Below, in pieces: positions 1 to 41,033 of a stretch of DNA of 41,033 nt; the stretch's first letter is position 1; every line of letters begins with the position of its first letter. The notes beneath the pieces are model-generated. The model ran no database searches. It had not been told where the DNA came from and was given only the letters and a program-made list of their open reading frames with translations. Made by a program: the position numbers and the translations under genes. Location: positions 1 through 41,033 of the forward strand of contig WLFD01000004.1 of the NCBI GenBank assembly GCA_009703925.1, in the 5' to 3' direction. The stretch is from Actinomycetota bacterium. Lineage in GTDB: Bacteria > Actinomycetota > Acidimicrobiia > Acidimicrobiales > Acidimicrobilacustridaceae.

Positions 1-9
1 AGACTCCCG

Positions 10-936
10 ATGAGCAATCCGTCATCGGGGGAGAGCGGAACCGCCGCCCGTAAGGCTGCCCGCGCGCAGTCGACCGCAGGCCCGTCCCGAGGCAGAACGA
101 CGGTCAAGGGCGATCCGGCAGGGCGCGGCAAGGGGCCGTCGGCACCCGTGCGGAAGAAACTCGATCCCGATGCTCTCGTCGCCCTCGAGGAGGAGCGGGA
201 CTTTCTGCTCAGGTCGCTCGAAGATCTCGAGCGCGAGCATGCGGCGGGCGATGTCGACGACGTCGACTATGCGGCGCTGAACGACGATTACACCGCTCGT
301 GCGGCAGATGTCATCCGGGCCATCGATACGCGCAACGAGTTGGCGGCGAGCTCGCGCCCGGTGCGCTCGTGGAAGCGCAGCGCTCTGACGCTCGGTCTCG
401 TGGCATTCCTGGCCGTGGGGGCCGGATGGGTCGTATTCCGCGACTCGGGAACGCGCGCACCGGGGCAGGGTCTCTCGGGTGATGTTCGGCAGGACAGCGC
501 CAACCTGATCCTTCGTGCACAGGGGTACACCGGGCAGGCCAGTGCCGCTCTTCAGGCCGGGAACACTGACAAAGCTCTCGCCCAGTACGAGCTTGCGATC
601 GAGTCCTACGACAAGGCACTCGAACTCTCGCCAGCGAACGCTGAAGCGCTCACCTATCGGGGTTGGGTCCTGCACACACTTGCGACGAACAGTGAAGCAT
701 CGATCGCCACCCAGCTCGACGTGCAGGCGCGCATCTATCTCGATCAGGCCATTGCGGCGGATCCCGCGTACGCCGATGCCCGCGTGTTCCGGGCGATCCT
801 CGAGCGCAACGCCGGTGAGTTCGCCGCTGCTCAGGTGGATCTCGACGCTGTCGACATGAACGCGATTCCGCCGTACATGAAGAGCATGATCGACAGCGTG
901 CGCAACGACGTCGCCACGGGACTCGCCGGTTCCTGA
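10..936 (+). CDS. TPR-repeat membrane protein, CcmI/CcmH-like N-terminal region
   Basis: ORF 308 aa; N-terminal LEEERDFLLRSLEDLEREHAAGDVDDVDYAAL resembles the CcmI/CcmH cytochrome-biogenesis region; one TM (ALTLGLVAFLAVGAGWVVF); TPR-like helices (AQYELAIESYDKALELSPANAEALTYRGW). Confidence 0.8.
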   Translation: MSNPSSGESGTAARKAARAQSTAGPSRGRTTVKGDPAGRGKGPSAPVRKKLDPDALVALEEERDFLLRSLEDLEREHAAGDVDDVDYAALNDDYTARAADVIRAIDTRNELAASSRPVRSWKRSALTLGLVAFLAVGAGWVVFRDSGTRAPGQGLSGDVRQDSANLILRAQGYTGQASAALQAGNTDKALAQYELAIESYDKALELSPANAEALTYRGWVLHTLATNSEASIATQLDVQARIYLDQAIAADPAYADARVFRAILERNAGEFAAAQVDLDAVDMNAIPPYMKSMIDSVRNDVATGLAGS

Positions 937-1057
937 TCCCGCCGGATCGTGACCGGGCAACGGCCCCGGGTTCTTCGGTATTCGGAGCACGGTGAAGACC
1001 GTGTTGTAAGTTCTCGACATCGTTCCGGGAGGCCCGGACCACTGAAAAGGAAATTCG

Positions 1058-2119
1058 ATGCGACTTCGCGCCGTTGCCGTGTTCTTTGCCCTCACCGCTG
1101 TCCTTGCACCATCGCTGGCGCTGAGTTCGCCGGCGACGGCCGTCGACATCGGTGCATGTGGCGGAAAGGCCTACATCACGGCCGCAGGTGACGATGTCGT
1201 GAAGGTCATCGACACCCAGACGAACACGAATCTCGCCGATATCCCCGTGGGCGCATTCCCGGAGGGCATCGTGATCGCTCCGGACGGCAACACCGCCTAC
1301 GTCGGGAATGGATACGGCGACACGATCAGCGTGATCGACCTCGCCAGCAACGCCGTCTCCGCCACGTGGACCGGATTCGACGGCCCGGAATATGTCGCCC
1401 TCAACCTTGCCGGCACGAAGCTCTATTCGACGAATTCGGGCACCGATTCCCTCGGGATCACCGACACCTTGACCGGCCTTTCAACCTTTGTCCCGCTGGG
1501 CTTCAATCCGTTTCTTGTCGTTGCAAACCCGACAGGAACAAAGGCGTATGTCTCCGGGCAGAACGTCATCGCTGTCGTCGATCTGCTGACTGAAGTGGTA
1601 TCGACATCGATCACCATCAGCGGGTATCCCATCGGGCTGGGGATCACCTCTGACGGCACAAAGGTGTACTCGGCCAACGGAACCGACAATGTCGTGTCCG
1701 CCATCGACGCCGTGGCTGACTCGCTGATCACCGAGATTCCCGTCCCGAATTCGCCATACTGGATCACCATCAGCAACGACGACAGCAAGGTCTACGTTGT
1801 CGAATACGACGGCGATGCACTCGACACGATCTCGACCGTGTCGGACACCGTCATCAGCACCGTCGCCACGCCGGAAACCCCGTACCCGTACCTCTCGGGC
1901 ATGACGGCCGACGGCGCCCAGCTCTATGTGTTCGGGTACTACGGCGAGGTCGCGGTGCTCGATCCGCTGACCAACGTTCTGACCCCGACGGCTCTGGACG
2001 CCGGCAACCAGCCCTATGATTTCCGCACCTGCCCGTTCGCCACGCCGCCGACGCCGGTGACGACGAGTACGACGGCTGCCACGCCCGTCGAGCCGGTGGC
2101 CCCGGCGTTCGCGGGCTGA
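1058..2119 (+). CDS. Secreted YncE/YVTN-type beta-propeller repeat protein
   Basis: Signal peptide MRLRAVAVFFALTAVLAPSLALSSPATA; repeated blocks such as KVIDTQTNTNLADIPVGAFPEGIVIAPDGNTAYVGNGYGDTISVIDLASN; Pro/Thr-rich C-terminus; RBS-like aaaagga upstream. Confidence 0.85.
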   Translation: MRLRAVAVFFALTAVLAPSLALSSPATAVDIGACGGKAYITAAGDDVVKVIDTQTNTNLADIPVGAFPEGIVIAPDGNTAYVGNGYGDTISVIDLASNAVSATWTGFDGPEYVALNLAGTKLYSTNSGTDSLGITDTLTGLSTFVPLGFNPFLVVANPTGTKAYVSGQNVIAVVDLLTEVVSTSITISGYPIGLGITSDGTKVYSANGTDNVVSAIDAVADSLITEIPVPNSPYWITISNDDSKVYVVEYDGDALDTISTVSDTVISTVATPETPYPYLSGMTADGAQLYVFGYYGEVAVLDPLTNVLTPTALDAGNQPYDFRTCPFATPPTPVTTSTTAATPVEPVAPAFAG

Positions 2120-2122
2120 GGT

Positions 2123-2584
2123 TCAGCTGGTCGGAGGAACGTAACGGCCCCGGAACGGTCGGCCGTTACGCGTCTCGATGATCCAGACCGAACCCTTCTG
2201 GTCGATCAAGGGTCCGTCGGAGTCCATGCCGTCGGCGACTAGTTGTTTCAGCAACGGCGGGATCAGGTCGCCATGGCTGCAGGCCAGTCCGTCGACTTCG
2301 TCGAGCGCGAGCAACAACGCGTACGCCGCGTCCGGGGATGCGCCCTCGGTGAATGCGTCGTGCGCCGTGATCGGCACCCCGATGGATGCGGAGAGCGGCT
2401 CGACAGTCTGGACACAGCGCACGAACGGGCTCGAAAGGATGACGCCGACCGGTGCGTGATCGATGACCGCGAGGAGGTCGATCGCCTGTTGCTGTCCGCG
2501 TGGGGACAGCGGGCGGACCTCGTCATCGCCGACCCATTCGGAGCGTTTGCCGGCGTGGGCGTGGCGGGCGAGAAAAATCGTCAC
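2123..2584 (-). CDS. SixA-like phosphohistidine phosphatase (histidine phosphatase superfamily)
   Basis: LARHAHAG (RHG-type) motif and second His in CSHGD. Start moved from TTG (2590) to GTG (2584) because TACGGT lies exactly 6 nt upstream of the GTG. Confidence 0.85.
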   Translation of the reverse strand: MTIFLARHAHAGKRSEWVGDDEVRPLSPRGQQQAIDLLAVIDHAPVGVILSSPFVRCVQTVEPLSASIGVPITAHDAFTEGASPDAAYALLLALDEVDGLACSHGDLIPPLLKQLVADGMDSDGPLIDQKGSVWIIETRNGRPFRGRYVPPTS

Positions 2585-2668
2585 GGCCAAACCGTAGCGA
2601 ACAGAAGTTGCCTGCCGGTTGCGGCCGGACGAATTACACCCGATGGGGGGGGGGAAACCCGTGCCGGT

Positions 2669-3835
2669 TCAGCCGGCGAGGGCGCGCAGTGAACCGATGA
2701 TCGTCGGAAGATTCTCGACAGCGGCCTCGATGTCGGCGTCGACGGTGTCCCATCCGACCGAAAGACGCAGCGAACGGTGGGCGTCGACGCCCATCGCCTC
2801 GAGTACCGGCGACGGTTCGAGACCTTCGGAGGCACAGGCGCTACCCGAATGGGCCGCCACCCCGCGCTGGTCGAGTCCGAGAAGGACTCCCTGGGGTTCG
2901 ACCCCTTCGATGGCGAAGCAGACGATCTGGGGCAGTCTGCCGACCGGATCCGGATCGCCGAGGTGGACGACTCCCGGGATCGTCGTGACCGCAGCGACGA
3001 GGCGTTCGGTCTGGACGCGGGCCCGGTATTGCTCGTCGGCTAACCGGGCATCGGTGAGTGCGGCGGTCGCGGCGGCGAGGCCGATGCAGGCGAGGACGTT
3101 CTCCAGGCCGGCCCGTCGGGCCCGTTCCTGATCACCGCCGGACAGGAGCGACTCGAGGCGCAGACCGCGTCGGACATAGAGCACGCCCGCCCCGACTGGA
3201 CCTCCGAACCGGTGGCCGCTGAACGACACGAGGTCGGCGCCGAGTTCGGTGAGGTCGACAGGGACATGGCCGACGGCCTGCGACGCGTCGACATGAACCA
3301 GGACGCCGAGTCGGCGGCATCCCTCGACAATCTCCGCCACCGGCTGAAGGGTCCCGACTTCGTGATTGCCCCATTGGACATGCACGAGGGAGGTGTCGGA
3401 GGTGACGGCGCCGAGGATCTCGTCGGGCACGATCCGACCACAGGGATCGACTCCGACTGTCGTGACGGTTCCACCCGATGCGGCGCCGAACGACTCTGCC
3501 GAACGACGGACCGCAGAATGCTCGACGGCGGACATCACGATGTGTGGAGAACCGCCGGGGGAGACGGATCGTTCGACAGCCCCCCACGTGGCGGCCGCGA
3601 TCGACTCGGTAGTACCGCTCGTGAAGACGATCTCGCGGGGGCGGGCCCCGACGAACGCAGCGACCTGTCCGCGTGCGTTCTCGAGTTCGACGCGCGAGCG
3701 CATTCCTTCGGAATGGATGCGTCCGGGGTCACCGAATCCGTTTCGACCCGATTCCTCGAGCCAGGTGACCATCGCCGAAACGACCTCGGGACGGGGTGGC
3801 GAGGTCGACGCGTGATCGAGATAGTGGCGGGCCAC
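2669..3835 (-). CDS. NifS/IscS-like class V aminotransferase-fold protein (cysteine desulfurase homologue) lacking the PLP lysine
   Basis: TSGTTES, AVEHSAV, GNHEVGT, VHVDASQAVG, GGDQERARRAGLEN and SGSACASEGLEPS match IscS/NifS motifs, but SFSGHRFGGPVGAG has Arg where IscS has Lys ([14 protein letters not shown]); no lysine anywhere in the ORF. Confidence 0.85.
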   Translation of the reverse strand: MARHYLDHASTSPPRPEVVSAMVTWLEESGRNGFGDPGRIHSEGMRSRVELENARGQVAAFVGARPREIVFTSGTTESIAAATWGAVERSVSPGGSPHIVMSAVEHSAVRRSAESFGAASGGTVTTVGVDPCGRIVPDEILGAVTSDTSLVHVQWGNHEVGTLQPVAEIVEGCRRLGVLVHVDASQAVGHVPVDLTELGADLVSFSGHRFGGPVGAGVLYVRRGLRLESLLSGGDQERARRAGLENVLACIGLAAATAALTDARLADEQYRARVQTERLVAAVTTIPGVVHLGDPDPVGRLPQIVCFAIEGVEPQGVLLGLDQRGVAAHSGSACASEGLEPSPVLEAMGVDAHRSLRLSVGWDTVDADIEAAVENLPTIIGSLRALAG

Positions 3836-3838
3836 AGC

Positions 3839-4558
3839 TCAGGCTTCGAGCGATGTGACGCAGATGGAGTCGCCCATGGGTATCGAGGACTCCGTCGCGA
3901 GCGTCGCCTCGTGCCCGTACAGCTCGGCGATCATGCCTTTCATCATTCCGCGGTCGACGGCGCAGATGACAGGGTTCGCCATCACGACATCGCCGAACGG
4001 GCAGTTCTCGCTGACGATCCGCAATTCGTTGTTCCGCTTCTCGGCATGGGCGGCGAAACCGTGGGCGGTGAGGGCATCGGCCACCGTGTGCAGGGCGGAA
4101 CGGAACGAACGCTGATGTTCGGACTCGTCGTTCATGGTCTGTGCCATGAGACGTCCGTATTCGATGCCGACTTCCTCGGCCATCGTCTCGGCCTGCTCGC
4201 GCGGGATCATGTCGAGCGCCCGGCCCAGAAGCATCACGAGGACGTCGTCGTGGCGAACGGGAAGTTCGAGATCGTCGCCCTTCGTGGTCGCGGTGTAGCG
4301 CTTCGAGGGGCGACCGGCACCGGTGCCGCCGCGGGCGACGGCGACATCGAGATAGCCACCGGCGACGAGTTTGTCGAGGTGATGGCGGGCGACGTTGGCG
4401 TGAAGATCGAACTTCTTGGCCACTTCGGAAGCCGTCACACCGTCCTCGGTACTGCGGGCGAGGAGGTAGATCTCGCGCCGGGAGGGATCGCCGAAGGCCG
4501 ATGTGATGGCTGTCACAACGGACGAGAACTCGGTTGGGGTGAGGGTCGCCTTGTCCAC
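3839..4558 (-). CDS. SufR/ArsR-type winged-helix regulator with C-terminal cysteines (candidate Fe-S sensor)
   Basis: N-terminal wHTH (FGDPSRREIYLLARSTEDGVTASEVAKKFDLHANVARHHLDKLVAGGYL); C-terminal Cys-X12-Cys (NCPFGDVVMANPVIC) plus a third Cys (SICVT); GTG start; 3 bp before the desulfurase homologue. Confidence 0.8.
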   Translation of the reverse strand: MDKATLTPTEFSSVVTAITSAFGDPSRREIYLLARSTEDGVTASEVAKKFDLHANVARHHLDKLVAGGYLDVAVARGGTGAGRPSKRYTATTKGDDLELPVRHDDVLVMLLGRALDMIPREQAETMAEEVGIEYGRLMAQTMNDESEHQRSFRSALHTVADALTAHGFAAHAEKRNNELRIVSENCPFGDVVMANPVICAVDRGMMKGMIAELYGHEATLATESSIPMGDSICVTSLEA

Positions 4559-4560
4559 GC

Positions 4561-4594
4561 AGGTATTCTACCTACCGTCGTAGGAGAAATACCT
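4561..4594. promoter_or_regulatory. 34-bp imperfect palindrome, candidate operator between the SufR-like gene and mrp
   Basis: AGGTATTCTACCTAC-CGTC-GTAGGAGAAATACCT; arms match 12/15. The left arm contains the reverse-strand -10-like TAGAAT (4565-4570), 6 nt from the regulator GTG. Confidence 0.65.
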
Positions 4595-4628
4595 CTCCCT
4601 CCCGGACCTTCCCGAAAGAGTTGCCCCC

Positions 4629-5771
4629 ATGGCAGTAACCGAAGCCGATGTCATCGAGGTACTCCGTCCCGTCGAGGACCCCGAACTGCACCGCAGCATC
4701 GTCGATCTGGGCATGGTCCGCGGCGTGGCGATCGACGGCAACGTCGTCGCCGTACGTATCGCACTCACCATCGCCGGTTGCCCCTTGCGCAACGAGATCC
4801 AGACCCGAGTGACGAACGCGATCGTCGCCCTCGACGGCCTCGATCGGGTCGATCTCGATTTCACCGTCATGACCGATGACGAACGGGCCGAACTTCGTCA
4901 GAAGCTCCACGGCGACCCGGGATCGACGGCCGGCACCAATCAGGGGCACGGCCACGCCGAGGGTCGCGTCATCCCGTTCGCCGATCCGTCGAGCAAGACG
5001 CGTGTACTGCTCATCGGTTCCGGAAAGGGCGGCGTGGGCAAGTCGTCGCTCACCGCCAACATTTCCATCGCGCTCGCCCAGCGCGGCCACAAGGTCGCCG
5101 TCGTCGATGCCGATGTCTGGGGTTTCTCGATCCCGAGGATGCTCGGGGTCGAACACACCCCGGTGCAGATCGATCAGATGATCGTTCCCCCCGAGGTCCA
5201 CGGCGTGCGATGCATCTCGATGGGGTTCTTCGTCGAGGAGGACCAGCCGGTCATCTGGCGAGGCCCGATGTTGCACAAGGCCCTCGAGCAGTTCCTCACC
5301 GATGTGTTCTGGGACGAACCCGATTTCCTCCTTGTCGATCTTCCCCCGGGCACCGGCGACATCGCCCTTTCGCTGGCACAGTTCCTGCCGCGGGCGGAGC
5401 TCTATGTCGTGACGACACCGCAACCTGCCGCCCAGAAGGTCGCACAGCGGGTCGCGTTCATGGGCCGGAAGGTGAATCTCGAGGTCAAGGGAGTCATCGA
5501 GAACATGTCCTGGTTCACCGGTGATGACGGAAAGCGCTACGACCTCTTCGGTGAGGGCGGCGGCGCCGAACTGGCCGAACAACTCGAGGTCCCGCTGCTC
5601 GGACAGGTTCCGCTGGTTCAGGCCATGCGCGAAGGATCCGATTCCGGTCGGCCGATCGTCGCCATCGATCCGGAGTGCGAAGCGTCGCTGGCGATTCGCA
5701 AGATCGCCGAGGTCATCGACGTGGAGCTTGCCCCGACCCGCATCTACAGCTCCGGGCTGAAGATGCTCTGA
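4629..5771 (+). CDS. mrp: Mrp/ApbC/NBP35-family P-loop ATPase with N-terminal DUF59 (MIP18-like) domain
   Basis: DUF59 motif TIAGCP; GSGKGGVGKSSLTANISIALAQRGHKVAVVDADVWG; LLVDLPPGTGD; ENMSWFTGDDGKRYDLFGEGG (no CxxC). Confidence 0.92.
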   Translation: MAVTEADVIEVLRPVEDPELHRSIVDLGMVRGVAIDGNVVAVRIALTIAGCPLRNEIQTRVTNAIVALDGLDRVDLDFTVMTDDERAELRQKLHGDPGSTAGTNQGHGHAEGRVIPFADPSSKTRVLLIGSGKGGVGKSSLTANISIALAQRGHKVAVVDADVWGFSIPRMLGVEHTPVQIDQMIVPPEVHGVRCISMGFFVEEDQPVIWRGPMLHKALEQFLTDVFWDEPDFLLVDLPPGTGDIALSLAQFLPRAELYVVTTPQPAAQKVAQRVAFMGRKVNLEVKGVIENMSWFTGDDGKRYDLFGEGGGAELAEQLEVPLLGQVPLVQAMREGSDSGRPIVAIDPECEASLAIRKIAEVIDVELAPTRIYSSGLKML

Positions 5772-5896
5772 GGCAGTTGCTCCGGTCCGTTTCGGGCCTG
5801 CGACGCATCATCTGGAGCCGGGGGCATTGGATCGCTCCCAGCACACGTAGCATGAGCAATCGGCCGACCTGGCCATAATTCTTCAAGGAGACTGAC

Positions 5897-6133
5897 GTGG
5901 ACGTTCGCATCGGCGTTGTTCAGACCACCAAGGAAATCGACATCGAGTTGGCCGCCGGGACCGATCGAGCGGAGATCCGCGCCGCGATCGATGCGGCGCT
6001 GGCCGATGACGACAATGTTCTCTGGCTGACCGATCGCAGTGGGCGCGACATCGCCGTGCCGGCATCGAAGATCGCGTACATCGAACTCGGAAGTCCGGAC
6101 AACGAACGGCGCATCGGCTTCGGCGCAAGCTGA
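5897..6133 (+). CDS. DUF3107-family small protein
   Basis: 78 aa, MDVRIGVVQTTKEIDIELAAGTDRAEIRAAIDAAL...GRDIAVPASKIAYIELG; GTG start with AAGGAGA RBS. Confidence 0.8.
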   Translation: MDVRIGVVQTTKEIDIELAAGTDRAEIRAAIDAALADDDNVLWLTDRSGRDIAVPASKIAYIELGSPDNERRIGFGAS

Positions 6134-6148
6134 ACCGTCGTCTCCCAC

Positions 6149-7111
6149 ATGGACACGCCGGAGCTCGGTCTGCTCGAGCATCGGTTGCTCTTCGTCACCG
6201 GAAAGGGCGGCGTCGGCAAGACGAGTGTCTCGGCGGCGCTGGCGATGCTTGCGGCGAGCCGGGGCAAAAGGGTCCTCGTCGTTCAGGTCGACGCCGAGGG
6301 CGGCCTTCCGGGAGTACTGGAGTCCGGCCCCATCGCCTATGACCCCATCGAGGTTTCTCCGAACCTCTGGGCCATGTCGGTGGACACCGAAGAGGCGTTG
6401 CGCGAGTACATAAGGCGCCAATTGCGCCTCCCGATCATCACGCGTCTCGGACCACTCGCCCGCAGTTTCGATTTCGTGGCGAATGCGGCCCCGGGGGTGA
6501 AGGAACTTCTCGTCATCGGGAAGATCATGTGGGAGATCCGGGAGAAGAGTTACGACCTCGTCGTCGTCGATTCGTCGGCGTCGGGTCATGTGGTGAGTCA
6601 GCTGTCGGCACCGAACGCTGTGAACGAACTCGTGCAGGTCGGTCGGATCCGCGAGCAGACGCAATGGATGATCGACCTCCTTGCCGATCCGGTGGTCACC
6701 GGGGCCGTCATCGTCACGACACCGGAGGAGATGCCGGTAACCGAAGCCATCGAACTTCTCGACCGCCTCGAATCGGAAACCGATGTCAACGTCGCGGCGA
6801 TCGTGGTCAACAAAGTGCTTCCCGAACTCTTCGGCCGGGGGGAACAGGAAGTCTTCGACGCACTGAACTCGGTCGAAGGTCGGCGTGCCTTCGCTCAGGT
6901 TCTCGGCGACGATCCGGCCGCGCTGCTCGATGGCGCCGATCTGGCCAGCCGACTCCGCCGGAGCCGGGGGAAGCATCTGGAGCGGCTTCGATCGGGGATC
7001 CCGGGCGATCGACCGATGATCTTCCTTCCGCAACTCTTCTCCGCGTCGCACGGCATCAGGTCCACGCGCGAACTTGCCGAAGCATTCGACGACGAGATCG
7101 GGGAAGCCTGA
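6149..7111 (+). CDS. ArsA/Get3-like ATPase, first paralogue (Rv3679-like)
   Basis: FVTGKGGVGKTSVSAALAMLAASRGKRVLVVQVDAEGG (deviant Walker A with signature Lys); DLVVVDSSASGHVVSQL. Confidence 0.85.
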   Translation: MDTPELGLLEHRLLFVTGKGGVGKTSVSAALAMLAASRGKRVLVVQVDAEGGLPGVLESGPIAYDPIEVSPNLWAMSVDTEEALREYIRRQLRLPIITRLGPLARSFDFVANAAPGVKELLVIGKIMWEIREKSYDLVVVDSSASGHVVSQLSAPNAVNELVQVGRIREQTQWMIDLLADPVVTGAVIVTTPEEMPVTEAIELLDRLESETDVNVAAIVVNKVLPELFGRGEQEVFDALNSVEGRRAFAQVLGDDPAALLDGADLASRLRRSRGKHLERLRSGIPGDRPMIFLPQLFSASHGIRSTRELAEAFDDEIGEA

Positions 7112-8274
7112 TGGCGGGCCTGGAGCAATTGTGCGCGTCGCGGGAGATCATCATCACTTGCGGATCGGGCGGAGTGGGAAAGACCACGACCGCCGCAGCA
7201 CTCGGTGCCTATGCGGCGGCGCGTCTCGGGGGCAAGGTGCTGGTGCTCACCGTCGATCCGGCGAAGAGACTGGCGACGGCACTCGGTCTCGAGCAGTTCG
7301 GAAACATCGAGACACGCGTTCCCGAGGAACTGATCGTCGAAGCCGGGCTCGAGTCCGGTGGCGAGTTGTGGGTGGCGATGCTCGACACGAAACAGTCGTG
7401 GGACGATCTCGTCCGATCGAACGCTCCCGATCCCGCGACAAGGGATTCGATTCTCGCCAATCCGCTCTATCGCAACATCACCGGGCGCTTCGTGCAGAGT
7501 CACGATTACATCGCGATGGAGCGTCTGTACGAGATCCACGCGAGTGGCCGCTATGACCTCATCATCGTCGACACACCGCCGAGCCGGAACGCGATCGATT
7601 TTCTCGATGCGCCGGAACGGATGGCGGATTTCGTCTCGAGCAGCCTGTTGCGCTGGCTGATCACGCCATCGCGTTCGCGACTCGTGACGGCGGCATCCAG
7701 GCCGTTCACGACGATCGCCGATCGCATTCTCGGGGCCCAATTCCTTTCGGACATCACCGAGTTCTTCGTGCTTTTCCAGACGATGTACGAAGGGTTCGCC
7801 GAGCGGGCCGAATCCGTGGGGCGCACACTCTCGGATCGTCGCACGAGTTTCGTCGTTGTGACGACCCTCGAAGAGGGGCCGGTCCGCGACGCGGAGTTCT
7901 TTCTCACCGCACTCGCCGAACGCGATCTCCATTGCGGTGCGGTGATCCTCAACAAGGCTCTGCCCCTCTCGTGCACGGATCCGGTGGCGACGGCGATCGC
8001 CGGTCGGTTGTCGACCGGAAGCGCCGGACTCGCCGATGAACTGGCGGCAGCTGTGGGCGACTCGATCCCCGGTCTCGCCGACTCCGCCCAGACCGAACGC
8101 GTTCTGCGCGAACTCGGGCGTAGCTACGGCGACTACCGCGTTGTCGCCATCCGGGAACGCGAGCAGGCGGCATCTTTGGCAAAATTGGCCGACGTCCTGG
8201 TCACCTCACCCCATCTCGACCGCGATGTGGGCGATCTCGCTGGACTGGTCGCGCTCGGCCAGTCACTCTGGTAG
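7111..8274 (+). CDS. ArsA/Get3-like ATPase, second paralogue (Rv3680-like)
   Basis: ATG at 7111 overlaps the TGA of the preceding gene; ITCGSGGVGKTTTAAALGAYAAARLGGKVLVLTVDPAKRLATALGL; DLIIVDTPPSRNAIDFLDAPERM. The track's 6529 start is an upstream extension inside the previous gene. Confidence 0.87.
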   Translation: MAGLEQLCASREIIITCGSGGVGKTTTAAALGAYAAARLGGKVLVLTVDPAKRLATALGLEQFGNIETRVPEELIVEAGLESGGELWVAMLDTKQSWDDLVRSNAPDPATRDSILANPLYRNITGRFVQSHDYIAMERLYEIHASGRYDLIIVDTPPSRNAIDFLDAPERMADFVSSSLLRWLITPSRSRLVTAASRPFTTIADRILGAQFLSDITEFFVLFQTMYEGFAERAESVGRTLSDRRTSFVVVTTLEEGPVRDAEFFLTALAERDLHCGAVILNKALPLSCTDPVATAIAGRLSTGSAGLADELAAAVGDSIPGLADSAQTERVLRELGRSYGDYRVVAIREREQAASLAKLADVLVTSPHLDRDVGDLAGLVALGQSLW

Positions 8275-8321
8275 CAAGCCTCCGACCAGCGTCGGTTGCC
8301 AACCCGCACGAAGGAAGAACA

Positions 8322-9818
8322 ATGTCCAGCCTCGCCGAATTGGCACGACATCACACCCGGCTGACGCTTCCGGAACTGGATCATGTTCAGCGGCTTGTCG
8401 CGTCATGGGGACTTCTCGCCGATCTGTGTTTCTCCGATCTTCTGTTCTTCGCCGGGGTCGACTACGACGACGACGGCAACCTTCTCGGCGGCAACGACCT
8501 GGAACGCCCGCTTGTCGTCCTCGGTCAGATCCGCCCGACAACCAGCCAGACGCTTTTCCGGAGCGACTGGGTCGGTCGCGTGATTCCCGCCGCCGATCGG
8601 CCGATCGTGGCCCGTTGTCTCGATACCGGCGAGATCGTCGAGGGGGATGTTCCCGGCGATGGGGAGCACGATCGTGTCCGCGAACTCTGTATTCCGGTGA
8701 GGTCCGACGGGCGGGTGATCGGAGTCCTCACGAAGGAGTCTGCACCTGCAGTTGGTCGGCAGCCGGGCGAGCTTGAACGGACCTACGTCGAGGTCTTCAA
8801 TCGTCTGGCGCGGATGATCGAGTCCGGGGGATTCCCGTTCTCGGGGGAAGAGGGTCCGGCGGAGCAAGCGCCGCGGGTGGGTGATGGCGCACTCGTTCTC
8901 GATGCCGACATGCGTGTGGCCTACGCGTCACCGAATGCGGTGTCGGCCCTTCACCGCATCGGTGTGCATGCGAATTCGGAAGGGATGCGTCTGGGCGAAC
9001 TCGGCCTGCCCGAAACCGCCATTCGGATCGCGTACACGCAGGCTCGTCCGGCTACGGAGGAAATCGAGATCGGTCACGAGGTCACGGTGATGATGCGGTT
9101 CATCCCGCTCCTCGAAGGTGAACGCGTGACGGGCTCTCTCGTGCTCCTCCGCGACATCTCTGAACTGCGTCGCCGCGATCGATTGTTGCTTTCGAAAGAC
9201 GCCACGATCCGCGAGATCCATCATCGGGTCAAGAACAATCTCCAGACAATTTCGTCCCTTCTCCGACTGCAGGGCCGTCGGCTCTCGTCTCCCGAGGCGA
9301 AGGTCGCGATCGAGGAATCGGTACGCCGGATCCGGTCGATAGCGCTGGTGCACGAGACGCTCTCGCATGCGGCCGGCGACGATGTGCCTTTCATCGAGAT
9401 CCTTCGCCCGCTCGTGCGAATGGTGGAGGAGGGTCTGATCTCGCCCGAACATCCGATTCACTTCACCGTGTCGGGGGATGCCGGAATCCTTCCGGCGCCC
9501 GTGGCGACGGGGGTGGCGGTGGTCCTGACGGAACTGCTCCAGAACGTCGTCGATCATGCATGGCCGGATGGTCTCCTCACCGAGGCGTCGGTGCGTGTTC
9601 TGCTGTCGAACGACGGCGACCGTCTCGAGGTCGAGGTGATCGACGACGGTGTCGGTCCCCCGGAGGGTTTCACGATCGATGCCAGTACCGGCCTCGGGCT
9701 TTCCATCGTCCGGACCCTCATCACGACCGAACTGCGCGGAACGATCGCCTTCTCCTCCGCAGGCGGACCCCCGCACCGTCCGGGTACCTCGGTCCGTATG
9801 TCTGTGCCTGTTCGCTGA
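8322..9818 (+). CDS. PdtaS-like sensor histidine kinase (GAF/PAS, HisKA_2, HATPase_c)
   Basis: IREIHHRVKNNLQTISSLLRLQGRRLSS (HisKA_2 H-box); ELLQNVVDHAWPDG; VIDDGVGPPEGF and GLGLSIV; RBS AAGGAAGA. Confidence 0.9.
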   Translation: MSSLAELARHHTRLTLPELDHVQRLVASWGLLADLCFSDLLFFAGVDYDDDGNLLGGNDLERPLVVLGQIRPTTSQTLFRSDWVGRVIPAADRPIVARCLDTGEIVEGDVPGDGEHDRVRELCIPVRSDGRVIGVLTKESAPAVGRQPGELERTYVEVFNRLARMIESGGFPFSGEEGPAEQAPRVGDGALVLDADMRVAYASPNAVSALHRIGVHANSEGMRLGELGLPETAIRIAYTQARPATEEIEIGHEVTVMMRFIPLLEGERVTGSLVLLRDISELRRRDRLLLSKDATIREIHHRVKNNLQTISSLLRLQGRRLSSPEAKVAIEESVRRIRSIALVHETLSHAAGDDVPFIEILRPLVRMVEEGLISPEHPIHFTVSGDAGILPAPVATGVAVVLTELLQNVVDHAWPDGLLTEASVRVLLSNDGDRLEVEVIDDGVGPPEGFTIDASTGLGLSIVRTLITTELRGTIAFSSAGGPPHRPGTSVRMSVPVR

Positions 9819-9856
9819 CGTTCCTGTTCGCTGGCGGGCGAACCCGGACGCGAAAA

Positions 9857-9876
9857 CGGCCCCCCGAAGGGGGCCG
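9857..9876 (-). terminator. Intrinsic terminator for the WhiB gene, between convergent genes
   Basis: CGGCCCCC-CGAA-GGGGGCCG, 8-bp perfect stem; reverse strand has a TTCG loop followed by TTTT. Confidence 0.75.
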
Positions 9877-9898
9877 CAGACCACAGAAGGATCGGGAT

Positions 9899-10195
9899 CT
9901 ACGAAGCGCGGCGGCGTGCTGCCAGCCACTGGCGGCGCAGTTTGCGGCGCTCTTCTTCGGATGTTCCGCCCCAGATGCCGGAGTCCTGGTTGCTCGTGAG
10001 TGCGAACTCGAGGCAGGGCTGGCGAACGTCGCACTGGCCACAGACGGCTTTGGCGTTGTCGATCTGCTCGATGGCCGGGCCGGTGGTGCCGACGGGGAAG
10101 AAAAGGTCGGGGTCGGTGTCGCGGCAGGCTGACTGGTCGCGCCAGTCATTGTCGGCATCGGCAAGGGTCATCGAAACGGACGTGGTGATGGCCAC
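9899..10195 (-). CDS. WhiB-family Fe-S transcription factor (WhiB1-like by synteny)
   Basis: ACRDTDPDLFFP...AVCGQCDVRQPCLEFAL...GIWGGTSEEERRKLRR (four Cys plus G[IV]WGG); GTG start preceded by GGAGG. Confidence 0.92.
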   Translation of the reverse strand: MAITTSVSMTLADADNDWRDQSACRDTDPDLFFPVGTTGPAIEQIDNAKAVCGQCDVRQPCLEFALTSNQDSGIWGGTSEEERRKLRRQWLAARRRAS

Positions 10196-10426
10196 GGGTC
10201 CTCCAAAGATCAGGCTTGCGATTCGGGATTCCGCCCGTCCGCAAGAGGTTGTGCTCATGCCACCGCGCCTGTTGTCAGACTTCGTGTGGCTGGGGCGACG
10301 GACGATAAAGGAGCGAAGTACCTCATGCAAGGGATTCTTTTGCCTCGGTCAGGTTCTGCTACGGTTTTCGCCCGGGCACTGGCTTCTTCAACCTTGAGTG
10401 TGACAAATGACACGCGACGTTCCCGC

Positions 10427-11152
10427 ATGAAACCGCCCCGCAACCCGCCGTACGGCAATGCACCGGGACGACCCTTGGTGATTGCCCACCGGGGGGCTTC
10501 GGCGGTGCATCCGCCGGGCAACACCATTGCCGCTTTCGCCGCCGCCGGCGAGCTCGGGGCTTCGTGGGTGGAGCTGGACGTCCATCTCAGCGCCGATGGA
10601 GCCCTTGTTGTCCATCATGATCCGGTTCTGGCCGATGGTCGGGCGATCGGGGAACTTCCGGCTGCGGAGATTCCCTCGTGGATCCCGTTCCTCGAACCCG
10701 CTCTCCTGGCCTGCAACGGACTGGGAGTGAATGTCGAGATCAAGTCCGACGGGCCACCGGAACTGCGCGATCGTCTGATCGACTCGGTCATCGGCCTTCT
10801 GGGGCGGTCGGGAGATCCCGATCGGTTCCTCGTGACGTCCTTCTCCATGGAGATCATCGACGAGGTCCGGGTCCGGGCCTCCGATATCCCGACGGGTTTT
10901 CTTGCGGTCCATCTCGGATCGGAGGATCGGGGTCTGTCCCGCATCTCGTCCGGGGGTCACGTTGCGATCAATCCCTGGTTCGGTGGAATCGATGCCGAAC
11001 TGGTTGGCGCCGCCCACGCAGCCGGCATTGTCGTGAATGCATGGACAGTCGACGATCCCGATGTGATGCGGTCGCTCGTCGAACTCGGGGTCGACGGGAT
11101 CATCACCAATGTCCCCGACCTCTGTTGCTCCGTGCTCAGTGAATTTGCGTGA
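10427..11152 (+). CDS. Glycerophosphodiester phosphodiesterase
   Basis: VIAHRGASAVHPPGNTIAAF, WVELDVHLSADGALVVHHDPVL, VNVEIKSDG, GVDGIITNVPDL. Confidence 0.88.
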   Translation: MKPPRNPPYGNAPGRPLVIAHRGASAVHPPGNTIAAFAAAGELGASWVELDVHLSADGALVVHHDPVLADGRAIGELPAAEIPSWIPFLEPALLACNGLGVNVEIKSDGPPELRDRLIDSVIGLLGRSGDPDRFLVTSFSMEIIDEVRVRASDIPTGFLAVHLGSEDRGLSRISSGGHVAINPWFGGIDAELVGAAHAAGIVVNAWTVDDPDVMRSLVELGVDGIITNVPDLCCSVLSEFA

Positions 11153-12065
11153 CCGGAAACACGAGAGCGAGAGCGTCGTCGGCATAACGGATCTCGAGGA
11201 CATCGACGTCGCCGAGGTAGTCGCCGTCAACTTGATAGGGAACAGGCCCGTAACCCTCGATGGTCAGAGATGACACGTCGACGTGACGGATGACGTTGGT
11301 GCTCCTGCGCAGATGTTTTCCGGAGGCGAGTGCCGAGGCGAGAACGCGCAGTAGCGGGACCGCGTCGAGTGACCGGATGGTGACGACGCTCAGCGCCCGA
11401 TCGAGGGTGGCTTCGGGGGCGATGGTGAATGGTCGGGTTCCGACGTAGGAATAGGGATCGGTGTTCAGGCAAACGGCGAACTGGCCGACATCGATGCTGG
11501 ACGATCCCCCGATCCGGACGGAGAGACGCGGGCGCTTCCGGTCGTAGCGGCGGAGCCACGTGTCGAACGCTGCCACTCCGAACAGCACATGGTTCGCCCA
11601 CCGTTTGAGCGATCCCCGCCGTTCGACTTCGGCGACGACGGCGGCATCGAAACCGATGCCGACATGAAACAGGAAGTGGCGGCCGTTCACGACGCCCAGT
11701 CCGATCCGCCGGACCGCGTCGAGAGCGAGAGAATCGAGAAGGGCGCCGGTGGCTTCGATCGGATCGTCGGGAAGTCCCAGTGTCCGGGCGAACACGTTGG
11801 TGGATCCGCCGGGGAGTGGAGCGAGGGCCGTATCCGATCCGGCCAGTCCGTTGGCCGCCTCGTTCAGGGTTCCGTCGCCGCCGAGAACAACCACGACGTC
11901 GAAACCGTCGGCCGCACCCTGGCGGGCGAGTTCGGTGGCGTGGCCCCGGTGGGTCGTCTCGACCACCCTGACCTGATGGTCCGCTCCGAGGGCCTTGGCG
12001 ATGACGACCCGCCCGCGGGCGGTCACCGACGAGGCGGAAGGATTGACGATCAGCAGGATTCGCAC
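11136..12065 (-). CDS. Diacylglycerol kinase/YegS-like lipid kinase
   Basis: VRILLIVNPSAS...VVVVLGGDGTLNEAANGLAG...LAPLPGGSTNVFARTLGLP; GTG start at 12065; 3' end overlaps the GDPD gene by 17 bp (convergent). Confidence 0.88.
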   Translation of the reverse strand: MRILLIVNPSASSVTARGRVVIAKALGADHQVRVVETTHRGHATELARQGAADGFDVVVVLGGDGTLNEAANGLAGSDTALAPLPGGSTNVFARTLGLPDDPIEATGALLDSLALDAVRRIGLGVVNGRHFLFHVGIGFDAAVVAEVERRGSLKRWANHVLFGVAAFDTWLRRYDRKRPRLSVRIGGSSSIDVGQFAVCLNTDPYSYVGTRPFTIAPEATLDRALSVVTIRSLDAVPLLRVLASALASGKHLRRSTNVIRHVDVSSLTIEGYGPVPYQVDGDYLGDVDVLEIRYADDALALVFPVTQIH

Positions 12066-12161
12066 AGGATTTCCGACGGTAGCGGAGGTTCGGGGTCGAT
12101 TTCGAGAGGCAATCCGCCGGATGATTTGGCGACGGGGCCATTTCCGCGACACGATCTTCCT

Positions 12162-12944
12162 ATGAACGTTGTCGTCTGTGTCAAGCAGATCCCCGACCCG
12201 GCTGATCCGGGCGCGCTGGATCCCACAACCAAGACCCTCAAGCGGGACGGAAAACTCATCCTCGATGAGTCCGATTCCTACGGTGTCGAAATGGCACTCC
12301 AGCTTGTGACGGCCGCCGGCGGCGGCGAGGTCACCCTCGTCTCGATGGCTCCCAATGCGGAGGTGTCCGGCATCAGGACCGCACTCGCCATGGGTGCCGC
12401 CAAGGCGATCCTCGTCAGCGACGAAGCCCTCGCCGGCAGCGACGCACTCACGACCGCCAAGGTTCTTGCCAAGGCGATCGAGCGTGTCGAAGGCGCCGAT
12501 CTCATCCTCACCGCAACCGAGTCGAGCGATGGCTACACCGGCACCGTGACCGAGCAACTCGCCGGTCTCCTCGATCTTCCGTCGGTGACATTCGCCAAGC
12601 AGATCGAAATCGTTGGCACGACACTCAAGGTGCAACGTCAGACCGAATCCGGTTACGACGATGTCGAGTGCCCGCTTCCCGCCGTCGTGTCCGTGACCGC
12701 CGGTGTGGTGGAGCCCCGCTACCCGTCGTTCAAGGGGATCATGGCCGCCAAGTCGAAGCCGGTCGACACGCTCGCCGTCGCCGACATCGGCCTCGACGCA
12801 TCGCAGGTCGGTTGGGCCGGTGCCGGTCAGCAGATCGTCGCCATCGAGCAGGCTCCGGCCCGCGAGGCAGGCGAAGTGTTCGAAGATGATGGAACCGCAT
12901 TCGAGAAGATCGTCGCCTACCTCGACAATCTCAAGGTCCTTTAG
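12162..12944 (+). CDS. etfB: Electron transfer flavoprotein beta subunit
   Basis: MNVVVCVKQIPDPADPGALDPTTKTLKRDGKLILDESDSYGVEMALQL; adjacent to etfA. Confidence 0.94.
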   Translation: MNVVVCVKQIPDPADPGALDPTTKTLKRDGKLILDESDSYGVEMALQLVTAAGGGEVTLVSMAPNAEVSGIRTALAMGAAKAILVSDEALAGSDALTTAKVLAKAIERVEGADLILTATESSDGYTGTVTEQLAGLLDLPSVTFAKQIEIVGTTLKVQRQTESGYDDVECPLPAVVSVTAGVVEPRYPSFKGIMAAKSKPVDTLAVADIGLDASQVGWAGAGQQIVAIEQAPAREAGEVFEDDGTAFEKIVAYLDNLKVL

Positions 12945-12949
12945 GAGAT

Positions 12950-13924
12950 ATGACAATGACTCTCTCGAAAATCTGGGTCCTCGCCGAAGCAAACGACGGC
13001 AAGGTCACCACACCGACACTCGAACTTCTCACCAAGGCTCGTGAACTCGCGGGCACGGTCGAAGCGATCTACGCCGGCGGCGACGCCGACGCAATTGCCG
13101 CAGTCCTCGGCGAATACGGAGCCTCGAAGGTGTACACGACCGGTGATCTCGCCGGCGCCCTTCCGGGTGTGCCCGTGGCCGCCGCAGTCGCCGCTCTCGT
13201 CGAAGCCGGCAATGCACCGGATGCGATCCTCGCTGCCACGAGCTACACCGGCCGCGACATCGTCGGGCGACTTTCCGCCAAGCTCGATCGCACGGTCCTC
13301 ACGAACAGCACCGACCTCGAAGTGGTCGACGGCAAGCTCGTCACCACCGTTCCGGTCTTCGGCGGCACCACCGACGTCAAGACGACATTCTCGGAAGCCG
13401 GTCCGCACCTCGCTCTGGTCCGTCCGAAGTCGTTCGCGGCCGAATCGGCCGGTGGAGCAGCTGCTGCAGTCGAGACGATCGCCGTTCCCGACGGTGGCAA
13501 GAGCGCCGGCGCCAAGGTCGTCAACCGTCATGTCGAAGAGCGCGAAGGTCCTTCGCTCGATGAAGCCGCAGTCGTCGTTTCCGGCGGTCGCGGTCTCGGT
13601 GAGGCCGAGAAGTACGCCATGGTCGAAGACCTCGCCAAGCTTCTCAGCGGTGCACCGGGCGCATCCCGGGCCATCGTCGACGCCGGTTGGGTTCCCTACA
13701 GCTACCAGGTCGGTCAGACCGGCAAGGTCGTCAAGCCGACGGTCTACATCGCGGCAGGCATCTCCGGAGCCACGCAGCACATGGTGGGCATGAAGGGTTC
13801 CAAGAACATCATCGCCATCAACAAAGACGCCGAAGCGCCGATCTTCTCGGTCAGCGATCTCGGCATCATTGGTGACATCAACAAGGTGCTGCCGCAGCTC
13901 ATCGAGGCTCTCAAAGCCCGCTGA
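12950..13924 (+). CDS. etfA: Electron transfer flavoprotein alpha subunit
   Basis: C-terminal FAD-domain signature [48 protein letters not shown]. Confidence 0.95.
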
Positions 13925-13944
13925 GTTCCCACACCCCGATTTTC

Positions 13945-13975
13945 ACGAAGCCCCGGCCAACCGCCGGGGCTTCGT
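13945..13975 (+). terminator. Intrinsic terminator after etfBA
   Basis: CGAAGCCCCGGC-CAACC-GCCGGGGCTTCG, 12-bp perfect stem (13 with the flanking A-T), then TTGCGTTT. Confidence 0.85.
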
Positions 13976-14044
13976 TGCGTTTGGGGTGCGTTGTCGGGGC
14001 CTGCGGCTGTCACACTGGTTCTCCCTTCGATCTGGAGATGGTCC

Positions 14045-14584
14045 ATGCGTTATCCGGTTCTCGCCATGTTCGATTCGCTGTTCGGCCTCCCGGGCCATCC
14101 GCTGATCGTCCACGGGGCAGTGGTGCTCGTCCCTCTGGCCGCTCTCGGCACCATTGTCATGGCCTTCTGGCCGGCGGCCCGCAACCGAATGGGTTGGATC
14201 GTCGCTGGTGTCGGTGTCGTCGGTTTCTTCTTCGCCTTCTTCGCCAAGGAGAGCGGCGAAGCGCTGCTCCAGACGGTCATGGAAACGACCGCGGTCGAGG
14301 CTCACGCCGAGATGGGGACGCAGGGCGTCATCGGTGCGTTCCTCGTGGGTGGAAGCGCCTGCGCGGTGATGTTGCTCGACCTGTTCCTCAAGCAACGGGC
14401 AAAGCGCGGCTTGCCCGAACTGTCGATCACCCGCCTGCTGCAGAGGTCGTTCGGTGTCATCGCGATTGTTCTTTGTATCGCGGGCAGCGTCATGGTGATC
14501 AATGTCGGCCACAGCGGGGCGAAGGCGACATGGGAGAACAGGGCCGACGCTCCGGCGGCGACGTCGCCCTACGAACAGGACTGA
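14045..14584 (+). CDS. DUF2231-like multi-pass membrane protein
   Basis: 179 aa with several TM segments; [36 protein letters not shown] resembles DUF2231. Confidence 0.7.
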
Positions 14585-14597
14585 CCGGCAACCCGGT

Positions 14598-15329
14598 TCA
14601 GACCAGCGGCCACGGATAGCGCTGGCCGGATTCATCGACCGGCAACTCGCCGGCGCGCAGCAACGCTCGGGCCCGGCTCAGCAACGCGTCGCGCTCGAAC
14701 GGGCCGAGAAGTCGGGCGAGACGTTCGGAGAGGCCTTCGGACACGAGACGCTCGAGATCGACGACGATCGCTTCGTCGAGTTCCTCGCCCCCGAAATCCC
14801 AGATGACGGTGCGCAGTTTGAACTCCGCGTGGAACGACAACCCGTTGTCGATTCCCCAGATGTGGCCGTCGCTATCGATCAGGCAGTGGCCACCTTTTCG
14901 ATCGGTGTTGTTCGAGATGAAATCGAAGACGGCCATCCGGCGCAGCTGATCGTGGGTCTCGTCGTCCTCGAGCATCGTGAAGTAGTGCTGCTCGAAGTCG
15001 GCATCGATGAACCGCTGCAGCGATCCGACTCCGTGCGGCACGTCCTCGCGCTCGATGGTGAGCGGGACCACGGACCATCCGAGGGAGGCGCTCAGTTCGT
15101 AGGCCGCGACTTCGCGTCGATAGAGGCCATCGGGAAAGTCCCAGAGTGGTCGCTCGCCGGCGTGTGGTTTGTAGATCCCGCGTGCGGACCTGCCGTCGAG
15201 CACGGCTTCGACGAGGAATGTGGCATTCGAACTCCACGGCATGCGGCCGAGGAGTTCGATGTCGCCACCGGTCAGGATGTCGACGACATCGTCGTCGCTC
15301 TCGGCTCCGGTCAGTTCAGACGCGGACAC
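14598..15329 (-). CDS. SCO1664-family protein (PI3/4-kinase-like fold)
   Basis: GIYKPHAGERPLWDFPDGLYRREVAAYELS, AVFDFISNNTDRKGGHCLID, IWGIDNGLSFH. GTG start at 15329 preferred; upstream ATG at 15362. Confidence 0.82.
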   Translation of the reverse strand: MSASELTGAESDDDVVDILTGGDIELLGRMPWSSNATFLVEAVLDGRSARGIYKPHAGERPLWDFPDGLYRREVAAYELSASLGWSVVPLTIEREDVPHGVGSLQRFIDADFEQHYFTMLEDDETHDQLRRMAVFDFISNNTDRKGGHCLIDSDGHIWGIDNGLSFHAEFKLRTVIWDFGGEELDEAIVVDLERLVSEGLSERLARLLGPFERDALLSRARALLRAGELPVDESGQRYPWPLV

Positions 15330-15850
15330 GCGTGCCCTTCCGGGTCCATCGGCTTGCCGCACAACCGACAGTTCGGTCGGCCGGACCGCACGAGATCGTT
15401 GCCGACGGCGATGAACGCTGCCACCTGGCCACGTGTCATCCGGAAACGAGCCGTCGAGGGATCGAAACCGGCGGCGATGAGGGCGATCGGATCATCGAAG
15501 TCGATCTCGAGATCCAGTTCCTCGTCCATCTCGATCATCTCTTCGGCAACGATGACGATGCGGTCATCGGGTTCCTCGTAGGCGACCGCCAGTCGGCCGA
15601 TCACCCACAGGAGTCCGAGAGGCTCCTGCGCTCCGGTGGGAGCGACGAACTGTTCCGAGGGGATCTGCGGAAGATCGGCAAGGATCCCTTCGAGGTAATC
15701 GCACAGAGCCGCCACCTGTTGTTTCTCGACCTTGAATGAACAGGTGCGGTTTCCCTCGGTCGCCTGGATGAAGAACGTGCGGTTGCCCGGTTGTCCCGTA
15801 GCGCCGGGCACGACGAGATCCGGTTGGTCGAAATCGTGCGAGTTGTTCAT
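15311..15850 (-). CDS. DUF3090-family protein with C-terminal CxxC zinc-ribbon-like tail
   Basis: MNNSHDFDQPDLVVPGATGQPGNRTFFIQATEGNRTCSFKVEKQQVAALCDYL...CRLCGKPMDPEGHACPRLN; overlaps both neighbours. Confidence 0.85.
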   Translation of the reverse strand: MNNSHDFDQPDLVVPGATGQPGNRTFFIQATEGNRTCSFKVEKQQVAALCDYLEGILADLPQIPSEQFVAPTGAQEPLGLLWVIGRLAVAYEEPDDRIVIVAEEMIEMDEELDLEIDFDDPIALIAAGFDPSTARFRMTRGQVAAFIAVGNDLVRSGRPNCRLCGKPMDPEGHACPRLN

Positions 15851-16494
15851 GACAACCCGAGGCTCGCCAGGTTGTCGCCCGTGGAGTTGGTGGCGAGAAC
15901 GGCCGGTCCGCCGCTCGAGTAGAGGATCGCGGAGATCGAGCATGGCGAGATGACGATGCGCTGGAAAAGGTCGAGGTGCGTGCCGAGAGCCTGGGCAACG
16001 GCGGCCTTGATCGGATCGGCATGCGATACGGCGACGATCGTCTCGCCGGGATGGCGGGCGACGAGCTTGTCGAGCGCGCCGACCATTCGGGTCTGCATCT
16101 CGGCGAAGGATTCACCGTTGGGGAAGCGGAATCCACTGGGATAGCGCTGAACGGTGTTCCATTCGGGGAGTTTGCGGAGATCGCCGAGTTTGGCTCCGGT
16201 CCAGTCGCCGAATTCGCATTCGAGCAGGCCCCGGTCGATCTGGACCTTGAGTCCGAGTGCGGCGGCTATGGGCTTGGCGGTTTCACGGGTGCGCTCGAGC
16301 GGCGAGGCATAGATCGCCGAGACCTTCTTGAGCTGTCCGATGCGGGCGGCGGCCGCATCGGCCTGAGCCCGGCCTGAATCGGCCAGGTGGAGCCCGCGGG
16401 CCCGTCCGGGCAGGGTTGCCCCGGTTGTGGGGGTCTGGCCGTGACGGACGAGCAGGACGAGTGTGGGTGCTGGGGGAGTGGGCTTGCGTGCCAT
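15847..16494 (-). CDS. MSMEG_4193-type putative phosphomutase (histidine phosphatase superfamily)
   Basis: LLVRHGQTPTTGATLPGRARGLHLADSGRAQADAAA; SPLERTRETA; VSHADPIKAAVAQALG; ATGA overlap with DUF3090. Confidence 0.87.
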   Translation of the reverse strand: MARKPTPPAPTLVLLVRHGQTPTTGATLPGRARGLHLADSGRAQADAAAARIGQLKKVSAIYASPLERTRETAKPIAAALGLKVQIDRGLLECEFGDWTGAKLGDLRKLPEWNTVQRYPSGFRFPNGESFAEMQTRMVGALDKLVARHPGETIVAVSHADPIKAAVAQALGTHLDLFQRIVISPCSISAILYSSGGPAVLATNSTGDNLASLGLS

Positions 16495-16615
16495 GGCCGC
16501 TCACCCTACCGACAGCGGTCGGCGGAGACTGATGCCGGGGCGATGAAAGGCAACGGCTACGGTGTCCGTCTGTTCCCTGCCGGTTCCGGCTCCGGGTCCC
16601 TGTGAGTTCTCAAGG

Positions 16616-17083
16616 ATGGTTGATGTGAGTACGAAGCGACGCATAGGCGCTGGTGTGATCGGTCTGGCCCTCGTGGCGACCCTGGGCCTCACCGGCTGCA
16701 ATCAGGACAACACTCCGCAGGCGTACAACACGCTCACACAGCAGAACTTCCTCGAGTTGTGTACGAATCTGTACTTCAACAGCTCCGACGACACGCTGGC
16801 CGCGACATCGAACACGATCAAGGCCGATGTGACAGCGCCGACGCAGGCCGAGTGCCAGTGCCAGTACGACGTCTTCGTGAACCAGGTCCCGATCAACGAC
16901 AACGACACGTCGAAGCCCGGCTACAACGGTCCGAATTTCACCGATCTCAACGCAGAACTCAAGAGCGACCCGGCGAAAGCCTGGGCCACGCTGCCTGCGT
17001 CGGTGACCGAAGCGGTGACCGCTTGCGTGAAGGGCGACAGCACCACCTCGACGACCGCCACAACCGCACCCGGCGGGGCCTGA
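16616..17083 (+). CDS. Putative lipoprotein of unknown function
   Basis: Signal VIGLALVATLGLTGC (lipobox LTGC); Thr/Ser-rich C-terminus; start ATG 16616 or GTG 16625. Confidence 0.7.
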   Translation: MVDVSTKRRIGAGVIGLALVATLGLTGCNQDNTPQAYNTLTQQNFLELCTNLYFNSSDDTLAATSNTIKADVTAPTQAECQCQYDVFVNQVPINDNDTSKPGYNGPNFTDLNAELKSDPAKAWATLPASVTEAVTACVKGDSTTSTTATTAPGGA

Positions 17084-17104
17084 GCCCCGGTATCCGGGCC
17101 GCTG

Positions 17105-18313
17105 TTACTTCGCGGCCGGCTTCTTCTTCTCGGGAAGACCGAGACGGACACCGGATTCGGCCCACTGAGGCCAACGGGCACGGCTCTTCTCGGCAAGCTT
17201 GCGCATGAGCGCAATGGCGCCGGGGTCCTCGTCGCCGGGACGGGCGATGATCGAACCGTCGGCGATCATGCGGTTCATGATCTCGCGGCCGAGTTCGGTG
17301 CGAACGATCGTGAGCGTCCAGTCGTTGTCCTTGCCGATTCCGCCTGTGGAGATGTCGGCGTGTTCGGCGGCGAAGTCGGGGCAATGGGTGCAGCCCTCGC
17401 GGGTCCAGGCGTGACATTCCTTGAGGTTGATCTCGTGATAGCCACCGTCGCGCGTCCAGAGCTGGAAAACGCCCTTGATGTTCATCTTGGTGATTTCAGC
17501 TTTGGGAATGCGGTACTTGGCTTCGAAGAGCTCTTCGAAGATCGCGTCGTCGAATGTCTTCGAGCACAGCAGCCCGATGTTGAACACGATCGGCTTGCTG
17601 ATCTTCCCGATCTTGCGGGTCCACATGACCGGAGCGATCGATGACTGACAACTCATGCCCACGAGAGCGAGACGCGAGAGCCCGCGCTCGCGCGCTTCGT
17701 CGATGGCAAGCGTGTTGGCCGAATACGTGTAGCGACTTCCCGCTCCGGCAAGGACTTCCTCGCGGTTGGTCGCCACTCCGGGAATGGCCTTCCATGTGGC
17801 TGCGTCGCCACCTTCGAGGTACGAGGTGAGCGCGCCATCGATGTAATCGTTGTCGAGCGCCCAGATGAGCAGCGCCGAAACGAGTCCGCCGTCCTGACCC
17901 ATGCGATGGACCATGTCCTCGCTGGCCCGGGTGAGGAGGATGTCGCTGTAGATGCCGGCGACCTCGTCATCGGTGCGATCGCGGTCGAAGAGATGGCCGT
18001 TGGCCTCCGGCTCCCAGGTGCGGAATCGGGGGCAGGCCCGGGTGCAACTCGTGCAGCCCTTCTCGCCGTGGCCGCAGTTCGTCGGGCCCAATTCGTCCTC
18101 GATGTGGAACGGCTTGTAGCCGCCCGCTTCGTGGTTGTAGCCGATGACGTCGTGGGGGCAGGCGATCACGCAACCGGCGCAACCGGTGCAGAGACCGGCC
18201 GTTATGACCTCGTCGTAGAGTTCCTTCCACTGAAAGGTCCAGCGTTCGGCCTTGGCCTGACCCTTGACCGCAGTGGCGGTCGAGGCCGTGGTGATGGTCC
18301 CGTCGGTGCTCAT
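17105..18313 (-). CDS. Coenzyme F420 hydrogenase/dehydrogenase beta-subunit-like ferredoxin protein
   Basis: Ferredoxin-like clusters CTGCAGCVIACP and CGHGEKGCTSCTRACP; downstream FrhB-like GMSCQSSIAPVM, HAWTREGCTHCPDF. Start at MSTDGTITTAS (18313). Confidence 0.83.
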   Translation of the reverse strand: MSTDGTITTASTATAVKGQAKAERWTFQWKELYDEVITAGLCTGCAGCVIACPHDVIGYNHEAGGYKPFHIEDELGPTNCGHGEKGCTSCTRACPRFRTWEPEANGHLFDRDRTDDEVAGIYSDILLTRASEDMVHRMGQDGGLVSALLIWALDNDYIDGALTSYLEGGDAATWKAIPGVATNREEVLAGAGSRYTYSANTLAIDEARERGLSRLALVGMSCQSSIAPVMWTRKIGKISKPIVFNIGLLCSKTFDDAIFEELFEAKYRIPKAEITKMNIKGVFQLWTRDGGYHEINLKECHAWTREGCTHCPDFAAEHADISTGGIGKDNDWTLTIVRTELGREIMNRMIADGSIIARPGDEDPGAIALMRKLAEKSRARWPQWAESGVRLGLPEKKKPAAK

Positions 18314-18383
18314 GGCCGCCGAATCTATCGGTATTCGCAAGAACGACTGGACCCGGGACGCCAACTGGGCAGAAGATGGCGGC

Positions 18384-19625
18384 ATGGATCTGACCTACCC
18401 GCCCGAAACCGTTCCCTTCCGAGCTGAAGTTCGTGCGTGGCTCGAGGCCAATCTTCCCGAGGGTTGGTTCGAACCCGGGTTCCAGATGACCGACGAACAA
18501 CGAGTCGACTTCAACCGCGACTGGACCGAGCGGCTCTTCGGAGGCGGCTGGATCTGCTCGTCGTGGCCGACCGAGTACGGCGGCAAGGGATTGTCGACGA
18601 TGGATGCTGTCGTCGTGAACGAGGAGTTCGCGAAGGCCGGAGCCCCCATGCGCGCCGACTTCTTCGGCGACACGCTCGTCGGACCGACGATCCTCCAATG
18701 GGGAACCGAAGAACAGAAGAAGGAATTCCTTCCGAAGATCCTTTCGGGAACCATCGCCTGGTGCCAGGGATTCAGCGAACCCGATGCGGGTTCCGATCTG
18801 GCGAACCTGGGAACCCGAGCCGTTCTCGATGGTGACGAATGGGTGATCAACGGACAGAAGATCTGGACGACACAGGGGTTCATCGCCGATTACGTGTTCA
18901 TCCTCTGCCGCACCGATCCGGATGCATCGAAGCACAAGGGCATCTCGTATCTCCTCTGCCCGATGGATCAACCCGGCGTCGAGGTCCGGCCGATCAAGCA
19001 GGTCGACGGTTCCGCCGAGTTCGCAGAGGTGTTCTTCACCGATGCCCGCTGTTCGAAGGACAACGTCGTCGGCGGCTTGAACAACGGATGGTCCGTGGCC
19101 ATGACGACGCTCGGCTTCGAGCGTGGAACGTCGGCAACGACGGGACATCGTCGTTTCGAGACGGAACTGAATCACATTCTCGAGATCGCCAAGCGCAACG
19201 GAGCGATCAACGATCCCATGATCCGCCAGCGTTTGGCGCTGGCGTATTCGAAGGTCCAGATCATGCGCATCAACGGGCTGCGCTCGCTGTCCTCGGTGCT
19301 GCACAACAAGAAGGACTTCGGTGTCGCAGCACTTGGCGCGACGAACAAGATCTTCTGGAGCGAGTATCACCAACAGGTCATGAAGTTGGCCATGGACATC
19401 ATGGGTGTCGAAGGGCAGATCCTCCTGGGCGATCCGGGCGAGGACGAATCGGTTCCGGGTTACGGCCGCCGTGCGGTCAATTCCCAGTACCCCACCAATG
19501 CGCTGCAATCGTCGTTCTTCTTCAGCCGCTCGGAGACGATCTGGGGCGGTACCTCGCAGATCCAGCGCAACATCGTGGGTGAACGAGTTCTCGGGCTCCC
19601 GAAAGAACCCAAAGTCGCGACCTGA
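18384..19625 (+). CDS. Acyl-CoA dehydrogenase
   Basis: WCQGFSEPDAGSDLANLGTRAVLDGDEWVINGQKIWTTQG; C-terminal ETIWGGTSQIQRNIVGERVLGLPKEP. Confidence 0.93.
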   Translation: MDLTYPPETVPFRAEVRAWLEANLPEGWFEPGFQMTDEQRVDFNRDWTERLFGGGWICSSWPTEYGGKGLSTMDAVVVNEEFAKAGAPMRADFFGDTLVGPTILQWGTEEQKKEFLPKILSGTIAWCQGFSEPDAGSDLANLGTRAVLDGDEWVINGQKIWTTQGFIADYVFILCRTDPDASKHKGISYLLCPMDQPGVEVRPIKQVDGSAEFAEVFFTDARCSKDNVVGGLNNGWSVAMTTLGFERGTSATTGHRRFETELNHILEIAKRNGAINDPMIRQRLALAYSKVQIMRINGLRSLSSVLHNKKDFGVAALGATNKIFWSEYHQQVMKLAMDIMGVEGQILLGDPGEDESVPGYGRRAVNSQYPTNALQSSFFFSRSETIWGGTSQIQRNIVGERVLGLPKEPKVAT

Positions 19626-19664
19626 CGGGGAACCGGCAAAGGCCCCGACTAACCTTGGCGGGTC

Positions 19665-21218
19665 ATGTCTGATGTGCCCCCCACGTCGGCCGATGGAGAG
19701 CTTCCGGTCCGCCCGGAAAAGCCCGCATTCCGCCACGCACTTCCTCCTGCCCGGGCCAAGCGCGCCTTTCAGGGCATCGCTGTGATCGTGGTTCTTGCCA
19801 TTGTCGCCGTAGCCGCCGCTACCGGATACGGCTGGTACCGGTTCAACCAGATCGACCGCAAGGACCTTGCCCTGTCGGAATCGTCGGGCAGCATCCAGAA
19901 CTTCCTGATCGTGGGTTCCGACAGTCGGTCGACCGTCGACCCGGAAGATCCCGATGCGTCGGCGTTCCTCAACGCGAAGGGTGCCGATCAGGGTGGTCAG
20001 CGATCCGACACGATCATGGTCGCCCGCGTCGATCCGAACGCGAAGACGATCGATCTGATCTCCTTTCCCCGCGATCTGTGGGTCCCGATTCAGCCCTCGG
20101 GTACACCCGAGCGGATCAATACGGCCTACGCGCAGGGTAAAGACGCGACTGATGGCGCCCAGCGACTCATCGATACGATCAAGGCCGATTTCGGTATCGA
20201 GATCAATCATTACGTCGAGATCAACTTCAAGAGTTTCAAGGGAATCACCGACGCTGTCGGCGGGGTGTCGCTGTATTTCGAGAAGCCGGTCCGCGACCGC
20301 AGCTCCGGCTTCTACATGTACGACACCGGTTGCCAGAAGCTGACGGGTGAGCAGGGAATCGCCTACGCGCGATCCCGACACCTCGAGTACTACAGCACGA
20401 GCTCAAAGAAATGGACCGAAGATCCGAGTGCCGATCTCGGAAGAATCTCGCGCCAAACCCTGTTCATGCGCACGATCATCGACAAGGCGCAGACAAGGTT
20501 CGGCGACATGAACGTCAAGTCGATCAACGACCTGATCTCCTCCACCGCCGACAACCTGAGCCTCGACACAAACCTGAGCCTCAACCAGATGATGGCTCTC
20601 GCGAAATCGTTCAAGGGTTTCGGCGGAGACCAGATCCGTAGCCATGCGTTGCCCGTCTATCCCGACATGACGAGCGGAGGCGCAAGCATCCTCCGCCTCG
20701 ATGCCACCGCCGCCGAGGAGACACTCAACATCTTCCGCGGTCTTCCCCCGGGCACGGTGTCGCCGAGTTCGGTGACGCTCTCCGTCAGCAACGGAAGCGG
20801 CACCAAGAATCAAGCCACCGAAGTGAGCGCCCGGTTCGCGCAACTCGGATACAAGGCGACGCCCGGAGCGGATGCAACGAAGACTCAGACGGCGACGGTT
20901 GTTCGCTACGCCCCCGGGCTCGAATCCCAGGCGGGATTGGTCGCCCGTCAACTCTCGGGTGGCGCCCAGCTTCAGCCCGACAAGACGCTGACCGGCGCCA
21001 AAGCACAGATCGTTCTCGTCACCGGTTCGGATTTCACAGGTGTTCTCGATCAGGCATCGCCTTTGGCGGTAACCACGACCACCACGTCCGATCCGAATTC
21101 GACAGTGGCAACCACGACGACGATGGACACCCCGGTGGTGACCATCAAGCCGGGTGAAGTCACCGAACTGGTCGGCGTTCTCGCCGGCGAGGCGCCCGAG
21201 GGCACCGTTTGCAACTAG
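19665..21218 (+). CDS. LytR-CpsA-Psr (LCP) family protein with C-terminal LytR_C domain
   Basis: TM IAVIVVLAIVAVAAATGYGW; FLIVGSDSR, RSDTIMVARVDPNAKTIDLISFPRDLWV, INTAYAQG, YARSRHLEYYS; VTLSVSNGSGTKNQATEVSARFAQLGY. Confidence 0.92.
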   Translation: MSDVPPTSADGELPVRPEKPAFRHALPPARAKRAFQGIAVIVVLAIVAVAAATGYGWYRFNQIDRKDLALSESSGSIQNFLIVGSDSRSTVDPEDPDASAFLNAKGADQGGQRSDTIMVARVDPNAKTIDLISFPRDLWVPIQPSGTPERINTAYAQGKDATDGAQRLIDTIKADFGIEINHYVEINFKSFKGITDAVGGVSLYFEKPVRDRSSGFYMYDTGCQKLTGEQGIAYARSRHLEYYSTSSKKWTEDPSADLGRISRQTLFMRTIIDKAQTRFGDMNVKSINDLISSTADNLSLDTNLSLNQMMALAKSFKGFGGDQIRSHALPVYPDMTSGGASILRLDATAAEETLNIFRGLPPGTVSPSSVTLSVSNGSGTKNQATEVSARFAQLGYKATPGADATKTQTATVVRYAPGLESQAGLVARQLSGGAQLQPDKTLTGAKAQIVLVTGSDFTGVLDQASPLAVTTTTTSDPNSTVATTTTMDTPVVTIKPGEVTELVGVLAGEAPEGTVCN

Positions 21219-21227
21219 AACACCCTG

Positions 21228-22766
21228 ATGCTCCTGCATGAGGTTGTTCTCGGCGCGGCCCGCTCGATTCCCGGGCAAGCGGCGATCGTTCACGGCGACG
21301 AGGTTCTGACGTTCGGGGAGTTGGCCGATCGGGTTCGCAGGACAGCATTGTTTGCCACCGAGTTCTGTCCGGTCGGCGGACGCATTGCGGTCATCGGGGA
21401 GAACGACCCGGGTTGGATCGATCTCTATTACGGAGTCCCCGCTGCGGGTCGCACCCTTGTATTCCTGAATCAACGGCTTTCGGCTCCCGAGCTGAGCGCG
21501 CTCATCACGCGCAGTGGAGCATCGGTGGTTGTCGGGGAACCGACCCACCTCGATCGGCTTCGCCTCGAAGGCGTCGAGCTACCACTTGTCGACTGGGACG
21601 GTTGGAAGCTCGGATGTTTGGCGCTCGGAGACGTGCCGATCGCCCCGGTGCCATCGGCATCGTCGGACGCAATCCCGGCCTGGCTGCTGTTCACGAGTGG
21701 AACGACGGCCGCGCCCAAGGGGGCGTTGCTCACCCATCGCAGTGTGATGGCTGCAGTAGCCGCAAGCAGCGCGGCGCGACCGGTGGAACCCGACGACGTC
21801 TACGCGTTTCCGTTCCCGTTGTGTCATGTTGCCGGATACAACGTCGTGCATCGACACTTCCACGGGCGACCGGTCGTGTTGCTGGATCGCTTCGAGCCGA
21901 AAACCTTCTGTGCGGCAGTCGCGGCACGAAGCGCGACCTCGACATCGCTGGCCGCAACGATGCTCGCTTCCCTTCTCGATCATGTCGACTCGGATCCGGG
22001 CGCTCTCGAAGACCTGCGGACTCTGCGATCGATCGCTTACGGAGCGGCTCCGATGCCCCCGAGTCTCCTGCGTCGGGCTGATGCGTTGCTCGGTGTCGAC
22101 TTCGCCCAGGGCTACGGAATGACGGAGCTGTCGGGAAACGCCGTGTTTCTCGACGCCGAGGCACATCGGCGGGGACTCGCCGGCGAACCCGGGTTGCTCG
22201 CTGCGGCCGGCAGACCAGCTCCCGGTGTCGAGGTGCGGATTGCAGATGCCGACGATGTCGATGTCCGGTTGGGCGAAGTCGGGGAGATCCTCGTTCGCGC
22301 CGATCAGATGATGATCGGTTACCTGGACGATCCGGACGCATCGGAAGCGGCGCTGCGCGGAGGTTGGCTGCACACCGGCGACATCGGACGAATCGATGAC
22401 GGGGGATACCTGCATGTCGTTGATCGGAGCAAGGACATCATCATCACCGGCGGCGAGAACGTTTCTTCGCGGGAGGTGGAGGACGTGGTCGCCGCTTTCC
22501 CGGGGGTGCTGCGCGTCGCCGTCGTTGGTGTTCCCGATCCGCGTTGGGGTGAAAACGTCTGTGCGGTGATTGTTTCCCCGGAGGCCGATCGACCCGATCC
22601 GGCGGTACTCGCTGCGTTCGTCCGGTCCCGGCTGGCCGGCTTCAAGGTTCCGCGTCATGTCGTGTTCGTCACAGAGCTTCCGGTGAACGCGTCGGGAAAG
22701 GTGCTCAAGGCGCAATTGCGCGAGCTCCTCGCCGAGGAGCCTCAACTGCTCGGCCCCCGACTTTGA
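21228..22766 (+). CDS. AMP-dependent acyl-CoA synthetase/ligase
   Basis: LLFTSGTTAAPKGALLTH; QGYGMTELSG; TGDIGRIDDGGYLHVVDRSKDIIITGGENVSSREVEDV; NASGKVLKAQLREL. Confidence 0.92.
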   Translation: MLLHEVVLGAARSIPGQAAIVHGDEVLTFGELADRVRRTALFATEFCPVGGRIAVIGENDPGWIDLYYGVPAAGRTLVFLNQRLSAPELSALITRSGASVVVGEPTHLDRLRLEGVELPLVDWDGWKLGCLALGDVPIAPVPSASSDAIPAWLLFTSGTTAAPKGALLTHRSVMAAVAASSAARPVEPDDVYAFPFPLCHVAGYNVVHRHFHGRPVVLLDRFEPKTFCAAVAARSATSTSLAATMLASLLDHVDSDPGALEDLRTLRSIAYGAAPMPPSLLRRADALLGVDFAQGYGMTELSGNAVFLDAEAHRRGLAGEPGLLAAAGRPAPGVEVRIADADDVDVRLGEVGEILVRADQMMIGYLDDPDASEAALRGGWLHTGDIGRIDDGGYLHVVDRSKDIIITGGENVSSREVEDVVAAFPGVLRVAVVGVPDPRWGENVCAVIVSPEADRPDPAVLAAFVRSRLAGFKVPRHVVFVTELPVNASGKVLKAQLRELLAEEPQLLGPRL

Positions 22767-22803
22767 CGCACTGCGTTCCCATCATCTTCCGGAGTGGGTA
22801 CGT

Positions 22804-22831
22804 CGATGTTCACCCGATCAGGTGAACATCG
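22804..22831. promoter_or_regulatory. 28-bp palindrome upstream of the tetR gene, candidate operator
   Basis: CGATGTTCACC-CGATCA-GGTGAACATCG, perfect 11-bp arms, central GATC, 33 bp before the ATG at 22864. Confidence 0.65.
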
Positions 22832-22863
22832 GATGAACCGGTAAAGCTAGGATGGGGTTTCGT

Positions 22864-23505
22864 ATGACAGAAACAACCAGCGGTCAGTTGCGTGTGAACC
22901 TCCGCCCCGAACATCCGACAGCCTTGCGGCTGATCGATGTGACCGTCGAGATGATCGATGCGCATGGTGAGGTCGCCGTACGAGTGCAGGACGTCGTCGC
23001 TGCAGCCGGCGTGCAGATCCCGGTCCTCTATCGCCACTTCGGAAACCGCGAAGGTCTGATTCAGGCCGCTCATGTCCGTCGCATGCAGAACGAACTCGCG
23101 TCGTTTCTCGAGGAGGGCCGCGAACGGGCCGGTCTGGCGCAAAACCGCGACGAGTTCCTGCGCACCTTCGACCAGGTGCTCGATGTGCTTTTCGGTCCGG
23201 AACGTGCCGATGCCCGATTCAAGCGACTCAATGTCGTGGGTAGCGGCTATGGCCGTCCGGAAATGGAAGCGGTGCTCGTCGAGCTCCAGCAGGAAGCTTC
23301 CGGACGTCTCGGGGAATTGTTGAAGCCCGCCCAGGACCAGGGATGGATCCCCGCGACACTCGCAATCCCGACCTTCATCGCCTGGCTCACCGGCTTGGCG
23401 ATGAGCCAGACCCTCATCGATCTGGTCGACGACGCGGAACTGACGCAGGGCTGGATCGCGATGTCGAAGAAAACGGCAATGGCCATCCTCAGCGACACCA
23501 TCTGA
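22864..23505 (+). CDS. TetR/AcrR-family transcriptional regulator
   Basis: HTH VAVRVQDVVAAAGVQIPVLYRHFGNREGLIQAAHVRRM; about 213 aa. Confidence 0.88.
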   Translation: MTETTSGQLRVNLRPEHPTALRLIDVTVEMIDAHGEVAVRVQDVVAAAGVQIPVLYRHFGNREGLIQAAHVRRMQNELASFLEEGRERAGLAQNRDEFLRTFDQVLDVLFGPERADARFKRLNVVGSGYGRPEMEAVLVELQQEASGRLGELLKPAQDQGWIPATLAIPTFIAWLTGLAMSQTLIDLVDDAELTQGWIAMSKKTAMAILSDTI

Positions 23506-23617
23506 TCATCGCCCCGACTGATTCTCGGCCCGATCCTCGCCCGGATCGGACTCTTCCGGATCGAACGTTCCGGACCCGGCGGCGGATCACTGCAGGTTCG
23601 TCCCTCTGCGGGAAAAT

Positions 23618-23692
23618 TGGTGCCCTCGGGGCGATTCGAACGCCCGCACACGCCTCCGGAGGGCGATGCTCTATCCCCTGAGCTACGAGGGC
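23618..23692 (-). tRNA. tRNA-Arg (anticodon CCG), CCA encoded
   Basis: Reverse strand GCCCTCG-TA-GCTCAGGGGATAGAGC-A-TCGCC-CTCCGGA-GGCGT-GTGC-GGGCGTTCGAATCGCCC-CGAGGGC-ACCA; anticodon at 23657-23659. Confidence 0.95.
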
Positions 23693-23764
23693 TTACCGGT
23701 TGGCAACCCTAGCCGAGTGATCCGCCGTGTCCCGAAGGGGGAGTCCGGCCCGAGCGGCGACAGG

Positions 23765-24424
23765 TCAGGGAAGGATGTTGATGGCCCTCGATGCGACCAT
23801 GACGATCGTGACAAGTGCCGATCCGGATTGCAGCATCATCAGCGCCTTCGAGCGTGTGGTGAGCGGCATGGCATCGGTGGGGCTGAATGCGGTCGAGTTG
23901 GTGAAGCTCACGTAGAGGTAGTCGAAGAACGACGGCATCCAGACGGTGGGGAAGACCTCGGGTGCGGCCTGTTGCGGAAAGAGGAAATCGCGCTTGTAGG
24001 CGGCGAGTTCGTGACGCGGGGCCGGACCGCCGCCATCGAGTTCCCAGTACCAAAGAGCAAAAACGATGACACTTGTCCACCAGAGGGCAACGGCGGAGAA
24101 GATAAGGCTCGTCCCTTCGACATCGGCGCTGTTGAGCATGTCGTGCAGGAGGAGGCCCAACGCGCTGAGGTTGGCGGCAGAAACGAACGCGATCAGCAGG
24201 ACCGAAATGGTGCGCAACAACGCGGTGTCGGGTTCGTTGCGATCGGGATTCGAGATGAGCAATGGAATCACGAGGAGTCCCTCGAGAACCGGAAGCAACC
24301 AGCGGGGACCGAGGATCAGGGTCTGGGGGAGTGCCAGATAGAGCGCCATAGCCACAAGCAGGGCGAGTGCTGCGGGCCATCGTGGCTCGTGTGCCCCGAT
24401 GCGGGGCGGACTCGGAACGGTCAC
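23765..24424 (-). CDS. Multi-pass membrane protein, possibly ion-channel-like
   Basis: GTG start (VTVPSPPRIGAHEPRWPAALALLVAMALYLALP) overlapping the YccF stop by 4 bp; several TM segments; YVSFTNSTAFSPTDAMPLTTRSKALMMLQSGSALVTIVMVASRAINIL. Function call is weak. Confidence 0.6.
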   Translation of the reverse strand: MTVPSPPRIGAHEPRWPAALALLVAMALYLALPQTLILGPRWLLPVLEGLLVIPLLISNPDRNEPDTALLRTISVLLIAFVSAANLSALGLLLHDMLNSADVEGTSLIFSAVALWWTSVIVFALWYWELDGGGPAPRHELAAYKRDFLFPQQAAPEVFPTVWMPSFFDYLYVSFTNSTAFSPTDAMPLTTRSKALMMLQSGSALVTIVMVASRAINILP

Positions 24425-24825
24425 GCCCGGGTGTTGTAGGAGGAGTAGGCCGTCGAGGTGGGCACGATCACGCGTCCGAACGGCCAGAGGGCGAGCAGCG
24501 AGAGTTTGAAGGCCTGGATGCCGAACGGGATCCCGATGATCGTGATGCACAGGAGGACTCCGGCGGCGATGTGGGCCACGAAGATGGCCCAGCCGAAGAG
24601 AACGAGCCAGATGACGTTGAACACGATCTCGAGGGGACCCGCGGACGAACCGATGACAGCAGTCCGACCGAAGGGCCAGAACGCGAGGCCGGCGAGTTTG
24701 AAGGACTGGATGCCGAACGGGATCCCGATGATCGTGACGCACAGGATCAATCCACCGATGATGTACCCGAGTGCGAGCCAGAATCCGGCGAGAACGAGCC
24801 AGAGGATGTTGCCGATCGTCTTCAT
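24421..24825 (-). CDS. YccF-domain membrane protein with two tandem repeats
   Basis: ILCVTIIGIPFGIQSFKLAGLAFWPFGR and LLCITIIGIPFGIQAFKLSLLALWPFGR. Confidence 0.87.
   Translation of the reverse strand: MKTIGNILWLVLAGFWLALGYIIGGLILCVTIIGIPFGIQSFKLAGLAFWPFGRTAVIGSSAGPLEIVFNVIWLVLFGWAIFVAHIAAGVLLCITIIGIPFGIQAFKLSLLALWPFGRVIVPTSTAYSSYNTRA
24502..24554 (-). repeat. 53-nt direct repeat, copy 1, within yccF-like gene
   Basis: gagtttgaaggcctggatgccgaacgggatcccgatgatcgtgatgcacagga; 51/53 identical to 24694-24746. Confidence 0.9.
24694..24746 (-). repeat. 53-nt direct repeat, copy 2, within yccF-like gene
   Basis: gagtttgaaggactggatgccgaacgggatcccgatgatcgtgacgcacagga; 51/53 identical to 24502-24554. 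Confidence 0.9.
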
Positions 24826-24862
24826 CCCCGGACGCTACCGCCGGGAAAGGCCGCCATCGGGG

Positions 24863-26230
24863 CTATCGGTGTTCGACGCCGACCGCTTCGAGCTTGGCCC
24901 GGAAGTCGGAATAGCCGCGGTCGAGAAGATCGACGCCGTGGATGAGGCTCTCGCCCTCGGCGGCAGCGGCGGCGATGACGTAGGAGAAGCCGGCGCGGAG
25001 ATCAGGGATGACCAGTTCGGCACCGTGGAGTTTGGTCGGCCCCACGACGACGGCCGAGTGGCGGTGATTGCCGGCACCGAAGCGGCAACGGGTCGGTCCG
25101 AGACACTCCGTGAAGACCTGGATCTGGGCTCCGAGACTGCGGAGGGCGTCGGTGTAACCGAGACGGTCCTCGTACACGGTTTCGTGAATGACGCTCACGC
25201 CGTCGGCCTGCGTGAGGGCGGTGACGAACGGCGATTGCCAGTCGGTCATGAAGCCGGGATGCACGTCGGTCTCGAGGGCGAGGGGTCGCAGCATCCGACG
25301 GGCCCGTCGGAACGAAAGCGTGTTGCCGTCGGCGTCGATCGTGAAGTCTCCGCCGGCGCGGCGATAGACGTTGAGGAACGTGGACAGCTCCTGCTGTTGC
25401 ACGCCATGGACCGTGATGTTCCCGCCGGTGGCGAGAGCGAGAGATGCCCACGATGCAGCCTCGAGGCGATCACCGATGACCCGGTGCTCGAAACCACCGA
25501 GTTCGCCGACGCCGGTCACCCGGATCGTGCGATTCGGCTCGACCGAGATGATCGCTCCCATTTTCTGGAGGACACACACGAGATCGAGAATCTCCGGCTC
25601 GATGGCCGCATTCGAGAGTTCGGAGTCACCCTCGGCGAGCGCCGAGGCGAACAGGAACTGCTCGGTCGCGCCGACGCTCGGGAAGGGGAGTTCGATGCGG
25701 GCCCCGCGCAGTCGATCGGCGTGGAGCTCGATGACATCGTCGTGGTGTTCATCGCGGGCGCCAAAGGCACGAAGGACAAGCAGATGGAAATCGACCGGAC
25801 GAGGTCCGATGGAGCAACCGCCGGGGGCCGCGACCACAGCGTGCCCGGTGCGGTGCAGTGACACTGCGGTGGTGAGGACCGGAATCCGGCTTGCTGTGTG
25901 CAGGCGCATCACGTCGGCTTCGCCGAGGGTGTTGAACGTGTGGGCGGTGATCCGGACCGAATCGGCATCGCGCTCGACGGTGCCACCGGCGATGCTGATC
26001 AATTCGTCGACAACGGCGATGTCGGTGATCGACGAGATGTTCGTGAGATGGCAGGGCTCGGTTGTGAGCAGCGCCGCAACCATGGCCTTGGGCATGGCGT
26101 TCTTCGAACCGCGGACGTGGATCGAACCCTCGACGGGCTGGCCCCCGCGCACGGTCATGGTGTCGCCGTTCCGGGGAGGAGTGGGCGAATCGATGGGATC
26201 GGCGGTCGGCGAGGCGGTCATGACGCTCAC
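24863..26230 (-). CDS. murA: UDP-N-acetylglucosamine 1-carboxyvinyltransferase
   Basis: GGQPVEGSIHVRGSKNAMPKAMVAALLTTEP; active-site Cys loop APGGCSIGPRPVDFHL; YTDALRSLGAQIQVF; LRAGFSYVIAA. Start could be GTG 26230 or an ATG at 26221 or 26161. Confidence 0.92.
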   Translation of the reverse strand: MSVMTASPTADPIDSPTPPRNGDTMTVRGGQPVEGSIHVRGSKNAMPKAMVAALLTTEPCHLTNISSITDIAVVDELISIAGGTVERDADSVRITAHTFNTLGEADVMRLHTASRIPVLTTAVSLHRTGHAVVAAPGGCSIGPRPVDFHLLVLRAFGARDEHHDDVIELHADRLRGARIELPFPSVGATEQFLFASALAEGDSELSNAAIEPEILDLVCVLQKMGAIISVEPNRTIRVTGVGELGGFEHRVIGDRLEAASWASLALATGGNITVHGVQQQELSTFLNVYRRAGGDFTIDADGNTLSFRRARRMLRPLALETDVHPGFMTDWQSPFVTALTQADGVSVIHETVYEDRLGYTDALRSLGAQIQVFTECLGPTRCRFGAGNHRHSAVVVGPTKLHGAELVIPDLRAGFSYVIAAAAAEGESLIHGVDLLDRGYSDFRAKLEAVGVEHR

Positions 26231-26368
26231 GATGCTAGGGCGGCAGGGCCCCCCGGGACACCAACATCCCGATTACCCATGTAAACCGGGGCCGGAGCAG
26301 GCGGGGGTCGGGAAGTAGGGTTCACCCATTCATCCGCCCTGTGCCCATCGACCGGAGTTCCCCCTTCC

Positions 26369-27976
26369 GTGATTCGTGATCAGCTCGTCGCTTCGCTGCG
26401 TTCCGCCCTTTCGGTACTCGAGATCCAACCCGTTCCCGAGAACGTCAATCTCGAACGGCCGGCTCACCGCGAGCACGGAGACTGGTCGTCCAACATCGCA
26501 TTGGCGGCGGCGAAGGCCGCAGGCTGGAATCCCCGGGAACTCGCCGGCCGGATGGCCGAGATCCTGAATGCCGATCTGCCTGCACACGTGACCTCGGTCG
26601 AGGTGGCCGGCCCCGGGTTCGTGAACTTCCGACTCGCGGATTCCTGGCTCCACGATGTTCTTGTCGACGTGCAGCAAGCCGGTGTCGCCGGATACGCACG
26701 GGCGACCACCGGTTCCGGGACCAAAGTGCTGGTGGAGTTCGTCAGTGCCAACCCGACCGGACCGTTGCATGCCGGCCATGGTCGGGGCGCCGCCTACGGC
26801 GATTCACTCGTCCGGATCATGCAGCGCTGCGGCTACGAGGTCGACAGGGAGAACTACCTGAACGACCGGGGCACGCAGATGCAGTTGTTCGTGGCATCGC
26901 TCGAAGCGCGTCAGCGCGGCGAGGACGTTCCCGAGGGCGGCTACAAGGGTCAGTACATCATCGACTGGGCTGCCGAGATTCCGGCTGGTGCCGACACCTT
27001 CGAGTGGGGCGAGCAACGTGCCGTTGCCGATCACCTCGAAACTCTCGGGCGAATGAACGTTGATTTCGATTCATGGTTCAGCGAACGGTCGATGGTCGAT
27101 TCGGGTGCGATCGAAACGACACTGGCCGATCTGCGCGAGCGCGGGGTCGTCTACGAGAAGGACGGAGCGACATGGCTCCGTTCCACGGACTTCCGGGACG
27201 ACAAGGACCGCGTGCTCATCAAGAGCGACGGCGAGTTCACCTATCTCCTCCCGGACATCGCCTATCACCGCGACAAGTTCTCGCGCGGGTACGACCTCCT
27301 CATCGACGTCTGGGGAGCCGACCATCACGGATATGTTCCGCGCATGAAGGCCGCGATGCAGTCCCTCGGCCATGACCCCGCCGAACTTGAAGTCCAGATC
27401 ATTCAGTTGGTGAATCTCCTCAAGGGTGGCGAGCCGGTCCGATTCTCGAAGAGAGCCGGTGACATCGTCGAACTGGCGGAGGTGCTCGACGAGGTCGGTG
27501 CCGATTCGGCAAGGCTCACCTACCTGCTCCAGTCCATCGACTCGACGCAGACCTTCGATTACGACGTGGTGAAGAGTCGGGCGATGGACAACCCCGTCTT
27601 CTATGTCCAGATGGCGTATGCCCGGATTCGTTCGATCTTCCGCGTGGCGGAGGAGCGTGCAGTGGCCATCGCTCCGCTCGATCAGGTCGACCTCTCGTTG
27701 CTCACACACGAGCGCGAACTCGAAATCCTGAGGACGCTTTCGGAACTCCCGGACACCGTCGTGACCGCGTCGGCAGATCGGGCGCCGCATCGCATTGCCA
27801 CATGGATCCGCGAACTCGCCGGAGCAGTACACGGCTTCTACCACGACTGTTATGTGATGGGTGATGGCGTCTCGCCCGAGCTCACCCAGGCGCGGCTGCA
27901 ACTTGCGGCGGCGGCTTCGGTTGGTCTTCTCATCGGTCTCGACCTTCTCGGTGTCAGTGCGCCCGAGCAGATGTGA
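26369..27976 (+). CDS. argS: Arginyl-tRNA synthetase
   Basis: VEFVSANPTGPLHAGHGRGAAYGDSL (HIGH = HAGH); YDLLIDVWGADHHGYVPRMKAAMQSLG; GTG start. Confidence 0.96.
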   Translation: MIRDQLVASLRSALSVLEIQPVPENVNLERPAHREHGDWSSNIALAAAKAAGWNPRELAGRMAEILNADLPAHVTSVEVAGPGFVNFRLADSWLHDVLVDVQQAGVAGYARATTGSGTKVLVEFVSANPTGPLHAGHGRGAAYGDSLVRIMQRCGYEVDRENYLNDRGTQMQLFVASLEARQRGEDVPEGGYKGQYIIDWAAEIPAGADTFEWGEQRAVADHLETLGRMNVDFDSWFSERSMVDSGAIETTLADLRERGVVYEKDGATWLRSTDFRDDKDRVLIKSDGEFTYLLPDIAYHRDKFSRGYDLLIDVWGADHHGYVPRMKAAMQSLGHDPAELEVQIIQLVNLLKGGEPVRFSKRAGDIVELAEVLDEVGADSARLTYLLQSIDSTQTFDYDVVKSRAMDNPVFYVQMAYARIRSIFRVAEERAVAIAPLDQVDLSLLTHERELEILRTLSELPDTVVTASADRAPHRIATWIRELAGAVHGFYHDCYVMGDGVSPELTQARLQLAAAASVGLLIGLDLLGVSAPEQM

Positions 27977-27977
27977 G

Positions 27978-29255
27978 ATGGACATGGAACCGATTCCCCT
28001 TCGACTTCTTCCCGACACTGCGGAGATCGGCCCGAACGGCCAACTGATCATCGGTGGATGCGACACCCTCGAACTTGCTGCCGAGTTCGGTACGCCGCTG
28101 TTCGTGTATGACGAACAGCACCTGCGCAATCGCTGCCGCGAGGCCGTTGCCGCCTTCGGGCCGGGTGTGAACTACGCGACCAAGGCTTTCCTCTGCAAAG
28201 CGATGGCGAAGCTGGCGTTCGATGAAGGATGCAATCTCGACGTCTCGACCGGCGGGGAGTACCACGTTGCTCGGGCCGCGGGCGTGCCTGCCGATCGTCT
28301 CGTGTTGCACGGGAACAACAAGAGTCGCGCCGAACTGGCGACCGCCATGGGTGAAGGTATCGGTCGGATCATCGTCGACTCCTTCGACGAACTCGACCGG
28401 ATCGAATCGCTTGTGGCCGAGGGATCGCCGATCCCGAATGTTGTCATCAGGGTCACCCCCGGAGTCGAAGCACACACCCACGAATTCGTTCGCACCGGCC
28501 AGGACGATTCGAAGTTCGGTTTCGGATTGGCGAGCGGTCATGCCGATCTCGCCGTCGAACGGGCCAAGTCGTCACCGGCGATGAATCTGGTCGGCGTACA
28601 CGCGCACATCGGGTCGCAGGTGTTCGAAGCCAGATTCTTCGAGATGGCGATCGAGGTTCTTGCTCCGTTCATCGAACGACATCAGCTTCCCGAGCTCTCC
28701 GTGGGTGGCGGTCTTGGTGTCGCCTATGTCGCTGACGAATTCGCTCCGTCGATCGCCGAGTGGGGTGTGGCCGTCCGCAACGCGTGCGATGCGGCCGGAA
28801 TCACCGCGCAGGTCACGGCGGAGCCCGGACGGTCTCTTGTAGCGCAGGCGGCGGTGACGCTCTACACGGTCGGAACGATCAAGGATCTTCCCGAAATCCG
28901 CACGTATGTCGCTGTGGACGGTGGAATGAGCGACAACCCCCGACCCGTCCTGTACGGAAGCGGCTACGAAGCATTTCTTCCGCGCGAGGTCGATGCCGAC
29001 AGGTCGCGGTGTGTGACCATCGTCGGCAAGCATTGTGAATCGGGCGACATTCTGGTGCGCGACGGTCAGGTGCCGTCGGACCTGCAGGTGGGGGACATCC
29101 TGGCGACCCCGGTCACCGGCGCGTACGGGCATTCGATGGGATCCAACTACAACCTCGTAACCCGTCCGGCCGTCGTTTTCGTTGCCGACGGAAAGGCACG
29201 ACTCGTCGTTCGGCGCGAAACGTTCGACGATCTGCTTGCCCGCGACATCGACTGA
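27978..29255 (+). CDS. lysA: Diaminopimelate decarboxylase
   Basis: VNYATKAFLCKAMAKLAFDEGCNLDVSTGGE; VGVHAHIGSQ; CESGDILVRD; starts 1 nt after the argS stop. Confidence 0.95.
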   Translation: MDMEPIPLRLLPDTAEIGPNGQLIIGGCDTLELAAEFGTPLFVYDEQHLRNRCREAVAAFGPGVNYATKAFLCKAMAKLAFDEGCNLDVSTGGEYHVARAAGVPADRLVLHGNNKSRAELATAMGEGIGRIIVDSFDELDRIESLVAEGSPIPNVVIRVTPGVEAHTHEFVRTGQDDSKFGFGLASGHADLAVERAKSSPAMNLVGVHAHIGSQVFEARFFEMAIEVLAPFIERHQLPELSVGGGLGVAYVADEFAPSIAEWGVAVRNACDAAGITAQVTAEPGRSLVAQAAVTLYTVGTIKDLPEIRTYVAVDGGMSDNPRPVLYGSGYEAFLPREVDADRSRCVTIVGKHCESGDILVRDGQVPSDLQVGDILATPVTGAYGHSMGSNYNLVTRPAVVFVADGKARLVVRRETFDDLLARDID

Positions 29256-29274
29256 CTGACGGCGGGTCGGATTC

Positions 29275-30006
29275 GTGGACACCGTCGCCTACATCGCCAT
29301 CGGTCTGTCGGTCCTCGTCGCTGCCGGCATTCAGGGGACCACCGGATTCGGCTTCGCGCTGCTTTCGGTTCCGCTCATGTCCCTGTTCATCGAGCCCGAG
29401 CAGGCCGTGGTGATCTCGGCGAGTCTGGGGCTGCTGACAAGTTCGGTCCAGGCGTGGTCGGAACGTCATCATGGTGATCGACCGACGATCGTGAGGATGC
29501 TGATCGGTGCGGCGGTGGGGTCACCGTTCGGTCTGCTTGTTCTTGTCGTGGCGTCGCCCGGTCAACTCCGGTTCATCCTCGCTGGCGTCATCATCCTCTT
29601 CCTGATCCTCAACCTCCGGGGCCTCAGACTGAAACAGGGTGGACGCACCGTCGATCTCGGGGCGGGTGCGGTCAGCGGGGTTCTCAACACGTCATTGTCG
29701 ACGAACGGCCCGCCTCTCGTCATGGCCCTCCATGCCCGCCATCTGCCGGCAGAGCAGTTCCGGGGGACGCTCGCAGCGGTCTTCGCCGGATCGGGTCTCC
29801 TGACGGTGCTGCTGTTCGCCGGCGCCGGAAAATACTCGATCGACATTGCCCTGGCACTTGCGATCTCCCTTCCGACGCTCGCCATCGGATACTCGGTCGC
29901 CGCACGATTCCGTCATCGGATCCGCCCCGATCATTTTCGGAACGTCGTCACATGGCTTCTCTTCGTCACTGCGGTCCTCGCAACGCTCTCGGCGTTTCGC
30001 GCCTGA
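29275..30006 (+). CDS. TauE/SafE-family permease
   Basis: GTG start; multi-pass; AAGIQGTTGFGFALLSVPLMSLFIEPEQAVVISASLGLL. Confidence 0.82.
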   Translation: MDTVAYIAIGLSVLVAAGIQGTTGFGFALLSVPLMSLFIEPEQAVVISASLGLLTSSVQAWSERHHGDRPTIVRMLIGAAVGSPFGLLVLVVASPGQLRFILAGVIILFLILNLRGLRLKQGGRTVDLGAGAVSGVLNTSLSTNGPPLVMALHARHLPAEQFRGTLAAVFAGSGLLTVLLFAGAGKYSIDIALALAISLPTLAIGYSVAARFRHRIRPDHFRNVVTWLLFVTAVLATLSAFRA

Positions 30007-30025
30007 TCCGGACCGCCACGGAGAT

Positions 30026-30706
30026 TCACCGAGGAACGGTGTCGACCTCGCGGAGGCTCGTCCTCGGCAGCGGGAGGTGACCGTCGAGGACCGCGATGTA
30101 CGGCTCGGCTTCTCCTGTTCCGGGGAGTGAACGCAGTTCGTCTGCAGTCCGTCGGCTGTTGAGAGCGCGCACGGCCTCCCAGGCCGAAACCTCGATGGTC
30201 CAACCGATGGGCCCGTCGTGACTGACCCAGACCCGATCGGCGTCGCGACACTCGATCGCTCCGAGTCCGGTGTCGCGGAGCCAGTACGACACGGCCGACA
30301 TGGTCATGGGCAGGACGATCTCGGTGTCGAACGATGAACTGTCCGGCTGTCGAACCGCGGCCAGCAGATCGTGCTCGTGCACGACGAGATCGCCGTAGAG
30401 CGCATCCGACGCCGAAAGGGTCGCCGCTATGGCGGTGTCGAGTCCTTCCCATTCGCTGAGGAGCTCCCCGAGCCGCTGGGAACGGCGTTCGTCGACGATG
30501 CCCCGGAGCCAGCCGTCGAGATCGCCGTCGGGGAGATTCCCGGAGCCGATCGCGGCCGGCAGTCCGACGACATGGCCGAGGAGATCTTTCACCGACCATT
30601 CGGGGCAGGCGGGAACGATGGCATCGAGGGAGTCGGCGGGGAGATCGCGGACGACCGTGCAGATTCTGTCCCGGGTGTTGAGGTAGGCCTCGAGGCGATC
30701 GGTCAT
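30026..30706 (-). CDS. Maleylpyruvate-isomerase-family (DinB-fold, TIGR03083-like) mycothiol-dependent-type protein
   Basis: VPACPEWSVKDLLGHVVGLPAAI; ALYGDLVVHEHDLLAAV; start at 30706 with TACAGT 6 nt upstream. Confidence 0.78.
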   Translation of the reverse strand: MTDRLEAYLNTRDRICTVVRDLPADSLDAIVPACPEWSVKDLLGHVVGLPAAIGSGNLPDGDLDGWLRGIVDERRSQRLGELLSEWEGLDTAIAATLSASDALYGDLVVHEHDLLAAVRQPDSSSFDTEIVLPMTMSAVSYWLRDTGLGAIECRDADRVWVSHDGPIGWTIEVSAWEAVRALNSRRTADELRSLPGTGEAEPYIAVLDGHLPLPRTSLREVDTVPR

Positions 30707-30815
30707 GCGAAGACTGTACGCGGGAAGCAGTGATCCGGCGGAGGTCGGTCCGACCTCGAAAAGGGAACTCGAAACCCGTCGGGTGGACGGGTCCGCGGCC
30801 GGTAGCCTCGCTGAC

Positions 30816-32150
30816 GTGAACGGTTCCGTTGTGCGAGTCGGCGTCCTTGGTTGTGGCACGGTCGGTGCCTCGTTGATCGCGTTGGCGCAGCGCCAGCGAC
30901 CCACCATCGAATCGCGCACCGGACTGGAACTCGACATCGTCCGGGTTGCCGTCCGCGATCTCGACGCACCCCGATCGGTCGATCTGCCGCGATCGTCATT
31001 CACGGTCGACGCCGCTGCGATCGTCGCCGATCCGGAGATCGACGTGATTGTCGAGGTCATGGGTGGCATCGAGCCGGCCCGCACACTCGTGCTTGCCGCG
31101 CTGGCGGCGGGCAAGCCGGTCATCACCGCGAACAAGGCGCTGGTTGCCGCCTTCGGTGCCGAACTGTTCGCCGCGGCCGAGGCCGGTGGTGTCGACCTGC
31201 TGTTCGAGGCCGCTGTCGCCGGGGGCATCCCGTTCGTGCGACCGCTGCGCGAATCGCTTCTCGCGGAACCGGTCGAGCGGGTGCTGGGGATTGTCAACGG
31301 CACGACCAACTACATCCTCACCCGGATGACCGAAGCCGGCGCCGACTATTCCGATGCCCTGGCGGAAGCACAGGCGCTCGGTTACGCAGAAGCCGATCCG
31401 ACTGCAGATGTCGAAGGTCACGATGCTGCGGCGAAGATAGCGATCGTCGCCTCGATAGCGTTCGGCGCCCAGCTCACCGGTGACGATGTCTCCTGTGAGG
31501 GAATCTCGAATCTGACTGCTGACGACATCGCCTTCGCCGGTCGACACGGATTCGTCGTGAAGCTTCTGGCTGTGGCCGAAAAGTTCACGGGTCCGAACGG
31601 CGTCGAGCTCTCGGCGCGCGTCCACCCCTGTCTCGTTCCGTCGACACACCCTCTTGCTGCTGTCCGCGACAGTTTCAACGCCGTGTTCGTCCAGGGCGAG
31701 GCAGTCGGAGATCTGATGTTCTACGGGCGCGGTGCCGGTGGCGATCCCACCGCCAGCGCGGTACTCGGCGACCTCGTCGATGCCGCAGTGAACCTTCGAC
31801 GCGGGGCCCACGCATCGATCGGTTCGCTCGCTCCGTTTCCCATGCGCTCTCCGCTGGAACTGACCAGCGCCTATTACCTGAATGTCCAAGTAGCCGACAG
31901 GCCCGGTGTCCTCGCTCTCATCGCCAACGTCTTTGGCGAGAACGGCGTCTCCATCGAATCGATGGAACAGGGCGGGACCTTCATGGTCGGTGGCGGCCAG
32001 GGTGAGGGCCGGGCGCGGATCGACTTCATCACCCATCAGGCTCGGGGGCAGGATCTCGAGTCCACGATCGCGACATTGCGATCGCTCGACGCCGTGCGAC
32101 ATGTCGGAAGCCTGATCCGGGTACTTGCCACCGAGGAAGTCTCGTCATGA
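30816..32150 (+). CDS. hom: Homoserine dehydrogenase with C-terminal ACT domain
   Basis: VRVGVLGCGTVGASL; VITANKALVAAFG; GIVNGTTNYILTRM; YYLNVQVADRPGVLALIANVFGENGVSIESM (ACT). Confidence 0.95.
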   Translation: MNGSVVRVGVLGCGTVGASLIALAQRQRPTIESRTGLELDIVRVAVRDLDAPRSVDLPRSSFTVDAAAIVADPEIDVIVEVMGGIEPARTLVLAALAAGKPVITANKALVAAFGAELFAAAEAGGVDLLFEAAVAGGIPFVRPLRESLLAEPVERVLGIVNGTTNYILTRMTEAGADYSDALAEAQALGYAEADPTADVEGHDAAAKIAIVASIAFGAQLTGDDVSCEGISNLTADDIAFAGRHGFVVKLLAVAEKFTGPNGVELSARVHPCLVPSTHPLAAVRDSFNAVFVQGEAVGDLMFYGRGAGGDPTASAVLGDLVDAAVNLRRGAHASIGSLAPFPMRSPLELTSAYYLNVQVADRPGVLALIANVFGENGVSIESMEQGGTFMVGGGQGEGRARIDFITHQARGQDLESTIATLRSLDAVRHVGSLIRVLATEEVSS

Positions 32151-33559
32151 CGCCGATGTCCTACGTGAGCACACGCGGTGCAGCCCCCGAACTGGGATTC
32201 GCCGACACCCTTCTCGCCGGCCTCGCCCGCGACGGTGGGCTCTATGTCCCCGAGCGGTGGCCGTCGATCACCGTCGGAGCCTTCGAACGGTTCGCAACGG
32301 CGAGCTATGCCGATGTTGCGACAGAAGTCATGTGGCCGTTCGTCGAGGGTGCCATCGAGCATGACGTGTTCGCTCAACTGGTCGCGGATTCCTACGCCAC
32401 CTTCGCGACGCCCGATGTCGTGCCGCTTGTCGAACTCGGTGACAACATGTGGTTGGCCGAGTTGTTCCACGGCCCGACGCTGGCGTTCAAGGACATCGCG
32501 CTCCAGCTGGTCGGGCGGCTGTTCGATCACGAGTTGACCCGCCGCGGCGAGCGGGTGACGATCGTCGGAGCGACCTCGGGCGACACCGGATCCGCAGCGA
32601 TCGAGGCACTGCGCGACCGCGCTTCGGCCGAGGTGTTCATCCTTCATCCGTCGGGGAGGGTGTCCGACGTCCAGCGTCGCCAGATGACAACGGTGACTGC
32701 CTCCAACGTGCACAACATCGCCGTCGAAGGCACGTTCGACGACTGTCAGGACATCGTCAAGGCCCTGTTCGCCGACGACACGTTCCGCGACCGACGAAAT
32801 CTCTCGGCCGTGAACTCGATCAACTGGGCGCGTGTCATGGCCCAGACCGTTTACTACGTCACGAGTGCCGCCCGTCTTGGTGGGGGAGCCGGTCGACCGG
32901 TCGCCTTCTCGGTACCCACCGGCAATTTCGGCAACGTGTTCGCCGGCTACGGAGCGCAGCGGATGGGAACACCCATCTCGCAGTTCATCGTCGCCTCGAA
33001 CCGCAACGACATCCTGACCAGATTCCTGACGACCGGAACGATGACCATCGGCGATGTGGAACCGACGCTGAGTCCGAGCATGGACATCCAGGTCTCGTCG
33101 AACCTCGAACGCCTGCTTTTCGAGGTCTACGGGCGCGACGGTTCCGAGATCGCCGAGCTGATGGCTCGCTTCCGGGCCGACGGGTCCGTTTCGGTCGATG
33201 CCGGGCGCCTCGACCTGCTGGCTGAACACTGGTCGGCCGGCCGGGTCGATGATGCCGAGACCGCGGCGACCATCGCCGCCCTCCACGAGCGCACCGGAAT
33301 GCTGATCGATCCGCATACGGCGGTCGGTCTGGCTGCGGCGGTCAACGAGCGGGCCGATGTCGATGTGCCGATGGTCGTTCTGGGCACGGCCCATCCGGCC
33401 AAGTTCCCCGATGCGGTCGAAGCGGCATCGGGTATCCGGCCCCCGCTTCCGGCCCATCTGGCCGATCTCTTCGAGCGTCCGGAGCACTTCGAGGTCGTTC
33501 CGAACGACTACCCGATGGTCAGGTCACTGATCGAGAACACCCTCGACGCCACCCGCTGA
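32147..33559 (+). CDS. thrC: Threonine synthase
   Basis: YVSTRG; LFHGPTLAFKDIALQLVGRLFDHEL; VGATSGDTGSAAIEAL; VPTGNFGNVFAGYGAQRMG; ATGA overlap with hom. Confidence 0.95.
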   Translation: MTPMSYVSTRGAAPELGFADTLLAGLARDGGLYVPERWPSITVGAFERFATASYADVATEVMWPFVEGAIEHDVFAQLVADSYATFATPDVVPLVELGDNMWLAELFHGPTLAFKDIALQLVGRLFDHELTRRGERVTIVGATSGDTGSAAIEALRDRASAEVFILHPSGRVSDVQRRQMTTVTASNVHNIAVEGTFDDCQDIVKALFADDTFRDRRNLSAVNSINWARVMAQTVYYVTSAARLGGGAGRPVAFSVPTGNFGNVFAGYGAQRMGTPISQFIVASNRNDILTRFLTTGTMTIGDVEPTLSPSMDIQVSSNLERLLFEVYGRDGSEIAELMARFRADGSVSVDAGRLDLLAEHWSAGRVDDAETAATIAALHERTGMLIDPHTAVGLAAAVNERADVDVPMVVLGTAHPAKFPDAVEAASGIRPPLPAHLADLFERPEHFEVVPNDYPMVRSLIENTLDATR

Positions 33560-33593
33560 GCCATCGGTGGGCAAAATGCGCCACACTTGGGGC

Positions 33594-34742
33594 ATGAAGT
33601 ACGTGGTCTGTGTCCCCGATGGTTGTGCCGATGAACCTCTCGCCGAACTCGGCGGGCGGACTCCGATGCAGGCGGCACATATGCCGAACCTCGACCGGAT
33701 CGCGAAACGTTCGACGCTCGGTCGAGCTGCGGTCATTCCCGAGGGGCTTCCCCCGGGCTCCGACGTCGGCAACATGTCGATCTTCGGCTACGACCCCGCG
33801 AAGTACCACACGGGTCGCGCTCCGATCGAAGCAGCGGCTCTCGGACTCCGCTTGCGTCCCGACCAGGTCGCGTACCGCTGCAATCTCGTGACCATCGGCG
33901 CCGACGGAACCATGGTCGATTTCGCCGGTGGTCATCCGTCCACCGAGGACGCCGCAAAGGTCATCGAGGCTCTGCAGGAAGCGCTCGGTGGTGACGGCGT
34001 CGAGTTCCATCCCGGAGTCCAGTACCGACACATCCTCGTCGCCCCCGCATCGTGGGCCGAAGCGGACTGCACGCCGCCGCATGATCTCACCGGCAAGCCG
34101 TCGGTACCTCCGACAGGTCCGGCCGCTCCGGAACTCCTCCGGCTCATGGACGCATCGCGCGAGGTCCTCGCCGGATTCGACCTCGCCGCAAATCAGATCT
34201 GGCTCTGGGGTCAAGGTTTCCAACCGGACATGCCGTCGTTCGAAAGTGCCTATGGACTCGATGCGGCTCTGGTGACGGCGGTCGATCTCGTCCGCGGGCT
34301 GGGCGTGTTGACGGGAATCGATGCAGTGCATCTCGAATCGGCCACCGGTTGGTACGACACCGATTACGAGGGGAAGCGCGATTGCGCTCTCGCCGCCCTC
34401 GATGCCGGCGCCGATCTGTTCATCATCCACGTCGAGGCCACCGATGAGGCCGGCCATGCCGGAAACATCGAGGAGAAGGTCAGGGCTCTGGAGAACTGGG
34501 ACTCGCGCATCCTCGCCGGTCTGATCGAGCATCTCGACGCGGCCGGTCCGTGGCGGATGCTCATGCTTCCCGATCATGCAACTCCGCTGGCCACCAGGAC
34601 CCACACCTCCGAACCCGTGCCCTACCTGCTCTTCGACTCACAGGTCGATGGTCCGGGTGGCGTCTACACGGAGGAGGGCGTCGCCGATCTGCCGGTGGTC
34701 GCCGGTCACGAGCTCATGGGGCAACTGGTTTCCCGACGCTGA
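33594..34742 (+). CDS. apgM-type cofactor-independent phosphoglycerate mutase-like protein, proposed homoserine kinase (TIGR02535-like)
   Basis: MKYVVCVPDGCADEPLAELGGRTPMQAAHMPNLDRIA; PPGSDVGNMSIFGYDP; HVEATDEAGHAGN; MLPDHATP. Directly downstream of hom-thrC. Confidence 0.85.
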   Translation: MKYVVCVPDGCADEPLAELGGRTPMQAAHMPNLDRIAKRSTLGRAAVIPEGLPPGSDVGNMSIFGYDPAKYHTGRAPIEAAALGLRLRPDQVAYRCNLVTIGADGTMVDFAGGHPSTEDAAKVIEALQEALGGDGVEFHPGVQYRHILVAPASWAEADCTPPHDLTGKPSVPPTGPAAPELLRLMDASREVLAGFDLAANQIWLWGQGFQPDMPSFESAYGLDAALVTAVDLVRGLGVLTGIDAVHLESATGWYDTDYEGKRDCALAALDAGADLFIIHVEATDEAGHAGNIEEKVRALENWDSRILAGLIEHLDAAGPWRMLMLPDHATPLATRTHTSEPVPYLLFDSQVDGPGGVYTEEGVADLPVVAGHELMGQLVSRR

Positions 34743-34870
34743 TCCGGCGGGGTCGGTTGCCCGGCCCGGGTGCCACAGATACGCTCGGGATCGTTGTACG
34801 ACGCCGATCATCCCGATTCGCGCCTCGTCATCTCCCCGCCGTCCGGCGGACCGGTTGCGCAATCAGCGTC

Positions 34871-34930
34871 GCCGATACCCCCATTCGCCAGCCAGGCATT
34901 CCCGCCTGAAACCCTCCCGGCTTCCCTTGG
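34871..34930 (+). promoter_or_regulatory. C-rich/G-poor rho leader segment, candidate rut-like region
   Basis: Hand count: 28 C vs 12 G in 60 nt, inside the 239-nt gap before rho. Confidence 0.4.
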
Positions 34931-34981
34931 CGTTCATCGCCCGACCGGTTGGGTGCACCCGATCCGAGAGACAAAATCACC

Positions 34982-36634
34982 ATGGCTGACCAACTTGAAC
35001 GTTCCGCACTCGAGTCGAAGGAGCGCGACGAACTGGTGACGATCGCCGTCGCTCTGGGCGGAAAGCCCGCAGCGCGCGCGAAGAAGTCGACAATCATCGA
35101 CCTGATCCTCGATCTGACCGGAGTCACCTCCGGTGCCCCCGAAGCCGCTGCCGTATCCCCCGAGGCCGAACCGGCTCCGGCCCGACGTCCCCGACGTCCC
35201 CGGAATGCAACGGCCGAAGCGGCCACCGACGCCGAAACCGCTGTTGCCGTGGATGCGGGCACTGTCGAATCGGACGGCGATGCCGAACCGACCGCCGACG
35301 CTCCCGCATCTGATGAGGCGCCCGTGCCGACACGTAATGCCCGTGCGCCTCGTGAACCTCGTGAACCCCGTGAGTCCGGTGAACCTCGTGCCGAAGGTGA
35401 AGCCGATCCCGACGGCGACGGCCGTCGCCGTCGTCGGCGTGGACGCGACCGCGACAACGATCGCGGTGGAGATCGCCCGGGGCGCTCGGAGGAGTCGTTC
35501 TTCGGCGAGCCGATTCCGGTCTCCGGCGTACTCGATCTCCGCGACGAGGGTTACGGATTCATCCGGGTCAACAGTTATCTCTCGAGTCGCGAAGACGTCT
35601 ATGTCTCGGTCAAGCAGGCTCGTCAGTTCTCGCTCCGACGCGGTGATCTGGTGGCAGGAACAAGTCGGCCCGCAGCGCGCAATGAAAAGAACCCGGCACT
35701 CCTGACAATCGACTCGGTCAATGGACTCGATCCCGATCTGGCCCGTGATCGCCGGCGATTCGAAGATCTAACGCCCCTCTTCCCCGACGAGAAACTCCAC
35801 CTTTCAAGTCGCGATGAGCCATACAACATGACGTCGCGCATCATCGACCTCATCGCCCCGATCGGCAAGGGACAGCGCGGATTGATCGTGTCGCCTCCGA
35901 AGGCGGGCAAGACCACGATCATGAAGCAGATCGCCAAGTCGATCGAGGAGAACAACCCCGAGGTCCACCTGATCGTGCTGCTCGTCGACGAGCGCCCCGA
36001 GGAAGTCACCGACATGCGTCGGTCGGTAGGAGGCGAAGTTGTCGCCTCGACATTCGACCGTCCCGCCGAAGAGCACACCGCCGTTGCCGAACTCGTCATC
36101 GAACGGGCCAAGCGAATGGTTGAAGAGGGCAAGGACGTCGTCGTCATTCTCGACGGCATCACCCGTCTCGCCCGCGCCTACAACCTGGCGGCGCCGGCGA
36201 CGGGACGCGTCATGTCCGGTGGAATCGACACCGGGGCGCTGTACCCGCCCAAGAAGTTCTTCGGCGCTGCCCGCAACGTCGAGGAGGGTGGCTCGCTCAC
36301 GATCCTCGCCAGCGCCCTCGTCGAGACCGGCTCCCGCATGGACGAAGTCATCTTCGAGGAGTTCAAGGGAACCGGGAACATGGAACTCCGTCTCGATCGC
36401 CGCATGGCCGAGCGTCGGATCTACCCAGCCATCGACGTGGACGCCTCCTCGACTCGCCACGAGGAACTGCTTTTCGACCGCACCCAGCTTCAGCAGGTCT
36501 ACAAGTTGCGTCGGGTGCTCTCGGGCCTCGCCGCCGAAGGTGGAAGTGGAGCTCCCGGGCTCGAAATGCTGATCGATCGCCTCGGCACCTTCCGCACCAA
36601 TGACGAATTCCTCGCCGAAATCGCCAAGGGCTGA
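34982..36634 (+). CDS. rho: Transcription termination factor Rho with low-complexity N-terminal insertion
   Basis: [27 protein letters not shown]; insertion with [17 protein letters not shown] and [57 protein letters not shown]. Confidence 0.97.
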
Positions 36635-36725
36635 ACCCTTCCGACCTGCATCGATACCCCCGTATTGCGGTTCTCGCCGCTGACCGGCAAACTTACCAAT
36701 TCCAAATTCTCTCTGGAGTACAGCC

Positions 36726-36932
36726 ATGAAGGCCGATATCCATCCCAATTACGTCGAAGCATCCGTGAAGTGTTCCTGTGGGAACACTTTCACGACTCGA
36801 TCGACCCAGTCCGAGCTCACCTCGGAACTCTGCAACGAGTGCCACCCGTTCTACACGGGCAAGCAGAAGCTCGTTGACACCGGTGGTCGTATCGAGAAGT
36901 TCGAGAAGCGCTACGGCACCCGCCGCAAATAG
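36726..36932 (+). CDS. rpmE: 50S ribosomal protein L31 (four-Cys, Zn-binding form)
   Basis: [22 protein letters not shown]...[32 protein letters not shown]. Confidence 0.97.
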
Positions 36933-38001
36933 CGGTACCGCCGAGCGATTCGAACACAAGGGACCAACCGTTCCTCTCGACCCCGAGCAACGCTCGCGCC
37001 TGCTCACAGCCAAGGCGCGCACGCTTGTCGCCGATCATCTCGGTGACTCGTCTGCTCCCGATTCCGAACTGATCGTCGGCTCCTTCCCCGGCGGTGCGAC
37101 TGTCCGCGTCGGAACCCGAGGTTGGGTTCTGCTCGATGCCGGGGCTGAACGCGGCTTCGGTGCTGCTCTCGCCTGGTCTCGACGCGGAGAACTCGAATCG
37201 CTCGACATCATCGCGGATTCCGAAACGGTCGCGGGGATCATGGCCCGTAGGGCGACAGCCTTCGCCGATCCGCCCCGGGTCTGGCAGGCCGTGGGTCGCA
37301 AACTGGTTGAAGCTGTCCCAGCAGGGATAGCGGCACCGGTGGAACCACCTGCGGTGGCGCGCCAACTGGTCGGGATGCTTCTGGATGCCGGGGTCGAGGT
37401 CACCGTGGAACACGGCGAGATCCGCGGTGAACTCCGCGGTCTTGAAGTTGCCCGCATCGTCGTCGATGACGGTGTCGCACGGGTCGAGGTCGGCGTCGGC
37501 CGTCATGACCGCGAAGCTTTCACAATGGTCCATGGCAACCTCCCGACTCCCGCTGCACTTGCATCGGTGGTGCAGAGTGTCGCTGTGCACCGGCGTTCGG
37601 ATGCCGAGGCGCACCCGTTGCGCCAGTTGGCTCCCGAGGCATGGCTCCGATGGCGCATGATCGCCGAACCTTCGTTCGTGGGTGCCGCCGAATTGCGGCC
37701 GGTCGAGCCGCCGATTCCCCGCGAGAGCGTGAAGGACACCCTTGCGGCCATGGCCTTCGGTGTTGATCCCGATGGTCGTCCCGTGATGGTCGCCTGTTCG
37801 GTCGGTATCGACCTCGATGTTGTCCCATCGGCTGCCGATGCCCGATTGGGTCTGGATCCCGAAGCCCGACTCGTGATCGTCCTGCCCGAGCGCGACAACC
37901 ATCCGGTGACCCGGAGTCTGGCTGCGTCACTTGTTCACCCGGCCGAGATCGTCGGCATTGCCGGCGACTGGCGGGTCTTTCCCGGGGATGTGACGCAATG
38001 A
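36883..38001 (+). CDS. Conserved-looking hypothetical protein between rpmE and prfA; start uncertain
   Basis: Open frame with protein-like composition ([36 protein letters not shown]...). First GTG near the gene is at 36883, inside rpmE; no ATG/GTG/TTG seen in frame just after the rpmE stop. Confidence 0.6.
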
Positions 38002-39071
38002 GCATGCTCGATCGACTCGACGATCTCGAACGCGAATTCAACGAGGTCGAGGGTTCGCTCGCCGATCCCGTGGTCATCGCAGATCAGAAGAAGTACGCCG
38101 ACCTGAGCCGTCGCTATAGGGACTTGGGCGAGCTTGTCACCCGGCTCCGCGATCTGCGCGATGCCACGGCGGATCTTGCTGCTGCCCGCGAGATGTACAC
38201 CGACGCCGACGCCGAAGACCGCGAGATGCTCCGCGGTGAGATCGCATCCTCCGAAGCTGCGATGGAACGCCTTGACGAAGAGATCAAGGTCCTTCTGCTT
38301 CCCAAGGATCCGAACAACGATCGAAATGTCATTGTCGAGATCCGGGGTGCGGAAGGCGGCGAGGAAGCCAATCTGTTCGCCCGCGACCTTTTCGAGATGT
38401 ATCGGTCGTTCGCCTCTCGTACCGGTTGGAAATTCGAGATCATGGATGCGCAGGCTTCGGATCTCGGTGGATACAGCGATGTCACGTTCCGGCTCGCCGG
38501 TGATGGCGTCTGGAGCCGGATGAAACACGAAGGCGGCGTGCACCGTGTGCAACGGGTGCCGATCACCGAGAGTCAGGGCCGCGTACACACCTCGTCGGCC
38601 ACGGTCACGGTGCTGCCCGAAGCGGAAGAGGTCGACGTCCATCTCGATCCGAACGACCTGCGCGTCGATGTGTACCGCTCGTCGGGTCCCGGTGGTCAGT
38701 CGGTCAACACGACCGACTCGGCAGTGCGAATCACGCACATTCCCACCGGTGTCGTCGTTGCCATGCAGGACGAGAAGAGCCAGATCCAGAACCGGGAGAA
38801 GGCGATGCGGGTCCTGCGCAGTCGCCTGCTTCAGGCCGAGCAGGACAGGCAGGCTGCCGAAGCCTCGGGAGCGCGCAAGGCGCAGACCGGTGGCGGCGGC
38901 CGTTCCGAAAAGATCCGCACGTACAACTTCAAGGAGAACCGCCTCTCCGACCACCGGATCGGACTGACGCTTTACAAGCTCGACAAGATCCTCGGCGGGG
39001 ATCTCGACGAGGTGGTCGACGCGTTGGTTGCCGACGAACGGGCGACCCAACTCCGCGACCGCGAGGCATGA
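37998..39071 (+). CDS. prfA: Peptide chain release factor 1
   Basis: SSGPGGQSVNTTDSAVRITHIPTGVVV (GGQ); RF1-type P-x-T in RVPITESQGRVHTSSATV. Confidence 0.97.
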   Translation: MSMLDRLDDLEREFNEVEGSLADPVVIADQKKYADLSRRYRDLGELVTRLRDLRDATADLAAAREMYTDADAEDREMLRGEIASSEAAMERLDEEIKVLLLPKDPNNDRNVIVEIRGAEGGEEANLFARDLFEMYRSFASRTGWKFEIMDAQASDLGGYSDVTFRLAGDGVWSRMKHEGGVHRVQRVPITESQGRVHTSSATVTVLPEAEEVDVHLDPNDLRVDVYRSSGPGGQSVNTTDSAVRITHIPTGVVVAMQDEKSQIQNREKAMRVLRSRLLQAEQDRQAAEASGARKAQTGGGGRSEKIRTYNFKENRLSDHRIGLTLYKLDKILGGDLDEVVDALVADERATQLRDREA

Positions 39072-39988
39072 GCAACGCGGACGGCACGATCACCTGGCGG
39101 CAGTTGCACGCCGAGGCGGTTCGTCGACTCACCGATGGTGCGTCGGGTGACCCTGCCCAATGCGAAACCGATGCCCGGCGAATCGTCGAGCGCGCTTCCG
39201 GGTTCGAGGGTGCCGACTACGTGCTCGGTCTCGACGATGCCGCCACCGAGCGCGGTGTCCACTTCTTCGACGTCATGCTCGGTCGGCGGCTGACCGGGGA
39301 GCCGCTGCAATATGTCGTCGGCCGCTGGGGATTCCGGAATCTCGACCTGCTCGTCGACAAGCGCGTGCTCATCCCCCGGCCGGAGACGGAGTCTGTCGCC
39401 GGCTGGGCGATTTCGGAACTGAACCTGATCCGTCCCGAGGCCGTTGCGGACGAGCGCCGACTTCTCGCTGTCGATCTGGGCACCGGGTCGGGTGCCATCG
39501 GGTTGGCGATCGCAACAGAATGTTCCCGTGTCGACGTGTGGTTGACGGACGAATCGCCGGACGCGCTCGCAGTGGCGCAGGCAAACCTCACGGGCATAGG
39601 TGGGGCCGGAACCTCCGTCCGGATCGGTGCCGGCTCGTGGTTCGACGCACTTCCCGCTGAACTGGCCGGAACCGTCGATGTGATCGTCAGCAACCCGCCC
39701 TATGTCGCCGACGACGATGAACTGCCTCCCGTGGTTCGGGACTGGGAACCGGGAAGCGCACTTTTCGCCGGCATCGACGGACTCGACGATCTGCGCGTCC
39801 TCGTGGCCGGGGCATCGGAATGGTTGCAACCGCGCGGTTCGCTGGTGTTGGAAATGGCTCCGACACAGGTCGAGGCCGTTGCCGAACTGGCGAGAAGCGC
39901 CGGCTTCGTCGATGTCGAGATCCGTCCCGATCTGACCGGTCGCAACCGGGGCGTCATCGCCCGTCGAGCACATCGAAACGGCGACTGA
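39068..39988 (+). CDS. prmC: Release factor glutamine N5-methyltransferase
   Basis: VDVIVSNPPYVADDDE (NPPY); AVDLGTGSGAIGLAIA; ATGA overlap with prfA. Confidence 0.93.
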   Translation: MSNADGTITWRQLHAEAVRRLTDGASGDPAQCETDARRIVERASGFEGADYVLGLDDAATERGVHFFDVMLGRRLTGEPLQYVVGRWGFRNLDLLVDKRVLIPRPETESVAGWAISELNLIRPEAVADERRLLAVDLGTGSGAIGLAIATECSRVDVWLTDESPDALAVAQANLTGIGGAGTSVRIGAGSWFDALPAELAGTVDVIVSNPPYVADDDELPPVVRDWEPGSALFAGIDGLDDLRVLVAGASEWLQPRGSLVLEMAPTQVEAVAELARSAGFVDVEIRPDLTGRNRGVIARRAHRNGD

Positions 39989-39990
39989 AC

Positions 39991-40824
39991 ATGTCCGTGT
40001 TCCTTGCCCTCCTCGCCTCGCTGATCTGGGGAACCTCGGATTTCCTCGGCGGAACCGTGAGCAAGAAACTGCCGGCCGTCACGACCCTGCTGTGGGCGAA
40101 TCTGCTGGTCCTGCCGGGACTCATGATCGTCACGGTCGTGATCGGTGACCTGCAACTGACTCCCACCACGATCGGTTGGGGCATCGTCGCCGGTATCAGT
40201 GGCTCGCTGGGGATCTGTGCGCTCTATCAGGGCCTGGCCACGGGAGTCATGGGGGTTGTGGCCCCGATAGCGAGCACCTCGGTGGCCATTCCCGTCATCG
40301 TCGGGGTCGTCACGGGTGAAGCGATCGGAGCAGTCCGAGGCTTCGGAATTGCGATGGCGATCGGCGGGATCATCCTCGCCGGAGGGCCATCGGTCCGCGA
40401 ATTCCGTTCGGGTGGCCATCGTCCCCTGCTCTTCGCAGGAGCGGCGGCCGTCCTCATCGGGATCTTTCTGGTTGCCATGGCCAACGGGAGTCAGGAGAGT
40501 GCGCTCTCGACATTGGTGGTCATGAGGATCACCGATGTGGGACTTCTCCTGCCGATGGTGTTCATCCTCGGGCTCACGCGGATCCCCGGTCGATCGGCAG
40601 TCCCTTCGATCGCGTTCATCGGTGCGGCCGATCTCGCCGCCAACGCGCTCTACGGGTTCGCCGTGCACGGATCGCAGATGGCGATCACGGCGGTTCTCGC
40701 GTCGCTCTACCCGGTGGTCACCTTGTTGATGGCCCGACGGATCAACCAGGAACGATTGAACCGCGAGCAGATGATCGGCGTGACTCTGGCAATGGTCGGT
40801 GTCGCCGCCGTCGTTCTCGGCTGA
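39991..40824 (+). CDS. EamA/DMT-superfamily transporter
   Basis: MSVFLALLASLIWGTSDFLGGTVSKKLPAVTTLLWANLLVLPGLM; about 10 TM; PVVTLLMARRINQERLNREQMIGVTLAMVGVAAVVLG. Confidence 0.87.
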   Translation: MSVFLALLASLIWGTSDFLGGTVSKKLPAVTTLLWANLLVLPGLMIVTVVIGDLQLTPTTIGWGIVAGISGSLGICALYQGLATGVMGVVAPIASTSVAIPVIVGVVTGEAIGAVRGFGIAMAIGGIILAGGPSVREFRSGGHRPLLFAGAAAVLIGIFLVAMANGSQESALSTLVVMRITDVGLLLPMVFILGLTRIPGRSAVPSIAFIGAADLAANALYGFAVHGSQMAITAVLASLYPVVTLLMARRINQERLNREQMIGVTLAMVGVAAVVLG

Positions 40825-40846
40825 CGGCAGCGAGGTTCATCCGGAT

Positions 40847-41033
40847 TCAGTAATGCCAGGGGTAATCGGACCAATCAGGATCTCGCTTTTCGAGGAAGGA
40901 ATCGCGACCCTCCGCAGCTTCGTCGGTCATGTAGGCGAGGCGCGTCGCTTCGCCGGCGAAAACCTGTTGGCCGACCAAACCGTCGTCGATGAGGTTGAAC
41001 GAGAACTTCAACATCCGCTGTGCGGTCGGGCTC
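40847..41033 (-). CDS. menB: 1,4-dihydroxy-2-naphthoyl-CoA synthase, C-terminal part (truncated by the window edge)
   Basis: Not in the ORF track. Reverse translation [61 protein letters not shown] has the MenB C-terminal signature. Confidence 0.92.

Follow-up and report, generated by a model that had tools for sequence, protein, structure and literature searches.

The window, the whole 41,033-nt stretch of DNA analysed here, carries a gene for a SufR-like protein and mrp in divergent orientation. The two are separated by a gap of 70 nt, from the regulator's GTG at 4558 (minus strand) to the mrp ATG at 4629 (plus strand), and an imperfect palindrome lies in this gap. The genes and elements concerned are as follows.

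2669-3835, minus strand: cysteine desulfurase (NifS/IscS-like), directly downstream of the regulator
3839-4558, minus strand: probable SufR-like repressor, 239 aa
4561-4594, no strand assigned: the palindrome originally reported, 34 bp, imperfect
4564-4569, plus strand: candidate -10 element of mrp, TATTCT
4565-4570, minus strand: putative -10 element of the regulator, TAGAAT, leaderless
4565-4590, no strand assigned: conserved core of the putative operator, 26 bp
4629-5771, plus strand: mrp, an ApbC/NUBPL-type Fe-S carrier ATPase with an FeS_assembly_P domain

The regulator was assigned from Pfam and NCBIfam searches, alignment, an AF2 model and a fold search, and its two neighbours from domain matches; the order of regulator and desulfurase is kept in most relatives. 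Farther along, downstream of a DUF3107 gene, two tandem ArsA-family ATPases (6149-8274, plus strand) resemble mycobacterial BagA and BagB, the second without the signature Lys of KGGVGK. This second gene (7111-8274) is the BagB/ArsA-like "Lys-less homologue" that the earlier note had placed under the palindrome's control. Nothing ties it to the operator, from which it is separated by two more genes, and it was dropped as a target for lack of evidence. An ORF on the minus strand at 9899-10330 looks WhiB-like by eye from its spaced Cys residues and had no NCBIfam match.

Conservation of the palindrome and its core

Inspection of the sequence found the 34-bp palindrome exactly as described in the earlier note. 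Positions 4561-4594 read AGGTATTCTACCTAC-CGTC-GTAGGAGAAATACCT, with 15-nt arms (4561-4575 and 4580-4594) complementary at 12 of 15 positions around a 4-nt centre. The window holds 31 imperfect inverted repeats of similar quality, compared to 14 ± 7 (maximum 30) in dinucleotide shuffles. Inside the 70-nt gap such a repeat is unlikely by chance: of 3000 shuffled versions of the gap, only 9 contained one this good. Since repeats of equal quality are common across the window and can arise by chance, the shape alone proves nothing. The strength of the palindrome was therefore rejected as evidence by itself, and the case rests on conservation, which is decisive.

Orthologs of the regulator are present in most relatives; a search of the genome contigs with this single protein returned 10 loci. 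For 51 ortholog loci oriented on the regulator, a strong site was defined by a matrix score of at least 25. Such a site occupied the same spot in 40 of them, nearly always ending 6 nt before the GTG, and mrp was divergent from the regulator in 49/51. The earlier note had named loss of the palindrome in relatives with the same divergent pair as the outcome that would count against it; these 40 loci keep it. In the other 11 loci the site was absent or weak, and several of these genomes retained it at suf genes. Furthermore, a genome from a different order of the class (G074, L207) shares this layout of operator, 6 nt, GTG and divergent mrp. The palindrome is therefore a real DNA element, widely conserved in the Acidimicrobiia.

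The functional unit is a 26-bp core with a 6-nt centre, not the full 34 bp. This core (4565-4590), delimited by its dyad, by ortholog conservation and by the copies at suf genes, follows the pattern ATT-N3-CCTA-N6-TAGG-N3-AAT and reads ATTTCTCCTA-N6-TAGGTAGAAT on the minus strand, the consensus being ATTTCTCCTA-N6-TAGGAGAAAT or near variants. In the regulator-oriented alignment, CCTA and TAGG were near-invariant and the N6 mostly free. Most conserved positions of the core carried about 1.2-2 bits each, positions of the upstream flank averaged 0.17 bits, and the outer AGGT/ACCT of the 34-bp version was conserved only in part.

Predicted promoters under the site and its copies at suf genes

The putative regulator -10 TAGAAT, on the minus strand at 4570-4565, lies 6 nt before the GTG at 4558, as the earlier note had read it, and this spacing is found in most loci. 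Transcription of the regulator is accordingly predicted to start at the G of the GTG (4558). The letter following this -10 was A in 54/54 regulator sites and in 0/20 sufD sites. The resulting TANNNTA gives a -10 on both strands, so that mrp may share a two-way -10 with the regulator; the candidate mrp -10 TATTCT overlaps that of the regulator as its reverse complement. Two-way bacterial promoters with a symmetric TANNNTA, a -10 on each strand and divergent starts about 18 bp apart have been described (PMC10268837). The regulator/mrp gap resembles them in this motif, and differs from them in that here the shared -10 would lie within the operator of a repressor, with the regulator gene on one side and its target on the other. 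Only 0-5 nt separate the mrp start from the operator in three genomes (G269, G039 and G037), and in these the mrp promoter would be expected to overlap with the operator.

Conservation and geometry thus support the proposal of an operator lying over a leaderless regulator promoter and facing mrp. The accompanying claim of autoregulation was borne out in part: it fits the 40 of 51 loci with the site at the regulator but would be lineage-dependent rather than universal, because 11 of 51 regulator loci have no strong site. The leaderless promoter usually survived the loss of the operator.

Pattern searches, which miss weak sites, found four sites in the window's own genome (G000), namely the one at the regulator/mrp gap and three on another contig (C145).

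C145:12236-12261: operator copy at sufB, assignment confirmed
C145:9417-9442: operator copy at sufD, assignment confirmed
C145:4148-4173: operator copy at sufC, assignment confirmed

The sequence suggests a different promoter geometry at each gene. At sufD, about 6-8 nt would separate the end of a TAGNNT inside the site from the start; at sufC, a putative TAGACT lies downstream of the site, right before the ATG; and at sufB, a putative TACTAT inside the site is followed by a leader. With the site in front of sufB, sufC and sufD, none of them linked to the window, control by the regulator probably extends to the entire SUF machinery.

The matrix scores at the suf loci of relatives were bimodal, with 27 sites at 24.9 or higher and the next best at 0.2 (131 kb). 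The exact dyad was present in 39 of 61 relatives, and a reversed control pattern gave no match in either the dyad or the half-site searches of the whole genomes of all 61. Across relatives, almost all copies found were at suf, sufR/mrp or mrp-paralog promoters. Of 20 additional loci fetched for sorting, 19 lay at suf or sufR/mrp genes, and the lone exception, in the small genome G176, was chance-like. In G320, a copy flanked by an A-type-carrier-like gene and an mrp paralog (L204, around 1946) is a possible extension of the regulon.

In two genomes, G010 (L178) and G012 (L179), sufR and mrp lie about 6 kb apart with a peptide-type ABC transporter set between them; a binding protein, a permease and an ATPase were seen in L179. 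There the operator is gone at the regulator and at mrp but kept at sufB and sufD, and a TACACT -10 before the GTG persists. This arrangement provides a natural test of which targets matter. Upstream of sufR in G012 (L019), the place of the operator is taken by a different inverted repeat, GATCCTGATCCGGC...GCCGGATCAGGATC, which closely precedes the -10.

These data bear on the alternative that the site serves sufR and the suf genes only, with mrp a bystander that has its own promoter. The distance from site to mrp ranges from 0 to 97 nt, and mrp has no site in the two genomes where the ABC-transporter set separates the genes, as this alternative would expect. It is harder to reconcile with the three genomes in which the site and the mrp start are 0-5 nt apart, the two-way signature TANNNTA in 54/54 sites, and the separate site beside the mrp paralog in G320. 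We regard it as unlikely, though less so than the other alternatives considered here.

The regulator and the protein likely to bind the site

The N-terminus of the regulator is an ArsR-like winged helix, with a Pfam match to HTH_20 that agrees with the AF2 model (pLDDT 80.9). The C-terminal domain matches MetOD1 and is V4R-like; the fold search returned Bet3/TRAPP, V4R and PoxR sensor folds with modest scores. Three cysteines, C186, C199 and C233, are invariant in an alignment of 28 orthologs, with the spacing C186-X12-C199-X33-C233. A Pfam domain search gave no Rrf2 match in the regulator, and a profile of the orthologs gave nothing below E 0.03 against PDB sequences. Against the equivalog model SufR_cyano (TIGR02702), the regulator scored 27.1 bits, below the cut-off of 178.8, and all 28 orthologs matched weakly (best E 1.5e-9). 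The winged helix and the three invariant cysteines uphold the designation of a SufR-type regulator. "SufR-like" is thus justified; identity as SufR itself is not established, because the score lies far below the cut-off and the protein groups separately from SufR-like proteins of the same genomes.

The site and the regulator gene occurred together. In a table sorted by hand, any suf site was found in 46 of 49 regulator-bearing genomes versus 5 of 23 near-complete genomes without the regulator (p 8e-10, an optimistic value since the genomes share descent). In a class sample of 395 genomes, the exact dyad occurred in 44, of which 42 carried the regulator, compared to 267/395 overall (p 4e-6). 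The exceptions were five genomes with a suf site and no detected ortholog (G358, G322, G304, G123 and G040, all at least 93% complete) and three with the regulator and no suf site (G024, G055 and G058).

IscR governs isc/suf genes in other phyla. The main rival candidate for the protein that binds the site is an Rrf2/IscR-family Fe-S regulator, the SufR-like gene being merely one of its targets. Rrf2 genes are indeed present in 61/61 relatives, one of them, in G026 (L200), is divergent from sufC across the site, and no SufR-like ortholog was detected in five of the genomes with the site. However, Rrf2 genes also occur in genomes without sites (e.g. G036 and G056) and hence do not track the site, which the SufR-like gene does (46/49 vs 5/23). 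Moreover, neither of the two Rrf2 genes of the window's genome (L202, L203) has a site nearby, and the Rrf2 domain beside sufC in G026 has no Cys in the translated stretch. We consider this alternative improbable; the five exceptions, together with the Rrf2 gene next to sufC in G026, leave it a low weight.

Still less probable is that the promoter alone is conserved and the palindrome arises incidentally from the symmetry of -10 elements. TANNNTA is symmetric in itself, and the leaderless GGTANNNT promoter persists where the palindrome is lost (L040, L042, L043). Nevertheless, conservation of the left arm ATTTCTCCTA almost equals that of the promoter arm, though the left arm is no promoter element of sufR, and the left arm recurs at sufB, sufC and sufD in another geometry relative to the -10. 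As for a hairpin or attenuator acting in the mrp leader RNA, the inverted repeat could sit partly within the mrp 5' leader, but this reading was rejected as very improbable for its misfit with leaderless starts: at sufR and sufD the palindrome lies upstream of or around the leaderless start and would not be transcribed in full, both of its orientations are found and its positions with respect to promoters are fixed, and what is conserved is sequence (CCTA/TAGG near-invariant) rather than pairing, the inner triplets being unpaired.

Proposed regulation and comparison with SufR systems

Site conservation, the target genes, co-occurrence with the regulator and overlap with promoter-like sequences are direct observations. 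We consider it highly probable that the palindrome is the operator of the adjacent SufR-like, Fe-S-sensing repressor, and that it controls the repressor's own gene, the cysteine desulfurase, mrp and the split suf units. The repressor would be the protein encoded directly beside the palindrome, and its dimer would bind ATTNNNCCTA-N6-TAGGNNNAAT. When bound, the dimer would cover the -10 of sufR, mrp, sufB and sufD and block RNA polymerase; at sufC it would cover the region just upstream of the -10. The C-terminal domain with its three invariant cysteines may hold an [Fe-S] cluster. With enough clusters in the cell, the holo-protein would repress, and loss of the cluster under iron or oxidative stress would open sufR, nifS, mrp and suf together. 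The operator thus most probably lets the cell shut off cluster assembly when clusters are abundant.

A 2021 review limits the description of SufR to cyanobacteria and two actinobacteria, and states that for most Gram-positives it is unknown how suf is regulated (PMC8593673). We found no paper treating SufR together with the Acidimicrobiia. For a whole class of actinobacteria, most of them uncultured, the present analysis names a regulator, an operator and a set of targets that can be put to the test, and it connects the Fe-S carrier Mrp with the suf regulon.

Some members of the class carry a second system. In G024 (C26), G027 (C1) and G036 (C2), a SufR-like gene is divergent from a second suf operon, and CCTA-N6-TAGG is absent from these second operons. 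G036 has lost the window-type regulator and its sites, and the second suf operon with its own SufR-like gene appears to have replaced the window-type system there. An exact CAAC-N6-GTTG was found before none of nine same-genome SufR-like genes; the one near match, CAAC-N6-ATTG, lies 85 nt upstream of the SufR-like gene of G036. A perfect inverted repeat AAGTTTCAC-CAT-GTGAAACTT, about 90 nt upstream of the SufR-like gene of G024 (L135), is a candidate operator of that group. Elsewhere, in G358 (L261) and G036 (L262), a paralogous regulator is divergent from a second mrp paralog and has no CCTA site.

The same-genome SufR-like proteins (L126, L127, L129-L135) are homologous to the regulator by profile-profile comparison (99.2% probability over 196 columns) and have the same Cys order, whereas their spacing is C-X12-C-X28-C and a long branch sets them apart as a group of their own (support 100/99). 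We can suggest only tentatively, and with somewhat less than even confidence, that a separate, class-wide Fe-S-sensing repressor family (winged helix plus V4R/Bet3-like domain, C-X12-C-X~33-C) took over SUF of the Acidimicrobiia with its own operator, that a two-way promoter co-expresses repressor, cysteine desulfurase and Mrp, and that the system can be displaced by a SufR-like protein bringing its own suf operon, as in G036.

In cyanobacteria and Streptomyces, SufR represses the suf genes and its own gene from an operator, CAAC-N6-GTTG, that overlaps the -10 (PMC8593673, PMC11995493). The window's system shares with SufR of cyanobacteria, Streptomyces avermitilis and Corynebacterium glutamicum the winged helix, C-terminal Cys ligands starting with C-X12-C, an inverted repeat with a 6-nt centre over the sufR -10, and suf genes and its own gene as targets. 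In contrast, its half-site is ATTNNNCCTA instead of CAAC, as the earlier note had already remarked in setting the site apart from the cyanobacterial operator; the operator has thus changed from CAAC-N6-GTTG to CCTA-N6-TAGG with the spacing kept. Its last Cys gap is about 29-33 rather than 28, the regulator gene stands beside mrp and nifS and not in a suf operon, and its suf genes are split into several units, each with an operator. SufR of M. tuberculosis (Rv1460) has three essential cysteines, C203-X12-C216-X27-C244, a leaderless sufR, a leadered sufB and autorepression (PMC6034842). The three cysteines and, as predicted for the window's system, the leaderless regulator, the leadered sufB and autorepression are common to both, whereas the mycobacterial gene is the first of the suf operon and no link to mrp is given in that study (PMC6034842). 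Thus, while scoring outside the curated SufR family, the system appears to resemble SufR in every working feature that can be seen in the sequence.
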